Assembly: GCA_030654835.1 (NCBI GenBank)
Contig: JAURWS010000012.1
Coordinates: forward strand, 124,001 to 188,000
Direction of reading: 5' to 3'
DNA from: Gammaproteobacteria bacterium
Lineage (GTDB): Bacteria; Pseudomonadota; Gammaproteobacteria; Pseudomonadales; Pseudohongiellaceae
Length of the DNA stretch: 64,000 nt
Numbering within the stretch: position 1 is the first letter of the stretch; each line of letters begins with the position of its first letter. The translations under genes were made by a program, and so were the position numbers. Of the stretch, positions 1 through 64,000 are shown one piece after another. The notes beneath the pieces were generated by a model. It was given only the letters and a program-made list of their open reading frames with translations, searched no databases and had not been told where the DNA came from.

Positions 1-1
1 C

Positions 2-714
2 CCTCGCCAGTTATCGCTCGGCATCAGGCTTGATGATTCGGCGACCTTTGAGAATTTTTTCGTCTCCGAACCTAACCGTCAGCTTGTGGAGCATTTGCGC
101 CAGTCTCTTGGCGATCCGCACCAACCTCACCAACAGTACAATTATCTCTGGGGTCCGGAAGGCGCCGGAAGCACACATCTTCTGCAGGCGCTGTGTCACC
201 AGGCTGATGACCGTCAGCAGTCCGCGTTCTACATTCCGCTGGCCAATTTCCATGAATACAGCCCGACGATCTTCGAGGGTCTGGAGTCGTTGGCACTGGT
301 GTGTCTGGACGATGTGCAGGCAATCGCCGGGGATGCCGAGTGGGAGCTGGCGCTTTTCAATCTCTTCAATCGTCTGCGGGAGAGCGGCACGTGCCTCTGT
401 ATCGCGGCGAAGATGAATCCCCGACAGCTGCCCTTGGCCTTGCCTGATTTGTTGTCGCGACTGCTTTCGGGGGTGATCTTTTCATTGCAGCCGCTGGAGG
501 ATGCCGACAAGATCCGCGCCCTGCAGTTGCGGGCGCGGCAGCGTGGTTTTGAAATCAACGAGGAAGTGGCCAATTACGTTCTGCAGCGTAACGACAGGGG
601 CATGAGTAATCTCTTCGGTCTGCTGGAGCGCCTCGATCAGCACTCTCTGGAGACCAAGCGTCGCATCACCATTCCCCTGGTGCGCGAGCTGATGGGTTGG
701 TCGGCAGCGGGCGC

Positions 715-733
<19 letters not shown>
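2..733 (+). CDS. hda: DnaA regulatory inactivator Hda (5' end cut by window)
   Basis: Hda binds the DNA-loaded sliding clamp and stimulates hydrolysis of DnaA-bound ATP, preventing re-initiation of replication. The frame is already open at base 2 and reads Q-L-S-L-G-I near the left edge, which is the clamp-binding motif at the extreme N-terminus of Hda; only a few codons are missing. The ATG at 86 is internal. The AAA+ fold follows: a degenerate P-loop (GPEGAGSTHLL) replaces the DnaA-type GxxGxGKT, then a Walker-B-like CLDDVQ. Both are normal for Hda, which is shorter than DnaA and lacks its DNA-binding domain. It converges on the DUF2069 gene with a 19-bp tail overlap. A DnaA paralogue is unlikely because no domain IV follows. 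Confidence 0.93.
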
Positions 734-1753
<1,020 letters not shown>

Positions 1754-1822
1754 TCATTCTCCTGGCGATGCGTAGGGCTTCTGTCTGATCTGGCGCTGGC
1801 ATTGTAACCGGTATCGCGAGTG

Positions 1823-3208
1823 TCATTCAGCCGATTTTCTTGTCGTCACCTTGCTGGTGCTGTGAGAATCGGAGTCGAGGTCGATAAAGCGCACATCGCC
1901 CATCTCCTGCTGCAGCAACGTGTCGGCCTCTTTCAACAGCCGCAGGACCTTCTTGCGAGAGAGACAGGAGCCTGGTGTGGAGGTGTCGCGAGTGAAGTGT
2001 CTGATCTTGTCTCTGATTGCCATCACGGTGCAGTCTTCCACGGCTCCAGAGGGAAGATATTTTTCGGGATCTTCATGAGTGGGCCGAATGAAATCGATAT
2101 CACACAGCAATGCGAGGATGTCATCGATCACCAGCGGATTGAGACGCAGCCGAGCGGCCAGCTCTCTGGCGCTCCAGGGTTCTTCATGGTGCTGGAAGTG
2201 TTCGATGATCAGATACACCACACTCAGAATGCTGATCTCCTGCTCCTCAATGCTGAGTTGAGATTTGCGGTGGCCTGAGCGGGCCTTGGCAGGATTCTGG
2301 TGATAGTAGGCAATGCAGGAGCCGGTCAGCAGCACCAGCCAGCCCAGATACATGAACATCATCACCAGAATGATGGAGAAGAAGGCTAGGTAGATGACCT
2401 CATTGCTGCTCGAATTGGTGAAGACGCTCTGAAAAATCTGCCCCATGCCTTTCCATATCAGCGTCGTCATCAAGCCGCCAATAAACGCTGACTTGAAGTG
2501 CACCCGGGTGTTGGGGATGAAACTGTAGGCGAATGTGAAGGCCAGCGACATGACCAGGAATGCTGTGCTGAAGCCGAGAATTTGCAGAATGAATCCGCCA
2601 AAAGCCAGCTGCTGCAGATAGCGTTCGAACACATTGGTGTTGATATACGATGTGATGCCGACCGACACGAAGATCAATAGCGGACTGGCAATGATCGCAA
2701 ACAGGTATTCACTGACGCGGTTGGCGAAATTGCGCCCCTTGCTCACCGACCAGATGAAATTGAACGACGCTTCCACTTTCTGCATCATGTTGAGTACGGT
2801 GTACAGCAGTACCGCGAGACTGACGATACTGAGGACGTCGACGCGCACATTTTCCACGAAATTGATGATGGTGCGCGTCAATTCCACACTGCGTTCGCCC
2901 AGCGGCGCCAGCAGATTCAGCAGGGCCGGCTCCATGGCGTTATGGGCGCCAAGCCCTTTGAGAACGGAGAAGGTGAGTGCCAGCAGTGGAATGAACGCGA
3001 TAACAGTGTAGTAAACCAGCCCCATGGCACGCAGGCTCAACTGCCCCTCGCCGAGATCTCGCGCAACCGCGTAGGTGATCTGCAGCGCCCGGATCAGTGC
3101 GCGTCGCCACGCAGGCAGATCCGGAAGATCAGAGTTCCATATCAGGTCGTTCAGTTGCTGCTTGAGCCTGTTGGACAGCGCCGTATATTTGCTGGGTCCC
3201 ATCGCCAT
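1823..3208 (-). CDS. YihY/virulence factor BrkB family membrane protein
   Basis: A 461-residue polytopic inner-membrane protein of the YihY (UPF0761/BrkB) family. Old annotations call this family ribonuclease BN, but RNase BN activity belongs to another protein (RNase Z family). About six hydrophobic segments lie in residues 60-300, with family landmarks AMGLVYYTVIAFIPLLAL and the pore-like FAYSFIPNTRV. After residue 310 comes a soluble C-terminal extension of about 150 residues with a winged-helix-like section (SARELAARLRLNPLVIDDILALL) and a low-complexity Ser/Thr tail. E. coli YihY is much shorter and lacks this extension. The transported substrate, if any, is unknown. It lies between wrbA and proS on the same strand. 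Confidence 0.85.
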   Translation of the reverse strand: MAMGPSKYTALSNRLKQQLNDLIWNSDLPDLPAWRRALIRALQITYAVARDLGEGQLSLRAMGLVYYTVIAFIPLLALTFSVLKGLGAHNAMEPALLNLLAPLGERSVELTRTIINFVENVRVDVLSIVSLAVLLYTVLNMMQKVEASFNFIWSVSKGRNFANRVSEYLFAIIASPLLIFVSVGITSYINTNVFERYLQQLAFGGFILQILGFSTAFLVMSLAFTFAYSFIPNTRVHFKSAFIGGLMTTLIWKGMGQIFQSVFTNSSSNEVIYLAFFSIILVMMFMYLGWLVLLTGSCIAYYHQNPAKARSGHRKSQLSIEEQEISILSVVYLIIEHFQHHEEPWSARELAARLRLNPLVIDDILALLCDIDFIRPTHEDPEKYLPSGAVEDCTVMAIRDKIRHFTRDTSTPGSCLSRKKVLRLLKEADTLLQQEMGDVRFIDLDSDSHSTSKVTTRKSAE

Positions 3209-3270
3209 ACTGCCTTGCCTCGTGTGTCAGCATTTCGGTCGGTGAAGGGACAATCGGTCCGCAGCGATAT

Positions 3271-5013
3271 TCAGCTTGGACGGATTCTGTCCCTCACGAA
3301 GGCCATGATATCGGCGACCGGGATCAACTCGTTGTCGGTACCACGTCGAGATTTGTATTCCAGAACGTTCTGTTCAATACCGCGCTCGGAGACCACTATG
3401 CGGTGCGGAATGCCCATCAGTTCCATGTCGGCGAATTTCACGCCGGTGCTGGTCTTCTTGTCTCTGTCATCGAGCAGGACTTCATAACCCGCATCGGTCA
3501 ACTGCGTCAACAGACTCTCGCTCAGCTCGCGAACGGCATCGGATTTGTGCGCGTTGAGCGGGATGATGGCGATCTGAAAGGGAGCGATGTTGTCAGGCCA
3601 GATAATTCCCTGTGCATCATGACTCTGCTCTATGCAGGCGGCCACGATGCGGCTGACTCCAATGCCGTAGCAGCCCATGATCATGACCACGGTCTTGCCG
3701 TTCTCGTCCAGCACGGTGGCATTCATGGCTTCGCTGTACCTGGTGCCCAGCTGGAAAATATGCCCGACCTCGATGCCGCGCTTGATCAACAGAGTGCCCT
3801 TGCCATCCGGGCTCAGATCGCCTTCCTTGACCTTGCGGATATCGGCGGCGGCGTCGTAATGGCAGTCGACGCCCCAGTTGGCGTCCGTCAGGTGCTTGCC
3901 GTTGACGTTGGCGCCGCACGTGAAGTTGACCAGATCCACTACGCTGAAGTCGGCAATGACCGGAATCTTCAACTTGAGGGGGCCGAGGCTGCCGGGTTTG
4001 CAGCCCAGCACGCGTTCGATGTCGGCATCCTCTGCCAGGGTGAACGGGGAGGTGACGTGCGTCAGCTTCTCGGCCTTGACCGGGTTGATGTCCTGATCGC
4101 CACGAATCAGCAGCGCTACCAGGCCTGAGGGATTGGCGTCGTCGGCCACGGCCTTCACGATCAGCGTCTTCACGAGGCGACGTGCTTCGATGCTCAGCAG
4201 AGCTGAGACATCCTCAATGCTGTGAGCTTGATGAGTATCGACCAGCATGCCGGCCGGTTTGCGACTCTCGCCAGCGGCGAAGGTGGCGTCGGACAATGTG
4301 CCGGTGGCCATCTCGATATTGGCAGCATAGGGACTGTCTGAGCTGAAGACGATTTCGTCTTCGCCGGAGTCGGCCAGCACATGGAATTCATGGGACATAT
4401 TGCCGCCGATATTGCCGGAATCGGCGAGCACTGGCCGGAAGTCCAGGCCCAGGCGTTCGAAGATGCGGCAATAGGTGCTGTGCATGACATCGTAGGTTTC
4501 CTGCAGCGATTCTTCCGTCATATGGAAAGAATAGGCATCCTTCATTAGAAACTCTCGAGCCCGCATCACGCCGAAACGGGGGCGGCGCTCATCCCGGAAC
4601 TTGGTCTGAATCTGATAGAAGTTCGCTGGCAGTTGTCTGTAGCTGTTGAATTCATTGCGAATAAGGTCAGTGATGACCTCTTCATGCGTCGGGCCAAGGC
4701 AGAAGTCGCGCTGGTGGCGGTCAACAAAGCGCAGCAGTTCCGGCCCCATCTTGTCCCAGCGGCCCGATTCCAGCCAGAGGTCTGCAGACTGCACGACAGG
4801 CATGGACACTTCCAGAGCGCCGGAGCGGTTCATTTCCTCTCTGATGATGGCGGTGACTTTCTGCAGAACCCGCAGCCCCGCTGGAAGCCATGTATACATG
4901 CCGGTCGCGAGTTTGCGAATGAGACCAGCACGTACCATCAATTGATGGCTGATCACCTCGGCGTCGGCCGGGGTTTCCTTGAGAGTGGCGATGAGATACT
5001 TGCTTGCACGCAT
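3271..5013 (-). CDS. proS: Prolyl-tRNA synthetase (ProRS, bacterial type with editing domain)
   Basis: Class II aminoacyl-tRNA synthetase charging tRNA-Pro. From the chosen ATG at 5013 ([13 protein letters not shown]) it is 580 residues, close to E. coli ProRS. Motif 2 is visible as [17 protein letters not shown], the INS cis-editing domain that hydrolyses Ala-tRNA-Pro occupies the middle third, motif 3 is GCYGIGVSR, and the anticodon-binding domain ([16 protein letters not shown]) is at the end. An in-frame GTG at 5091 would add 26 residues, but that extension would run through the hairpin terminator of the neighbouring HU gene and does not match the family N-terminus, so it was rejected. 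Confidence 0.96.
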
Positions 5014-5036
5014 AATTTGCAGGAACCCTAAATGAG

Positions 5037-5056
5037 AAAAGCAGCCCTTGGGCTGC
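5037..5056 (-). terminator. Rho-independent terminator of the HU-like gene
   Basis: On the minus strand a perfect 7-bp stem (GCAGCCC / GGGCTGC) with an AA loop at 5056-5041 is followed at once by TTTTCTC. It lies about 64 bp past the HU-like stop codon and ends only about 24 bp before the proS start codon, so it separates the two minus-strand genes unless there is readthrough. Confidence 0.85.
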
Positions 5057-5119
5057 CTCTCTGTTGAACTGACGAACGATTGATACCCCACAATTCAAGC
5101 GAGTACGGGGTATTCTGGA

Positions 5120-5503
5120 TCAGAGTGCGAATTCTTTCAGCTTCTTCAAAGGCAGAATCTTCACGCGGGTTGTCGCGGGTTTCTTCTGAATATCCATGAC
5201 TTCACCTGGCTTGAATGGATTCGGTACATTCTTGCGGGCTGGACGCGCTGGTCGTTTGACCGACTTGATCTTGAGCAGGCCTGGCAGAGTAAACTCGCCG
5301 ACGCCGCGCTTCTTCATATGGCGCTCGATGATATTGGTCAGCTCATCAAGGACAGCAGAGACCTGCCTCTTGGTGAGGCTGGTACTTTCGGATATTTCAG
5401 TGAGAATCGCGGCCTTGGTGTACTTTTCCTGAATAGCGGTAGTTTTGCTGGCGGACGCAGGCGCCTTCTTGACGGTTTTGGTAACGGATTTTTCTACAGC
5501 CAT
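5120..5503 (-). CDS. HU/IHF-family DNA-binding protein with basic N-terminal tail
   Basis: A nucleoid-associated protein of about 127 residues. The first 25 residues form a Lys/Ala/Thr-rich tail, followed by an HU-like fold (TKAAILTEISESTSLTKRQVSAVLDEL) and a beta-arm region with a Pro/Arg-rich segment (RPARPARKNVPNPFKPGE) matching the DNA-intercalating arm. Classical HU and IHF have about 90-100 residues, so the tail is an addition. It recalls HU variants with H1-histone-like tails. Two ATGs lie six bases apart; the second (5503) is preferred because AAGAGA sits about 6 nt upstream, whereas it abuts the first. A terminator follows the gene, and the divergent gene is fmdB. Confidence 0.88.
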   Translation of the reverse strand: MAVEKSVTKTVKKAPASASKTTAIQEKYTKAAILTEISESTSLTKRQVSAVLDELTNIIERHMKKRGVGEFTLPGLLKIKSVKRPARPARKNVPNPFKPGEVMDIQKKPATTRVKILPLKKLKEFAL

Positions 5504-5509
5504 GCCCAT

Positions 5510-5905
5510 TCTCTTTTAATTAAGGTTATTTCTTATGTTGCTCCCTTCAAATTGGGAGAACCCCGGGATGTCATCCAGCACATAACGGACAGGCGCTATA
5601 TCTTCCCTTTACGCCTCTGTGGGGCTCTATTTATATAGCATTGACCAGGGGGTCGCAAGCGCTAACCTGAACTTTTCTGCCAATCTCAAGGGGTATTCGT
5701 CTCCACTTGCAATCCTCATGCTAAACACGGGAAGTCTGCGCGGAATTTCGAGTTTTCAGGCGATTGTCAGTGTCCAGCGCAGGGAAGGGATGCCAGTTGA
5801 AATTCAGGTAATGTACAATACGCGGTTTTCGAAAGGTCTGGCCGCTATAATGCGCCAACGCCACGAATTCATGAGTGTTGATTGCATTGGGAGTTCAGTG
5901 AGCTA
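5510..5905. promoter_or_regulatory. Divergent intergenic region HU / fmdB with sigma70-like promoter
   Basis: About 395 bp without a gene between two divergently transcribed units. On the plus strand a perfect TATAAT lies at 5846-5851, with only a weak -35 (GTTTTC-like, near 5824-5829) and a GC-rich discriminator (GCGCC). It would serve fmdB-aspS-yebC. AT-rich sequence just before the HU-like start (TTAATTAAGG region, 5517-5527) probably contains the minus-strand promoter, but no convincing hexamer pair was found. No ORF of credible composition occupies the gap. Confidence 0.55.
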
Positions 5906-6232
5906 ATGCCTATATATGAGTATCAGTGCGGGGAATGTGGTCATCGACTGGAAGCCCTGCAAAAGATCAGTGATGCCCCGTTGAAGGCTTGTCCTCGCTG
6001 TCAGGAGGCTGGACTGGTGCGGTTGATCTCGGCCAGCAGTTTTCGCCTCAAGGGTGGGGGCTGGTATGAAACCGATTTCAAGACCGGTGCCAAACGACAT
6101 GGGACACAGGACTCCTCTGCAGAGAGTCCTGCCTCGGTGGCTGGATCGAAGACTGAGCCTGCCAAGAGCGGTGCTGGGGCGACTTCCGCCGCCGCGAGTG
6201 CTGCGAGCAGTGCCAAACCTGCCTCAGCCTGA
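5906..6232 (+). CDS. FmdB-family zinc-ribbon protein
   Basis: A small putative regulatory or zinc-binding protein of about 108 residues. The start MPIYEYQCGECGH is typical of the FmdB/CxxC_CxxC_SSSS family. Cys8-x2-Cys11 and Cys29-x2-Cys32 form the zinc ribbon, followed by SASSFRLKGGGWYETDF. The C-terminal 45 residues are Ala/Ser/Lys-rich low complexity. The in-frame ATG at 5882 would add eight residues before the conserved MPIYEY, so 5906 is chosen. The family function is poorly defined. The place directly upstream of aspS is common in gammaproteobacteria. Confidence 0.88.
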   Translation: MPIYEYQCGECGHRLEALQKISDAPLKACPRCQEAGLVRLISASSFRLKGGGWYETDFKTGAKRHGTQDSSAESPASVAGSKTEPAKSGAGATSAAASAASSAKPASA

Positions 6233-6343
6233 AAACGGCAGTGAGAAGCGGCGGTGTGAAACAAGTATATGAAAGATGTATGGTCGTCACGACATAGCGT
6301 GGCAACAAAGAGCAAATTTAGAGATTAATTACAGGAATAGCGT

Positions 6344-8116
6344 ATGCGCAGCCATTATTGCGGACAGTTGAACGAACAGCACGTCGGACAGGAAGTGAGC
6401 TTGTGCGGATGGGCGCATCGGCGTCGTGACCACGGAGGAGTGATTTTCGTGGATATGCGTGATCGCGAGGGAATTGTGCAAGTGGTCTTCGATCCGGACA
6501 GACCTGAGAGTTTCGGCTTGGCGGAGACCGTACGCAGCGAGTTCGTGCTCCAGGTCAAAGGGCTGGTCAGGCTGCGGCCGCAAGGAACCAGCAATGCGGA
6601 GATGGGCACAGGGCGTATTGAAGTGCTCGCCAAGGATCTGGTGATCCTCAGTGTTGCCAAGACGCCACCTTTCCTGCTGGATGAGCATACAGATGTGGGG
6701 GAAGATATCCGCCTTCGTCATCGCTATATCGATTTGCGCCGTCCGGAGATGGCGGAGCGTCTGCGCTTTCGCTCCAAGGTCAGCAACACGATTCGCAACT
6801 ACCTTGATGACAATGGTTTTCTCGATATCGAAACGCCAATCCTGACCCGCGCCACTCCAGAAGGCGCACGTGATTACCTCGTGCCAAGCCGCACTCACCA
6901 GGGCAGCTTCTTTGCCTTGCCACAGTCGCCACAGCTCTTCAAACAGATCCTGATGGTGGCGGGGATGGACCGCTACTACCAGATTGCGAAGTGTTTCCGC
7001 GATGAAGACCTGCGTGCCGATCGTCAACCCGAATTTACCCAGATCGATATTGAAACGTCGTTCATGAACGAAGAACAGATCATGACGATCACCGAAGAGA
7101 TGATTCGACAGATTTTCAAGAAGCATCTGAATGTGGACTTCGGAACCTTCCCGCGCATGACCTTCGCGGAGGCGGCACGCCGTTTCGGTTCGGACAAGCC
7201 TGATCTGCGTATCGCCATGGAGCTGGTGGACATTGCCGATCTCATGAAGGACGTCGAGTTCAAGGTCTTCAATGGTCCGGCCAACGATCCTGGTTCGCGA
7301 GTGGTAGGCCTGCGCGTTCCTGAAGGGGCACGCTTGAGCAGAAAGGAGATCGATGACTACACCAAGTTCGTCTCGATCTATGGTGCGAAGGGCCTTGCAT
7401 GGATCAAGATCAATGATCTGACGGCTGGTGTTGAAGGGTTGCAGTCACCGATCCTGAAGTTCATGCCCGAGCAGGTCGTTCACGACGTGCTGGCGCGACT
7501 GGGTGCACAGACCGGCGACCTCGTGTTCTTCGGTGCGGACAAGATCAAGATCGTCAACGAGTCGATTGGTGCGTTGCGTCTGCGTGTCGGTGCCGACATG
7601 GGCATGATCAAGGGTGACTGGGCTCCTTTGTGGGTCGTGGATTTCCCGATGTTCGAAGAAGATGGCGAAGGAGGTTTGACCGCCTTGCACCACCCGTTCA
7701 CTGCGCCATCGTGCAGCGTCGAAGATCTGCAGCGCGAACCCGAGAAGGCCTTGTCTCGCGCTTATGACATGGTTCTCAATGGCACTGAGCTGGGTGGCGG
7801 TTCCATCCGCATCAACCAGCCCGCGATGCAGCAGACCGTGTTCAGGATTCTGGGCATCGACGAAGAAGAGGCGGAAGAGAAATTTGGCTTCCTGCTTTCC
7901 GCTCTCTCTTATGGTGCGCCTCCCCATGGCGGACTGGCGTTTGGCCTTGATCGTCTGATCATGCTGATGACTGGCGCGACCTCGATCAGAGAAGTCATTG
8001 CGTTCCCGAAAACCCAGTCTGCAGCTTGCCCGCTGACGAATGCCCCTGGTCTGGTGTCTGCGAAGCAGTTGCGTGAGTTGAATATCAGGGTGCGTGAAGC
8101 GGTAGCCAAAGAGTAA
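6344..8116 (+). CDS. aspS: Aspartyl-tRNA synthetase (possibly non-discriminating)
   Basis: Class II synthetase of 590 residues that charges tRNA-Asp. It has an N-terminal OB-fold anticodon-binding domain (HRRRDHGG at 25-32), the catalytic core with motif 2 ([18 protein letters not shown]), the bacterial GAD insertion and motif 3 ([13 protein letters not shown]). AGGA lies 8 bp before the ATG. In Pseudomonas aeruginosa a histidine at the equivalent place (H31; H30 here) is associated with a non-discriminating enzyme that also charges tRNA-Asn. The surrounding sequence is nearly the same, so dual specificity is inferred but not shown; it would need GatCAB elsewhere. Confidence 0.97.
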
Positions 8117-8133
8117 AGGTTCGGGGGTTGATG

Positions 8134-8877
8134 ATGGCTGGGCACAGTAAATGGTCCAATATCAAGCATAGAAAAGCGGGTCAGGACAGCAAACGGGCCA
8201 AGGTGTTCACCAAGATGATCCGCGAGCTGACAGTTGCTGCCCAGCTCGGTGGTGAGCATGTGGCGGACAACCCGCGTTTGCGTGCGGCGGTAGACAAGGC
8301 GCTGGGCGCCAACATGACCCGTGAGACGATTGATCGCGCCATTGCCCGCGGTGCAGGTACTGCGGAGAATGACAATCTTGAAGAGCTCGTGTATGAGGGT
8401 TATGGCCCGGGTGGTGTCGCGATTTTGATCGAGACGCTGACTGACAACAAGAACCGCACTGTGGCAGACGTGCGTCACGGGTTCTCGAAGTTCGGCGGTA
8501 ATCTGGGTACCAGCGGGTCGGTTTCTTATCTCTTTGAGAAGCGGGGGACGATCAGTTTTGCCTCGGACAGCGACGAGGACGAGGTGCTGGAGATTGCCTT
8601 GGAGGCGGGTGCAGACGACGTTCTGGTGCAGGACGACGGTAGTCTGGATGTGATGACTTCGCCGGAGAACTTTGGTGGCGTAAAGGATGCGCTGGCCAAG
8701 GCGGGATTGGTGCCCGTCAGCTCCGAGGTGGCGATGCTGGCCTCGACTGAAGCTGAGCTCGATTTTGAAACTACAGAAAGACTCCTGCGTCTGGTGGATC
8801 ATCTGGAAGATCTGGATGATGTACAGAACGTTTATAGCAACGCGAGCATTTCCGACGAGATCATGAACAGGCTGTAG
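8134..8877 (+). CDS. yebC: YebC/PmpR family protein
   Basis: A 247-residue member of the YebC/PmpR family, described as a DNA-binding regulator in some bacteria and more recently linked to translation of difficult (proline-rich) sequences. The start [14 protein letters not shown] is the family signature; TTG 8128 and ATG 8131 lie just upstream, but GGGGG at 8123-8127 is best spaced for 8134. Other landmarks are [14 protein letters not shown] and the acidic C-terminal domain. It sits between aspS and ruvC, the usual gammaproteobacterial place. Confidence 0.95.
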
Positions 8878-8921
8878 ACTCTTGCAGCTCGTAGTTTGCA
8901 GTCCTGACCGGGGGAATATCA

Positions 8922-9443
8922 ATGGCATTGATTCTGGGGATTGACCCGGGCTCGCGCCTGACTGGTTACGGCATTATCAACGCGGTGGGGAACCGGCTCG
9001 AATACGTCACTTGTGGGTGTATCAGGCTGCCGGACGTTGAGCATCCGCAGCGGCTCAAGCAGATATTCGACAGCCTGAGCAGCATCATAGAAGAGCATGC
9101 TCCACAGGAGTGTGCCATCGAGGAAGTCTTTCTTGGCAAGAGCGTGTCTTCTGCTCTCAAGCTGGGGCAGGCGCGAGGCAGTGCGATAGTGGCGTGCATG
9201 CACTACGACTTGCCTGTCGCCGAGTATTCTGCGCGCAAGGTAAAGCAGGCGCTGGTGGGCACGGGAAGCGCCGAGAAGGCACAAGTGCAGCATATGGTAA
9301 AGGTGTTGCTGGGTGTTACCGGGAATTTTCAGGAGGATGCCGCCGACGCGCTTGCCATAGCAATCTGTCATGCCAATACCAAAGCGAGCCTTCTCAAGAT
9401 CGCAGGCGCGCGATCGTTTCGAAACAGCAGGCTGCAACATTGA
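8922..9443 (+). CDS. ruvC: Crossover junction endodeoxyribonuclease RuvC
   Basis: Resolves Holliday junctions by paired nicks, acting with RuvAB. RNase-H-like fold with the acidic active site visible: Asp8 in GIDPGS, Glu67 in AIEEVF, and the C-terminal aspartates in EDAADALAIA. The 173-residue length is standard. GGGGGA precedes the ATG. It is first of the ruvC-ruvA-ruvB set, with an 11-bp gap to ruvA. Confidence 0.97.
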   Translation: MALILGIDPGSRLTGYGIINAVGNRLEYVTCGCIRLPDVEHPQRLKQIFDSLSSIIEEHAPQECAIEEVFLGKSVSSALKLGQARGSAIVACMHYDLPVAEYSARKVKQALVGTGSAEKAQVQHMVKVLLGVTGNFQEDAADALAIAICHANTKASLLKIAGARSFRNSRLQH

Positions 9444-9454
9444 GGGGTTAGACA

Positions 9455-10078
9455 GTGATTGGCAGGATACGTGGCATACTGATCGAAAAGCAGGCGACGG
9501 ATATCGTCGTGGATGTGCAGGGCGTGGGTTACGAGATTCAGGCCCCGATGAGCACTATCTATCTGCTGCCCGCACTCGGCAAGGAAGTGGTGTTGCACAC
9601 GCATCTGGTCGTGCGTGAGGATGCTCATCTGTTGTACGGATTTCTCTCTCTTGATGAGCGTCATATGTTCCGCAGTCTGATCAAGATCAGTGGCGTGGGA
9701 CCAAAGATGGCGCTCGCCATTCTTTCCGGCATGGCCGTCGAGGAGTTCGTCAGGACCGTGCGCAGCAACGATCTGGCTGCTCTGGTGCGCATGCCGGGGA
9801 TCGGCAGGAAGACCGCTGAGCGTCTGGTCGTGGAAATGAAGGATAAATTGACGGACTGGAGTGAGATAGCGTCGTCGTCGGCGTCTCTTGCGACAGCCAC
9901 TCCCTCCGGTCTCTCTGATCGACAAATGAGTCAGGAGGCCGAGACAGCACTGGTCGCGCTGGGGTACAAACCCCAAGAGGCCGCGCGCGTGATTGCTCAG
10001 GTTCTCAAGCTCAATAGTGATCTCAATCGCAGCGAGGAGTTGATCAGACTCGCACTCAGAAGCATGGCGCAATCATGA
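9455..10078 (+). CDS. ruvA: Holliday junction branch migration protein RuvA
   Basis: Tetrameric junction-recognition subunit that loads RuvB. It has an N-terminal OB domain ([13 protein letters not shown]), two helix-hairpin-helix motifs ([13 protein letters not shown] and [18 protein letters not shown]) and a C-terminal three-helix domain ([20 protein letters not shown]) that contacts RuvB. The start is GTG with GAGGGG about 7 bp upstream. The stop overlaps the ruvB start by 4 bp (ATGA), indicating translational coupling. Confidence 0.97.
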
Positions 10079-11103
10079 TTGAAGAAGATCGTTTGATCTC
10101 TCCCGGCATAAGCCCCAACGACCAATCGCTGGATAGAGCGATCCGACCTCTGTCGCTGCAGGATTATATCGGGCAGTCCGAGGTCAAGAAGCAAATGGAG
10201 ATATTCATTGGTGCGGCCCGCAATCGCGGCGAGGCGATGGATCACACCCTGATATTCGGTCCGCCCGGACTGGGTAAGACCACGCTGGCCAATATCATCG
10301 CCAACGAATTGAATGTCTCCATCAAGACAACATCAGGCCCTGTGCTTGAGAAGGCAGGCGATCTGGCTGCCATGTTGACCAATCTGGAGGCTGGGGATGT
10401 CCTGTTTATCGACGAGATCCATCGCCTGAGTCCGGCTATTGAGGAGATTCTCTATCCTGCAATGGAGGACTATCAGCTCGATATCATGATCGGGGAGGGG
10501 CCTTCTGCGCGTTCGATCAAGCTCGACCTGCCTCCCTTCACGCTGGTTGGGGCGACGACGAGAGCTGGACTGTTGACGTCGCCCTTGCGGGATCGTTTTG
10601 GCATCATTCAGCGCCTGGAGTTCTATTCCACGGCGGAGTTGTGCAGCATCGTCACTCGCTCCGCCGCCATTCTGGGGTGCGAAATCGATAGCGATGGGGC
10701 GTTGGAGATAGCGCGACGTGCGCGAGGGACGCCCAGGATCGCCAACCGTCTGCTGAGGCGGGTCAGGGACTATGCGCAATTCAGGTGTGATGGCGTAGTC
10801 GACAAGAGCGTTTCGGGGCTGGCTCTCGACATGCTCAGCATCGACAGCAATGGCTTCGATCATATGGACAGGCGTCTGCTGATGACCATGATCGAGAAGT
10901 TTGCTGGTGGTCCGGTAGGAATTGACAGTCTGGCAGCCGCTATCTCCGAAGAACGGGACACGATCGAGGATGTCCTGGAGCCATTTCTCATCCAGCAGGG
11001 ATTTATCATGCGAACCCCGCGAGGGCGGGTAGTCACCCCTCACGCATATCTTCACTTCGGGCTGCGCCCGCCAGAATCGATCAGAAATACGGTCGAAAAC
11101 TGA
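10075..11103 (+). CDS. ruvB: Holliday junction branch migration helicase RuvB
   Basis: AAA+ motor of the RuvABC resolvasome, 342 residues. Walker A is [11 protein letters not shown], Walker B is LFIDEIHRL, sensor 1 lies in GATTRAGLL, and the arginine-finger region [10 protein letters not shown] is present. A C-terminal winged helix ends in [16 protein letters not shown]. In Pseudomonas the next gene is ybgC; here 242 bp of noncoding DNA follow and then tolQ. Confidence 0.97.
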
Positions 11104-11345
11104 CAGATTCTACGGTCCCTTCCTGTCTTTCATTCCAAGTCGAAATACCTTTTTTGTGCCACACTTTGTCATCTGCTGGCCAGTATTGGTGCGATCAATA
11201 GAAATATTGCTATTGTTTAATCATTGGCTGTGAAACGGGACGCAGAATTTGGCAAAAACTCTTTGTAAAACACCGGATTGTGTATGAGAAGCAGGAAACA
11301 TGCCTTATAATGCCGCCAGTTTTTCTATGCTGAGAGGAAGTCCAA
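11104..11345 (+). promoter_or_regulatory. ruvB-tolQ intergenic region with tolQ promoter
   Basis: 242 bp with no ORF. A perfect TATAAT at 11306-11311, followed by GCCGCC, resembles other -10 elements of this window. The -35 is weak. GAGAGGAAG at 11331-11339 is the tolQ ribosome-binding site. A thioesterase gene ybgC would be expected here by comparison with many relatives and is absent. Confidence 0.55.
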
Positions 11346-12044
11346 GTGAGTGATTCGTTGAACGTGTGGCGTCTGATCCTTGAGGCGACTCTGCCCGTGC
11401 AATTGGTGATGCTCATACTGTTGGCGGCCTCGATTACATCATGGGTGATGATTATCCAGCGTTGGCTGGTGCTCATGGCGGCTGAGAGCGGCATGGCAAT
11501 ATTTGAGAAGCGCTTCTGGTCCGGAATGGATCTCAGTCAGCTGTTCCGCGAAGGCAGCAGTCAGCAAAAGGACAATAAGCCAACTGGCGGTATGGAAAAT
11601 ATCTTCAGGGCAGGATTCAAGGAATTCATGCGTCTGCGTCAGCAAGGTGGTATTGAATCCGATGCTGTGATGGGAGGGGCTCAGCGTGCGATGCGTGTGG
11701 CGTATTCCCGCGAAGAAGAGAAGCTGGAAAAAAATCTGACCTTCCTTGCAACCGTAGGTTCTGTGAGTCCGTATATAGGCTTGTTCGGTACGGTAATCGG
11801 GATTATGAATTCATTTATCAGTCTGGCCAGCCAGAGTCAGGCCAGTCTGCAAGTCGTTGCGCCTGGTATCGCTGAGGCCTTGATTGCAACGGCAATGGGT
11901 CTGTTTGCAGCGATTCCGGCGGTGGTTGCGTACAACCGCTACTCGTCACGGGTCGAATCGATCACCAATAACTATCTGACGTTTACTGAAGAGTTTGCCA
12001 GTATTCTGCACAGGCAGTTGTACAGCAATCCCGGTAAAGCTTAG
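11346..12044 (+). CDS. tolQ: Tol-Pal system inner-membrane protein TolQ
   Basis: MotA/ExbB-type proton-channel subunit of the Tol-Pal machine, which uses the proton-motive force to drive outer-membrane constriction at division. Three TM segments are visible: residues about 18-38, and two near the C-terminal half, including SVSPYIGLFGTVIGIMNSF, typical of TolQ/ExbB. The start is GTG at 11346, chosen from AGAGGAAG just upstream. Length is 232. It is first of the tolQ-R-A-B-pal-cpoB operon. Confidence 0.96.
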   Translation: MSDSLNVWRLILEATLPVQLVMLILLAASITSWVMIIQRWLVLMAAESGMAIFEKRFWSGMDLSQLFREGSSQQKDNKPTGGMENIFRAGFKEFMRLRQQGGIESDAVMGGAQRAMRVAYSREEEKLEKNLTFLATVGSVSPYIGLFGTVIGIMNSFISLASQSQASLQVVAPGIAEALIATAMGLFAAIPAVVAYNRYSSRVESITNNYLTFTEEFASILHRQLYSNPGKA

Positions 12045-12083
12045 TTATAGAGCGCAGATGCTCTTAGCATCGGTACAGGAATT

Positions 12084-12518
12084 ATGGAGACAGTGAGAAA
12101 ACGTCGTAAGCCAATGGCTGAGATCAATGTGGTTCCCTACATTGATGTGATGCTGGTGCTTCTTATCGTTTTCATGGTGACAGCTCCTTTGCTGACACAA
12201 GGGTTGAAAGTTGATCTGCCTCAGGCTTCATCCGAGCCGATCGACGTGGACGAGAACACGGAAACGCTGGTGGTTTCCATTGGCGCCGACGGTCAGTTTT
12301 ATCTGAGTCTGGGGACAACCGAGACTGAAGCTCCAGAGCCTGTGGCTTTGGAGTTGGTTGGGGAGCAAGTTGGCAAGATTGTTGCAGCTAATCCGCAGAT
12401 TCAGGTGTTTGTCGAGGGGGACGGGCAGAGCAGTTACAGTTCTTTCATCGATCTGATGTCAGTTCTGCAGGCGGCTGGAGTCGCAAGTCCGAATTTGATC
12501 ACCAAACCTTTGGAATAG
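12084..12518 (+). CDS. tolR: Tol-Pal system protein TolR
   Basis: ExbD/TolR family protein, 144 residues: short cytoplasmic basic N-terminus, single TM segment with the essential aspartate (VVPYIDVMLVLLIVFMV), then a periplasmic domain. It completes the proton channel with TolQ. ACAGGA lies upstream of the ATG. The gap to tolQ is about 40 bp and to tolA 12 bp. Confidence 0.96.
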   Translation: METVRKRRKPMAEINVVPYIDVMLVLLIVFMVTAPLLTQGLKVDLPQASSEPIDVDENTETLVVSIGADGQFYLSLGTTETEAPEPVALELVGEQVGKIVAANPQIQVFVEGDGQSSYSSFIDLMSVLQAAGVASPNLITKPLE

Positions 12519-12530
12519 TTAACCTCTGCT

Positions 12531-13370
12531 GTGACTGCTTTCAATGGCTATCCATTCTCGATTTTTATGGCTGTAGTGCTGCACTGCTCCGTGCTCGCGT
12601 CTCTGTTCCTGTTTCAGAGAGCAAATACCGAAGTGCTTGATGTCGTGAGCCCGCCAGCCATCAAGGCAACGCTGGTTGGTGAGAATCCGCAGGTCAAGAA
12701 CTCGCAGGTGCAGCAACAGAGACAGGCACGACGAGTAGAAGAACAACGCGCTGAGCAGCGTCGCGCGGAAGAGCAGCAACAGGTTGCTGCCAGAGAAGAA
12801 CAGCAGCGTCAGGAAGCTGAGCGCCGCGCTGAACAGGAGCGCAATACCCTGCAGCAAAAGCAGGAACTGGAGCGCAATCAGCAAGCTGAGCGCCAGAAAG
12901 AAGCTGAAGAGCAGAAGCAGCGCGAAGAGCGTCAGCGGCAGGAACAGGCAAAGCAAGAGGATGAGCGCAAACAGCAGGAGCTGGCTGCTGAGCAGGAACG
13001 TGTGCGTCAGGAACAGGCGCTGCAGGCCCAGGAAGATGCTGAGGCGAGCGAGATTGCCGCTCAGGAATCGGAAGCAGTGATGTCATACACATCATTGATC
13101 CATGATTTGGTACAACAGAACTGGTCGCGCCCGCCGAGCGCCAGGAATGGCATGGTGACGGTGCTGCGAATCACGCTGGCACCGACCGGAGATATTCTGG
13201 ATGTTGTCATAGATCAGTCCAGTGGCGATTTTGCGTTTGACCGGGCGGCGGATACGGCCGTGCGGAAGGTCAACAGATTTAAAGAATTGCAGGGTATGCC
13301 TTACTCGCTTTTTGAGCGTAACTTCAGATCATTTCGGCTAACGTTCAGACCCGAGGATTTATTGAATTGA
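12531..13370 (+). CDS. tolA: Tol-Pal system protein TolA
   Basis: Periplasm-spanning energy transducer between TolQR and Pal/TolB. Three domains are clear: an N-terminal membrane anchor (residues about 9-27), a long Gln/Glu/Arg/Ala-rich helix (about 60-180) built of short QQ/EE/RR repeats, and a C-terminal TonB-like domain (VMSYTSLIHDLVQQNW... to the end). The helix is rich in Gln and Arg instead of the Ala/Lys pattern of E. coli. Length of 279 is shorter than the E. coli protein (about 420), mainly because domain II is shorter. GTG start; no strong ribosome-binding site. It overlaps tolB by 4 bp. Confidence 0.93.
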   Translation: MTAFNGYPFSIFMAVVLHCSVLASLFLFQRANTEVLDVVSPPAIKATLVGENPQVKNSQVQQQRQARRVEEQRAEQRRAEEQQQVAAREEQQRQEAERRAEQERNTLQQKQELERNQQAERQKEAEEQKQREERQRQEQAKQEDERKQQELAAEQERVRQEQALQAQEDAEASEIAAQESEAVMSYTSLIHDLVQQNWSRPPSARNGMVTVLRITLAPTGDILDVVIDQSSGDFAFDRAADTAVRKVNRFKELQGMPYSLFERNFRSFRLTFRPEDLLN

Positions 13371-14686
13371 TGAAAAGTGTTTTTCAGATACTGCTGCTGG
13401 GCTTGGTGTTCGCCAGGGCTGTGTCGGCAGCGGACTTGAACATTGAGATTACGCAGGGAATCGATAATCCGATTCCGATCGCCATTGTGCCTTTCACCTG
13501 GGAAGGCGCAAATGCTATCGGTGAAGATATTGCAGAGGTGGTGTCAGCGGATTTGCAGCAGGTCGGAGAGTTCCGCGCATTGGGACGTGCCAATATGCTG
13601 AGCATGCCCGATGAGGCGGCCGAAGTGTACTTTCGCGACTGGCGTATCCTGGCACAGGACTATCTGTTGATCGGCAAGATCAATCATTCTCCCGGAAGCC
13701 AGCTGGTGCAGGTGCAGTACGAGTTCTTCGATGTGACTCGCGAGCAGAAGCTTGTTGGTGAAGTGTTGACTGGCTCGGTTGAACAGCTCAGGGACATCGC
13801 TCATGAGATCAGTAACGTCGTCTATGAACAGGTGACTGGTAATCGTGGCGCCTTTTCCACGGAGATACTCTATGTCTCCGCCGAATTTATTTCGCCGGAC
13901 CTGACATACTACCGAATCGAGAAGGCTGACTATGATGGTCACCGCTCACAGATATTGGTGGAATCCCAGGAGCCATTGATGTCGCCGGCCTGGTCACCGG
14001 ATGGTCGACAGATAGCATACCTGTCATTCGAGACGGATCTGCCGAGAATCTATATTCAGGAAATTGGCACGGGTGAGCGTCGGCAGATTACCAATTTCCC
14101 CGGCATCAACAGTTCGCCGGTGTGGTCACCCGACGGTACCAAGCTGGCCATGGTGCTTTCCAAGGACGGCAGTCCTGACATATATGTGATGGATTTGATG
14201 ACTAATCAGTTGACGCGACTGACCGATCATCCAAGAGTTGATACGGAGCCGAGCTGGACAGCAGACAGCCGCTCTGTAGTGTTTACATCAGATCGAACCG
14301 GGCAGCCGCAGATATATCAGGTGCCCGTGACCGGTGGTCCCGGTGGGTTTGCCGAGCGGCTGACCTTCGATTGTTTTTATTGTGCAAAGGGACGTTTCCT
14401 GCCAGACGGCAAGAATCTTGTCCACGTCAGACGTGAGACCCGCGAAGATAACAGCTATGGCATAGCTGTATTCAATATGGATTCGCAGCGGGTCATTACA
14501 CTTACTGACACTTCGCTAGACGAATCTCCCAGCGTGGCTCCAAACGGAAGTATGATCATGTTCGCTACCAAGGTAAACGGCCGAGGAATCCTCGACGCCG
14601 TCTCCATTGACGGCCGCGTGAAGTTCCGTTTACCATCCGCGCAGGGCGATGTTCGGGAACCATCTTGGTCCCCGTTCTTAAATTGA
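13367..14686 (+). CDS. tolB: Tol-Pal system beta-propeller protein TolB
   Basis: Periplasmic Pal-binding protein. A signal peptide ending near VSAADL (about residue 21) is followed by the N-terminal alpha/beta domain that contacts TolA (IPIAIVPFTWEG) and a six-bladed propeller of PD40-type repeats, recognisable from SPAWSPDGRQIAYLSF, SSPVWSPDGTKLAM and similar spacing. 439 residues is the family length. It starts inside the tolA stop (ATGA), so is translationally coupled. An intergenic gap of about 50 bp leads to pal. Confidence 0.96.
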   Translation: MMKSVFQILLLGLVFARAVSAADLNIEITQGIDNPIPIAIVPFTWEGANAIGEDIAEVVSADLQQVGEFRALGRANMLSMPDEAAEVYFRDWRILAQDYLLIGKINHSPGSQLVQVQYEFFDVTREQKLVGEVLTGSVEQLRDIAHEISNVVYEQVTGNRGAFSTEILYVSAEFISPDLTYYRIEKADYDGHRSQILVESQEPLMSPAWSPDGRQIAYLSFETDLPRIYIQEIGTGERRQITNFPGINSSPVWSPDGTKLAMVLSKDGSPDIYVMDLMTNQLTRLTDHPRVDTEPSWTADSRSVVFTSDRTGQPQIYQVPVTGGPGGFAERLTFDCFYCAKGRFLPDGKNLVHVRRETREDNSYGIAVFNMDSQRVITLTDTSLDESPSVAPNGSMIMFATKVNGRGILDAVSIDGRVKFRLPSAQGDVREPSWSPFLN

Positions 14687-14736
14687 AGGTTGTTATACAT
14701 ACATTGATAGCATCAGCCTATTGGAGGACTTACAGA

Positions 14737-15273
14737 GTGGGTACGCACAGCATGAAAGTTTTTAAATCAATGATCCTGGCTTTGTCGATTTTGGGCCTGG
14801 CGGCCTGTAGTTCGACTGGCGACGAGGAAGCAGCCGCTCAGACCGCAGATACTTCTGGTATCGACGCGACTACAGCAGCAGCACAACGTGCAGAAGCAGA
14901 GCGTCTGGCGCGTGAGCGTGAAGCTCAGCAGCGCATTGAGCAGGCTGCACTGAACACGAAAGTGTTCTACTTCGACTTCGACGTGTCTGAGTTCATGGCA
15001 TCGGATCGCGATGTTCTGGCCATTCACGGTCGTAACATGGCAGCAAATTCAGGCACTCGAGTACGCCTGGAAGGTCATGCTGATGAGCGCGGTACAAGAG
15101 AGTACAACCTTGCCCTGGGCGAGCGTCGTGCCAACAGCATCCGTGACTACCTGGTAGTCAATGGTGCATCACTGTCACAGATCGAAACTGTGAGCTATGG
15201 TGAAGAAAGACCAGCCGACCAAGGTCAGACAGAAGCTGCTTACCGTCTGAATCGTCGAGTGGAAATCAAGTAA
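14737..15273 (+). CDS. pal: Peptidoglycan-associated lipoprotein Pal
   Basis: Outer-membrane lipoprotein that links the Tol machine to peptidoglycan. The lipobox is LGLAAC with lipidated Cys24; an Ala/Glu/Arg-rich linker follows, then an OmpA-like peptidoglycan-binding domain (YFDFDVSEF, LEGHADERGTREYN, LGERRANSIRDYL). Start choice: GGAGGA at 14722-14727 is 9 nt before GTG 14737 but 24 nt before ATG 14752. GTG is therefore preferred, although many annotations would choose the ATG (five residues shorter). The open frame back to 14665 overlaps tolB and was rejected. Confidence 0.95.
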   Translation: MGTHSMKVFKSMILALSILGLAACSSTGDEEAAAQTADTSGIDATTAAAQRAEAERLAREREAQQRIEQAALNTKVFYFDFDVSEFMASDRDVLAIHGRNMAANSGTRVRLEGHADERGTREYNLALGERRANSIRDYLVVNGASLSQIETVSYGEERPADQGQTEAAYRLNRRVEIK

Positions 15274-15297
15274 TACCGATAAGGCAGATCTAACAGT

Positions 15298-16311
15298 ATG
15301 AAACACTACCTCGCAGCGCTTTTTGTAGCAGTGCAGACCGCTACGCTCAGTACTTCTGTAATGAGTGCTGCCGGGGTTGTGGAAGCACAGCCTTACCTGC
15401 CCGGCCAGCCCCCACAAGGGGGCCAGCCGGGCAGTACTTCATCGAATGATGCCTTGGTCATGCTTCTCGATCAGTTCAGGGAAATGCGTGCTGAATTGGA
15501 GACCCTGCGCGGTCTCGTGGAAGAGCAAGGTTATGACTTGAGAAACCTCCAGCGCGAGTCGCTGGATCGGTATACAGATCTTGATGCAAGGCTCGGTGCC
15601 TTGTCGTCCGCCACACCATCTCCATCTTCATCCCCGGTCGGCGTCTCTGCGCTCCCCGGTGCAGGTGGTGCGCAACAACCCACCGGTTCGCGGCCCGTCG
15701 CGGCCATCGCCCCGGGTGCTCCAGCGACGGCTTCTACAGCATCCCAGCAAGCAGCCTTTCAGCCAGCGTCGACCTTGCCCTCACGAGTGCCTTCGTCATT
15801 GACGACTCCGGTGAGCGCTATCAATGCCGCTGCAGTTCCGATAGCGGCAGAACCCGCCGTCATTGCACCTGTAGTGTCGACGGCCGTTGCTGTCAACAAT
15901 ACCCCAGCAATCCCTACGTTGCAGCCCACTGTGCTTACAGAGCAGCAACAGTATCAGGTAGCCCTGGATTCACTGCTGCAGGAAGAGCAGTATCAGCGTT
16001 CAGTCGCAGAGTTTGATCAGTACCTGAGCATGTACCCGAATGGTCGGTTCATCACCAATGCCTACTACTGGAAAGGCCAGGCATATTTGAATCTGGCGAT
16101 GCTCAACGAAGCTCGCGATGCCTTCGAGGTGATCGTCAATCAGTATCCGGATGGACGCAAGGTTGATGACGCCATGTACTCACTGGGCACGGTCTATGAC
16201 AAGCTTGGCGATACTGATAAAGCCCGGCAGCTTTTGCGCCAGGTGCAATCGCGCTACCCCAACACTTCGGCTGCCAATCTGGCAGATATTTATCTACGCT
16301 CAATGAATTGA
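15298..16311 (+). CDS. cpoB: Cell division coordinator CpoB (YbgF)
   Basis: Periplasmic TPR protein that coordinates peptidoglycan synthesis with Tol-driven constriction. It has a signal peptide (residues about 1-30), an N-terminal trimerising coiled coil (LLDQFREMRAELETLRGLVEEQGYDLRNLQ), a long Ala/Pro/Ser/Thr-rich linker of about 120 residues, and C-terminal TPRs (YYWKGQAYLNLAMLNEARDAF, AMYSLGTVYDKLGDTDKA). The linker is longer than in E. coli. It is last in the tol cluster; its stop overlaps an in-frame ATG of queE by one base. Confidence 0.93.
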   Translation: MKHYLAALFVAVQTATLSTSVMSAAGVVEAQPYLPGQPPQGGQPGSTSSNDALVMLLDQFREMRAELETLRGLVEEQGYDLRNLQRESLDRYTDLDARLGALSSATPSPSSSPVGVSALPGAGGAQQPTGSRPVAAIAPGAPATASTASQQAAFQPASTLPSRVPSSLTTPVSAINAAAVPIAAEPAVIAPVVSTAVAVNNTPAIPTLQPTVLTEQQQYQVALDSLLQEEQYQRSVAEFDQYLSMYPNGRFITNAYYWKGQAYLNLAMLNEARDAFEVIVNQYPDGRKVDDAMYSLGTVYDKLGDTDKARQLLRQVQSRYPNTSAANLADIYLRSMN

Positions 16312-16331
16312 TGGTCGTTGAGACCGCTTTC

Positions 16332-16985
16332 ATGAACGATTCGATTACCCTTCGTATCAATGAGATCTTCTATTCCCTGCAGGGAGAAACCAGGACAGTT
16401 GGGATTCCCACGGTCTTTGTTCGCCTGACAGGTTGTCCTCTGCGCTGTCAATATTGCGATACAGCCTACGCATTCCATAAAGGTGACATTCTGACCCAGG
16501 ATGAAGTCCTTGCTCGGGTTGACAGCTTTCATGCCCAATACGTTACGGTGACAGGCGGAGAGCCATTGGCACAACCGAACTGTATCAGTCTCCTCGAAAA
16601 ATTGTGCGATCAAGGCTACGAGGTTTCCTTGGAGACAGGTGGGGCGATGTCGATCGAGAATGTTGATTCCAGGGTCGTAACAGTGCTGGATTTGAAGACG
16701 CCAGGCTCCAATGAATGTGATCGGAATCTTGAGTCCAATATCAAATTCTTGAAGCCAGTAGATCAAGTAAAATTTGTCATTTGTGACCGGCGTGATTACG
16801 AATGGGCCAAGGCTCGCTGTGATCAGTATGATCTTCGTAACAGGGTCAGTGACATTCTTTTCTCACCGAGTTTTGGTCAGGTTTCCTATAGGGAGCTTGC
16901 CGAGTGGATTCTCTCTGACAATTTGCAGGTCCGCATGCAACTCCAGCTGCATAAACTGGTGTGGGGTGATCAACCTGGTCACTGA
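16332..16985 (+). CDS. queE: 7-carboxy-7-deazaguanine synthase QueE
   Basis: Radical SAM enzyme that rearranges 6-carboxytetrahydropterin to 7-carboxy-7-deazaguanine, a queuosine precursor. The cluster motif is [11 protein letters not shown] (C-x3-C-x2-C) and the SAM-binding loop is VTGGEPL. The family start aligns with ATG 16332 ([19 protein letters not shown], 217 residues). ATG 16311, overlapping the cpoB stop, is an alternative with possible translational coupling but no visible ribosome-binding site. It is directly upstream of queC, the next enzyme; queD lies at 51.5 kb. Confidence 0.93.
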
Positions 16986-17029
16986 GTCATTCTATTTACA
17001 AACTGGTAGAGGTGCCGGTGAGCACTGTA

Positions 17030-17764
17030 ATGAATAGCACTGATTATTCCGCAGATAATTCGACGTCTGGTTCACAACCTTCTGATTCGCAGCGGCGTGC
17101 TGTTGTCCTGGTCTCCGGCGGCCTTGATTCAACCACGTGCCTGGCAATCGCCAAGACTCGAGGCTATGCAATTTATGCACTGAGTTTCGATTATGGCCAG
17201 CGTTCATCAAGCGAGTTGCAGGCGGCACGTAAAATCACTTCTTCCATGGGTGTTGCGAAGCATCTGGTCATTCCTTTGGGGATTGGAGAGCTGGGTGGTT
17301 CTGCACTGACTGATCATGATTTGAGTGTGCCCGAGCAGGAAAGTGAGGGGATACCGATCACTTATGTTCCGGCCCGCAATACAATATTTCTTTCTTATGC
17401 ACTGGGCTTTGCCGAAGTGCTCAATGCGCAGGCAATTTTTATTGGAGTAAATGCTCGCGATTATTCAGGTTATCCTGACTGTCGACCTGAGTTCATTCAC
17501 GCTTTCGAGAAGATGGCTAATCTTGCAACACGTTCGGCTTTGGAGGGGGCACCGATTTCAATTGAGACTCCTCTGATTGCCTTGAGCAAGGCGGACATTA
17601 TCAAGATCGGCGTGCAACTGGGAGTTGATTACAGCAACACGGTGTCCTGCTATCAGGCTGATGCTCAAGGCAGGGCATGTGGTCGTTGTGACAGTTGTCG
17701 CTTCAGAAAAAAAGGATTTTCTGAGGCGGGGCTTGTTGATCCGACTCGATACTTCCAAGAGTGA
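17030..17764 (+). CDS. queC: 7-cyano-7-deazaguanine synthase QueC
   Basis: ATP-dependent enzyme that converts CDG to preQ0. The PP-loop is [11 protein letters not shown], and the zinc site is in the C-terminal [14 protein letters not shown]. Other landmarks are FDYGQR and [14 protein letters not shown] 17012, GTG 17018 and ATG 17030 are all possible. ATG with GGTGAG 8 nt upstream is chosen, leaving a Ser/Asn-rich leader of about 20 residues before the conserved core. The queC / tRNA-Lys boundary is a well-known integration locus in Pseudomonas. Confidence 0.94.
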
Positions 17765-17863
17765 AGCTTGTAATTTGAGATTGCGAAGTAGCCGCAATAA
17801 TTTTTTCATGACAAAGTGCTTGTCTTTTTTCCTGAGGATAGTACTATGTCGCCCTTCTTTCAT

Positions 17864-17939
17864 GGGTCGTTAGCTCAGTCGGTAGAGCAGTTGGCTTTTA
17901 ACCAATTGGTCGTGCGTTCAAGTCGCACACGGCCCACCA
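17864..17939 (+). tRNA. tRNA-Lys (anticodon TTT)
   Basis: 76 nt with encoded CCA. The acceptor stem GGGTCGT pairs with ACGGCCC (one G-U pair). The D-loop contains TAGCTCAGTCGGTAGAGC, the anticodon loop is CTTTTAA, and the T arm is GTGCGTTCAAGTCGCAC. The gene is intact. Its last 49 nt are also the left copy of the 54-bp att repeat, so the element on its right regenerates a complete tRNA. Confidence 0.97.
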
Positions 17940-17944
17940 TTTTC
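17891..17944 (+). repeat. Left att repeat (tRNA-Lys 3' end)
   Basis: 54 bp identical to 28160-28213. It covers the anticodon arm, T arm, acceptor 3' strand and CCA of tRNA-Lys plus five bases downstream (TTTTC). The bases just outside differ on both sides (G versus A before; G versus A after), which fixes the repeat limits. Confidence 0.95.
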
Positions 17945-18056
17945 GATAAGTTAGACATTGTGTAGAACTCCTATACATTACAGTAAGTTGCGTGAGTGGG
18001 GCTATAAGCCTAGCCCTTTCATTTAGATATGCCAAGCGTTGGTGTATATTTCGCGG

Positions 18057-18089
18057 GAAGTGTCTCCGAAGTGTCTCCGAAGTGCCCCC
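18057..18089 (+). repeat. 11-bp tandem repeat (x3) near the left att site
   Basis: GAAGTGTCTCC occurs at 18057-18067 and 18068-18078, then a divergent third copy (GAAGTGCCCCC) at 18079-18089. It lies about 115 bp inside the left att repeat, a place where integrase or excisionase arm sites are often found. The rest of 17945-18157 has no ORF. Confidence 0.75.
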
Positions 18090-18157
18090 GGTGAACTGCA
18101 TTCAGGTATGAGCAAGTGCCATCATAATCTGCAGCGCCGAACATGGGCGGCAGTCAG

Positions 18158-18964
18158 TCATGCTTCGTCGTCGTTATCCTCGTCAGAACGCAATATCTGC
18201 TCTTCATTCTCCCACCAGATGAATGCCATGTAAGTCCCGCGACCAGTAGCCCACACTGTTTCCATAACTTCATAATTTTCCGATTGAGGTGCGTCGATCC
18301 AAGTATCGGCATCTACTAGTCCTACGAGCGGGGGTAAATCCCCACGAAGCGCATGAGCATACGAAGGGGAGCATTTATCTATCGCACGTACCGGATAAAA
18401 CCATTGCGGCACCAAACGTGACTTGTGGTACCACATTCTCCTCGTCGAGGAATAGCAGGCGAGAATTACCGGATACTCGCAGTGATTGACGTACTTTATC
18501 GCAGCCGCAGATAAGCTCACTGAGAATGTTTGCCTTATGGATTCGATCACATCAAACGAGACGTCACTGCCCCGGATATGAGGGGAGAAGAGGTAAGTGG
18601 GCATTAAAAGCTCTGAGGCATACTCGTTGGCTATTTTTTCTCTACCGGCGATAACCTTATTAAGGGATGACCTATTCGGAAGTATCGACTCACTCTTACA
18701 TAGATTGCCAATTGCCCCCCGGTGCTTTAGCCAGTGGCCCAATTCGTGGCCGATTGAAAAGCGTTGTCGAGTAAACGGAGATTCCTCATTAACCGTAATA
18801 ATGGCTTTGTCATTTACCCCGATGATGCGTGCTTCACATCCCTTTAGGGGTCTTTGCTTTACAGTAACCCCTAAATGCTTCGCTACCTCAATGAGATTAA
18901 TTTCACTGGGTTTAGTAATGCCCAGCTCAGTTCTATAGAGCTTCTCAATAGCTTCTCTACTCAT
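18158..18964 (-). CDS. ImmA/IrrE-family metallo-endopeptidase
   Basis: A zinc protease-like protein of 268 residues. The HExxH zinc motif is in FSIGHELGHWLKHRG, with a downstream acidic candidate ligand in EKIANEYASELLMP, as in ImmA/IrrE. Known members cleave repressors: ImmA cleaves ImmR in ICEBs1, and IrrE cleaves DdrO in Deinococcus. After the protease core come about 100 residues with no recognised domain and an acidic tail (SDEDNDDEA). ATG 18964 is chosen over GTG 18973. It overlaps the preceding 130-aa gene by 8 bp and is the last gene of a three-gene operon headed by a sigma-like protein. No XRE repressor is adjacent, so its substrate is unknown. Confidence 0.87.
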   Translation of the reverse strand: MSREAIEKLYRTELGITKPSEINLIEVAKHLGVTVKQRPLKGCEARIIGVNDKAIITVNEESPFTRQRFSIGHELGHWLKHRGAIGNLCKSESILPNRSSLNKVIAGREKIANEYASELLMPTYLFSPHIRGSDVSFDVIESIRQTFSVSLSAAAIKYVNHCEYPVILACYSSTRRMWYHKSRLVPQWFYPVRAIDKCSPSYAHALRGDLPPLVGLVDADTWIDAPQSENYEVMETVWATGRGTYMAFIWWENEEQILRSDEDNDDEA

Positions 18965-19349
18965 CGTTTTCACTTAAATCAATGTCAAGATCGCGCAAGT
19001 CTTCCAATATTCCCTCCACATCGGCATCTGGAATATCTTCTCCTTCACGGAACGCGAGCGTTAAGCCTGCTGGAATCCTCCCCGAAACGATTGCAGCAAT
19101 AAGTAAGTCCTTTTTGGCGGATATCCCATTTGAGAAGCTAGACACCTTTCGGAGGTCGCTAGGGACTGCAACCTTCCGACTATAACGATCCACAATGTTT
19201 TGAATCAGTGGTTTCGTACTCTTGTAGTCCGCAGAATCTTGAATCCGATCTACGCCGTAAAACTGTTTCAACTCCACATCAGACTGACTGCATAGTTCAT
19301 GCTCGATCAACCCAAGCAAGCCATTTTGAAATTTCTCATTTGTAGTCAT
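18957..19349 (-). CDS. Hypothetical protein, middle gene of sigma-like/ImmA operon
   Basis: 130 residues, not recognised. No signal peptide or TM segment. The sequence appears mostly helical, with a central basic stretch (YSRKVAVPSDLRKVSSF) and a strongly acidic C-terminal 30 residues (FREGEDIPDADVEGILEDLRDLDIDLSENDE). It overlaps its upstream neighbour by 4 bp (ATGA) and the downstream protease by 8 bp, so all three are made together. Given the neighbours it could be an anti-sigma factor, protease substrate or adaptor; this is inference from context only. Confidence 0.75.
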   Translation of the reverse strand: MTTNEKFQNGLLGLIEHELCSQSDVELKQFYGVDRIQDSADYKSTKPLIQNIVDRYSRKVAVPSDLRKVSSFSNGISAKKDLLIAAIVSGRIPAGLTLAFREGEDIPDADVEGILEDLRDLDIDLSENDE

Positions 19350-19915
19350 ATTTGATTCCCCGTTTGCAGTTTCAGCAGGCTCCGAGCTACACGCTTCTCC
19401 GCAGCGCAGTATTCCTTCTCAGATAGGCACGCCTTGGCCATCGCTTCTGCCCTCCGATATCCTTCCCGAATTCCCATTAAGACCGCTGTGGCGCCCGCAT
19501 CCTCACTGAAGAGAGCAAAGGTCTTAACGATGGCATCATGATTTATAAGTAACATGGCTGGGTCGTCTGGGTCGTCTGGGTCGAATATCTCCTCGAAGTC
19601 CTGGTCTTCAGGAAGCGATGAAGCTACACACTCAAGTTTGGAACGCTTTGACCGGACTAAGTCAGAAGCTATGCTCTTCATTACTCCGAATAGGTGCTGC
19701 ACTAAAGTTAACTTCGTATTCCAGCGTCTTTCACCCTCTAAAGTTCTGACGATGGATTCGCTGATTAGTTCGTCTTCAGATAGTTCCGATTGCTTAAAAA
19801 TTAAGCGGGCTGAGCGGGCATATATCCGCAAGAGGACAACGTCATTATCCGACAAGCGCCTAATCGCTTCTAAAGCTAATTCAGGCGGATGGAATACCGC
19901 CGTTTCAACTTCCAT
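19346..19915 (-). CDS. RNA polymerase sigma-70-like protein
   Basis: 189 residues resembling a divergent ECF-type sigma factor. A region-2-like block (ELSEDELISESIVRTLEGERRW...FGVMKSIASDLVRSKRSK) occupies about residues 40-90, and a region-4-like helical block (GIREGYRRAEAMAKACLSEKEYCAAEKRVARSLLKL) ends the protein. A very acidic linker (DPDDPDDP) lies between. Start: ATG 19915 has GGAG 7 nt upstream. The open frame extends to 20104, but that would overlap the divergent DUF1508 gene and add an unrelated hydrophobic leader. It is the first gene of the operon with the 130-aa protein and the ImmA-type protease. Functional sigma activity is inferred. Confidence 0.72.
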   Translation of the reverse strand: MEVETAVFHPPELALEAIRRLSDNDVVLLRIYARSARLIFKQSELSEDELISESIVRTLEGERRWNTKLTLVQHLFGVMKSIASDLVRSKRSKLECVASSLPEDQDFEEIFDPDDPDDPAMLLINHDAIVKTFALFSEDAGATAVLMGIREGYRRAEAMAKACLSEKEYCAAEKRVARSLLKLQTGNQI

Positions 19916-20066
19916 AGTTTTCTCCAGTTCTTGAGTAGGCGGGTAGTTCGCTGAATCTGGACTCAGAGAAATTTTTTCCATCAGGATGTCTAGAATCTCG
20001 CCCAACCCCGCCAATATCAGTATGCAACCAATTCCGGTTGCAGGTAACTGAATAAAGGTGACAAAG

Positions 20067-20240
20067 ATGGGCACATTTGAAGTGTTTAAAGGTACAAACG
20101 GCAATTTTTACTTCCGTCTGAAAGCTCCGAACGGAGAAAAAATCGCACAATCGGAAGGGTACGCATCAAAGCAAGGCGCCCTCAATGGCGTGCAGGCTGT
20201 GAAGCAGTATGCTCCCGGGGCTAGAGTTGTAGAGGTGTAA
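20067..20240 (+). CDS. DUF1508 (YegP-like) small protein
   Basis: 57 residues matching one DUF1508 unit: FEVFKGTNGNFYFRLKAPNGEKIAQSEGYASKQGALNGV, a small alpha/beta fold. E. coli YegP has two such units; this is a single copy. The function of the family is unknown. ATG 20067 is chosen because AAAGGTG lies 6 nt upstream; a GTG at 20058 is possible. It is divergent from the sigma-like gene, with about 150 bp between starts that must hold both promoters. Confidence 0.85.
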   Translation: MGTFEVFKGTNGNFYFRLKAPNGEKIAQSEGYASKQGALNGVQAVKQYAPGARVVEV

Positions 20241-20248
20241 GCCCGTCG

Positions 20249-20302
20249 CTGGAGCACAAGGTTCTGCGCCCGACCAACTGCGCCGCCAGCCTTGTGCTCC
20301 AG
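20249..20302. repeat. 13-bp perfect inverted repeat after the DUF1508 gene
   Basis: CTGGAGCACAAGG (20249-20261) is the reverse complement of 20290-20302, with a 28-nt GC-rich spacer and no T-tract after it. It begins 8 bp past the DUF1508 stop. It may be a bidirectional terminator or RNA-processing hairpin; the spacer is longer than for a usual rho-independent terminator. Confidence 0.7.
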
Positions 20303-20848
20303 AGACTATCCAAACCGTATCTCACTATTGCATTTTGATTCCTGCCCAGAGGATGACAGTGCTGGTTAAATATTGGCCATTTATTTCTGAAAAATTTAAT
20401 AAAATTTGCGCGATTGACCGCATCGCTTTGCTGAATCTACTCTCATAAAGGGGGGTAGGGGGTGCGGTTTTGGCGGGAGTATCCCTGCGGTGGGCCTGCA
20501 ATTTGGTCTGATACCAACTGCTCTGTCCTTTGATTCTGCGGGTTGTAGCCCAGTTGCAGGCTGCTGGGAGACACTCCGAGACACTCCGAGGCTGACTATG
20601 TAACGTGGAGCAGTGGTTAGACCTTCCCCAGACGGTTCATACTTGAATACCTTCGCTACTCAGCCGCCTATCGCTGCGGCCACTTCAACAGCCCCCATCG
20701 CAACCCCTCATAGATGCTCCGTTTTCACGGTAGCTCCTGATGAGGAGCCTTATTGCGTCAGCCATTTCTAAAAACCGACACCTGTAGGGAAATACCAGTC
20801 ACGCAATTCCGCGCTGCACTGCACTCGTCCTCCCCTTAGAAGATAAAC
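20303..20848. other. Noncoding stretch within the element
   Basis: About 545 bp without a credible ORF. It contains an AT-rich tract (about 20365-20410), a G-rich tract at 20450-20463, a 10-bp tandem repeat (see 20568-20590) and a small hairpin GCTCCT-GATG-AGGAGC near 20735. No known RNA family was recognised by eye. Confidence 0.5.
20568..20590 (-). repeat. 10-bp tandem repeat, opposite orientation to the left-end repeat
   Basis: GAGACACTCC occurs twice in tandem (20568-20577, 20578-20587) plus GAG. On the minus strand it reads AGTGTCTC twice, the same 8-base core as the plus-strand repeats at 18059-18066 and 18070-18077. The two pairs therefore face each other across the sigma-like/ImmA/DUF1508 segment. 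Confidence 0.72.
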
Positions 20849-21211
20849 ATGGGTTACGCAAATTTCGTGGTGATGCCGACATTGGGAGAACTGAGGACGG
20901 CACTCCAGTACGTGCCGGACAATTGGCAAAGGCCCCTTAAGTGCATTACGGCGTTCGAGAAGCATAAGGCTGGCGAGCGGCTCGGCATTTATAAGGGCAA
21001 TGTCTGGTTAGCTCAAATTGGCAACAAGCCGACATATCTGGTGAACGTGGTGTGGCGAGTCGTAGAGGGGTCGGTACCGTCTGGGTTTAGAGTCGAGCAG
21101 ATCGATGACACCGACGATAATCGGATAACAAATCTCCAGCTTATAAATCGCAAGGGAGTAGTCCGGCTCCCCAAGTCCGAGCCCTTCACTTCGCCTGATA
21201 GCCAGCGGTGA
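20849..21211 (+). CDS. HNH-like protein, possibly degenerate
   Basis: 120 residues. The central part (VNVVWRVVEGSVPSGFRVEQIDDTDDNRITNLQLINR) follows the pattern of phage-type HNH endonucleases, in which VxHxNGDxxDNRxxNL carries the catalytic histidine; here the matching position reads VEQIDDTDDNR, so the histidine is replaced by glutamine. The N-terminal 50 residues are not recognised. It may be a catalytically dead homing-type HNH protein or a DNA-binding relative. The ATG is preceded by AGAAG at about 6 nt. It stands alone between noncoding segments. Confidence 0.6.
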   Translation: MGYANFVVMPTLGELRTALQYVPDNWQRPLKCITAFEKHKAGERLGIYKGNVWLAQIGNKPTYLVNVVWRVVEGSVPSGFRVEQIDDTDDNRITNLQLINRKGVVRLPKSEPFTSPDSQR

Positions 21212-21422
21212 GCTTGTCAGGAGACCGTGGCTTGACGATCTACCTAGCGGCATATCGTTAGGGCGGCATGGACTCTGCGTGGCATCTGGGCTGCTCTCCG
21301 GCTGCCTGATTCACAAGCCTAAGCGCCAACTACCCCATCTGAGCAATTCGCAAGGCACTCGGCTGCCGGGGGCATTCTACTTTTTTCAAACATACGAACT
21401 TTGACCACAGGAGTGCGAAAGC

Positions 21423-22955
21423 ATGTTCAGCAAGCCAGTGTCACACTCGCCACAACGCATCTACCATATGAAGGCTGTATGTGGTGGCGGAAAGTCTTAT
21501 GCAATGCTGAAGCACATCAGGGAAAGCGATGGGGGCTGGTACATTTATGCAGTGCCTACAATTGCATTGGCAACGGAAATTGAGGCGGCGTGGGAGATAG
21601 ATAACGCGACATCGCAGGCCGACAGCCTACGTGCCGGGGAGCTTACCGTCATTCATTGCCAGAGGACATCTAAGGAGTCGGGCGCGGATCGTAGGCGGGA
21701 GTTGGAGGAAATTTTACGAAGTCCCTCCGCCAAGAATACCGTACTAATCACGCATGAGTTTTTACTAGGCGACCTGTTCAATCCGAAGTATGGGTTAGGA
21801 GAGTTGCTCAGCAACTGGCACATAATTATTGACGAAGACCCTGAGGTGATAACGGCGCCAGGTTTTCAGGATAATGGAAACGCCTATAGTGACCTGAGCG
21901 CGATAGCGAAGCCCCAGTGCGAGATTGGCAGGTTTTCTGTGCTTGAAGTGTCCCGCGACCACAGGCGGCGCCTCCGAGAACTAACTATGGGGACCAGCAA
22001 CGATACTCAGTTGCACCAGAACGTGCGTGCACTGTGTGAGGCCATTGTGGCGGACAGGAATGCGAAGCTGTTAGCGAAGCCGAGTCTACATGGGTATCTC
22101 TACTACCTAGTCAGCGCTAAGCCTCTTGCAAGGCTCGTTGCAGCGGCTGGTAGGGTTACCATTTTGGCATCGCGTCTAACGGGCCTCACTCGCCTATATT
22201 TGGATAAGTGTGGTATTGAAATTCGGGTCTCGGAAATCGTGCCAGACAACTCGTCGTATCCTAAGCAGTTGCAAGAGCGCATTTCCGTATGGCGAGTATG
22301 GGAACGCGGCAATATGTCGAAGCAGCGAATCGATGAGTACGGGGTCACGGCGGCACTGAATCAAGTCGAGAAACAACTTACTGCGGCGGGGAATTGTTCT
22401 ACCTTCCTGCTTCGTGCTAACGATGCCAATCATAAGGAGGCGAGAGGGCACCCCGGTGTCCTTAATGTGGTGTCCAAGGTCACTAAGGGACTGAACTCTT
22501 ATAGTAATTGCAGGGCTGTGGTGGATATAGCTTCATACAACCGGAACTCTCTATACAGCGAAGCCTACGAGTTGTTGGATCAACTGTTGGAGGTTGGTAA
22601 AGGAACTTGGCAAGCAGCAGTCGAGGAGACGCATTCGGAGCTTTCGGCTCAGGCGGCATTCAGGATAGGCATTCGTCGTATTCATGATGGACCACTTGAT
22701 GCCACCTACCTGATAGTTCTCCCAGACCTACGGACAGAGGACTACATGCGGAAAGTGTATCTACCTCACGCAGCTTTCAGAGGAGCAATGTTGGATGATG
22801 GACGGGAGGGAAAGTCTCGCGGTAGGCCTAAGGGAAGTGCAACAGATGAGAACATACGTGAAGTGAGAAGGATGACTCTAAGTGGTACCAGTGTACGTGC
22901 TGCGTGCGCTAACGTAGGTATAAGTCGAAGCACCTACGCTAAGTACATCCAGTGA
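21423..22955 (+). CDS. P-loop NTPase (DEAD-like helicase family) with C-terminal resolvase-type HTH
   Basis: 510 residues. Motif I/Walker A is AVCGGGKSYAM (residues 18-28) and motif II/Walker B is IIIDEDPE (134-141), as in superfamily-2-like helicases. The middle region (about 150-440) shows no signature I can name. The C-terminus (GRPKGSATDENIREVRRM to AACANVGISRSTYAKYIQ, about 465-510) is a helix-turn-helix like that ending serine resolvases, without a resolvase catalytic domain. AGGAG lies 9 nt before the ATG. The repeat array at 22956-23541 follows directly. An origin-binding or replication role for the element, or regulation, is possible; neither is shown. Confidence 0.7.
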   Translation: MFSKPVSHSPQRIYHMKAVCGGGKSYAMLKHIRESDGGWYIYAVPTIALATEIEAAWEIDNATSQADSLRAGELTVIHCQRTSKESGADRRRELEEILRSPSAKNTVLITHEFLLGDLFNPKYGLGELLSNWHIIIDEDPEVITAPGFQDNGNAYSDLSAIAKPQCEIGRFSVLEVSRDHRRRLRELTMGTSNDTQLHQNVRALCEAIVADRNAKLLAKPSLHGYLYYLVSAKPLARLVAAAGRVTILASRLTGLTRLYLDKCGIEIRVSEIVPDNSSYPKQLQERISVWRVWERGNMSKQRIDEYGVTAALNQVEKQLTAAGNCSTFLLRANDANHKEARGHPGVLNVVSKVTKGLNSYSNCRAVVDIASYNRNSLYSEAYELLDQLLEVGKGTWQAAVEETHSELSAQAAFRIGIRRIHDGPLDATYLIVLPDLRTEDYMRKVYLPHAAFRGAMLDDGREGKSRGRPKGSATDENIREVRRMTLSGTSVRAACANVGISRSTYAKYIQ

Positions 22956-23113
22956 GCTGTGAGTGGTACGCGAATGCCTATATCTATAGGGATTAACGTG
23001 CCATTTAGGGTTTCTACAATGAAGGCTGTGCCGATGGCTATCTACATTCTCATTATTATCCCCGAAGGGGTAATTAAAAAATCATTGGCGAAGACCCATG
23101 CTGTGACAATCAA

Positions 23114-23145
23114 TTGACTCTATGTACATAGGTCAATGCCATGGG
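23114..23145 (+). promoter_or_regulatory. Operator/iteron-like palindromic unit 1
   Basis: TTGAC-T-CTATGTACATAG-GTCAA forms a nearly perfect inverted repeat (one unpaired T) followed by TGCCATGGG. The size and symmetry suit a dimeric DNA-binding protein. The likely binder is not identified. Confidence 0.5.
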
Positions 23146-23174
23146 CTCAGTATTGCCCATGTGGTAGCAGTCAG

Positions 23175-23206
23175 CTGACTCTATGTACATATGGTCTAGC
23201 CATGGG
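23175..23206 (+). promoter_or_regulatory. Operator/iteron-like palindromic unit 2
   Basis: A second copy of the unit, starting CTGACTCTATGTACATA and ending GCCATGGG, with a few changes. The start-to-start distance from unit 1 is 61 bp, roughly six helical turns. A third partial unit follows directly. Confidence 0.5.
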
Positions 23207-23541
23207 TTGACTCTATGCTCTCTTACGAGGGAGTAGATTACCCCTTCGGGGATAATAATTATAAAGCCTCACAGCAATATGCTCAGCTCACGGCACAGCA
23301 TTGGTAGAAGCTATATACATAGGCCCATGCCATATGCTTTGCCGTGAGCCCTCTAACGAGGGAGTAGATTATCCTTTAGTGGAAGTGACATGGACTCGGA
23401 GCAGTGCGCTCAGCCTATGGTTTAGCAGAAGGCTGCCCTAACTATGTGCTATCGCAGCAGATGGGAGTAGACTCACTAAAGGACAACGCTTATGTGCTTA
23501 AGCCGTGAGCCCAGAGGCTCCAAAAATAACGAGAAGAAAGT

Positions 23542-26439
23542 GTGACTCCAGAATTATTTATAAAGACTTGGGCAGGGAACTCGCTCACCGAGAAGCAAGG
23601 CGCACAGCCGCATTTTGAAGACCTGTGCAGACTTCTAGGCGTCGATCCACCACGCAAAGATGGGGACTACTGCTATGAGCAGGGACTTCAAAAGATGCTC
23701 GGTGGAAAGGGTTTTGCCGATGTATGGAAGCGTGGATGTTTTGCGTGGGAGAACAAAGGCCCCGAGAAGGACTTAGGTCCCGCGCTGATGCAACTGAAGA
23801 ACTATGCAGAAGCTCTGGAAAATCCGAAAGTATTGGTGGTTTGCAACCGTGAGCGCATAGAGCTTCATCCGCGTTTTAACGGCTATCCCAGCACTCCCCG
23901 CGTCATCCTTCTGCAGGATATTGGTCACCCTGAAAGTCTTCAGGCGCTGCGCTGGTTGTTCTCTACTGACACCATAGACAAGCTGCGTCCTCTTAAATCC
24001 AACGCAGCTATCACAAGAGACGCCGCAGCAGACTTTGCCAAGGTTGCAGAGTCGATGAGGAAACGCGGCCTCGATAGTCAGCAGGTCGCACACTTTCTGA
24101 TTCAATGCATTTTCTGCATGTATGCCGAAGACGAGGGACTGCTAAACAGAGGGCCCGCCGACAACCCGCAGATATTCTCCAGTGTTCTTCGGAGTGCACG
24201 GGAAGACAGCGAGCGTGCGCGCAACCGAATTGCCAGTCTGTTTTCTGCGATGCAAACAGGTGGGCAGTATGGGAATGACGATATTGCATGGTTTAACGGT
24301 GGGCTGTTCAAGGTTATAGACGTGCCACCGCTTCAACCTGAAGATGTGGCTGCGCTTCGTGGTGCAGCGGAAAATCTTGATTGGAGAGCAATTGATCCGA
24401 CTATATTCGGAACGCTTTTTGAGCGAGGTCTTGACCCAGAGGCCCGTGCTCCTCTTGGTGCCCATTACACCGACGTGGAGACCATCAATAAACTAATCAA
24501 ACCTCTTATAGTAGAACCCCTGTCAGCAGAGTGGGAGTTGATAAAGCCGCTACTAGTTAAGGCTCACGGCAAGACGATTCGCTCCGCGCAGTACAAGGCA
24601 GCGAGGGGTGCATTTCAGGCCTATCTCGAACGACTTAAGAACTTCCGACTGCTTGACCCGGCGTGTGGCTCCGGCAATTTCTTATATCTCGGCATGCGCG
24701 CACTGAAGGACTTAGAGCACACAGCTCAGATTGATACAGAGCTGCTCGGTTTCGGCAGGCAGATTTCTATCGAAACAGGTCCGGCTAATGTTCTTGGTCT
24801 TGAGATTAACGAATATGCCGCAGAGCTTGCTCGTGTGACGGTGTGGATCGGAGATATTCAATGGAGTCAGGCCAATGGCAGGCCAATCGCAGACAACCCC
24901 ATTCTGCGTTCGTTGGACCTCATCGAACACCGTGATGCACTCATCAATCCAGATGATACTGAAGCCCAATGGCCTGTAGCGGACGTGATTGTTGGGAATC
25001 CACCTTTCTTGGGCGACAAGAAAATGCGGAGTGAACTGGGCGCGGCCTACACGGATCGCTTGCGAAATCTCTACGCTGGCAAGGTGCCGGGTGGTGCTGA
25101 TCTAGTGTGTTACTGGTTTCATAAGGCGCGTGAACAAGTAGTTTCTGGAAAAGCACACCGGGCTGGATTGGTTGCTACTAATAGCATTCGCGGTGGAGCC
25201 AATCGAAAGGTGCTCGACGCTATCACCAACGAACTTGTAATCTTTAACGCATGGAGCGACGAATATTGGGTGAATGATGGTGCCGCAGTACGAGTGTCAC
25301 TGGTTGCGTTTGCTGGTGAGAGCGCAAAGGATGAGATGCGCTTAGATGGACGTCTGGTAGAACAAATTAACCCCGACCTGACCGCTTGTGAGTCCGGTAG
25401 CGCTAGTAATGTCAATCTCAGCCTCGCCAGCCCTTTGCTCAGTAGTGCTAAAACTGCATTCCAAGGAATTACGAAAGGAGGTTTGTTTGATGTCCCCGGA
25501 GACACTGCACGCGCTTGGCTGAACTATCCCAACCCCAATGGCCGTCCGAATAGTGACGTACTAAGGCCGTGGCAGAATGGAATGGATGTAACGCGGCGCA
25601 GTAGCGATAACTGGATTATCGATTTTTCCGAACTTAACGAAGATGAGGCAATGCTGTATGAAACACCGTTCGCACATGTACTCGCACATGTAAAGCCTGA
25701 GCGTGACAAGGTTTCGCGTGAGCGCCGCCGCAGAATTTACTGGCAATACAATGAGACTGCTCCGGGCATGAGAAAGGCTATTGGCAATCTAAGTCGGTTC
25801 ATCGTGACTCCGGAAGTAGCAAAGCATCGTGTGTTCACATGGCTGCAAGCCAAAACAGTGCCGGACAAAAATCTTGTTGTTTTTGCACGCTCTGATGATG
25901 CGACCTTCGGCATTCTTCACTCGCGCTTCCATGAAGAATGGTCGTTGCGAATGGGGACGTCACTTGAGGACCGCCCTCGCTATACCAGTTCCACCACTTT
26001 CGAGACCTTCCCTTTCCCTGTCGGCCTGACGCCTAGTGATACTAAGGAACTTCCTGTAAAAGATGGACAACTTTACCTCCCGCTAGTTGCTTCCGAGCAT
26101 CTACCTGCGGCCCGTAAGATCGCTCAAGCTGCATCGCGTTTATATATGCTGCGCGAGACATGGCTGAACCCTCCCGAGTGGGTAGACCGTGTACCTGAAG
26201 TGGTGGCCGAATACCCTGACCGGATTCTTCCGAAGCCTCAATACGCCGCTGAGATAAAGAAACTGACCCTGACGAACCTCTACAACAAACGTCCCCCATG
26301 GCTGGATAGTGCCCATAAGGCTATCGATATGGCCGTAGCAGAAGCATACGGATGGAGCGACTATTCTCCAGAGATGGAAGACGAGGAGATACTGCGGCGA
26401 CTTCTTGCGATGAACATGGCGAGAGCTGCGAGGAGCTGA
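23542..26439 (+). CDS. MmeI-like Type IIL restriction-modification enzyme
   Basis: A single 965-residue polypeptide combining nuclease, N6-adenine methyltransferase and target-recognition regions. The N-terminal PD-(D/E)xK site reads Asp60-x9-Glu70-Asn-Lys72, the same D-x9-ExK spacing as MmeI. A helical connector follows. SAM motif I is DPACGSGNF (from residue 372) and catalytic motif IV is NPPF (486-489). The rest fits the target-recognition and C-terminal helical domains (SSTTFETFPFP). Such enzymes methylate one strand of an asymmetric site and cut about 20 bp away; the site cannot be read from sequence. GTG start with GAGAAG upstream. A BREX PglX protein is larger and lacks this nuclease motif. 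No separate methylase or specificity gene is present. Confidence 0.87.
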   Translation: MTPELFIKTWAGNSLTEKQGAQPHFEDLCRLLGVDPPRKDGDYCYEQGLQKMLGGKGFADVWKRGCFAWENKGPEKDLGPALMQLKNYAEALENPKVLVVCNRERIELHPRFNGYPSTPRVILLQDIGHPESLQALRWLFSTDTIDKLRPLKSNAAITRDAAADFAKVAESMRKRGLDSQQVAHFLIQCIFCMYAEDEGLLNRGPADNPQIFSSVLRSAREDSERARNRIASLFSAMQTGGQYGNDDIAWFNGGLFKVIDVPPLQPEDVAALRGAAENLDWRAIDPTIFGTLFERGLDPEARAPLGAHYTDVETINKLIKPLIVEPLSAEWELIKPLLVKAHGKTIRSAQYKAARGAFQAYLERLKNFRLLDPACGSGNFLYLGMRALKDLEHTAQIDTELLGFGRQISIETGPANVLGLEINEYAAELARVTVWIGDIQWSQANGRPIADNPILRSLDLIEHRDALINPDDTEAQWPVADVIVGNPPFLGDKKMRSELGAAYTDRLRNLYAGKVPGGADLVCYWFHKAREQVVSGKAHRAGLVATNSIRGGANRKVLDAITNELVIFNAWSDEYWVNDGAAVRVSLVAFAGESAKDEMRLDGRLVEQINPDLTACESGSASNVNLSLASPLLSSAKTAFQGITKGGLFDVPGDTARAWLNYPNPNGRPNSDVLRPWQNGMDVTRRSSDNWIIDFSELNEDEAMLYETPFAHVLAHVKPERDKVSRERRRRIYWQYNETAPGMRKAIGNLSRFIVTPEVAKHRVFTWLQAKTVPDKNLVVFARSDDATFGILHSRFHEEWSLRMGTSLEDRPRYTSSTTFETFPFPVGLTPSDTKELPVKDGQLYLPLVASEHLPAARKIAQAASRLYMLRETWLNPPEWVDRVPEVVAEYPDRILPKPQYAAEIKKLTLTNLYNKRPPWLDSAHKAIDMAVAEAYGWSDYSPEMEDEEILRRLLAMNMARAARS

Positions 26440-26632
26440 GGGCTTAGCAACCGCCTCAGCGAGTGGCAGTCCTAATCAGCAGTGAGATGACTGGGGGGTA
26501 GTGGTAGGCGGGCTCATCACACCGAAGGCCCGTTCATGGGCAGATGGTTTTGTGCGTAAGCCGCCTACTTTAAGCGTAGTACATTCTGCAAATTCTGCCA
26601 GTTGTGACAGTTAACTCAGTAGTTATGGAAAT

Positions 26633-27904
26633 CTAATTGCTGAGTTGAGGGCTCCCAAGGGCACATGGACCGTCTGTAGCCGGGGGGGCGCTGAGGCAGC
26701 CGAAACTTATCAGCTTGTCGGCGGCCATCTGCAAAGCTGAGCGCTTCTCCCCTAGCATACTATGCAAAGCGTACACACGTGTCGTAACGCTGCCCCCGGC
26801 AGTGTGGTTTAAGCATCGACTTATCACAGGCACACTAACGCCGAGTTCCCCTAGCAGTGTGGCAAATGTCCTTCGCAGGTCGTGCGTAGAGCAAGGCGTT
26901 ATGCCCGCCTTCTGTGAAACTCGTTGGCACACCTGTCTGATGCCAAATACGGAAGTCTGGAAAATGGGTAGATTCGCAGGGCGACCCTCCGTGCACTCTT
27001 TAAGTATCTGCAGGGTAAGCGGGACGAGTGGCACGACAAAGGGCTCGCCATTCTTTGTGTGAGGTATCAGAAGCGTTTCCGCTTTCCAGTCTATGTGCTC
27101 CGGCTTTATGCCAAGCGCTTCGCTGGCCCTCAAGCCAGTGGCGAGTATCAACCTCAGGCAATGGGCAGGACGCCAGCCGTAATTGCCATCCCTCAGGACT
27201 TTGAAGAAGCTGGGCAACTCGGTTTGAGTGAATCGCCGTGTCCGGGGCGTTTCCTTGAAGACGCGAATTCCGTAGACCGGGCTGGAGTAGCTAAGGTCTT
27301 CGTACGCACCCCACTTGAAGCACGAAGATAGCGTCTCTCTAATTCTGTTGGCTTGGACGGGAGTGCTGGCCTTCATTCTGTGGATATATGCCTTCAGCTC
27401 CTGCCGGGCTTCATCTACCGATATTTGACCAGTGACAAAGGCTGAGCCCCTTAAGTCCTTCTGGACCTTATCAAGGTAGAACTCGTAGTTACGTGCGGTA
27501 GCCGGGCGCAAGTTGGGGAATACATGCTCAGCCATGAAGCGAGCCGCCAGTACGGCGAATGTCACGCCGGGGTAATACAGCGGGTTGGTCGGTTGTCGCC
27601 CCATGGGCACGGCAGAGAGTTGGAGAAGTGTGGAGCCTGCTGTATGACCGAGTGCGGCGCTCCGCTCTCTATCTCTAATCAAACTCTCTTGCGCCATAAG
27701 TGAGTCGTACTTGAGGCGAGCCAGCTCCAAGTCGCAGCCTAGGCTGATATCTACTCTCCTGCCTTTTTCCTTCTTTCTATAGTAGAAGCTCTTGCTCCCC
27801 GTCTTCTGTACCTTGACGGCAAAGCCGGGGGAACCGCCTTCAGTTAGGAAGAACGGGTGCGGACGAGGTTGGAGTGCACGAATGCTTTCAATGGTAAATT
27901 CCAT
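26633..27904 (-). CDS. Tyrosine-type site-specific integrase
   Basis: 423 residues from ATG 27904 (AGGGGGG about 8 nt upstream; a longer frame to 27958 was rejected). The N-terminal domain is of the DUF4102/P4-integrase type (GFAVKVQKTGSKSFYYRKK), then a SAM-like core-binding domain (TARNYEFYLDKV), then the catalytic domain with all expected residues: Arg in ATGLRASEAL, Lys in PHTKNGE, HDLRR, the second His in CLNHTAG and nucleophile Tyr in TTRVYALH. It catalyses recombination between the tRNA-Lys att sites. It lies at the right end, about 250 bp from attR, reading inward. The MmeI-like gene converges on it. Confidence 0.93.
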   Translation of the reverse strand: MEFTIESIRALQPRPHPFFLTEGGSPGFAVKVQKTGSKSFYYRKKEKGRRVDISLGCDLELARLKYDSLMAQESLIRDRERSAALGHTAGSTLLQLSAVPMGRQPTNPLYYPGVTFAVLAARFMAEHVFPNLRPATARNYEFYLDKVQKDLRGSAFVTGQISVDEARQELKAYIHRMKASTPVQANRIRETLSSCFKWGAYEDLSYSSPVYGIRVFKETPRTRRFTQTELPSFFKVLRDGNYGWRPAHCLRLILATGLRASEALGIKPEHIDWKAETLLIPHTKNGEPFVVPLVPLTLQILKECTEGRPANLPIFQTSVFGIRQVCQRVSQKAGITPCSTHDLRRTFATLLGELGVSVPVISRCLNHTAGGSVTTRVYALHSMLGEKRSALQMAADKLISFGCLSAPPATDGPCALGSPQLSN

Positions 27905-28159
27905 CAGTTCATCCCCCCTGAGGCAACAGCGCATGCATCGGGAGAAAGTCCGTTCCAAGAATCGGGGAGCGCTCGCGCTTGGCTTCCTAGTTCCCTGAAT
28001 CCATCTTTTGATTCCGAGGGAGCGGGTGCAGCAATGCTGATAACAGCGAGTATATGGGTGGGGTATTGAGTGTCCTCCTTTGAGGAACTCTTCTTATATA
28101 ATACGTTATATTCCATGGGTAGTGCCTTGATTAAATAAGGCTTTCCGTCGGCTATGGGA

Positions 28160-28213
28160 TTGGCTTTTAACCAATTGGTCGTGCGTTCAAGTCGCACACG
28201 GCCCACCATTTTC
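28160..28213 (+). repeat. Right att repeat (tRNA-Lys 3' fragment)
   Basis: Exact 54-bp copy of 17891-17944. Upstream sequence has no D arm or 5' acceptor strand, so this is a fragment and not a second tRNA. The 255 bp between it and the integrase start holds no gene; it does contain GAGTGTCCTCC at 28068-28078, which weakly resembles the left-end tandem repeat. Confidence 0.95.
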
Positions 28214-28218
28214 AAGAA

Positions 28219-28249
28219 CACCGCAATGCCGCCAGGCAGCATTGCGGTG
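28219..28249 (+). terminator. Hairpin just outside attR, probable former tRNA-Lys terminator
   Basis: CACCGCAATGC pairs perfectly with GCATTGCGGTG (11 bp) around a 9-nt loop, followed by ATTGTCT, a weak T-tract. In the element-free chromosome this would begin about 11 bp after the tRNA CCA end, the expected place for its terminator. Confidence 0.6.
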
Positions 28250-28433
28250 ATTGTCTGAAGTGCGGTAGATCCGCCTCCTCTGTAAGTAAAAGTTCTGTTT
28301 CTGCTCGATGGTTCTGACCTGACGCAATATTGCTGCAGACCGTACAGGCACCTTCACTGTTATCGCTTTATTTCCCCCGAGTATATTGGGAGAATCTCCC
28401 CTTGAAAGTGCCACGATGCTTTGAGGGAATCCC

Positions 28434-29348
28434 ATGACAACACGCGCAGTCAATACCGTCATAATGACGTTGGTTGCAGCGCTTTTGATTAGTTGCAGCC
28501 GAGAGCCGGAAGGCTCCGGGCCTCAGTTTGGAGGCGCGCCGTCTCTCCCGAGTCAAGGCGTTTACCATTTTGCGGTTCACCCACTGCATAACCCTGCAAA
28601 ACTGATAGAAGCTTATCAACCCCTCGTTGACTATCTGAATGCCCATCTTCAAGAGGGCCACCTGGAACTGGAGGCTTCACGGGATTATGCGCGTTTTGAG
28701 GAAAAATATGCCAGGCGTGATCCCGAGTTTCTCCTGCCCAACCCCTTGCAGTCACTTCAGGCGATGGAAGTTGGTTATCGTGTGATTGCTATGGCCGGCG
28801 AGCCCGCCGACTTTACCGGGATTTTTGTGGTGAGGAGGGACAGCGGATTGACGGTGCCGACCGATCTGAAAGGCAAGGCCGTCAGCTACCCTTCGGCCAC
28901 TGCCCTCGCGGCCTGCATCATGCCGCAATACTTTCTGCACACCCACGGTGTTGACGTCAATGAGGACATCGACAATCAGTATGTGGGTTCTCAGGAATCC
29001 TCCATCATGAATGCGTATCTGGGATTGACGGCAGTAGGCGCAACCTGGCCGACCCCGTGGCGGGCCTTTCAAAAGGAGCATCCCGAAGAGGCTGCACAGC
29101 TTATGGTCATATGGGAGACCGAGCCCCTGATTAACAACTCGGTGATGGTACGCAACGATGTCCCACCAGAGGTGGCAGACAAGGTAGCTGAGCTGTTGCT
29201 TGAGCTTGATGAAACGGAGGAAGGCATATCCATTCTTGGCAGAATGGAGACCGCACGCTTTCTTCCGGCGACCGATATGGACTATGACGTAGTCAGGGAC
29301 TATGTCGCTCGATTTGAAGCCGAAGTACGGCGAGTGGGCGGTCCCTGA
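28434..29348 (+). CDS. PhnD-like phosphate/phosphonate-type substrate-binding lipoprotein
   Basis: 304 residues. A lipoprotein signal ends at Cys21 (ALLISC). The mature part is a periplasmic-binding fold of the PhnD/SsuA type (PLVDYLNAHLQ, FTGIFVVRRDSG, LKGKAVSYPSATALAACIMPQ, GSQESSIMNAYLGLTAVGATW). No phnC or phnE transporter genes are near. Its stop overlaps the start of a transmembrane PAS-GGDEF-EAL receptor by one base (TGATG), so it more likely presents a ligand to that receptor than feeds an uptake system. GAGGGA precedes the ATG. The ligand is unknown. Confidence 0.85.
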   Translation: MTTRAVNTVIMTLVAALLISCSREPEGSGPQFGGAPSLPSQGVYHFAVHPLHNPAKLIEAYQPLVDYLNAHLQEGHLELEASRDYARFEEKYARRDPEFLLPNPLQSLQAMEVGYRVIAMAGEPADFTGIFVVRRDSGLTVPTDLKGKAVSYPSATALAACIMPQYFLHTHGVDVNEDIDNQYVGSQESSIMNAYLGLTAVGATWPTPWRAFQKEHPEEAAQLMVIWETEPLINNSVMVRNDVPPEVADKVAELLLELDETEEGISILGRMETARFLPATDMDYDVVRDYVARFEAEVRRVGGP

Positions 29349-32300
29349 TGATGAGGTCATTGCTGCGCTTTCTATTTGGCACTCTGCGTGGTCGACTGAT
29401 TGTCGGTGTCGTGCTGGTGCATGCGGTCATGATGACGCTGTTTGTCATCGATCTTACGCTGAGGCAGCGCAGCACTTTGTTGGAGAGGCAGGCAGAGGAG
29501 GCGATTGCCATATCCGCAACGTTGGCTACCTCAGGCGCTGGATGGCTTGCCGCGAATGATATTTCCGGGCTGCAAGAGTTGGTTGACATCCAGCGCCAGC
29601 ATCCTGAGGTGCTCTTCGCCATTGTGGTAGACGAGAATGGACTGGTACTGGCAGATAGCGATCGCTCCAGAGTGGGGAGCTATATGCTGGATATGCCAAA
29701 GGAGATTCGTCTCTCCGTCGTGTCACGCACGCCCGCGCTGGTAGATGTGGCGGCGCCAGCGATTATTGGTGGACTGCATGTCGGTTGGGCAAGAGTCGGT
29801 GTTGGTCAGGATCTGGCTGCCAGACGGCTGGCAGAGATAACCAAGGACGGCATTATCTACACTCTGGTGGCGATTCTGCTCGGGGCAATTGTGGCCGGGT
29901 TGATGGGGCGCGTGCTGACGCGCAGACTCTATTCCGTACAGCAGACCATGGATGCCGTGCGCGCTGGCGATCGGTTGGCTCGTTCTACACTTGGTGGCGA
30001 GGATGAAGCAGCGACATTCGCTGGTGAGTTCAATGCCATGCTGGATGCGATTGCCCAGCGTAATGCCCAGTTGCGATCAAGCGAAGAGCGCTACCGAACT
30101 CTGATTTACAAGGTTCAGACCGCGATTGTGCTGCACGACGGTCAGGCGGTGATCGTGGATGCAAATCCTCTCGCGCTGCAAATTCTCGGGGCGCCACTGG
30201 AACAGCTCACTGGTCACTCACTGATGGATCAAGGGCGAATTCTCCTGCAGGCGGACGGCTCCCCTTTGCTGGCTGCAGACGACCCGGTCAGCCGAGTGCT
30301 CTCCACAGGTCTGCCGCTGCATAACCAGACACTGGGGCTGCAGCGTCCTGGACAGGAATCGATCATCTGGGTGTTGCTCAGTGCCGAACCCGAAATGGAT
30401 GAGCAGGGCGGTATTGCCCGGGTGATTGTCTCATTTGTGGACATCACGGAAGGCAGACTGCTGGAGCAGGAAAAAGAGCAGTACCTGCGGTTCTTTACAC
30501 TTGCCACCGAGGTCATGTGCATCGCTGTGCCGAACGGCCAATTCAAGCGTGTCAACCCGATGTTTACCCGGTTGATGGGGTATTCCGAGAGCGAGTTGCT
30601 CGGTAGGCCGCTCCTTGATTTTGTGCATCCGGATGATCGTCAGAGAACGCTGGACGAGATCGCAGAGATTCCTAGGCGCGCCGCGCTCAGCTTCGAGAAT
30701 CGCTATATCTGCAAGGATGGATCTGCTTTGTTGCTGTCGTGGAATGCCTTCTATGATGAGGCTGACGGCGTGATATATGCGTCTGCACGAGACATCACAG
30801 AGATGCGGCGCGCAGAAGTGGCACTTCGCGAAAAAGAGGAGATGCTGCAGAAGATGATGGAAGCGGCTCGCGATGCCGTTCTGATGATGGACCATGATGG
30901 CCATATCTCGCTCTGGAATCATGCCGCGCAACAGATGTTTGGATATTCCAGCGCAGAGGCACTGGGGAAAGATCTGCATCAACTAATCGCTCCAGCGTGC
31001 TTTCATAAGGAATTCAAGAAGGCTTTTCAGCAATTTCAGAAAACAGGCGAGGGCGCGGCAGTGGGCAAGACGGTGGAGCTCGCTGCCGTGCACAAGAATG
31101 GTGATGAATTCCCGGTGGAACTCAGCCTGTCTGCGGTGAAGATCAAGGAGCAGTGGCATGCGATAGGCATTGCGCGGGATGTCACCGAGCGCCAGCACAC
31201 GCAGAGTGAGTTGCAACGCAGTGAGAATCGCCTCAAGGAGGCGCAGCGTCTCTCGTTGTTGGGTAACTGGGAACTCGATTTGCGCAAGAATGAACTGGTC
31301 TGGTCTGATGAGATCTATCTAATCTTCGAGATAGATCCGATTGAGTTTCTGGGCTCTTATGAACAATTTCTCCTGGCCATTCACCCTGAGGATCGTGACA
31401 TGGTGAACAAGACTTATCAGGAGTCAGTCAGTAACAAGCAGTCTTATCAGATTGCCCACCGCATATTGCTGCGCGATGACCGAATCAAATATGTTCAGGA
31501 GCGGGGAGAGACCTTCTACGACGAAAGTGGCAAGGCGTTGCGCTCGATTGGCACGGTGCAGGACATAACTGCCAGCAAACTGAGCGAACTGGCGCTGCAG
31601 CGGGCAAACCGCAATCTGCGCCTGCTTAGTGACTGCAACATGGCACTTGTGCACGCCGACGATGAGCAAAAATTGCTGCATGAAATTTGCCGACTGTGCG
31701 TGGAGAGAGGTGGCTATCTGATGGCCTGGGTGGGCTTCGCCTTGCAGGATGAGGCAAGGACGGTGAGCCCGGTCGCCACCTCCGGCCAGGAGCAAGGCTA
31801 TCTCGATGACATCAAGATATCCTGGGCGGAGAATGAATTTGGCAACGGGCCCACTGGCACGGCGATTCGTACGGGCCGACCGAACATCAATCAGAATGTC
31901 CTGAATAACCCCAGAATGAAGCCATGGCGAGCAGCGGCGCTGCAGCGCGGATACCAATCCAGTGTTTCATTGCCTCTAATTGGCGATACGCGCGTGCTGG
32001 GGGCCCTCACGCTTTATGCGCGAGAGGCCGACGTCTTCGACCCGCAAGAGGTGAAGCTGCTGGCGGAATTGGCTAGCGATCTCGCCTACGGAATCGTGAC
32101 TCTACGGTCGCGCGTGGAGCATGCCGCAGCCAAGGAGAAGCTGCAGTTCCTGGCGCATTTTGATGAATTGACGCATCTGCCGAATCGGCTCTTGCTGCAT
32201 GATCGCTTCGAGCAAGCTGCATTGACTGCCAGGAGTGAGGACAGGATTCTGGCATTGCTCTACCTCGATCTTGATCGCTTCAAGCAGATCAATGACAGTC

Positions 32301-33448
32301 TGGGATACGCGATAGGTGATGAGATCATCGTGTTGGTGGTGGAGCGGTTGCTGGCAAGCATGCCAGCCGCTGCCACGATCAGTCGCCTTACCGGGGATGA
32401 GTTTGTTGTCCTGTTGACCGGCAACCTCGATGTGCCTGTGGTTGCGGGGTTTGCGAACACGATCCGTGATGCATTGCTGGAGCCGGTGAAGGTCAACGAG
32501 CATACCCTGAATGTGTCGTGCTCGATCGGAATCGGGCTTTATCCCAGCGACGGAGATGAGTTTGATACGCTTCTCAAACACGCCCATGCCGCATTGGACT
32601 GCGCCAAAGAGGCGGGGCGGAATACCTACCGTTTCTTCTCTCGGGAGATGAATACCGGGCTTGCTGACCAGATTCGACTCTCCGGCGGGCTGACCGATGC
32701 CCTGCGCAAGCAGCAATTTGTGCTTCATTATCAACCGCAGATCGATATCCATAGCCGCCGCATCATTGGCGCAGAAGCGCTGATTCGCTGGCAGCATCCG
32801 GAGGACGGATTGCTCGCGCCGGATCGATTCATTGGTCTCGCTGAGCGAAGTGGCCATATTGTGCAAATTGGAGAGTGGGTCCTCAATGAAGCCTGTGCAC
32901 AGGCCAAGCGCTGGCTCGATCAACAGAAGTCGGCACCTGTCGTGGCGGTCAATCTCTCCGCCGTGCAGTTCAAGGGTGGCAATGTGCTGGAAATGGTGGC
33001 AGCTGCTCTAACCGCATCCGGACTGCCTTCCCGCTATCTGGAGTTGGAATTGACTGAATCCATTCTCGTGCAGGACGTGCAGGGGACCATGAAGACCTTG
33101 CACGACTTGAAGCTCATGGGGGTAAAGCTTGCCATCGATGACTTTGGGACTGGATACTCCAGCCTCTCCTACTTGAAGCAACTGGCCGTCGACAAGATCA
33201 AGATCGATCAATCCTTCGTCCGGGATATGCTGACCGACTCGGACAGCGCCTCGATCGTGACGGCCATTATTCAACTCGGCCACAATCTTCAGCTGACGGT
33301 GATTGCAGAAGGGGTTGAGACCTCAGCGCAACTGGGGTTGCTTGAAGCGGCACAATGCGATGAGGCGCAGGGCTTTCTGTTCAGTCGTCCTGTGGTGGCA
33401 GATCAGCTCACAGAATTGCTCAAAAAGGATGGCGAGGAGCTGCATTAG
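29348..33448 (+). CDS. Membrane PAS/GAF-GGDEF-EAL sensor protein (c-di-GMP turnover)
   Basis: 1366 residues. TM1 at about 16-37, a periplasmic loop of about 130 residues, TM2 at about 168-190 and a HAMP-like linker are followed by four PAS units (about 248-375, 376-495, 496-623 and 624-750), a GAF domain (about 770-915), GGDEF (about 935-1090) and EAL (about 1105-1355). The cyclase signature reads TGDEF (Thr1015) instead of GGDEF, whereas the EAL domain keeps EALIRW (Glu1143), ELTES, DDFGTGYSS and the terminal EGVE. Net phosphodiesterase activity is inferred. It is coupled to the upstream PhnD-like lipoprotein. Confidence 0.93.
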   Translation: MMRSLLRFLFGTLRGRLIVGVVLVHAVMMTLFVIDLTLRQRSTLLERQAEEAIAISATLATSGAGWLAANDISGLQELVDIQRQHPEVLFAIVVDENGLVLADSDRSRVGSYMLDMPKEIRLSVVSRTPALVDVAAPAIIGGLHVGWARVGVGQDLAARRLAEITKDGIIYTLVAILLGAIVAGLMGRVLTRRLYSVQQTMDAVRAGDRLARSTLGGEDEAATFAGEFNAMLDAIAQRNAQLRSSEERYRTLIYKVQTAIVLHDGQAVIVDANPLALQILGAPLEQLTGHSLMDQGRILLQADGSPLLAADDPVSRVLSTGLPLHNQTLGLQRPGQESIIWVLLSAEPEMDEQGGIARVIVSFVDITEGRLLEQEKEQYLRFFTLATEVMCIAVPNGQFKRVNPMFTRLMGYSESELLGRPLLDFVHPDDRQRTLDEIAEIPRRAALSFENRYICKDGSALLLSWNAFYDEADGVIYASARDITEMRRAEVALREKEEMLQKMMEAARDAVLMMDHDGHISLWNHAAQQMFGYSSAEALGKDLHQLIAPACFHKEFKKAFQQFQKTGEGAAVGKTVELAAVHKNGDEFPVELSLSAVKIKEQWHAIGIARDVTERQHTQSELQRSENRLKEAQRLSLLGNWELDLRKNELVWSDEIYLIFEIDPIEFLGSYEQFLLAIHPEDRDMVNKTYQESVSNKQSYQIAHRILLRDDRIKYVQERGETFYDESGKALRSIGTVQDITASKLSELALQRANRNLRLLSDCNMALVHADDEQKLLHEICRLCVERGGYLMAWVGFALQDEARTVSPVATSGQEQGYLDDIKISWAENEFGNGPTGTAIRTGRPNINQNVLNNPRMKPWRAAALQRGYQSSVSLPLIGDTRVLGALTLYAREADVFDPQEVKLLAELASDLAYGIVTLRSRVEHAAAKEKLQFLAHFDELTHLPNRLLLHDRFEQAALTARSEDRILALLYLDLDRFKQINDSLGYAIGDEIIVLVVERLLASMPAAATISRLTGDEFVVLLTGNLDVPVVAGFANTIRDALLEPVKVNEHTLNVSCSIGIGLYPSDGDEFDTLLKHAHAALDCAKEAGRNTYRFFSREMNTGLADQIRLSGGLTDALRKQQFVLHYQPQIDIHSRRIIGAEALIRWQHPEDGLLAPDRFIGLAERSGHIVQIGEWVLNEACAQAKRWLDQQKSAPVVAVNLSAVQFKGGNVLEMVAAALTASGLPSRYLELELTESILVQDVQGTMKTLHDLKLMGVKLAIDDFGTGYSSLSYLKQLAVDKIKIDQSFVRDMLTDSDSASIVTAIIQLGHNLQLTVIAEGVETSAQLGLLEAAQCDEAQGFLFSRPVVADQLTELLKKDGEELH

Positions 33449-33490
33449 GGTGCCGTTTGTGGCAGTCTTTATGTATTTGAAGCAGCGGCC

Positions 33491-34606
33491 ATGACAAGTA
33501 CAATCTGTTCCACCAGTAACCTTCTGAAACCCGACTCCACGCGCTCAGGCTTGGCGGCAGACACCGCTCTTGTCCAACAGCATCTGTCCGGCGTGTCCCT
33601 TCCGCAGTCCCTGAGCGCCGAGCAGATCGCTGACTACAAGGCGCGGATCAAAGTTCTCCTCAAAGAAAAGGATGCGGTGCTCGTCGCCCACTATTACACG
33701 GATGCATTGCTGCAGGAGTTGGCGGAAGAGACTGGCGGTGTGGTGTCCGATTCACTGGAAATGGCCCGTTTCGGCCGCGATGCCAAGGCGTCGACGCTGG
33801 TGGTTGCCGGGGTGCGCTTCATGGGTGAGACGGCATGCATTCTCAGTCCTGACAAAACGGTCCTGATGCCTACGCTGGAGGCGACCTGTTCGCTGGATCT
33901 GGCGTGTCCTGCGGACGAATTCTCTGCGTTCTGCGATGCCCATCCCGATCGTACAGTCGTCGTCTATGCCAATACTTCTGCGGCGGTCAAAGCGCGCGCT
34001 GACTGGGTAGTGACGTCGAGCATTGCCGTCGATGTCGTCGAGCATCTGCATGCCGAGGGCAAGAAAATCATCTGGGCTCCCGACAAGCACCTGGGGGATT
34101 ACATTCAGAAACTCAGTGGTGCCGACATGCTGCTGTGGAACGGCGCCTGCATCGTGCACGAGGAGTTCAAATCCAAAGGTTTGCTGGACATGAGGGCGTT
34201 GTATCCGGAGGCAGCGATACTGGCGCATCCGGAGTCACCGGATGCCGTATTGGCCATCGCGGACGTGATTGGCTCCACTACGCAGATCATCAACGCGGCC
34301 ATCAACATGAAGAATCAAACATTCATCGTTGCGACCGACAAGGGGATATTCTACAAGCTGCAGCAGCTGGCGCCGGAAAAAACCTTCATCATCGCGCCGA
34401 CGGCGGGCAACGATGCCACCTGCCGAAGTTGTGCGCATTGTCCGTGGATGGCGATGAATTCTCTGGATCGCCTCTACACCACTCTGCTCAATGGTCATAA
34501 CCGCATCACGGTGGAGAGGTCGCTGGCCCAAAAGGCCATGATTCCGCTGCAGCGGATGCTGGACTTTTCCAATCGCAACAAGTTGAAGGTGGCCGGCAAG
34601 GCCTGA
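33491..34606 (+). CDS. nadA: Quinolinate synthase NadA
   Basis: Condenses iminoaspartate with dihydroxyacetone phosphate to quinolinate for NAD synthesis, using a [4Fe-4S] cluster. Seen: [21 protein letters not shown] at about residues 63-83, GVRFMGETA, the cluster cysteines in [11 protein letters not shown] and [10 protein letters not shown], and the long N-terminal lead typical of the roughly 350-370-residue class. Length is 371. It is monocistronic by position. The nadA-bepA-tusA-perM-dapA-bamC order agrees with Pseudomonas. Confidence 0.96.
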
Positions 34607-34629
34607 CAGATACAGGAGAATGCTTGGGA

Positions 34630-36099
34630 CTACATGTCCCGGGCGCCGCGCCCTAGCTCTTCGACTTCCTGCGATCGCTGTCGCAGTCTGGCAATCAGTG
34701 GCGCGTTGTTGGGTTTTTCCGATTCGATGCGCAGTGCGTAGGTGAGTTGCTCCGACGCGCTGCGGAAGTCTCCCACCAGAATGAAGTATTCCGCACGGGC
34801 CTGATGGACCTTGCTGACATCTCCCACCAGTCCCTGCGTTTCCGCTATCAGATACCAGAGATCGTGATCCTCCGGGCGGATGGTGGCGTGATGTTCCAAC
34901 ACCTGCACCGCTTCCTCATGTTCTCTTGCTGCGATCAGCGCATCGGCATACGCCATGGTCAGGGGATGGTTGTCCGGATTGATGGTCATGTGGCGCGCCA
35001 GGAAGTTCCTGGCCATGCCTGGCTCATTACCTTGTGTGTAGATCTCCGCCTTGGTCACGACGTAGGCGATGTGGTTGGGTTCGCTCTCCAGCAGCGGCGC
35101 CAGTGTCTCGTGGGCCTTGTTGAATTCCTTGTTTTCCATATAGGCCAACGTCAGGCCATAGCGCGCAGCACTACGCTCGATATCGGTCTTGCTGGTCTCC
35201 AGTGCGCTCTGGAACTGGGTAACGGAATTCGCTGGATTGGCCTCGTAATGGATCTGCACGCGCGCCCGCATCAGCTGGTACTCCAGCTTTGGATCGGCCG
35301 GTCGCGCAGGGTAGCGGGTTGCACGTCCGCGCGTATCTGCGACTCGCGATTCTGTCACAGGATGCGAGAGCAGGAACTCGGGAGGGCGGGTACCGAAGCG
35401 GTTCATTCCCATGAGGCGCTCAAACATGGCTGGCATCTCGTTCGGATCGTAACCGGCATCGTACAGAGTGCGGATTCCCAGGCGGTCGGCTTCGGCCTCG
35501 TTATTCCTCGAAAAGCGCAGCTGATTCTCTATCGAACGCCCCTGCGCGGCCATGATGGCGGCTTGCCCCGTATCGGGGCTTGAGGTGCCCATGATGACAA
35601 TGCTGGCCAGCAAGGTGGCTAACTCCGGGATGCGGCGTCGCTGTGCGTCTTCGACACTGCGTGCGAAGTGACGCTGGCTGACGTGTGCCAGCTCGTGGGC
35701 CATGACGGAGGCAAACTCCCCTTCGGTATGGGCGTTGAGAAACAGCCCGCCGTTTACGCCAATAATTCCACCTGGGGCAGCAAAAGCGTTCAGCTCCGGA
35801 CTGTCGATGATGATGAATGACAGCCGGTAATCTTCCAGCTCGCTGTGCAATGCCAGGTTGTGAGTAACATTGACGAGATAATCATTGAGAAGCGGGTCGG
35901 AGATGGTCTGGCTGCTGCGCCGTACGGTGCGCAGAAACTCCTTGCCCAGCATGTATTCGTCGTCGAGAGAGATCAGTCCGGAAATTCTGTCGCCCAGCGT
36001 TGGCAGCTGTACCTGGGCCAGCGCGATCTGGCTGCCAGGTGCAGAAAAAGACAGCAGAGTGAGTGCCGCAACGCCAGTGAGGCGGGTGTACTTATGCAT
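34630..36099 (-). CDS. bepA: M48 metallopeptidase with TPRs, BepA-like
   Basis: Periplasmic zinc protease/chaperone implicated in outer-membrane protein (LptD, BAM) quality control. A signal peptide ends about residue 28 (SQIALAQ). The zinc motif is MAHELAHVSQRH with the third ligand in NNEAEADRLG. The C-terminal half carries TPR-like helices (AARYGLTLAYMENKEFNKAH and others). From ATG 36099 the length is 489, close to E. coli BepA. The longer frame starting GTG 36177 adds an unlikely leader and was rejected. Divergent from tusA. Confidence 0.92.
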   Translation of the reverse strand: MHKYTRLTGVAALTLLSFSAPGSQIALAQVQLPTLGDRISGLISLDDEYMLGKEFLRTVRRSSQTISDPLLNDYLVNVTHNLALHSELEDYRLSFIIIDSPELNAFAAPGGIIGVNGGLFLNAHTEGEFASVMAHELAHVSQRHFARSVEDAQRRRIPELATLLASIVIMGTSSPDTGQAAIMAAQGRSIENQLRFSRNNEAEADRLGIRTLYDAGYDPNEMPAMFERLMGMNRFGTRPPEFLLSHPVTESRVADTRGRATRYPARPADPKLEYQLMRARVQIHYEANPANSVTQFQSALETSKTDIERSAARYGLTLAYMENKEFNKAHETLAPLLESEPNHIAYVVTKAEIYTQGNEPGMARNFLARHMTINPDNHPLTMAYADALIAAREHEEAVQVLEHHATIRPEDHDLWYLIAETQGLVGDVSKVHQARAEYFILVGDFRSASEQLTYALRIESEKPNNAPLIARLRQRSQEVEELGRGARDM

Positions 36100-36271
36100 A
36101 GAATTCCGTGCTTGAGCAGGAGGAAAGCGCCATGTTGACTGTAACCCTAAGACCGACATTCGTACAAATAATTCCACGGCTATTTATGGGGCGCGCGTTG
36201 GCCGAATTCAAGGAAGCAGCGACTTTCGGAGTTATTCCCGGCTTCCCTAGGCAATGACTCGCTTTGCTTGT

Positions 36272-36277
36272 TAAAAT
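36272..36277 (+). promoter_or_regulatory. -10 element directly before tusA
   Basis: TAAAAT followed by GCCCGC and then the tusA ATG at 36284. With a normal -10 to +1 distance transcription would begin at or very near the A of ATG, suggesting a leaderless mRNA. No ribosome-binding site is visible, and no good -35 was found. Confidence 0.5.
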
Positions 36278-36283
36278 GCCCGC

Positions 36284-36517
36284 ATGAAAATCGATGCAGA
36301 CTTGGAACTTGATGCAAGCGGATTGATGTGTCCGTTGCCTTTGCTCAAAGCGAAGCTGGCATTGAATTCACTCCAACCCCGGCAAATATTGAAAGTGCTT
36401 GCCACCGATCCCGGCTCCGAACGGGATTTTCACGTATTCGTGCAACAAAGCAGACACCAGATTCTGGCCTTCAGTAAAGAGGATGCCACTTACTGTTACT
36501 GGATCAGAAAGGGCTGA
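36284..36517 (+). CDS. tusA: Sulfur-carrier protein TusA
   Basis: 77-residue persulfide carrier that passes sulfur from IscS toward 2-thiolation of U34 in tRNA-Lys, tRNA-Glu and tRNA-Gln, and to other pathways. The signature LMCPLPLLKAKLAL holds the active cysteine at residue 16, preceded by DLELDASG. It sits 9 bp upstream of perM and is divergent from bepA. In this window tRNA-Lys(UUU) and MnmC belong to the same modification pathway. Confidence 0.94.
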   Translation: MKIDADLELDASGLMCPLPLLKAKLALNSLQPRQILKVLATDPGSERDFHVFVQQSRHQILAFSKEDATYCYWIRKG

Positions 36518-36526
36518 CAATCACAC

Positions 36527-37606
36527 ATGCGCAAACTCGTGCGAAGCTTCTTCGATCGGTATTTCCACGACGAAGAAGCCATCATATTTACCCTTCTACT
36601 GTTAGTCGGCCTGTTCGTGGTGGTGAGCATGGGGTCCATCCTCGCGCCATTGTTTGCAGCGGTAGTCACCGCTTATCTGCTACAGGGGCTGGTGAATTCG
36701 CTACTGCGCAAAAATGTACCCAATCCGGTTGCTGTCAGTTTGGTCTTTACCTTGTTTCTGAGTGCGTTCATGGCGGTCCTGCTGCTGCTGCTGCCGCAGG
36801 CGTGGAATCAATTTGGTCGCCTGATCAACGAGCTGCCACGCCTGATCTCCGAGGGGCAGGACCTTCTGCTGCACATGCCCGAAACGTACCCCGGGTTGAT
36901 TTCCCAGCAGCAGGTCGATGACCTGATCGCCACCCTGCGCGGCGAATTGGCGCTGTTGGGGCAGGTGGTGGTGTCTTATTCGATCGCGAATATTCCCCGC
37001 ATCTTCAATTGGCTGGTGTTTCTCGTGCTGGTACCAGTCCTGGTGTTCTTCATGCTCAAGGACAAGAAGCTGCTGGTGCATTGGGTGGGCAATCTGCTGC
37101 CGCACAATCGCCCCCTGATGGAGCAGGTCTGGCAGGAGATGGATGTGCAACTGGCCAATTATATTCGCGGCAAGGTGTTTCAAATAAGCGTTGTCGGCAT
37201 AGTGAGTTACATCACTTTCATGATCCTTGGGATGAACTACGCTCTGCTGCTTTCTGTGCTGATGGGCCTGTCGGTCATCGTGCCTTTCATTGGCGTTGCA
37301 GTGGTAGCGGTTCCCGTCGCGCTGGTAGCCTATGTGCAGTGGGGCATCGGCAATGAGTTCTACGCTGTCTTCATTGCCTACAGCGTCATTCATCTGCTGG
37401 ACTCCAACATCATGGTGCCGATCATTTTCTCGGAGACCGTGAATCTGCATCCGGTCGCCATCATCTGCGCGGTCCTGGTGTTTGGGGGCCTGTGGGGGTT
37501 GGCCGGCGTCTTCTTCGCCATTCCTTTGGCCACGCTGATCAAGGCGATCATCAATGCCTGGCCTGATACCACGCGCAAACCACTGCCTGACCTCCACCAC
37601 AAGTAA
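36527..37606 (+). CDS. perM: AI-2E/PerM family transporter
   Basis: 359-residue polytopic inner-membrane protein. A pair of N-terminal TM helices (about 20-65), a cytoplasmic-like segment with a Leu/Gln-rich helix, and a C-terminal cluster of TM helices (about 150-340) include the family pattern LSVIVPFIGVAVVAVPVALVA and HLLDSNIMVPIIFSETVNLHPVAII. Family members export varied small molecules, including AI-2 for TqsA; the substrate here is unknown. Co-directional with tusA. Confidence 0.9.
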   Translation: MRKLVRSFFDRYFHDEEAIIFTLLLLVGLFVVVSMGSILAPLFAAVVTAYLLQGLVNSLLRKNVPNPVAVSLVFTLFLSAFMAVLLLLLPQAWNQFGRLINELPRLISEGQDLLLHMPETYPGLISQQQVDDLIATLRGELALLGQVVVSYSIANIPRIFNWLVFLVLVPVLVFFMLKDKKLLVHWVGNLLPHNRPLMEQVWQEMDVQLANYIRGKVFQISVVGIVSYITFMILGMNYALLLSVLMGLSVIVPFIGVAVVAVPVALVAYVQWGIGNEFYAVFIAYSVIHLLDSNIMVPIIFSETVNLHPVAIICAVLVFGGLWGLAGVFFAIPLATLIKAIINAWPDTTRKPLPDLHHK

Positions 37607-37623
37607 TCCCGGGGCGGCGGATT

Positions 37624-37653
37624 TTGTGGTTGCGGGGGCGTCTGTGGTAAAGT
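37624..37653 (+). promoter_or_regulatory. Putative dapA promoter
   Basis: TTGTGG (37624-37629), 18 bp, TAAAGT (37648-37653), followed by a GC-rich CGCCGCG discriminator; the dapA ATG is 41 bp downstream. The hexamers are imperfect. Confidence 0.45.
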
Positions 37654-37694
37654 CGCCGCGCAGCTTTTTCAACTCTACGATTTGAGGTTTTGCA

Positions 37695-38573
37695 ATGATT
37701 GAGGGCAGTATTGTTGCCATAGTCACGCCGATGCTCGCGAACGGTGAAATTGACTACCCGGCCTTTGACAGGTTGATCGAATGGCACATTGCCAGCGGTA
37801 CCGACGCTATTGTGGTCGTGGGTACTACCGGTGAGTCTCCAACGCTGTCTGAACAGGAGCACTGCGCCCTGGTGCGTCACTGTGTGGAGAAGGTGGCCAA
37901 GCGCATTCCAGTGATTGCAGGGACAGGCTCCAATTCGACACGAGAGGCGATTTTTTTCACGCGTGCGGCCCGCGAGTATGGCGCCGACGCCTGCCTGTTG
38001 GTCGTTCCGTATTACAACAAACCCAGCCAGGAAGGACTGTATCAGCACTTTAAGGCTGTTGCTGAAGCCATTGATATTCCTCAGATTCTCTATAACGTTC
38101 CATCGCGCACCGGGATAGATTTGCTGCCCGCGACTGTTTCCCGCCTCGCTGACATTCCGAACATAGTCGGCATCAAGGAAGCGAGCGGCAGCATGGAACG
38201 TTGTCGTGAACTGCTGCGCACCTGTGCGGAGCGCATCAGCATCTTCGGTGGCGATGATGCGACTGCGCTGGAGCTGATGCTGGCCGGCGGCAAGGGCAAT
38301 ATTTCTGTCACCGCGAATCTGGTGCCGCAGCAGATGCATGACCTGTGCAGGCTTGCCCTGCAGGGCGATGCTGACGCAGCTGCCAGAGTCAACGCGCCGC
38401 TGGAAATGCTGCACGACAAGTTGTTCGTCGAGGGGAACCCCGTGCCCGTGAAGTGGGCAATGGCGAAATTGGGATTGATCCAGTCCGGTCTGCGGCTTCC
38501 TCTTGTGGAGCTTAGTCCCGGTTTCCATGCCACGCTGCTGGAGGCGATGCGCAAGGCCGGGCTGAGCATTTGA
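37695..38573 (+). CDS. dapA: 4-hydroxy-tetrahydrodipicolinate synthase DapA
   Basis: Class I aldolase-fold enzyme condensing pyruvate with aspartate semialdehyde in lysine and diaminopimelate synthesis. Seen: GTTGESPTLSEQEH near residue 44, the tyrosine of the catalytic triad in VPYYNKPSQEG, YNVPSRTG, and the Schiff-base lysine in VGIKEASG. Length of 292 is standard. GAGG lies 7 nt before the ATG. Located upstream of bamC as in many gammaproteobacteria. Confidence 0.97.
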   Translation: MIEGSIVAIVTPMLANGEIDYPAFDRLIEWHIASGTDAIVVVGTTGESPTLSEQEHCALVRHCVEKVAKRIPVIAGTGSNSTREAIFFTRAAREYGADACLLVVPYYNKPSQEGLYQHFKAVAEAIDIPQILYNVPSRTGIDLLPATVSRLADIPNIVGIKEASGSMERCRELLRTCAERISIFGGDDATALELMLAGGKGNISVTANLVPQQMHDLCRLALQGDADAAARVNAPLEMLHDKLFVEGNPVPVKWAMAKLGLIQSGLRLPLVELSPGFHATLLEAMRKAGLSI

Positions 38574-38581
38574 AGATTGAA

Positions 38582-38611
38582 CTCACTGTTTTACTCATTT
38601 AGAACAGTGAG
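38582..38611. terminator. Inverted repeat after dapA
   Basis: CTCACTGTT (38582-38590) pairs with AACAGTGAG (38603-38611) around a 12-nt loop, 9 bp past the dapA stop. No T-tract follows, so it is a terminator-like or mRNA-stabilising hairpin more than a proven rho-independent terminator. Confidence 0.5.
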
Positions 38612-38667
38612 AGGATAGTGCCGTTTCCCGTTTATAAAACATTGAAATAGCCAGGCTGAGAGACAAG

Positions 38668-39714
38668 ATGCAGGTAATCAGATCGATTTTTCTAGGTGCT
38701 GCGCTGCTATCGGCGTTGTCAGGATGTTCTTTTCTCACGGGTGACGACGGCATGTTTCGTGATCGTGAGGGGGATTATCTGGTGGCACCGACTATTGCGC
38801 CGATGAGCATTCCTGCGGAACTGGACAGCTTTACCCTGGACGAGCTGTACGTCGTGCCTCCGGCGCTGCCGGAAGAGAAGCCAACATTCGTCCAGGCGCC
38901 AGCGCCAAGACCACTGGATACCAACATCCGCGAGGGTGTAGTCGTGCAGCGCTTCGGGGATCGACGCTGGATCGTCATCGGTGCTGAACCGGCTCAGGTG
39001 TGGCCGCGTCTGCGCGATTACTGGTCGACGGCAGGCATCGAGCTTGCGGCAGAAGATCCTGTCGGTCTGACCATGGAAACCGCTTGGCAGGGAGAGGCTG
39101 GCAGTAGAAGCAAGTATCTGGCTCGCATAGAGCCGGGTCTGCACGCGGGCAACTCCGAGGTCTATGTGCTGCAGATAGGTGAATCCTACGTCGCAGACCC
39201 GGCCGCCCCGGTCAACTGGCCCGCGAATTCAGCCAGTCTCGAATTGGAGCACGCCATGCTGGACAGTGTCTCCGTCTACCTGGCGGATCGTACCGATCTT
39301 TATCGCGCATCGTCAGTGTCATTGCTGGCCGGCAGCCTGGAGTCGGAGAGCAAGGCCGCTATCGTCCGCACCAATGATGGTGAGACGCTGCTGCTGCACA
39401 TCGACTTCGACCGCGCCTGGTCGCAGGTTGGGCAGGCTTTGAACAATGCGGAAATTGAAGAGACCGAGAGTTCGAGAGATGAGGCGTATTACTCCGTGCT
39501 GTACACCGGGGTGAACGAAGAGGATGAGCCGGGTTTCTTCAGCAGATTGTTCGGCAGGGGTGACAACAATGACGGCGTAACGCCGGCATTTACCATCCGG
39601 CTTATCACCACAGAAGACCTGGTGACTGTCATCGCCGTACAGACCGCAGGCGCGGACGACAATGGTGAGCTGCGTGATCAGCTGATCCGGGAAATCAACA
39701 ACAACCTGATCTAG
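38668..39714 (+). CDS. bamC: Outer membrane assembly lipoprotein BamC (NlpB)
   Basis: Accessory lipoprotein of the beta-barrel assembly machine. Lipobox LSALSGC places the lipidated Cys at residue 20. A long extended N-terminal segment (GDYLVAPTIAPMSIPAELD), which in E. coli lies across BamD, is followed by two helix-grip domains (FGDRRWIVIGAEPAQVWPRLRDYW and the C-terminal LLHIDFDRAWSQVGQAL). Length is 348. The dapA-bamC pairing supports the call. Confidence 0.92.
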   Translation: MQVIRSIFLGAALLSALSGCSFLTGDDGMFRDREGDYLVAPTIAPMSIPAELDSFTLDELYVVPPALPEEKPTFVQAPAPRPLDTNIREGVVVQRFGDRRWIVIGAEPAQVWPRLRDYWSTAGIELAAEDPVGLTMETAWQGEAGSRSKYLARIEPGLHAGNSEVYVLQIGESYVADPAAPVNWPANSASLELEHAMLDSVSVYLADRTDLYRASSVSLLAGSLESESKAAIVRTNDGETLLLHIDFDRAWSQVGQALNNAEIEETESSRDEAYYSVLYTGVNEEDEPGFFSRLFGRGDNNDGVTPAFTIRLITTEDLVTVIAVQTAGADDNGELRDQLIREINNNLI

Positions 39715-39772
39715 GTGCCAAGGGCGCGCCGCCGTGGTGGTGCGCCGTCGCCATGGCTGGAGACTGCCTGAT

Positions 39773-41128
39773 ATGCCTCTCGCACCGGAGCTGATTGCAC
39801 TTGCCGTGCTGGTCGTCGTTCTGATGATCCTGTGTGTCACGCTCTATCTGCGCCGCCCCGCTGATTTGTCTGGCAAGCTGGCCGTTCAGGAAGAGCGGCT
39901 CCAGGCCCGGCAGGTGGAGATCGACTCTCAGAGGTCCCGGATTGCCGTGCTGCAGGAGGAGGTGCAGACGCTGTCCGAGTCGGCCACCCATTACCGCGAA
40001 CAAATCACTCATCTGCGGACCACCCTTGAACAGGAGCGCAAGCAATCTGCCGAGAAGCTGGAGCTCCTGCTGCAGGCGCGCGAGCAGATGTCCCTCGAAT
40101 TCAAGTCTATCGCCAACGAGATTCTGGAAGACAAGAGTCGCAGGTTCACGGCGAGCAATCGCGAGAGTATCAGCGAGATACTCAAACCTCTGAACGAGAA
40201 GATCCAGCACTTTGAGAAGAAGGTGGAAGAGACCTACGATCGCGAGGCCAAGGAGCGCTTCTCTCTGGAGAAGGAGATCCGGAGTCTGCAGGAGCTCAAT
40301 ACCCGCATCAGCGCAGACGCTGTCAATCTGACCAACGCGCTCAAGGGCGAAAACAAGACACAGGGCACCTGGGGCGAGGTTATTCTCGAAACCATTCTGG
40401 AGAAATCGGGGCTGGTGAAGGGGCGCGAGTATGAGACCCAGGTGAGCCTGCGCGCAGAAGATGGCTCACGGTCACAGCCGGATGTCATCGTGCACATGCC
40501 CGAAAACAAGCACGTCATCATCGATGCCAAGGTGTCGCTGAAGGCCTATGAGAGTTTCTGTTCCGAGAGTGATCAGGCACGGCGCGCCGAGTTCTTGCTG
40601 CAGCATGTGCAGTCCGTGCGTTCGCATGTGAAGGCGTTGAGCAGCAAGGATTATCAGAATCTGATGACGGTCAACTCGCTCGATTTCGTGCTGTTGTTCA
40701 TGCCCGTCGAAGCGGCGTTTTCCGTGGCGGTGCAGCAGGATGGTGGCTTGTTCACGGATGCCTTCGAGGAAAATATCATTCTGGTCGGCCCCTCGACGCT
40801 GCTCGCCACGTTGCGCACCATTCAAAACATCTGGCGCTATGAGCAGCAGAGCCAGAATGCCATCGAGATCGCCAATTCAGCGGGCGCGCTCTACGACAAG
40901 TTTGTGGCTTTTGTCGCGGACCTGGAAGAGATTGGTGGCCGTATCGATGCAACGCAAAAGAGTTATGACAAGGCCCACAACAAACTGATCTCAGGCAAGG
41001 GCAACCTGATCACCCGTATCGAAAAGCTCAAGCAATTGGGCGCGCGGGCCAGCAAGAAACACACCGAACAGGTGCTGGCGCAGGCTGGTGCTCAAGAGCC
41101 AGAGCAGCTGGAAGATCAGAGCAACTAA
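39773..41128 (+). CDS. rmuC: DNA recombination protein RmuC homologue
   Basis: 451 residues from ATG 39773. An N-terminal TM segment (about 5-25) is followed by a coiled coil of about 170 residues (KLAVQEERLQARQVEIDSQ onward), then the RmuC core (QGTWGEVILETILEKSGLVKGREYETQVSL, DVIVHMPENKHVIIDAKVSLKAYE) that resembles PD-(D/E)xK nucleases, with Asp and DAK in the expected order. RmuC limits inversions at short inverted repeats and is linked to defence against mobile DNA in some reports. GTG 39734 would add 13 residues and was rejected because the membrane anchor begins at 39773. Confidence 0.93.
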   Translation: MPLAPELIALAVLVVVLMILCVTLYLRRPADLSGKLAVQEERLQARQVEIDSQRSRIAVLQEEVQTLSESATHYREQITHLRTTLEQERKQSAEKLELLLQAREQMSLEFKSIANEILEDKSRRFTASNRESISEILKPLNEKIQHFEKKVEETYDREAKERFSLEKEIRSLQELNTRISADAVNLTNALKGENKTQGTWGEVILETILEKSGLVKGREYETQVSLRAEDGSRSQPDVIVHMPENKHVIIDAKVSLKAYESFCSESDQARRAEFLLQHVQSVRSHVKALSSKDYQNLMTVNSLDFVLLFMPVEAAFSVAVQQDGGLFTDAFEENIILVGPSTLLATLRTIQNIWRYEQQSQNAIEIANSAGALYDKFVAFVADLEEIGGRIDATQKSYDKAHNKLISGKGNLITRIEKLKQLGARASKKHTEQVLAQAGAQEPEQLEDQSN

Positions 41129-41182
41129 GCGCGCCAGTCATTCACCTTTAACACCCATTGACCCTCAAGATTCCTAGTCATC

Positions 41183-41818
41183 ATGCTGAGTGAAATTCTC
41201 GAATTCCTTCCTTGCTCGACGCCCGATGCCTGGCTTGAAGAAGCCGTGCGGCAACAGTCGGTCCTGCTCATCGATCACGCCAACTGTGAGAAGAAAGCGG
41301 CGGCCACCGCCATGAATCTGCTCTACCGTTATTCGGATCGGACTGAGTTGTTGCAGAAAATGGCGCAGCTGGCCAGAGAAGAATTGTTGCATTTCGAGCA
41401 GGTCGTCAGGCTGCTGGGGCAGCGCGGCATCGAGTACGCCTATCTGGGGGCATCACGCTACGCTGGAGGCTTGCGTGCGCACATACGCCACGATCGGCGT
41501 TACACGTTGACTGATACTTTGATCGTCGGTGCCTTTGTGGAGGCGCGTTCCTGCGAACGCTTCGCCCGCGTCGCCCCGTTGCTGGATGCACAACTGGCCA
41601 GATTCTATCGAGGTCTGTTGAAATCCGAGGCGCGGCACTATCAGGACTACCTGGCGCTCGCGAGGCTATATGCCGAGGAAGACATCACCCCTCACATCGA
41701 ACGCTTTCGCGCTGTTGAGCATGAGCTGATCAGTTCGCCGGACAGCGAGTTTCGTTTTCACAGTGGTGTGCCGAACCTGGTCGGCGTTGCAGACCTCGCG
41801 CTCGCCCCGCAGGAGTAG
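41183..41818 (+). CDS. miaE: tRNA-(ms2io6A) hydroxylase MiaE
   Basis: Diiron monooxygenase that hydroxylates the isopentenyl group of ms2i6A37 in tRNA. The ferritin-like four-helix bundle supplies the iron ligands: Glu in DAWLEEA, EKKAAATA, REELLHFEQV and the second half EARSCERF, EARHYQDY. The 211-residue length agrees with the family. It stands alone downstream of rmuC and converges on the LRR lipoprotein gene. Confidence 0.93.
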   Translation: MLSEILEFLPCSTPDAWLEEAVRQQSVLLIDHANCEKKAAATAMNLLYRYSDRTELLQKMAQLAREELLHFEQVVRLLGQRGIEYAYLGASRYAGGLRAHIRHDRRYTLTDTLIVGAFVEARSCERFARVAPLLDAQLARFYRGLLKSEARHYQDYLALARLYAEEDITPHIERFRAVEHELISSPDSEFRFHSGVPNLVGVADLALAPQE

Positions 41819-41826
41819 CAACTTTT

Positions 41827-42357
41827 TCAATCGCGGCAGTCCACCGGTCGACGCAGGTTCTGCCCGAGTTTGTTACTCAAGACATCGAGCTGGCTGCACT
41901 GGATATTGTCATTGCCGGTCAGGGTTGCCGAGGTCAGTGTCGCCATTGACAGCAGAGGCGCAATGTCGGTGACGCGATTGTTGAGGATGCTGATGGAACT
42001 CAGATTGCGCAGTGGTTGCAGCGGCGCCAGGCTGCTGATGAGGTTGTCGCTGAGATCCAGAAACTGTAGTGCCGTGAGTTCCACGATGCCATCGAGTACC
42101 TCGACTTCCCAGCCGGGGCAGGCCAGTACTTTCAATGTTTCCAGTGTGGTATTTGGTTGCTGCAGCGCGAAATTGACACAGCCCTGCAACCCCGGGTCCG
42201 CAAAGCGCTGTTCGCCAGCATTTACGCGCGGGTCGTAGAGCGTCTGGTCGTTGAGGGTTACAGCGAAGCGCTGGGAGCAGCTGCTGCAAAACATCGCGAT
42301 GAGGATGATGGCGAATGCAGACCTGCGGCGCGCCGACAGCTGTTGGATTTTTTTCAC
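41827..42357 (-). CDS. Small leucine-rich-repeat lipoprotein
   Basis: 176 residues with a GTG start (AAGGAA about 10 nt upstream). A lipoprotein signal ends in MFCSSC (Cys about residue 27). After a linker containing two cysteines come two to three LRR units (TALQFLDLSDNLISSLAPLQPLRNLSSISILNNRVTDIAPL) of the short bacterial/internalin-like type. The function is unknown; the repeats suggest protein binding at the cell surface or in the periplasm. It lies between miaE (convergent) and the FKBP gene (divergent). Confidence 0.8.
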   Translation of the reverse strand: MKKIQQLSARRRSAFAIILIAMFCSSCSQRFAVTLNDQTLYDPRVNAGEQRFADPGLQGCVNFALQQPNTTLETLKVLACPGWEVEVLDGIVELTALQFLDLSDNLISSLAPLQPLRNLSSISILNNRVTDIAPLLSMATLTSATLTGNDNIQCSQLDVLSNKLGQNLRRPVDCRD

Positions 42358-42573
42358 GGTAGTAGTGTTCCTTTGCAGTTGACTGATATCCGGGCTGGCA
42401 GCATAACTGATGACTTCGACCGCCGACAGTCCCGGTGAGCCGTCGCAAGGCCCGCCGGTGGAAATCGGCGTCGACTACGGTTAGTATTTGCTGCCCGATG
42501 TCGGCACGTCCTGTCCGCCTGCAACCAAAATCGGTATATCACTTTACAGAAACCCCCAATTAAGGATCTCAAC

Positions 42574-43281
42574 ATGAATTTTCCCCGATTACCGACACTG
42601 AGCAGCGCCGTGCTGGCAGTCATGTTTTCTGCCACTCAGGTACAGGCTGCTGACAGCGCTGTCGATCTGACCAGTGAAGAAAATCAGATCAGCTACAGCA
42701 TCGGCGTCAACATCGGTCAGAATCTGGCCGGGCAGGGCATCATGGATTCCATCAACATGGACGCCTTTTTTGCCGGCATCCGCGATGTTGTCAGTGGCCA
42801 GTCGCAGTTGACTGAAGAGCAGATGATGACAGCTCTGCAGGCCTTCCAGCAGCAGATGACGGACAAACAGAATGCAGTGATGGAAGCGGCACGTTCAGAG
42901 AGCGAGGCGTTTCTGGCAGCCAATGCTCAGAAAGAGGGCGTGGTAACCACTGCATCCGGGCTGCAATATCTCGTTCTCACAGAAGGTGCGGCGGGTGGTA
43001 CATCACCAACTCTGCAGGATTCCGTGCTGGCGCATTACCACGGCACGTTCATTGACGGCAGTGTCTTCGACAGCTCCGTGGATCGCGGCGAACCAGCAGA
43101 ATTCGGCGTCAGCCAGGTGATCGCCGGCTGGACCGAAGCACTGCAACTGATGAAGGCTGGCGACAAGTGGCGTCTCTTCATCCCGTCTGCGTTGGCTTAC
43201 GGTGAAACTGGCTCAGGTCCGATCGGTCCGCACTCCGCGCTGATTTTTGATGTCGAGCTGTTGGAAGTGAAGGCGCAGTAA
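42574..43281 (+). CDS. FKBP-type peptidyl-prolyl isomerase (FkpA/Mip-like)
   Basis: 235 residues. A signal peptide ends at VQAADS (about residue 25). An N-terminal dimerisation domain of Mip/FkpA type (NQISYSIGVNIGQNLAGQGI, then a Gln-rich helix) is followed by the FKBP domain (VLAHYHGTFIDGSVFDSSVDRGEPAEF, VIAGWTEALQLMKAGDKWRLFIPSALAYGE). It assists folding of periplasmic proteins. AAGGA lies 7 nt before the ATG. The 216-bp upstream region has no gene and presumably holds the divergent promoters. Confidence 0.93.
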   Translation: MNFPRLPTLSSAVLAVMFSATQVQAADSAVDLTSEENQISYSIGVNIGQNLAGQGIMDSINMDAFFAGIRDVVSGQSQLTEEQMMTALQAFQQQMTDKQNAVMEAARSESEAFLAANAQKEGVVTTASGLQYLVLTEGAAGGTSPTLQDSVLAHYHGTFIDGSVFDSSVDRGEPAEFGVSQVIAGWTEALQLMKAGDKWRLFIPSALAYGETGSGPIGPHSALIFDVELLEVKAQ

Positions 43282-43297
43282 GATCGTCAAGAGACTT

Positions 43298-43339
43298 TGA
43301 ACAGAAGGCTCTGAACAAAAGGCTCTGAACAAGAAACTC
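43298..43339 (+). repeat. 14-bp tandem repeat (x3)
   Basis: TGAACAGAAGGCTC, TGAACAAAAGGCTC and TGAACAAGAAACTC at 43298-43311, 43312-43325 and 43326-43339, between the FKBP gene and the aminopeptidase gene. Copy number may vary between strains. Confidence 0.8.
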
Positions 43340-43367
43340 AGAGGTAGGAACCCACAGGAGTTGGTGA

Positions 43368-44702
43368 GTGACAAAACAGGCGCTGGACAAGAACAGTTTC
43401 AACGCAGGACTGCTGGACTTCATCGCCGCCTCTCCGACTCCGTTTCATGCGGTAAGCCACATGTCTCAATCTCTGCTGGCGGCTGGATTTCAGCCGCTCG
43501 ACGAGGTTGATGCCTGGGAGCTGCAAGCCGGGGGGCGCTATTTTGTCACCCGCAATGGTTCTTCCATCATCGCCTTCAATCTGCCGATGACGGCGTCCGC
43601 CAATCAGGATGTCGCGTACCCTGGCGTCAGGCTGGCGGGGGCGCACACGGACAGTCCGTGTCTGCGTATCAAACCGCAGCCGGATCTGCGCAAGAACGAT
43701 TACCTGCAACTGGGCGTCGAGGTCTACGGCGGCGCTCTGCTCAATCCCTGGTTTGATCGTGATCTCTCGATCGCGGGGCGCGTCGACTTCATGACGCACG
43801 ATCAGCGGTTGAATTCGTGTCTGATCGACATGAAGAAGCCCGTCGCCGTCATTCCGAGCCTTGCCATTCATCTGGACCGGGAAGCCAATCAGAGCAAATC
43901 CATCAACGCGCAGAAAGATCTGCCGCCGCTGTTGTCCATCTCCGGTGTTCGCGACAGTTCCTTCGACGAACTGCTCCTGTGCTGGTTGCATGAGCAATGT
44001 GACAGGCCGGATGCCGAGCGCGTTCTCAGTCACGAGTTGAGCTTCTACGATACCCAGCGTCCGGCGTTGATCGGCTTGCATGAGGAGTTCATCTCCTCGG
44101 CGCGGCTGGACAATCTGCTCAGTTGCTATGTCTCTTTGCAGGCTTTGTTGTGCGGCGGTGGCGAGACCTGCAACATGCTGATCTGCTCCGATCATGAAGA
44201 GGTAGGCAGTGCGTCCGCTTCCGGCGCTCAGGGGCCGTTCCTGCGCTCTGTGCTGGAGAGAATCATTGGCTGCACATCGACCCGCGTCGACAGGCGTGCC
44301 GAAGACCTGGAGCGGCTGATCCGCAACTCCATGCTGATCTCCATCGACAACGCCCATGGCGTTCATCCGAATTATGCGGACAAACACGACGGCAACCATG
44401 GCCCGATCCTCAATCAGGGGCCGGTGGTGAAGATCAACGCCAATCAGCGTTACGCGAGCAACAGCCGCTCGGTGGCCTATTTCAAATCCCTGTGTGCGCA
44501 GGTTGACGTGCCGGTGCAGGCATTTGTGGTACGCAGTGACATGGCCTGTGGCAGCACCATCGGACCGATTACGGCGGCGGGTATCGGTGTCGAGACGGTC
44601 GATATCGGTGTGCCGACGTTTGCCATGCACTCGATCCGCGAGCTGGCCGGTAGCGATGACGCCCACAGCCTCTATCGTGTGATCAGCAGGTTCTTCAGTT
44701 AA
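43368..44702 (+). CDS. apeB: M18 family aminopeptidase
   Basis: Dinuclear-zinc aminopeptidase of the ApeB/aspartyl aminopeptidase family, 444 residues. Metal and catalytic residues are visible: GAHTDSPCLRIKP, the glutamates in SDHEEVGS, Asp in SIDNAHGVHPNY, and SDMACGSTIGPI. It releases N-terminal residues from cytosolic peptides. GTG start with GGAG about 7 nt upstream. Its stop overlaps the convergent mnmC stop by 4 bp. Confidence 0.94.
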   Translation: MTKQALDKNSFNAGLLDFIAASPTPFHAVSHMSQSLLAAGFQPLDEVDAWELQAGGRYFVTRNGSSIIAFNLPMTASANQDVAYPGVRLAGAHTDSPCLRIKPQPDLRKNDYLQLGVEVYGGALLNPWFDRDLSIAGRVDFMTHDQRLNSCLIDMKKPVAVIPSLAIHLDREANQSKSINAQKDLPPLLSISGVRDSSFDELLLCWLHEQCDRPDAERVLSHELSFYDTQRPALIGLHEEFISSARLDNLLSCYVSLQALLCGGGETCNMLICSDHEEVGSASASGAQGPFLRSVLERIIGCTSTRVDRRAEDLERLIRNSMLISIDNAHGVHPNYADKHDGNHGPILNQGPVVKINANQRYASNSRSVAYFKSLCAQVDVPVQAFVVRSDMACGSTIGPITAAGIGVETVDIGVPTFAMHSIRELAGSDDAHSLYRVISRFFS

Positions 44703-46771
44703 CGTCCCAGTGGCAACCTGCGCAATTCCCTCAGCAGAAATCGCGCCGGATGCAGACAGTCACTTAGTGGCTGCTGCAACGGACTCACTTCATTGCCGAT
44801 CAGACTCGCCAGATATTCACCAAGCAACGGACAGTTGGAAGCCCCATGGGAGCCGTGGCCGACGCTGATGTACAGGCCGGGCAGGTAGGGTGGAAGTTGT
44901 TTGGGCGCCTGCCTCTCCCATTGTTTCAGAGTAGGGTACAAGGCCGTCAATGTCGCAAAGTCCGGCACCGGACCGGCGATCGGCATGCGATCACTGGTAC
45001 TGGCCCGCACAGAGACTCTGCCCCCGCTAATGGCGTCGGTAGTCAGCGTGTCGACAGGGAAATGGCCGCTGATTCCCGAGATGTTGTCGCTATGTTCTCT
45101 GGCCGAGATGGCGAGATCGCTGACATCCTTCGAGTAACTCGCCCCGGCGCTGTGCATGCCCGCGTGGGATGGGCTCATGTAACTCAATCCGCACACGACG
45201 CTGCGCAATGCCCGGGTCGCCTCCGATTCCTGCACATAGCTGACTTGTCCTCGCAGAGGTGTCAGAGGCAGCGGCGCCGTCTGGCTGAAGCGCTGCGCTG
45301 CAAAGCTGTTGGCGATGACGAGGGTGGGTGCGCTGACGATCGGCAGACTCCCTCCAGCACTGAACACCTGCCAGCGGCCGTTCTCATACTCCAGCCGCTC
45401 GACGGGTTTATTGCCGGAGAATCGAATCAAAGAGTGTTGCAGCCAGGTTCGACACAGGGCGGCGGGATTGAGCCAGCCACCCAGCGGGAGGAAATTACCG
45501 CCGCCATCAATCGCCATCCCGCACAGGGCTGCCGCCTCCTGCTGATCGACCTTGCGCACTACCTGCTCAGAATAGAGGTCCAACTGTACTTCCGGGCAAC
45601 GCTCGCGTCGGGAGCTGAAGGCGGTGTCGAGGTTCAGCACTCCGCAGGGATGCCATTGGATGTCGGCCACGTCCTGCTGGATGGCGTTGAAGTGTCGCAC
45701 CGAATATAGAAACGATTGCAGGTTGAACTGCCAGCCTGCGTTGACCGCATTGCTGAGACGGCATTGCAAAACCGCCTGCCGATTGCCGGAGGCGCCGCTG
45801 GCGACCTCGCCATCCTGTTCCAGCACGGTGACGTGAAATCCGCGCCGGGCCAGAGCATGCGCGGCACTGCAGCCAGCCAGTCCGGCGCCGATGACGATTA
45901 CCTCGCGAGAGGAGGCGACGTATTCGGGAAGTCGCAACCAGGGCGCGCTCACTTTGGGAGGGGGGGCGATCTGGCCACCACCCACAAACGCACCATGCAG
46001 CATGTGGCGCTTCTGTCCGAAGCCCGGTTGTTTGCTGACTTGAAAGCCACATTCCTGCAGATTACGCACGACCTGGCCGGCCACGCTGTAGGTACTCAAC
46101 GTGGCGCCGGACCTGCTCAGCCGCGCCATTGTCGCTAGCAGAGCCGTGCTCCACATGTCCGGGTTGACGCGCGGCGCAAAGCCATCGAGAAACCAGGCGT
46201 CGATTTTTACCCGATCACGCAGCGGCTGCGCGGCGAGCATCTCGGCGGCGTCGCCATAATAGAGATCGAGAGTCACCTCGCTGCCACCGTCCTGACTGCG
46301 CAACTGCAAGCGGTGATAACCCGGCGAGTGATCTGGATAGGCGTTGAGCAGACTCACACTGAAATTGCTCAGCTCCGGCCAGCTTGCCAGCGCCTGCGCG
46401 AGCACACTTGTCTCCATGGGGAATTTTTCGCAGGCGATGTAGTGCAGGCGCAAGCGTGTTGGTTGCAGTTGTTGCCAGGCGCGCCAGCAACATAGAAAGT
46501 TGAGGCCGGTGCCGAGGCCCAGTTCTGCAATCGTGAAGCAGCGTTGAGGACTCGTGTCGGTGGAGTCTGTCAACGATTCTTCGCTCAGGAGTTTATCAAG
46601 AGTTTGCCAACGCTCCCGTAGCCGATTGGCCGCAATGAATACATGTTCGGTTTCTTCGAGTCCCCCTTGGCGTGAAAAATAGATATCGGCGAAACGGCTG
46701 GAGTAGGGCGCGCCATTTTCCTGCCAGACTATTTCGGCATTTTCGAGGATTTGATCGGGAGATTTTTGCAT
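44699..46771 (-). CDS. mnmC: Bifunctional tRNA mnm5s2U biosynthesis protein MnmC
   Basis: 690 residues carrying the last two steps of mnm5(s2)U34 synthesis in tRNA. N-terminal SAM methyltransferase domain (MnmC2-like, to about 260): IAELGLGTGLNFLCCW and the DUF752 landmark AWFLDGFAPRVNPDMW. C-terminal FAD oxidase domain (MnmC1): VIVIGAGLAGCSAAHALARRGFHVTVLEQ and ISVGHGSHGASNCP. The fused form is typical of gammaproteobacteria. Divergent from prfB. It acts on the tRNA-Lys encoded at 17.9 kb, among others. Confidence 0.95.
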   Translation of the reverse strand: MQKSPDQILENAEIVWQENGAPYSSRFADIYFSRQGGLEETEHVFIAANRLRERWQTLDKLLSEESLTDSTDTSPQRCFTIAELGLGTGLNFLCCWRAWQQLQPTRLRLHYIACEKFPMETSVLAQALASWPELSNFSVSLLNAYPDHSPGYHRLQLRSQDGGSEVTLDLYYGDAAEMLAAQPLRDRVKIDAWFLDGFAPRVNPDMWSTALLATMARLSRSGATLSTYSVAGQVVRNLQECGFQVSKQPGFGQKRHMLHGAFVGGGQIAPPPKVSAPWLRLPEYVASSREVIVIGAGLAGCSAAHALARRGFHVTVLEQDGEVASGASGNRQAVLQCRLSNAVNAGWQFNLQSFLYSVRHFNAIQQDVADIQWHPCGVLNLDTAFSSRRERCPEVQLDLYSEQVVRKVDQQEAAALCGMAIDGGGNFLPLGGWLNPAALCRTWLQHSLIRFSGNKPVERLEYENGRWQVFSAGGSLPIVSAPTLVIANSFAAQRFSQTAPLPLTPLRGQVSYVQESEATRALRSVVCGLSYMSPSHAGMHSAGASYSKDVSDLAISAREHSDNISGISGHFPVDTLTTDAISGGRVSVRASTSDRMPIAGPVPDFATLTALYPTLKQWERQAPKQLPPYLPGLYISVGHGSHGASNCPLLGEYLASLIGNEVSPLQQPLSDCLHPARFLLRELRRLPLGR

Positions 46772-46844
46772 CGCGGGAGTTTAGCAGATTGCCCCGGCAG
46801 GCGGTTAACCGGCAGCCCGCTGTCTTATCGCGTCAGGAATAGGG

Positions 46845-46850
46845 TAAAAT
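46845..46850 (+). promoter_or_regulatory. -10 element of prfB
   Basis: TAAAAT followed by GCCCGCC, 41 bp before the prfB ATG. The -35 region (about 46822-46827) matches poorly. The predicted leader is about 35 nt. Confidence 0.5.
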
Positions 46851-46891
46851 GCCCGCCTTTTCCGCCACCAGACACAGCATTTGAGACGCGC

Positions 46892-47990
46892 ATGATCGAG
46901 ACCAATTTAACGCAGCTGAAAATCAAGGACTTTACCGCCCGCACCGAGATCCTTCGGGGGTATCTTTGACTACGATGAAAAGAAGGATCGGCTGAAGGAA
47001 GTGGAGCTGGAACTGGGGGAGTCCAATGTCTGGGACAAACCCGAAGTCGCGCAGGCGCTCGGCAAAGAGCGTGCGGATCTCGAACTGGTCGTCAACACCA
47101 TAGATCACATGCACAGCGGTCTGGCAGATTGCCGGGAATTGCTGCAGCTGGCCGAGGACGAGGATGACGAAGACCTCTTCAATGAAGTGAACGTTGAACT
47201 GCAGAGCCTTGGCGCCAGACTCGAAGCGCTGGAATTCCGCCGTATGTTCTCCGGCAAGATGGACATGAACAATGCGTTTGTCGATATCCAGGCGGGTTCC
47301 GGTGGCACCGAGGCGCAGGACTGGGCCGACATGCTGTTGCGGATGTATCTGCGTTGGGGAGAAGCCAAGGGTTTCGGTGTGGAAGTAGTGGAGGTGTCCG
47401 CTGGCGAAGTCGCGGGCATCAAGAGTGCGACCATTCATGTGACTGGCGAGTATGCTTTCGGCTGGTTGCGGACCGAGACGGGTGTGCATCGTCTGGTGCG
47501 AAAGTCTCCCTTCGATTCCGGCAATCGTCGCCACACCTCTTTCTCCTCGGTGTTCGTGTCTCCGGAAGTCGATGACGATATCGAGATCGATCTGAACATG
47601 TCCGACGTGCGCGTCGACACCTATCGCGCCAGTGGCGCTGGAGGTCAGCACATCAACAAGACGGACTCCGCGATTCGTTTGACTCACGAGCCGACGGGCA
47701 TCGTCGTGCAGTGCCAGAATCAGCGCTCGCAGCACAAGAACAAGGATCAGGCGATCAAACAGTTGAAGGCCAAACTCTACGAGATGGAGGAGTTGAAGCG
47801 CCGCGAGGCTGCACAGGAAATCGAGGCGGAGAAATCCGACATCGGCTGGGGCAGCCAGATCCGTTCCTACGTGCTGGACCAGTCGCGGATCAAGGATCTG
47901 CGCACCGGCATAGAAATCAGTAATACCGGCGCCGTCCTCGACGGTGATCTGGACAAGTTTATCGAAGCAAGTTTGAAAATGGGGCTATGA
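46892..47990 (+). CDS. prfB: Peptide chain release factor 2 (RF2), expressed by +1 programmed frameshift
   Basis: RF2 ends translation at UGA and UAA. Frame 1 starts at ATG 46892 and stops at UGA 46967-46969 after 25 codons ([14 protein letters not shown]...). The ribosome slips +1 at CTT-T, and reading resumes at 46968 (GAC) to 47990, giving 365 residues, the same as E. coli RF2. Seen: the stop-recognition motif region (SPFDS) and the catalytic [15 protein letters not shown]. The internal ATG at 47001 is not a start. It overlaps lysS by 4 bp (ATGA), the conserved prfB-lysS unit. Confidence 0.97.
46952..46970 (+). promoter_or_regulatory. RF2 autoregulatory +1 frameshift site
   Basis: The slippery sequence CTTTGAC (46964-46970) has an internal Shine-Dalgarno-like CGGGGG three bases upstream, matching the canonical E. 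coli arrangement. Low RF2 leaves the in-frame UGA unread and favours slippage, so RF2 adjusts its own level. Confidence 0.96.
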
Positions 47991-49522
47991 ATCCAGTGAC
48001 AAATCACAATGAGCAGGCGGGCGCAGGACAGGCGGGTGATGACACGCATCACGACGAAAATAAACTGATCGCGCAGCGCCGCGAGAAACTGGATGCGATT
48101 CGTGGTAAACGCAATGCGTTCCCGAATGATTTCCGCCGTACCCATTACGCGCGCGATCTGATCGCAGCTTTTGGCGAGAAGGACAAGGAAGAGATCGACG
48201 GCCTGCAGGTCAATGTGAAGGTGGCAGGACGCGTCATTCGCATGCGCGGGCCGTTCCTGGTGATTCAGGATGTGTCCGAACAGATGCAGCTCTATTTCAA
48301 TCCCAAAGAGCTGTCCGAGGAATTGCTGGCCGAGATCAAGGGTCTCGATCTGGGCGATATCGTGGGCGTCGAAGGCAAAGTCTTCAAGACCGGCAAAGGC
48401 GAGCTGACCGTGTGGATCAGTTCGCTGCGTCTGCTCACCAAAGCGTTGCGTCCGTTGCCGGACAAGTACCGTGGTCTCTCCGACACGGAAGTGCGCTATC
48501 GCCAGCGTTATATCGATCTGATTGCCAATCAGAGTTCACGTGACACCTTCGTCATGCGCTCGAAAATTGTCAGCAGCATGCGTCATTTCTTCGAGAGCCA
48601 CGACTTCATGGAAGTCGAGACGCCGATGATGCACGTCATTCCCGGTGGCGCCTCCGCGAAGCCCTTTATCACGCATCACAACGCGCTGGATCAGCAGATG
48701 TATCTGCGTATTGCCCCAGAGCTGTATCTGAAGCGTCTGGTGGTCGGTGGCTTCGAGCGCGTCTTCGAAATCAATCGCAACTTCCGCAACGAGGGCCTGT
48801 CCACGCGGCACAACCCCGAGTTCACGATGATCGAGTTCTACCAGGCCTATGCCGACTATCATGACCTGATGGACCTGACTGAAAATTTGTTCCGCAAGAT
48901 TGCGCAGGACGTGCTCGGCACGACTCAGCTCTCCTATCAGGGCTTGCCGCTGGATTTCGCCGTGCCGTTCAACCGCTTGAGTGTGCGCGAGTCCATCATT
49001 CGCTACTGTGAGGGTGTCGCCATGCACGACTTCAGAGATCGTGACGCCGTCGCCGCACTGGCGAAGCGGATGGCTGTGCCCATCGAGGATTCATGGGGCA
49101 CCGGGCGTGTCGCCATGGCGATTTTTGATGAGCGTGTGGAGCACCAATTGCTGCAGCCGACCTTCATCACCGAGTATCCAACCGAGATATCGCCACTGGC
49201 CAGAAGCAACGACGAAAATCCTGAAGTCACCGACCGTTTCGAGTTGTTCATTGGCGGACGCGAGATTGCCAACGGTTTCTCCGAGTTGAACGATGCCGAG
49301 GATCAGGCAGAACGCTTCCACGCCCAGGTGGCGCAGAAAGAATCCGGTGACGACGAGGCCATGCATTACGATGCAGACTTCATTACGGCGCTGGAATTCG
49401 GTTTGCCTCCTACGGCGGGTGAGGGGATTGGTGTCGATCGTCTGGTGATGTTGTTTACCGATGCGCCTTCAATCAAGGATGTGCTGCTGTTCCCGCACAT
49501 GCGTCCTCATCACGAAAAGTGA
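47987..49522 (+). CDS. lysS: Lysyl-tRNA synthetase, class II
   Basis: Charges tRNA-Lys. 511 residues: an acidic N-terminal extension of about 25 residues, an OB-fold anticodon-binding domain ([19 protein letters not shown]), then the class II core with motif 1 ([21 protein letters not shown]), motif 2 ([21 protein letters not shown]) and motif 3 ([24 protein letters not shown]). Translationally coupled to prfB through ATGA. Its substrate tRNA-Lys(UUU) is encoded at 17.9 kb. Confidence 0.97.
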
Positions 49523-49541
49523 CACTGGTGGAGAGTGGCCG

Positions 49542-50222
49542 ATGGAGCGCGTGCGGCTGGAACAGTCCTGGAAAGACTTGCTGTTGCCGGAGTTCGAGCG
49601 CGACTACATGCGGTCACTGCGTGAATTTTTGTTGCGCGAGAAACAGCAGGGGAAAGTCATTTTCCCTGCTGGCAACGACATCTTCAATGCGCTGAACTCC
49701 ACGCCGTTCGATCAGACCCGAGTCGTCATCCTGGGGCAGGATCCCTATCATGGCCCGGGTCAAGCTCATGGGCTGTGTTTTTCCGTTAGACCTGGAGTTG
49801 ATACTCCGCCATCGCTGAAGAATATCTACAAGGAGATCGCGGCCGATTTGGGAATACCGCCGACGCGCAGTGGCTACCTCCAATCCTGGGCCGAGCAAGG
49901 CGTGTTGCTGCTCAACGCTGTGCTGACCGTTGAGGCAGGACGTGCGGCATCGCATCAGGGTAAAGGCTGGGAGCAATTCACGGATCGCATTGTGACGCTG
50001 CTCAATGAACGCCGTGAAGGTCTCGTATTTCTGCTGTGGGGAAGCTATGCGCAGCGCAAGGGTGAGATTATCGACCGCAACCGCCATCTCGTTCTTGAGT
50101 CCGTACATCCTTCGCCCCTGTCGGCGAGCCGTGGGTTTTTCGGCAATCATCATTTTTCCCGGGCTAACAGTTATCTGTCAGCGAACGGACAGACGCCAAT
50201 CGATTGGCGCGTTCCAGAATGA
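49542..50222 (+). CDS. ung: Uracil-DNA glycosylase, family 1
   Basis: Removes uracil from DNA to start base-excision repair. 226 residues from ATG 49542, where GGAGAG lies about 8 nt upstream; the longer frame from 49461 overlaps lysS and was rejected. The water-activating loop [18 protein letters not shown] carries the catalytic Asp. The minor-groove loop ends the core with [17 protein letters not shown]. Only 19 bp separate it from lysS. Confidence 0.96.
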
Positions 50223-50247
50223 TTGAGAAGCAAGACAGAGAGGCAGC

Positions 50248-51495
50248 ATGAGCGATTCAGATAATTCACAACAAGTTTGTGTGGTAGTGGGGGCGAGTCA
50301 CGCCGGTTCGCAGCTGGCCGTGCAACTGCGCAAAGAGGGCTGGGCAGGGCGCATCATCCTGATCGGCGCAGAGACTCAATTGCCCTATCACCGGCCGCCG
50401 TTGTCGAAGGCCGTGCTCGCGGGTGAGAAGTCTGTTGATGAAATCGCATTGCGTCCCCGCAGCATGTATACGGCCAGCGCTGTGGAGCTGCGTCTTGGCG
50501 AGCGTGTCGAGAGTCTGGATGTGCAGAAGAAATCTCTGCTGTTGAGCACTGGAGAGAAAATTGCTTATGACAAGCTCGCGTTGTGCACCGGTGCCAGGGT
50601 GCGCAGGCTGGGACTGGGAGATGATCTGGAAGGTGTGCACTATCTGCGCACGGCAGATGATGTCGCGAGCCTCAAACCGGAGCTGATCGCAGGCCGGCGA
50701 GCGGTGATTATCGGCGGTGGTTATATCGGTTTGGAGACGGCTGCTGTGCTGACGCAACTGGGGCTTGAAGTCACCATATTGGAGGCCGCCGAGCGCCTGT
50801 TGCAGCGTGTCACAAGCGTCGTGATGTCAGAATATTTTCAGCGCCTGCACGAGGCGCATGGTGTGAGAATCGTCACTCATGCCCATGTGAGACGCATTGC
50901 AGGCGATGATGGCAGAGCGTGTGCAGTTGTGTGTGCTGATGGCACTGAATTCGCGGCCGATCTCGTCATTGTTGGCGTGGGTGTGATTCCCGAGACAAGC
51001 CTGGCCGAAGCGGCAGGCCTGGAAGTGGTCAATGGGATCAAAGTGGACGAGTATGCGCGGACCACTGCTGCTGACGTCTATGCCGCTGGTGATTGCACCT
51101 GGCACCCCTGTGCCCTGTATGGTCATCATGTGCGGCTGGAGTCGGTTCAGAATGCGCTCGATCAGTCACGCGTTGCAGCTGCCAATATTGCCGGAAAGCA
51201 GATCGCCTATGAAGCCTTGCCGTGGTTCTGGTCGGATCAATATGCGGTCAAGCTGCAAAGCGCCGGGCTGTTGAGTGGCTATGACGATATGCTGGTGCGA
51301 GGTGATCGCAGTAATCGTGATGGCACAGGTTTTTCAGTGTTCTACTTCCGTGAAGGGAAGATGATCGCGGCGGACTGTGTCAATCGAGCCAAGGAATTTA
51401 TTGCCTGCAAGCGTCTGATTGCCGAGCGCCTGGACGTCAACAGGCAGGCGCTGCTGGATGAGGCCACTGCTCCCGACACGTTCGCGTCAGTTTGA
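50248..51495 (+). CDS. FAD-dependent oxidoreductase, ferredoxin/rubredoxin reductase type
   Basis: 415 residues of the two-dinucleotide-fold reductase family that transfers electrons from NAD(P)H to ferredoxin, putidaredoxin or rubredoxin-type partners. FAD-binding [17 protein letters not shown] (GxSxxG form instead of GxGxxG), [15 protein letters not shown]-binding [16 protein letters not shown], the second FAD motif VYAAGDC, and a C-terminal reductase domain ([16 protein letters not shown]). No partner ferredoxin, P450 or dioxygenase gene lies next to it, so the physiological acceptor is unknown. It overlaps the convergent queD by 9 bp. Confidence 0.9.
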
Positions 51496-51855
51496 CTGGA
51501 CGCCGCCAGTGTAGATGCAGCCACTGGTGCAGGTCTCGCGAATCTCAATGCTGCAGAGTTGCGGTAACACAGGCTGGAGTTTGTTCCAGATCCAGAGCGC
51601 GAGATTCTCGCTGGTGGGGTTTTCGAGACCGGGAATTTCGTTCAAATAGTAATGATCGAGCTGTTTCCAGATTGGATGGAAGGCTGCCTTGATGTCGCCG
51701 AAATCCATGACCCAGCCGGAATGCTCGCCTACCTCTCCCGACACGGCGACTTTCACCATGAAGGAATGCCCATGCAATCGGGCGCACTTGTGCCCCTCGG
51801 GAACATGAGGGAGTCGATGTGCTGCTTCGAAGGTAAATTCTTTGTAGATCTGCAT
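51487..51855 (-). CDS. queD: 6-carboxy-5,6,7,8-tetrahydropterin synthase QueD
   Basis: First committed enzyme of 7-deazaguanine synthesis, making the QueE substrate from dihydroneopterin triphosphate. 122 residues from ATG 51855 ([16 protein letters not shown]); a TTG at 51891 was rejected. Zinc-binding histidines are in EAAHRLP and RLHGHSF, with the catalytic Cys in PEGHKC and the acidic residue in the C-terminal [12 protein letters not shown]. Separated by 34.5 kb from queE-queC, its pathway partners. Confidence 0.95.
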
Positions 51856-51908
51856 GATAACCGGGGGTTTGTTGGGAATGAGCGGCGGCAATGCTACCGG
51901 GAGTCGCG

Positions 51909-51937
51909 TTTCAAGTACAGTTGGATTGACATATAAT
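51909..51937 (+). promoter_or_regulatory. Promoter of the CHASE2 adenylate cyclase gene
   Basis: TTTCAA (51909-51914), 17 bp, TATAAT (51932-51937), then GC-rich CCGGGGCG. The start codon at 51972 is 34 bp downstream, with CAGGAAAAAG as ribosome-binding site. Confidence 0.6.
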
Positions 51938-51971
51938 CCGGGGCGTCAGCCCGCGCCAATCAGGAAAAAGC

Positions 51972-54347
51972 ATGCCTGAAAATCAGACATCTGCTATCCG
52001 CTTTCTGAAAATCATTTCCCGTTTCCTGCTCAAGGGCCGGCGTCTTCCCGTGGCTATTGGGCTGCTGGTGACTTTCCTGGTGACCTGGATGGAGATTGCG
52101 CCAGCACCGGGAGTTGGCACTCTGATCGGGCGTCTGGACAATCTGATATACGATCAACGATTCAACCTTATGCCCAAGCCGGTCAAAAATCCGGAGAACA
52201 AGATTGTGATCGTCGATATCGACGAGCGCAGTCTGCAGGTCGAGGGACAGTGGCCGTGGGATCGCTTCAAGGTAGGCCGACTGGCAGAAAAGCTCGAGGA
52301 ATACGGCGTATTGGTAACGGGGTTCGACGTCACATTTCCCGAGCCGCAGCGCAATGTAGTTCAGGATCTGCTCGGACGGGTGGGCAACGAGCGGCTGGGG
52401 GGAGGGCTGGCAACGCAACTGCTGGGGCTGGAGACGGAGCTGGATGCCGATCGCTACATGGCGCAGGCCATCAGTGGTCCGCTGATGTCAGTGGTGCTGT
52501 CGATATCCTTCAATCCCGTGCAGGAAGTCCAATACGGATCTTTACCCGACTCGATAGTGAATATCGATGCCAACATTGCTGACCGTGTTTCCCTGCAGGA
52601 AATGGCCGGGTACACGAGCAATATCGCCGTGCTGCAGGAAGCCGCTGCGGGTGCAGGCATCATGAATCAGCTGCCAGACCTTGATGGCATCATTCGCCGC
52701 GTTCCCTTAGTAGTGCGCTATCAGAATCAGCTCTACCCAACGCTGGCTCTGGAAATGGCGCGAGTCTATTTCTTTGAGGATCGCTTCGATCTGGTCACAC
52801 AGCCCTTCGGCGATGTGCATCAGGTAGAGGGTATCCGTATCGGCAGCAACGCCGGTCAGTATGAATTGGCCACCGATAGCAGGGCGCAGGTGCTGGTGCC
52901 TTATACCGGCCGCTCCATCCTGAGTGGTGAAGGCCAATTTCCATTCGTGTCGGCGACAGATGTCCTTAACGATAATGTTGACCCTGCCGTCCTGGAGAAT
53001 GCTCTGGTACTGGTGGGCACCACTGCAACGGGCCTGTTTGATTTGCGCTCTACGCCACTGGAGGCCGTGTACCCGGGAGTAGAGGTGCACGCCAATATTC
53101 TCAACGGCCTGCTTGATTCGTTCGTCGTTCAGGAAATTGCCGCAGGACAGCAGACGGATCTGCAGCAAGTCATGAACGGGATTGAGCAATCCCGAGGCAT
53201 CGCCTTCCCTTATCAACCAGTCTGGGAGCATGGCGCGATAGCGTTTACATTGCTGGTCGCTGGCGTGCTGTTGAGTGTGTTGTTGCCAGCACTTGGTCCT
53301 GCCGTTCTCGCGGTGATGATGCTGGCGCTGCTGGCGATAGCGATCTGGAGCAATTTCCTGCTGTGGTCCGTGTATCGCATGGACATCTCGCTGACGTTGA
53401 TCCTTCTCCTGATCGTACTGCTTGGCGTCGTCAACATGGCCTATGGATTCCTCAGCGAGCGTCGCTCACGCAAAGCCATCAAAGGAATGTTCGATCAATA
53501 TGTGCCACCGGCCCACATCGATGAGATGCTGCATAATCCGGATGCCTATACCTTTGCCGGTGAGAGTCGCGAGATGACAGTGCTGTTCGCCGATATCCGC
53601 GACTTTACCACAGTGTCCGAGGCGTTGACCGCGACTGAACTGAAGCAGCTGCTGAATGAGTTTTTTACGCCAGTCACCGGCATCATCTTCGAGCACAACG
53701 GCACAGTGGACAAGTATGTCGGCGACATGGTGATGGCATTTTGGGGCGCGCCTTTGAAAGATCTGAATCACCGCTATAACGGCGTCAATGCGGGGCTGCA
53801 CATTCTCGAAAAGGTCGAAGAATTATGCGTGGAATTCGAGGCCAAAGGATTTCCAAGAGTCAAGATCGGTGTCGGTATAAACAGCGGCATGATGAACGTG
53901 GGAGACATGGGATCTGTGTATCGACGCGCGTATACCGTGCTCGGTGACGCAGTGAATCTGGCCTCGCGACTTGAGGGGTTGACGAAATATTACGGCGTGA
54001 AATTTCTGCTCGGTGAGCAAACGGTCAACGGGCTGGAAGGTTTCGTGTGCCGATTGATCGACAAGGTCAAAGTGAAAGGCAAAGACAAGGCCGTGAAAAT
54101 TTATGAGCCCATGTGTCGCACTGCAGAGGCTACGCCGGAATTGCGCGACAGTATTGAAGAATACGAGAAGGCACTGAACTGCTATTTCAACAAGGACTGG
54201 GACGTGGCGCAGACACAGTTTGAAGCGTTGCAGCAGAAATTTCCGCAGGCGTTGTTGTATAAAATTTATCTTGAAAGAATAGAGTCTTTGCGACACGAAA
54301 ATTTGCCGGAAGACTGGGATGGTTCGTATCAGCACATGAGCAAATAA
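51972..54347 (+). CDS. CHASE2 domain adenylate/guanylate cyclase
   Basis: 791 residues. An N-terminal TM segment (about 26-42), a CHASE2 extracellular sensor domain (about 50-400: DNLIYDQRFNLMPKP, IVIVDIDERSLQVEGQWPWDR, GFDVTFPEP, VPYTGRSILSGEGQFPF) and three TM helices (about 415-500) lead to a class III cyclase domain (about 525-715) with metal-binding aspartates in LFADIRDFTTVSE and YVGDMVMAFWGAP. A C-terminal helical tail resembles TPR (YEKALNCYFNKDWDVAQTQFEAL). It makes cAMP, or cGMP, in response to a periplasmic signal. Substrate specificity was not resolved. Confidence 0.92.
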   Translation: MPENQTSAIRFLKIISRFLLKGRRLPVAIGLLVTFLVTWMEIAPAPGVGTLIGRLDNLIYDQRFNLMPKPVKNPENKIVIVDIDERSLQVEGQWPWDRFKVGRLAEKLEEYGVLVTGFDVTFPEPQRNVVQDLLGRVGNERLGGGLATQLLGLETELDADRYMAQAISGPLMSVVLSISFNPVQEVQYGSLPDSIVNIDANIADRVSLQEMAGYTSNIAVLQEAAAGAGIMNQLPDLDGIIRRVPLVVRYQNQLYPTLALEMARVYFFEDRFDLVTQPFGDVHQVEGIRIGSNAGQYELATDSRAQVLVPYTGRSILSGEGQFPFVSATDVLNDNVDPAVLENALVLVGTTATGLFDLRSTPLEAVYPGVEVHANILNGLLDSFVVQEIAAGQQTDLQQVMNGIEQSRGIAFPYQPVWEHGAIAFTLLVAGVLLSVLLPALGPAVLAVMMLALLAIAIWSNFLLWSVYRMDISLTLILLLIVLLGVVNMAYGFLSERRSRKAIKGMFDQYVPPAHIDEMLHNPDAYTFAGESREMTVLFADIRDFTTVSEALTATELKQLLNEFFTPVTGIIFEHNGTVDKYVGDMVMAFWGAPLKDLNHRYNGVNAGLHILEKVEELCVEFEAKGFPRVKIGVGINSGMMNVGDMGSVYRRAYTVLGDAVNLASRLEGLTKYYGVKFLLGEQTVNGLEGFVCRLIDKVKVKGKDKAVKIYEPMCRTAEATPELRDSIEEYEKALNCYFNKDWDVAQTQFEALQQKFPQALLYKIYLERIESLRHENLPEDWDGSYQHMSK

Positions 54348-54429
54348 TCGCGTTTAGCAGCTTCAAACAACCTTAGTCAAGGCTTGTATACGAACCTTGC
54401 GTTGTTCAAAAAACAGCTGAGGAAATTTA

Positions 54430-54457
54430 TTGACATGTCACCCTAAGTCGGTAAAAT
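54430..54457 (+). promoter_or_regulatory. Promoter of the tRNA-Val gene
   Basis: A perfect -35 TTGACA (54430-54435), 16-bp spacer, TAAAAT (54452-54457) and GCGCG discriminator; the tRNA begins 20 bp downstream. The GC-rich discriminator suits stringent control of stable RNA. Confidence 0.8.
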
Positions 54458-54476
54458 GCGCGTCACCTAAGAGAGC

Positions 54477-54552
54477 GGGTGATTAGCTCAGTTGGTAGAG
54501 CGTCGCCCTTACAAGGCGAATGTCGGGGGTTCAAATCCCTCATCACCCACCA
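54477..54552 (+). tRNA. tRNA-Val (anticodon TAC)
   Basis: 76 nt with encoded CCA. Acceptor GGGTGAT/ATCACCC, D arm TAGCTCAGTTGGTAGAGC, anticodon loop CTTACAA, T arm GGGGGTTCAAATCCCTC. Probably co-transcribed with tRNA-Asp 95 bp downstream. Confidence 0.96.
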
Positions 54553-54647
54553 GTAAGGCGCTTCACTGCCAAGCTGTTGCTCCGGGAAACCAAGGCAAGT
54601 CAGACGAGATTGCTGCTGTAGTTAATAAGTTGTAGAGAAGTTTGTGT

Positions 54648-54724
54648 GGACCGGTAGTTCAGCCGGTTAGAATGCCGGCCTGTCACGCCGGAGGTCGCGG
54701 GTTCGAGTCCCGTCCGGTCCGCCA
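54648..54724 (+). tRNA. tRNA-Asp (anticodon GTC)
   Basis: 77 nt with encoded CCA. Acceptor GGACCGG/CCGGTCC, anticodon stem CCGGC/GCCGG around CTGTCAC, T arm CGGGTTCGAGTCCCG. The GUC anticodon is a substrate for queuosine, whose precursor genes queC, queD and queE are in this window. Confidence 0.96.
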
Positions 54725-54797
54725 CTACACTTCGTCATCGCTCAAGTTATTCTTAAGTTCCTCTCAGTTTCCTTTCCAATTTTTTACCTGAATCTCA

Positions 54798-55727
54798 TTG
54801 ATTTTTACACGGCCTGAACTGCAATCGATTCGCGATGCCATTCCCCAGGCGGCGGGAGTGTCACTGCAGATGTTGCGGCTGGATCTGCTGCATCCGCAAC
54901 TCTCAGGAAACAAGTGGTACAAACTTCGACTGAATCTGCAGGCGGCCAAAGAAAAAGGGCACGACACGGTATTGAGTTTTGGTGGCGCCTATTCCAACCA
55001 CTTGCACGCCCTGGCGGCCGCGGGGAGGATACGGGGGCTCAAGACCATTGGCGTGGTGCGCGGCGAGCCTGCTGAACCCATCAACGCGACGCTGACATTT
55101 GCCCGCCAACAAGGCATGGAGTTGTATCACGTGACCCGTGCCGACTATCGGAGCAAGAACAGTCCCGCTTTTATTGCCTGTTTACGGGAGCGCTTTGGTG
55201 ACTTCTTTCTGATTCCCGAGGGCGGCGCCAACGTTGCCGGGGTGCAGGGCTGCGCCGATATTGCCGAATTGCTGAACTGGTCCACACCTGTCGCCGCATC
55301 GTCCTGTCCCTCTGAGCGAGTTGTTGCGCTGGCCTGTGGCACGGGAACGACGTTGGCGGGCCTGCTCCTTGGCCGAAGGGAAGACTATCGAATTCTCGGG
55401 GTTGCGGCCTTGAAGGGCGACTTCCTGGAGAACGATGTGCGCACGGCGCTGCATAACTGTGGAGTTGCTGATCCCGGCAATTGGCGCATCACTCAGGAGT
55501 GGCATGGCGGTGGCTACGCCCGCTTTAGTCCCGAACTTCTCGGTTTCATCCGGGGTTTTCAGCAACGCACGGGCATCCCATTGGAGCCAGTCTATACCGG
55601 CAAATTGATGCAGGGTCTCTATCGCATGCTGGAGCGAGGTGAATTTCCTCGCGGCACCGAGATCATCGCCATTCATACCGGTGGTTTGCAAGCCTCACCA
55701 GCGTTTGTGGAAAATATTCCCACGTAG
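54798..55727 (+). CDS. 1-aminocyclopropane-1-carboxylate deaminase / D-cysteine desulfhydrase family protein
   Basis: PLP-dependent fold-type II enzyme, 309 residues. The PLP lysine lies in HPQLSGNKWYKLRLN, followed by FGGAYSNHLHALAAAG and the phosphate-binding ACGTGTTLAGLL. Without a characterised close relative the substrate cannot be fixed; in gammaproteobacteria most such genes are D-cysteine desulfhydrase-like. The start appears to be TTG 54798: no in-frame ATG exists before residue 25, and the family N-terminus aligns from there. No clear ribosome-binding site, so the start is uncertain. Confidence 0.85.
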   Translation: MIFTRPELQSIRDAIPQAAGVSLQMLRLDLLHPQLSGNKWYKLRLNLQAAKEKGHDTVLSFGGAYSNHLHALAAAGRIRGLKTIGVVRGEPAEPINATLTFARQQGMELYHVTRADYRSKNSPAFIACLRERFGDFFLIPEGGANVAGVQGCADIAELLNWSTPVAASSCPSERVVALACGTGTTLAGLLLGRREDYRILGVAALKGDFLENDVRTALHNCGVADPGNWRITQEWHGGGYARFSPELLGFIRGFQQRTGIPLEPVYTGKLMQGLYRMLERGEFPRGTEIIAIHTGGLQASPAFVENIPT

Positions 55728-55793
55728 CGCCGCCTGTCTCGTTCACGTATACTGAGCCCCGTTTTGATGCGGGCCAGAGCAAGTGACCGAAGT

Positions 55794-58115
55794 ATGCTGA
55801 CGTTGTGCATGACGACACTGGAACGAATTTCTGCGCGGTTGACTCAAGTCGGCCGCGTCGTGCTGGCTATTGTGTTGTTCTGTCAGTCGGCGGCGCTCTT
55901 TGCCCAGCAGCAGGATATATTCTCGGCCACCCAGGCTAATGACGACGCCGCGCTCTGGACACTGGCTACCGCCGATCTTTCATGGCCGACACTGCCCGCT
56001 CATGCGAGCGATCCGGTGGCCATCACCATCCAGCCTGCCGCCCTCTCCAGACTCCATGCGGGAATGAGCTTCGTAGCGCCCGCAATGAGCGCCGCAGAGG
56101 CTGCTCATCCCGTTCTCATCACGCACGAAAGCACCTATATCAATGGCGATTCAGTGTTTCGAGGAGAATTGCTCGACTCCCAGTCTTCGGCGCCCCTTGT
56201 CCTGACGGTGGGCCTGAACAGCGTGTTTGCCTATCTGGAAGTAGGGGACGTCGTCTGGCAGCTCTATGCCAACCGGCAGGATTCCTCCGCCCCCTTTGTT
56301 GGCTGGATCTATCAGGCCAGGCCACTGCCTTTCCAGCACCTCGATCAGGATTTTGTGATTCCAGACCGTGGACAGGGGCCGCTTGCTCCGGTCGCGGTGC
56401 CGGACCCCCTCAGTCAGGCGCTGAGCCTCAATGGCAGCACGGGTGTGGATAAGGGAGTGCTAAAGACTCTGGAGGCGCGCAGCTCCGGCATCAACAACGG
56501 CAACTTCGCGATCAACCAACAGTTCAGCAGTAGCAGCGTGCTGGTCGGCGGCAAGGTCGATGTCACGGTCAACCTCAAGAACATCAGCGGCGAGCGTCAT
56601 CAGGACCTCGTCCTGAACGTCTATTTTGTTCTGGAAAATACCACTTTGGTGGCGGCTCCTGATGGCTGCCGGACGGGGCTGCTGGCCGGACAGGCCGTTC
56701 TCAACTGCGTGTTGGGGGACTTCGCGCCGAACGAGTCGCGGGCTCTCGTCTATACAGTAGCCACAGGCCCGCAATCCAAGCCCTATGTCGTCAGCACTGC
56801 GGTTGTTGGCACGTTGCGTCACGACGCCCAGTTGAATGTGGTTGAGGATATCCGCATGGACAGCGATGGCGATGGCATCAGTGATCGCAACGAGGCGTTG
56901 CTCGGCACCAACCAGCGCGACGCCAGCTCGGTGGATCGCAGCAATGTCGTGATCGATGTCATGGCTCTGTACACGCCTGGCGCAGCGGACTTGTATGGTG
57001 GTGACGCGGCGACGCGCATCAATCAGCTCATCGGAATCGCGAATCAGATTTATGCCGATAGCCACGTCGGCATTACCTTGCGGCCGGTCTATCACGGCCA
57101 GGTGGATTATGACGATGCGGTAGATATGGATACGGCATTGACGGCATTGACCCGCAAGACCCACCCGGCGTTTGCTCACGTGGATGTTCTGCAGGAGACC
57201 TATGGTGCCGATCTGGTGATGCTGTTCAGACCCCAGGGAGTGGAGCGTGCGCGCTGCGGTCTGGCGAATCTCGGTGGCTTCAACACACAGGGTGACTTCC
57301 TGTCGACAGCGGAGAAGGACTTCGCTTATTCGGATATCGCCATAGACTGTCCGGTCAGCTCGGTAGTGGCTCATGAACTGGGCCATAACATGGGGCTGAC
57401 TCACTCGAAACGGGAGGATGGCTTCGGCGGCACCTTTGATTTCGCGACAGGATATGGCGTAGATGCGCAGTTCGTGACCGTGATGGCGTATCCCGGCGCC
57501 TTCAATACCAGTGTCCGGCTGGCACGTTTCTCCAGCCCGCTGCTCGATTGTCTGGGAGTGCCCTGTGGCGTCAACGCGAACGATCCCGTCCATGGTGCGG
57601 ACGCCGCACTGGCACTGAATCTGGTGCGCCATCAGATTGCCAGCTATTTCCCTACCCGGGTGCCCATGCTGCCGGCCAGGCACGTGGTGAACAGCAACGG
57701 CACGCCTACGGATGCGCGCATCGCCCTGGCGGCGAGCGTGAACAAGGGGCTGAGTTATGTCTCGGCGGTGACCCCCAAAGACAATATCGACGTCAATCTC
57801 AGTCTGATTGTCGACAGTCGGCACATCGGCCGTAACGGCGTCATGTATGTGCTGGTCACGCTGGATGGAAAAACATTCTTCCTGTTGGACAAGGCGGGGC
57901 GCGTCGCCCGCTGGGACGGTTCAGTTGCCGGACTCGTCTCCTTCGGGCCAGCGGCGGCACTGCAACCTGTCGAGTATGTGCGGCTCGTCAATGCGGCCCG
58001 TTTCGGCAATGATCTCGTCAACCAGCGCTTGCAGATATACATCGCCTACCGGGTGCTGGACACGGAAGAGGTCATCTACACGACTGAGCCCATGACGCTG
58101 GAAATCACCCCCTGA
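55794..58115 (+). CDS. Secreted reprolysin-like zinc metalloprotease
   Basis: 773 residues from ATG 55794. A signal peptide with hydrophobic core LAIVLFCQSAALFAQ comes first. The region at about 40-360 is a propeptide or beta domain, including a CARDB-like stretch (VGGKVDVTVNLKNISGERHQDLVLNVYFVL). A calcium-binding type-3/EF-hand-like loop (DSDGDGISDRNEALLGTN) is followed by the metzincin catalytic domain with HELGHNMGLTH (HExxHxxGxxH) and a downstream Met-turn candidate (VMAYPG). The C-terminal 150 residues are unassigned. Substrate unknown. Starts at 55764, 55767 and 55809 are also possible. Monocistronic by position. Confidence 0.85.
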   Translation: MLTLCMTTLERISARLTQVGRVVLAIVLFCQSAALFAQQQDIFSATQANDDAALWTLATADLSWPTLPAHASDPVAITIQPAALSRLHAGMSFVAPAMSAAEAAHPVLITHESTYINGDSVFRGELLDSQSSAPLVLTVGLNSVFAYLEVGDVVWQLYANRQDSSAPFVGWIYQARPLPFQHLDQDFVIPDRGQGPLAPVAVPDPLSQALSLNGSTGVDKGVLKTLEARSSGINNGNFAINQQFSSSSVLVGGKVDVTVNLKNISGERHQDLVLNVYFVLENTTLVAAPDGCRTGLLAGQAVLNCVLGDFAPNESRALVYTVATGPQSKPYVVSTAVVGTLRHDAQLNVVEDIRMDSDGDGISDRNEALLGTNQRDASSVDRSNVVIDVMALYTPGAADLYGGDAATRINQLIGIANQIYADSHVGITLRPVYHGQVDYDDAVDMDTALTALTRKTHPAFAHVDVLQETYGADLVMLFRPQGVERARCGLANLGGFNTQGDFLSTAEKDFAYSDIAIDCPVSSVVAHELGHNMGLTHSKREDGFGGTFDFATGYGVDAQFVTVMAYPGAFNTSVRLARFSSPLLDCLGVPCGVNANDPVHGADAALALNLVRHQIASYFPTRVPMLPARHVVNSNGTPTDARIALAASVNKGLSYVSAVTPKDNIDVNLSLIVDSRHIGRNGVMYVLVTLDGKTFFLLDKAGRVARWDGSVAGLVSFGPAAALQPVEYVRLVNAARFGNDLVNQRLQIYIAYRVLDTEEVIYTTEPMTLEITP

Positions 58116-58212
58116 TCGCCTCTTGACTACCTGCTTGCCACCCCGGCTGCTTACGGCCAGCTCTCTGTTATACTGGCGCCCGCGCCCGCTGGGGCCGTCT
58201 ACAGAGGAGTGT

Positions 58213-59103
58213 ATGAAAGCATTCAATCGCATAGGGTTGGTCGGGCGTCCCGGACACGCGGGTGTCGTGGAATCGATGCAGCGACTGGACAATGTCCTGC
58301 AATCCCTCGGCCTGCAGGTCATCATCGAGGAGAGCAGCGCGCCGTTGCTTCCTGGCAATCGTCTGGAGAAGGTGCCGCGCGACCATCTCGGCGCGCACTG
58401 TGATCTGGTGATTGTGGTTGGCGGCGACGGCAGCATGCTCAGCGTGGGGCTCACTCTCGCGGCACACGGGGTGCCGGTGCTTGGCGTCAACCGCGGCAGG
58501 CTGGGATTTCTCACCGACATCCTGCCGGAGGACATCGAATCCCGGATCGGGCCGATTCTGGCCGGCAAATACACCGAGGAGAGCCGCTTCCTGATCGAGT
58601 GCCAGCTGCAGCGCGCGGGCTCCATCATCAGCAGCGGATGTGCGCTGAACGACGTGGTCCTGCATCCCGGCACGGCAGCGCGCATGATTGAATTCGAACT
58701 GTTCATCGACGAACAGTTCGTCAACAGCCAGCAATCCGATGGCCTGATTGTGGCGACGCCGACCGGTTCCACCGCTTACTCCTTGTCCGCCGGTGGTCCG
58801 ATTATGCACCCCAGTCTCAATGCGCTGGTGCTGGTGCCGATGTACCCCCATTCGCTCGGCAGCCGTCCGCTGGTGATCGATGCCGACAGCACTATTCGCA
58901 TACTGGTCGGCAAGCAGCGCTCCATCCTGCCGCAGATCAGCTGTGATGGCGCCATCAGCTTCAGCACCACTCCCGGCGACTCTGTGATTGTGCGCAAGAA
59001 GGCGGAACCACTGCGCCTCATTCATCCGCTGGACCACAACTTCTATCAGACCTGTCGCAGCAAACTCGGCTGGGGCAATCGCCTGGTGCGCTCTGATGAT
59101 TAG
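58213..59103 (+). CDS. nadK: NAD kinase
   Basis: Phosphorylates NAD to NADP. 296 residues from ATG 58213 (GAGGAG 5 nt upstream); the open frame back to 58123 was rejected. The catalytic GGDGSM lies in VIVVGGDGSMLSVG, with GVNRGRLGFLTD, the conserved GLIVATPTGSTAYSLSAGGPI and the C-terminal DGA..... segment. TATACT at 58169-58174 may be its -10. It overlaps the rhomboid gene by 8 bp. Confidence 0.96.
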   Translation: MKAFNRIGLVGRPGHAGVVESMQRLDNVLQSLGLQVIIEESSAPLLPGNRLEKVPRDHLGAHCDLVIVVGGDGSMLSVGLTLAAHGVPVLGVNRGRLGFLTDILPEDIESRIGPILAGKYTEESRFLIECQLQRAGSIISSGCALNDVVLHPGTAARMIEFELFIDEQFVNSQQSDGLIVATPTGSTAYSLSAGGPIMHPSLNALVLVPMYPHSLGSRPLVIDADSTIRILVGKQRSILPQISCDGAISFSTTPGDSVIVRKKAEPLRLIHPLDHNFYQTCRSKLGWGNRLVRSDD

Positions 59104-59980
59104 AGCGGCCGTAGTGGATGTCGGCACAGACTTGCGACCGGTGCTCGCGGCTCTAGCACAGCAGGGCATTCGTTGCCGCGTCAACGAAGAGAGTGGCAAG
59201 CAGGTGATCTGGGTCGCCAGCGAGCAGGAGGCCGTGCATGTGGCGGCACTGGTCGAGCATCTGCAGCAATTGCGCGCGCAGGGGGCCATTCCAGAGACGA
59301 CAGTCGCCAATGATGGCGGTCTGGCTGGCTATTTCCCTGTAGGACAATATGTCGGCAATCTTCTCCTGGCCATACGAACCGCGCCGGTCACCCTTTTCCT
59401 GATTGCTGCCGCATTGCTGGTTGCCGCCATCAGCCAATTGGGCACCAACCTGCAGCCAGTAGAGAGCCTGTTTTATCCCACGTTGAACCCTGGACCCAGC
59501 GCTGGCCTGGCAACCTTGCTCTCCATTCTGGGAGATATCTCCGGCCCCGCTGACCTCTTGCGCACCCTGACTCCGGCGCTGCTGCACTTTGGCGCCGTCC
59601 ACCTGATCTTCGACACGCTATGGCTCTGGTATTTCGGGCGCCTGATCGAGGGGCAGCAGTCGAGCCTGCTGTATTTCGTCGTGGTGCTCTTCATTGCCTT
59701 TGTCTCCAATACCACCCAATACGTATGGAACATGTCGCCGAATTTCGGAGGGCTGTCTGGCGTGGTATATGGGTTGCTCGGCTATATCTGGATGTGGCAA
59801 ACGCTGATCCCGAGAGGGAGGCTGCGACTACCCCCGGCGATGATCGGTTTCATGCTCGCGGCACTGGTGTTGATGGAGGTCGTTGCCTCCGGCTGGATCG
59901 CCTCCGCAGCGCACGCAGGAGGCTTGATCGCTGGTATGATGGCTGGCCTGTTGACCGCTTCATGGCGGCGTTTTAGATAG
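59096..59980 (+). CDS. glpG: Rhomboid family intramembrane serine protease (GlpG-like)
   Basis: 294 residues from ATG 59096, inside the nadK 3' end. A small cytosolic N-terminal domain (about 1-85) resembles GlpG, then six TM helices. The catalytic Ser is in GGLSGVVYGLLGY and the catalytic His in AASAAHAGGLIAGMMAGLL. HFGAVHLIFDTLWLWYFG matches the HxxxN-like L1/TM2 region, with Asp where Asn is common in E. coli GlpG. Natural substrates are unknown. The nadK-rhomboid-yeaC-DUF2797-pepN order matches Pseudomonas. Confidence 0.9.
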   Translation: MIRAAVVDVGTDLRPVLAALAQQGIRCRVNEESGKQVIWVASEQEAVHVAALVEHLQQLRAQGAIPETTVANDGGLAGYFPVGQYVGNLLLAIRTAPVTLFLIAAALLVAAISQLGTNLQPVESLFYPTLNPGPSAGLATLLSILGDISGPADLLRTLTPALLHFGAVHLIFDTLWLWYFGRLIEGQQSSLLYFVVVLFIAFVSNTTQYVWNMSPNFGGLSGVVYGLLGYIWMWQTLIPRGRLRLPPAMIGFMLAALVLMEVVASGWIASAAHAGGLIAGMMAGLLTASWRRFR

Positions 59981-60012
59981 GCTCTATTTAGACAAACCAG
60001 GAACACTCTTCT

Positions 60013-60354
60013 ATGTTCGAAAAATTCGAGTCCCAGCAGTATGACTCCCTGCAGGCGCTTATCGACAGCATCACGCCGGAGATTCATGAAAACCTGAAGA
60101 CAGCTGTGGAGATCGGCCGTTGGGCAAATGGCGACAGGCTGACGCCAGAGCAGCTCGAACACAGCCTGCAGGCGATCATCGCCTACGAGGCTCGCCACCT
60201 CAGTGAAGAGCAGCGCATCGGTTTCATCGACACCAGCGGGCTGAAGAAGTCCCATTGTGACGAGCCTGGCCATACGCATGCTCCTGGTGACAGTTGTGCC
60301 ACAGACCAGACCAAGATGACCTGGGTAGATGACGCCCCGCACACCACTCACTGA
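60013..60354 (+). CDS. YeaC family (DUF1315) protein
   Basis: 113 residues. The first 65 match the YeaC family: ALIDSITPEIHENLKTAVEIGRWANGDRLTPEQLEHSLQAIIAYEARHL. The C-terminal part (HCDEPGHTHAPGDSC) is Cys/His-rich and could bind metal. No known function. It lies 32 bp after the rhomboid gene and 18 bp before the DUF2797 gene, likely in one operon. Confidence 0.85.
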   Translation: MFEKFESQQYDSLQALIDSITPEIHENLKTAVEIGRWANGDRLTPEQLEHSLQAIIAYEARHLSEEQRIGFIDTSGLKKSHCDEPGHTHAPGDSCATDQTKMTWVDDAPHTTH

Positions 60355-60372
60355 CGAGGCAAGGACGATAAC

Positions 60373-61200
60373 TTGAATTCTGCAGCCCGCGGCACTGCCC
60401 GCAAAATGACGACACGACTAAGTGCCCCGGTGAGCTACAGCCTGCCGCTGGGCGATACACAGGTGCCGCTCAATCCCCTGCTCGGCACCCATGTGCGGCT
60501 GCAATTCAGCGGCCAGATCAACTGCGTACACTGTGGCCGCAATACCGCCAAGAGTTTCAATCAGGGCTACTGTTATCCCTGCTTCATGAAGCTCGCGCAA
60601 TGTGACTCCTGCATCATCCACCCCGAGAAGTGCCACTTCGACCAGGGCACCTGCCGTGAGCCGGAGTGGGGAGAGCAGTTCTGCATGCAGGACCATATTG
60701 TTTATCTCGCCAACTCCTCTGGCGTGAAGGTCGGCATCACGCGCGCCACGCAAATTCCCACGCGCTGGATCGATCAAGGCGCCGTGCAGGCGCTGGCCAT
60801 CATGCGCGTGCGCACTCGTCTGCAGTCGGGCACGCTGGAGATGCTGTTCAAACAACACGTGGATGACAAGACCAACTGGCGCGATATGCTCAAGGGCGGC
60901 GATCATCTGACCGACCTGCATGCGGATAGCGCGCGCCTGCGCGAAGCCTGTCGCGTGGACATCGACGAACTGAAACAGCGCTTCGGCTTTCACGCCATCA
61001 GTGAGCTGACTGGCATCGATCCGGTGCTGATCGATTATCCGATTCTTGCCTATCCCGAGAAGATCAACTCCTTCAATTTCGACAGCGATCCGCTGGTCGA
61101 AGGGACACTGCAAGGCATCAAGGGACAGTACCTGATTTTTGACACCGGCGTAATCAACATGCGTCGCTATGCCGGCTACAACCTTGAGCTATTAAACTGA
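60373..61200 (+). CDS. DUF2797 domain protein
   Basis: 275 residues with TTG start (AAGGACG 7 nt upstream; ATG 60406 is an alternative). The N-terminal part has a cysteine cluster likely to bind zinc ([20 protein letters not shown], then [11 protein letters not shown] and C), followed by a GIY-YIG-like stretch ([15 protein letters not shown]...PTRWIDQGA) as in the DUF2797 family. Function not established; the GIY-YIG resemblance is to family descriptions and its catalytic competence is unclear. Confidence 0.86.
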
Positions 61201-61204
61201 ACCC

Positions 61205-61273
61205 CGTGGGAGCTTGCCTTGCAAGCGATTGGTGTCATGCAAAACCGTCGCGAGCAAGGCTCGCTCCCACACG
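61205..61273. repeat. REP doublet in inverted orientation (REPIN-like)
   Basis: Two head-to-head REP-type elements. The left one begins GTGGGA and has the hairpin GCTTGC-CTT-GCAAGC (61205-61228). The right one, on the minus strand, begins GTGGGA and has GCGAGC-CTT-GCTCGC (61248-61273). They are separated by 19 bp. The stem bases differ between copies but stay paired. The form (GTGG head plus hairpin, inverted pair, between genes) is that of Pseudomonas REP/REPIN elements moved by RAYT transposases; none is encoded in this window. Confidence 0.82.
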
Positions 61274-61300
61274 TTGCACACTATCGAGCGAATCATCATC

Positions 61301-64000
61301 ATGAAAAACGCCCAACCCAAAACCATCTACTTGAAAGACTACCAAGCCCCGGCCTTCCTGATCGATGAGACCGATCTGCGCTTCGAACTCGGCGAAGACT
61401 TCACCCTGGTGAGTTCGCGACTGGAGATGCGCCGCAACCCGGCATTCGCCGAGCACAGCAACCTGCCGCTGGTGCTGGATGGACAGGATATGGTGCTGGA
61501 GCGCGTACTCATTGATGGCCGCGAGCTGCAGCCAGATGAGTATCGCATCGATGAAGAGACGCTGACGATTCACGCGCTGCCCAAGGCGGTAGACGAGAAC
61601 GGTGCACGCTTCATTCTGGAATGCCAGACCCGCATCAAGCCGCAGGAGAACACCAGCCTTGAAGGCCTCTACAAATCCAAGAAAATGTTCTGCACGCAAT
61701 GCGAAGCCGAGGGCTTTCGCAAGATCACTTATTATCTGGATCGTCCCGATGTCATGTCGCGCTTCACCACAACAGTGGTCGCAGAAAAATCGCGCTACCC
61801 GGTGCTGCTCTCCAACGGCAACGCCATCGACAGCGGCACGGAGAGCGATGGTCGTCACTGGGTGAAGTGGCAGGACCCGTTCCGCAAACCCTGCTATCTG
61901 TTTGCGTTGGTCGCCGGCAATCTGGAGCATGTCGAAGACACCTTCGTCACCTGCTCCGGTCGCACCATCACGCTACGCATTTTTGTGGAAAGCAAAGACC
62001 TCGACAAGTGTGCGCACGGCATGTTGTCGCTGAAAAATTCCATGGCCTGGGACGAGAAAGTCTTTGGCCGTGAATACGATCTGGATATCTTCATGATCGT
62101 CGCCGTCGATGACTTCAACATGGGGGCGATGGAGAACAAAGGCCTGAATATTTTCAACACTTCGTGCGTGCTGGCCAATCCTGCTACCACGACCGATGTG
62201 GCGTTTCAGCGCGTCGAAGCAGTGGTGGCACACGAATATTTCCACAACTGGTCGGGCAATCGCGTGACCTGTCGTGACTGGTTTCAGCTTAGCCTGAAGG
62301 AAGGTTTCACGGTGTTCCGCGACGCGGAATTTTCCGCCGACATGGGGTCGCGCACCGTCAAACGCATCGATGATGTCAGCTTCCTGCGCACCACCCAGTT
62401 CGCCGAAGATGCAGGCCCGATGGCCCACTCAGTGCGGCCGGATTCCTACATGGAAATCTCCAACTTCTACACGCTGACCATCTACGAGAAGGGCGCGGAA
62501 GTGGTGCGCATGATCAAGGAGTTGCTCGGTGACGAGCACTTCCGCAAGGGCAGCGATCTGTATTTCGAACGCCACGACGGGCAGGCCGTCACCACCGAAG
62601 ATTTCGTGAAGGCGATGGAGGATGCGAGTGGCGTTGACCTGACGCTGTTCCGCAACTGGTATGCGCAGGCCGGCACGCCGCACCTCGATGTCAGCGAGCA
62701 ATACGACGCGACCGCACGCACCTATACACTGTCGGTGACACAGTCCTGTCCTCCGACGCCAGAGCAACCCGTGAAGCTGCTATTCCACATTCCACTGCGC
62801 ATGGGGTTGCTGGATCGGCAGGGCAACGAGCTGGTGCTGCGATTGGCAGGCGAGGAGGGCGACAGTGCCGTGACCGAGCGTGTGCTGGATGTCACCGCCC
62901 GTCAGCAGAACTTTGTCTTCACCGGCATCGACAGCAAGCCCGTGCCTTCGTTGCTGCGTGGCTTCTCTGCGCCTGTGAAACTGGCCTTCGATTACGCACG
63001 CGATGATCTGCTGTTCCTGATGACCTACGACACCGATGGTTTCAACCGCTGGAATGCCGCACAACAACTCGGCGTCGAGGTGATGACGGAATTACTGCGA
63101 GACCAGCAGGCGGGCAGGGCGCTGGTGCTCGATCAACGCGTCATTACCGCATTCGCCAGTATCCTGCAGACCTGCATCGACAACTGTCACAGCGGTGCCG
63201 CTCAGGACAAGGAAATGGTCGCGCAGTTGCTGACACTGCCAGTCGAAGCCTATTTGAGCGAACTGGCTACCGAGATCGATGCGGCAGGAATTCACGCCGT
63301 GCGCGAATTCGTGGCGAATGAAATAGCTCGCAATCTAAAAGACAGTTTCTACGCGCTCTACGAATTAAATGCCGAGTACGAACCCTATCGTGCCGATGCT
63401 GCAGGCATCGCGCGCCGCGCGTTGAAGAACACTTGTCTTTCTTATCTGATGCGGACTGACGACACACGCTGGTTGAAGGTCTGCCAGTATCTGTACAGCA
63501 CCGCTGACAATATGACCGACGTTGCCGCCGCGTTGCGATTGATGGTCAATAACGAAATGACTGGTGCCGCTGAACTCAGTGCCAGCGCTCTCGCCGATTT
63601 CTATCAGAAGTGGCAACACGAAGCGCTGGTGGTCGATCAGTGGTTCAGTGTGCAGGCGACCTCGGTGCTGCCGGGAACACTCGCCCGCGCGAAAGCATTG
63701 ATGAATCATCCCGCCTTCGATATCAAGAACCCGAACAAAGTGCGCGCGCTGATCGGCGCATTCTGTGGTCAGAATCCGGTGCAGTTCCACGACATCTCCG
63801 GCGCCGGTTACGAGTTCCTTGCCGACCGCATTCTGCAGTTGAACACATTGAATCCGCAGATCGCCTCGCGCCTGCTGACACCGCTGACGCGCTGGAAAAA
63901 ATACAATCCTACCCGGCAAGCGCTGATGCGCGCGCAATTGGAGCGCATCGCAGCCGATACGACGTTGTCCAAGGATGTGTATGAAGTGGTGGTGAAGAGT
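61301..64000 (+). CDS. pepN: Aminopeptidase N, M1 family (3' end cut by window)
   Basis: Broad-specificity cytosolic zinc aminopeptidase. 900 codons are present from ATG 61301 to the window edge; the last residues ([12 protein letters not shown]) correspond to the end of E. coli PepN, so only a few codons are missing. The exopeptidase motif GAMEN is at 275-279. The zinc site is HEYFH (311-315), with Glu334 in SLKEGF. The domain of Ig-like and alpha-solenoid repeats follows from about residue 440. No strong ribosome-binding site; the REP doublet ends 27 bp before the start. Confidence 0.96.

What the first reader, a model, noticed from the sequence alone, without database searches (positions are those of the whole stretch)
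18158..19915. Three-gene operon: sigma-70-like protein, unknown acidic-tailed protein, ImmA/IrrE-type protease
The three genes overlap (4 bp and 8 bp) and so form a tight unit inside a mobile element. ImmA/IrrE proteases usually act with an XRE repressor, which is absent here; instead the partner is a sigma-like protein. A plausible model is that the 130-aa protein holds the sigma-like protein inactive and is cleaved or released on a stress or phage signal. This would be a sigma/protease switch distinct from ImmR-ImmA. It may be a defence or element-control module.
Basis: partly seen in the sequence, partly recalled or inferred. Interest (0 to 1): 0.75.

Follow-up and report, generated by a model that had tools for sequence, protein, structure and literature searches.

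The report
Sigma-factor switch for bacterial immune genes
Three overlapping genes on a mobile island look like a damage alarm that controls neighbouring bacterial immunity genes, in which a protease probably destroys a guard protein to release a dedicated sigma factor; many relatives carry the same trio beside known anti-phage systems.

Summary
A 189-aa ECF-type sigma factor, a 130-aa protein and an ImmA/IrrE protease form one operon on a 10.3-kb island in tRNA-Lys. Of 90 loci with this protease type, 85 carry all three genes in order. The protease is a CapP relative. The middle protein ends like CapH, the repressor that CapP cleaves, but shows no DNA-binding domain; a helical N-terminal domain stands in its place. 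In 43 of 85 loci a known defence class (CBASS, ThiF/multiubiquitin, Pycsar) lies within 4 kb on the divergent side. Between trio and divergent gene lies a mirrored pair of ECF-like promoters: core in 53 of 81 loci against 0.65 expected; the window's degenerate pair is found by a model trained on other loci (0 of 500 shuffles). The outer box differs between loci but matches within a locus (0 of 20,000 permutations). The window's divergent gene is a YegP relative. Best reading: a CapH/CapP-like, probably ssDNA-triggered controller in which proteolysis releases a private sigma factor instead of removing a repressor. Sigma holding, cleavage and trigger are inferred. Ten library searches found no description; key papers were not held. 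New variant of a known kind.

The parts
19346..19915 (-). ECF-type sigma factor, 189 aa
   Evidence: weak ECF matches for this member, 34 of 59 family members match TIGR02937 at E <= 0.01, family profile best PDB match SigH E 1.5e-6, model pLDDT 90 with two helical domains, fold matches to sigma factors
18957..19349 (-). middle protein, 130 aa: helical N-terminal domain (putative sigma-binding) plus CapH-like C-terminal tail with the T97-x-A99-x-R101 motif (putative cleavage site)
   Evidence: 53 of 69 family members match PADLOC capH; in the window over residues 68-122; no HTH found; model pLDDT 81.5, all helical
18158..18973 (-). CapP-type ImmA/IrrE metalloprotease (likely start ATG 18964)
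   Evidence: PADLOC capP E 1.6e-52, Pfam Peptidase_M78 1.5e-12; H76, E77, H80 invariant in 62 rows, E112 nearly so; best solved match CapP 7t5t E 9.4e-25
19934..19963 (-). predicted promoter of the sigma operon (-35 AGTCCAG 19957-19963, -10 CCCGCCTA 19936-19943)
   Evidence: found at 19963 by a model trained on 52 other loci, pair score reached by 0 of 500 shuffles
19987..20016 (+). predicted mirrored promoter of the divergent gene (-35 TGTCTAG 19987-19993, -10 region 20006-20016)
   Evidence: found at 19987 by the same model; with the previous part the only exact matches in the 3.84-Mb genome to a pattern derived from these two sites
20058..20240 (+). divergent target: DUF1508 protein, relative of E. 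coli YegP (start GTG 20058 or ATG 20067)
   Evidence: Pfam DUF1508 E 3.5e-20; UPF0339 protein yegP 2k8e E 3.9e-14
17908..17938 (+). island end inside tRNA-Lys
   Evidence: exact 31-bp repeat, tRNA
28177..28207 (+). other island end (direct repeat)
26633..27958 (-). tyrosine integrase of the island
   Evidence: Pfam Phage_integrase 1.9e-18

Best explanation
The trio is a self-contained induction switch for the divergent gene. In the resting cell the middle protein, through its N-terminal helical domain, holds the ECF sigma factor (inferred). On a damage or infection signal, most likely single-stranded DNA as for CapP and PprI, the protease cuts the CapH-like tail of the middle protein (inferred). 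The freed sigma factor directs RNA polymerase to two mirrored promoters in the intergenic region, raising its own operon and the divergent gene: YegP in the window, CBASS, ThiF/multiubiquitin or Pycsar operons elsewhere (promoter pair shown as conserved sequence; its use by this sigma inferred). It works like CapH/CapP with the DNA-binding repressor domain replaced by a sigma-holding domain.
For: Gene order kept in 85 of 90 loci; predicted sigma fold and ECF signatures; protease in the CapP lineage with intact HExxH; middle protein CapH-like in 53 of 69 members; no HTH found in the window's middle protein; a planctomycete plasmid version (L003) fuses the same N-terminal region to a whole CapH beside a sigma gene; known defence classes on the divergent side in 43 of 85 loci; mirrored core GGACA...TGTCC in 53 of 81 loci against 0.65 expected and in 34 of 57 loci not displayed before the pattern was chosen; a two-box model finds the pair in the window (0 of 500 shuffles) and in 20 of 28 other loci without a usable exact core; outer boxes matched within loci, 6.84 of 9 against 5.19 between loci, and above a letter-shuffle control (294 against mean 158, maximum 184 in 2,000).
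Against: No binding, cleavage or induction data. The middle protein matches no known fold, anti-sigma or other. Profile comparison of the middle family with 13 CapH sequences was weak (E 0.021 and 0.16, probability 2.2 and 0.4 percent). The window's pair is degenerate: as a plain inverted repeat it shares 17 of 34 positions, which 127 of 200 shuffles reach. 8 of 28 other loci without a usable exact core show no significant pair. Which box is -35 and which -10 is argued from recalled ECF consensus; residue covariation did not settle it. 42 of 85 loci have no recognised defence class on the divergent side; the window's own target, YegP, has no proven defence role. In L003 the ThiF gene lies downstream on the same strand, not divergent.
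Confidence: 0.66

Rival explanations
1. The mirrored repeat is an operator, and the sigma-like protein (or the middle protein) is a dimeric DNA-binding repressor, as in CapH/CapP, without sigma activity.
For: The element is an inverted repeat, as expected for a dimer; the window's sigma-like protein scores below the curated cut-off of TIGR02937.
Against: Each arm has two boxes about 16 nt apart, as in promoters, and the outer box in several gammaproteobacterial loci reads CCGTCTA or CCGTCTT, like an ECF -10 (the ECF comparison is recalled); the region 2.2-like motif DDLLQEA is kept in the family consensus; the window's middle protein has no HTH found.
Confidence: 0.1
2. The protease acts on the sigma factor itself, or only tunes levels; the middle protein is an adaptor or chaperone, not an anti-sigma.
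For: Nothing here shows directly which protein is the substrate.
Against: The CapH-like tail is in the middle protein, with an invariant R101; the planctomycete hybrid puts the sigma-linked N-terminal region on a whole CapH.
Confidence: 0.13
3. The module controls the mobile element (excision, transfer), as ImmR-ImmA does, rather than a defence or stress gene.
For: It sits at the island end next to tRNA-Lys.
Against: The only exact matches in the genome to the window's promoter pattern are the two facing sites, none at the integrase; relatives sit beside CBASS, ThiF and Pycsar genes.
Confidence: 0.08
4. Toxin-antitoxin pair: the protease or the sigma-like protein is a toxin neutralised by the middle protein.
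For: Tight overlapping operon on a mobile element; the depositors of 7t5t called CapP a toxin.
Against: Three-gene order tied to a divergent partner and mirrored promoter boxes.
Confidence: 0.03

Closest known systems
CapH/CapP (CBASS-associated repressor and protease)
   Same: CapP-lineage protease; CapH-like tail on the partner; many relatives next to CBASS and ThiF/ubiquitin-like operons
   Different: no DNA-binding HTH found in the window's partner; an ECF sigma gene is added; positive control from mirrored promoters is predicted instead of derepression
CapK/CapS (EMBO J 2026, PMC13373217; section 7 and passages seen)
   Same: controls CBASS and Bub operons; also found before YegP (57 of 443 cases in that paper); its parts resemble anti-sigma kinases and their antagonists
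   Different: kinase and STAS-wHTH repressor; no protease, no sigma factor named in what I read
ImmR/ImmA and DdrO/IrrE (PprI)
   Same: ImmA/IrrE-type metalloprotease that relieves transcriptional control; PprI and CapP respond to ssDNA (passages of PMC10904395)
   Different: partner is a DNA-binding repressor; here a CapH-tailed protein without a detected HTH, plus a sigma factor
ECF sigma/anti-sigma pairs with regulated proteolysis (recalled: SigmaE/RseA)
   Same: sigma and putative holder in one operon, predicted autoregulation, proteolysis as the likely trigger
   Different: an ImmA/IrrE protease in the same operon; the putative holder matches no known fold

Membership tests
ECF (group 4) sigma factors | two helical domains, sigma-2 and sigma-4, only | tested here: met
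   model; the 50 rows listed by the aligner come from sigma-factor, RNA polymerase or transcription-complex entries or, once, the PhyR sigma-like domain, Z 6.5-8.6, with the tool's caution for helical folds; Foldseek itself had no match at E <= 0.001
ECF (group 4) sigma factors | region 2.2-like DxxDLxQE motif | tested here: met
   family consensus DDLLQEA; window reads DELISES; the motif itself is recalled
ECF (group 4) sigma factors | score above the curated cut-off of TIGR02937 | tested here: not met
   window protein 18.3 bits against 42.9; 34 of 59 members match at E <= 0.01
ECF (group 4) sigma factors | binds core RNA polymerase and starts transcription | not testable with these tools
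   bench test named
CapP | metalloprotease HExxH plus downstream Glu | tested here: met
   H76, E77, H80 invariant, E112 nearly invariant in 62 rows
CapP | full-length CapP profile match | tested here: met
   PADLOC capP E 1.6e-52, residues 14-254
CapP | next to a CapH with XRE HTH | tested here: not met
   neighbour has no HTH match
CapP | activation by single-stranded DNA | not testable with these tools
   -
CapH | N-terminal XRE-type HTH | tested here: not met
   no Pfam HTH of the XRE kind at E <= 1 in the window protein; capH match covers residues 68-122 only
CapH | CapH-type C-terminal region | tested here: met
   53 of 69 members match PADLOC capH at E <= 0.1, best 2.7e-6; each of the other 15 families was hit by one member; direct profile comparison was weak
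Anti-sigma factor | known anti-sigma fold | tested here: inconclusive
   no match for the middle model or profile
ImmR/ImmA | XRE repressor partner | tested here: not met

The most novel reading that the evidence does not exclude
A class of immune controllers that act by releasing a dedicated sigma factor: a damage-triggered CapP-like protease destroys a CapH-derived anti-sigma, and the freed ECF sigma fires a mirrored promoter pair that turns on both the switch and the immune operon, a positive feedback switch. Because the outer promoter box differs between loci while both copies in a locus match, mobile islands would carry mutually private sigma-promoter pairs.
Probability: 0.5. Interest if true: 0.85.

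Novelty: new variant of a known kind. Interest (0 to 1): 0.77.

Why it matters
The immune-operon controllers named in PMC13373217 (CapH/CapP, CapW, CapK/CapS) act through a repressor. A sigma-releasing controller would make expression switch-like and self-amplifying, would explain how one regulator plugs into CBASS, ThiF/multiubiquitin, Pycsar and YegP-type genes, and predicts promoters that can be recognised from sequence. The matched boxes could also supply natural, mutually private sigma-promoter pairs. It is directly testable with a reporter. (A WYL-domain activator, SiwR, appeared in a search listing; I did not read that paper.)

Tried and rejected
Close-relative scans of viral contigs with the 130-aa and 189-aa proteins alone found nothing; plasmids gave one sigma match and none for the middle protein. 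In 57 related genomes the sigma protein found the window itself and one short weak hit (G048), not followed. Two weak sigma hits in other gammaproteobacteria (L152, L153) showed no match to the middle or protease models and look like ordinary ECF genes. Residue-box covariation in the sigma family was meant to decide which box is -35; the signal mixed both domains, the top residues for one base of the outer box lay in sigma-4, which would favour the opposite reading, and relatedness confounds it, so I do not use it. The pattern GGACA...TGTCC also occurs in 5 of 16 canonical CapP loci of about 3.7 kb each; two of the five lie upstream of the capH gene (L021, L027), and I judged by eye that none has the outer boxes. 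The same pattern occurs 34 times elsewhere in 1.29 Mb of trio loci. A sigma-70 consensus scan found 3 sites in the region, at the shuffle mean, none of them between the trio and the divergent gene. The first within-locus box test (10.2 against 8.26 matches of 20) chose, where several pairs were possible, the best-matching one; I repeated it without that choice and with a composition control, with the same outcome. The middle protein's only Pfam match, at E 0.17, was to the winged-HTH domain of MCM at residues 100-120; I take it as chance. One sequence look gave nothing of use.

Papers. Searches: (all ten). Several were loose or capped: one search listed 20 of 117, one search listed 6 of 2,651, one search listed 10 of 41. 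Read: passages and section 7 of PMC13373217; passages of PMC9122588, PMC10233336 and PMC10904395; other titles only as search listings. Not held: the CapH/CapP paper (Lau 2022), Gong 2025, Ye 2026 and one DOI that I recalled for the ECF reclassification paper, so prior description of this trio there is not excluded. PMC13373217 counts 219 of 544 Bub operons beside CapW or CapH+CapP; some of these may be the trio under the CapP name.

Rows dropped before counts: L001 and L026 (copies of the window) from all locus counts; L003 (diverged protease) from the 90; L058, L115, L116, L118 from the 81 promoter regions, because their sigma match was short or split; searches dropped 5 of 59 sigma rows (L004, L007, L008, L009, L023) and 5 of 69 middle rows (L004, L005, L008, L009, L023) before folding. 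Of the 119 plasmid records I opened 6. Of 284 genome matches only the best 80 were returned. Loci are partly redundant: 63 of 86 full-length proteases remain at 70% identity.

Full report
Observation. The three genes lie on the minus strand: sigma-like 19915..19346, middle 19349..18957 and protease ending at 18158. They sit at one end of an island of about 10.3 kb between two exact 31-bp copies of the tRNA-Lys end, 17908-17938 and 28177-28207, with a tyrosine integrase at 26633-27958 and a type IIG restriction-modification gene at 23542-26439. The gene divergent from the trio is a 60-aa DUF1508 protein, a relative of E. coli YegP (2k8e, E 3.9e-14).

The protease. It matches PADLOC capP over residues 14-254 (E 1.6e-52) and Pfam Peptidase_M78. 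The family profile finds the solved CapP (7t5t, E 9.4e-25) before IrrE. H76, E77 and H80 are invariant and E112 nearly so in 62 rows.

The trio is conserved. Six opened plasmid relatives of the protease (of 119 records) and a planctomycete plasmid found through the sigma gene showed the same gene order. A scan of 84,980 species genomes returned the best 80 of 284 relatives, and viral contigs gave 22, of which two (L120, L121) are of this type. The 90 loci are the window, 6 plasmids, L023, 80 genome contigs and 2 viral contigs. With models built from these families, 86 have the middle gene, 85 the sigma gene and 85 all three. The models were trained mostly on the frames found by position upstream of the protease, so the count leans on them; untrained rows such as the sigma frames of L099, L007, L101, L097, L092 and L003 were also found. 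Of the five exceptions, L117 and L093 end at the contig edge, L080 keeps only a remnant of the middle gene, and L096 and L102 show neither. In L058, L115 and L118 the sigma frame is broken or partial. The set is redundant in part: 63 of 86 full-length proteases remain at 70% identity. Contig titles name Gamma-, Alpha- and Betaproteobacteria, Acidobacteria, Nitrospira, Planctomycetota and others, many of them MAGs, in which binning errors are possible. It is rare: of 369 gammaproteobacterial genomes, 51 match the capP model at E <= 1e-15, and in the same genomes the sigma and middle profiles found the trio in two only, the window's own and one other. Of 17 canonical CapP loci listed, 15 have a CapH-like gene of 106-167 aa upstream, judged by eye.

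The sigma factor. The window member alone is weak (18.3 bits against a cut-off of 42.9 for TIGR02937), but 34 of 59 members match that model at E <= 0.01, best 3.1e-11, and the profile finds M. tuberculosis SigH (E 1.5e-6). The AlphaFold2 model has mean pLDDT 90, pTM 0.61 and two helical domains. Foldseek finds no match at E <= 0.001; its first 15 rows are sigma-factor or transcription-complex entries, unrelated proteins follow further down. In the second look all 50 listed rows come from sigma-factor, RNA polymerase or transcription-complex entries or, once, the PhyR sigma-like domain, Z 6.5-8.6; single domains superpose at 2.4 A (70 residues, 3mzy) and 3.1 A (82 residues, 5uxx). The tool cautions that Z under about 13 may be unspecific for helical folds.

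The middle protein. No XRE-type HTH is found in the window's protein. 53 of 69 members match PADLOC capH at E <= 0.1, best 2.7e-6, while each of the 15 other families listed was hit by one member; in the window the match covers residues 68-122 and the C-terminal half of the profile. Profile comparison with 13 CapH sequences in two groups was weak (E 0.021 and 0.16), though both alignments fall on this tail. R101 is invariant, T97 and A99 nearly so. By analogy, Arg118 in the cleavage-site loop of DdrO touches ssDNA in a modelled complex (passage in PMC10904395); that R101 plays this part is conjecture. The model is all helical, pLDDT 81.5, pTM 0.41, without a fold match. In the planctomycete L003 the middle protein carries the family's N-terminal region (E 2.3e-4) followed by a full CapH match, with weak XRE HTH matches. 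This suggests that the N-terminal domain is the sigma-linked part.

What it controls. I took ORFs on the divergent strand within 4 kb of the sigma gene in the 85 loci and clustered them by BLAST (gene calls are longest-frame guesses). Among 83 proteins of eight clusters, Pfam finds ThiF in 23 (28 of the 83 came from the ThiF cluster), DncV-like nucleotidyltransferase in 16, SAVED in 13, DUF6527 in 10, multiubiquitin in 7 and patatin in 5; on ten cluster representatives PADLOC names a CBASS cyclase, effectors and E2, and a Pycsar cyclase. By cluster membership 43 of 85 loci have a known defence class on the divergent side: 18 CBASS-like, 22 ThiF/multiubiquitin, 2 Pycsar and L116 with patatin only. 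The same BLAST test finds these classes on none of the other sides of the 85 loci; since the queries came from the divergent side, that contrast is biased, and in L003, outside the count, ThiF lies downstream on the same strand. 73 loci have at least 3 kb upstream and 67 at least 3 kb downstream. The other 42 include small genes of unknown function: DUF1508 (window, L046, L057), DUF2188, DUF3892 and unnamed ones.

The promoters. The intergenic regions hold a mirrored pair of two-box elements. The inner core GGACA-N0-32-TGTCC occurs upstream of the sigma gene in 53 of 81 loci against 0.65 in dinucleotide shuffles. In loci not displayed before the pattern was chosen it is 34 of 57, and 27 of 47 after removing redundancy. 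Read outwards, the consensus is TGTCC(G/A), about 16 nt, then boxes such as CCGCAT, GAGCAT, CCGCCT or CCGTCT. The outer box varies between loci but agrees within them: in 43 non-redundant loci, with arms chosen without regard to their likeness, 6.84 of 9 box positions match within loci against 5.19 between loci (0 of 20,000 permutations), and the sum of 294 stands against mean 158, sd 7, when the letters of the right box are shuffled within each locus. The spacer shows far less (4.86 against 4.29 of 12; 98 of 20,000). ECF promoters with TGTC-type -35 and CGTC-type -10 boxes are recalled, not looked up.

The window's promoters. Its pair is degenerate (AGTCC and TGTCT). As a plain inverted repeat it is no better than chance: 17 of 34, reached by 127 of 200 shuffles. 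A two-box model trained on 52 other loci nevertheless puts the best outward-facing pair exactly at 19963 (minus) and 19987 (plus), with 0 of 500 shuffles reaching the score, and so does a model from four close relatives. The same model finds a pair in 20 of 28 other loci without a usable exact core, at no more than 5 of 100 shuffles; 8 show none, some of them at contig ends or distant members. A pattern built from the two window sites has no other exact match in the 3.84-Mb genome; nine one-mismatch hits stand against 13 control hits. This fits a private, local regulon.

Mechanism and novelty. Shown: conserved gene trio, predicted sigma fold, CapP lineage, CapH-like tail, divergent defence genes in about half the loci, mirrored boxes. 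Inferred: sigma holding, cleavage, ssDNA as trigger, use of the boxes by this sigma. PMC13373217 (section 7 and passages) describes CapH/CapP, CapW and CapK/CapS as controllers of immune operons, and YegP after capK/capS in 57 of 443 cases; it likens CapK and CapS to anti-sigma kinases and their antagonists, but in what I read no sigma factor is part of such a controller. Ten searches (listed under Tried and rejected, several capped) found no description of the trio; the founding CapH/CapP paper and the two Bub papers were not held. I file it as a new variant of the CapH/CapP kind.

Noticed in passing
L003:4430-6658: Planctomycete plasmid operon with sigma gene, a hybrid middle protein (trio N-terminal region plus a CapH match with weak XRE HTH) and a diverged CapP; ThiF/JAB and DUF6527 genes follow downstream on the same strand. 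A possible intermediate between CapH/CapP and the trio.
   Followed up: partly
window 20058-20240; L008, L046, L053, L057, L071, L100, L106, L108, L114: Small genes (DUF1508, DUF2188, DUF3892 and unnamed families) lie close opposite the trio in several loci; candidates for uncharacterised stress or defence effectors.
   Followed up: partly
window 21423-22955 and 20849-21211: 510-aa protein with weak DEAD-helicase and resolvase-type HTH matches, and a 120-aa weak HNH match, on the island; functions unknown.
   Followed up: no
window 23542-26439: MmeI-like type IIG restriction-modification enzyme on the same island.
   Followed up: no
L120, L121: The trio occurs in two contigs of the viral collection (of 22 protease relatives there).
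   Followed up: no
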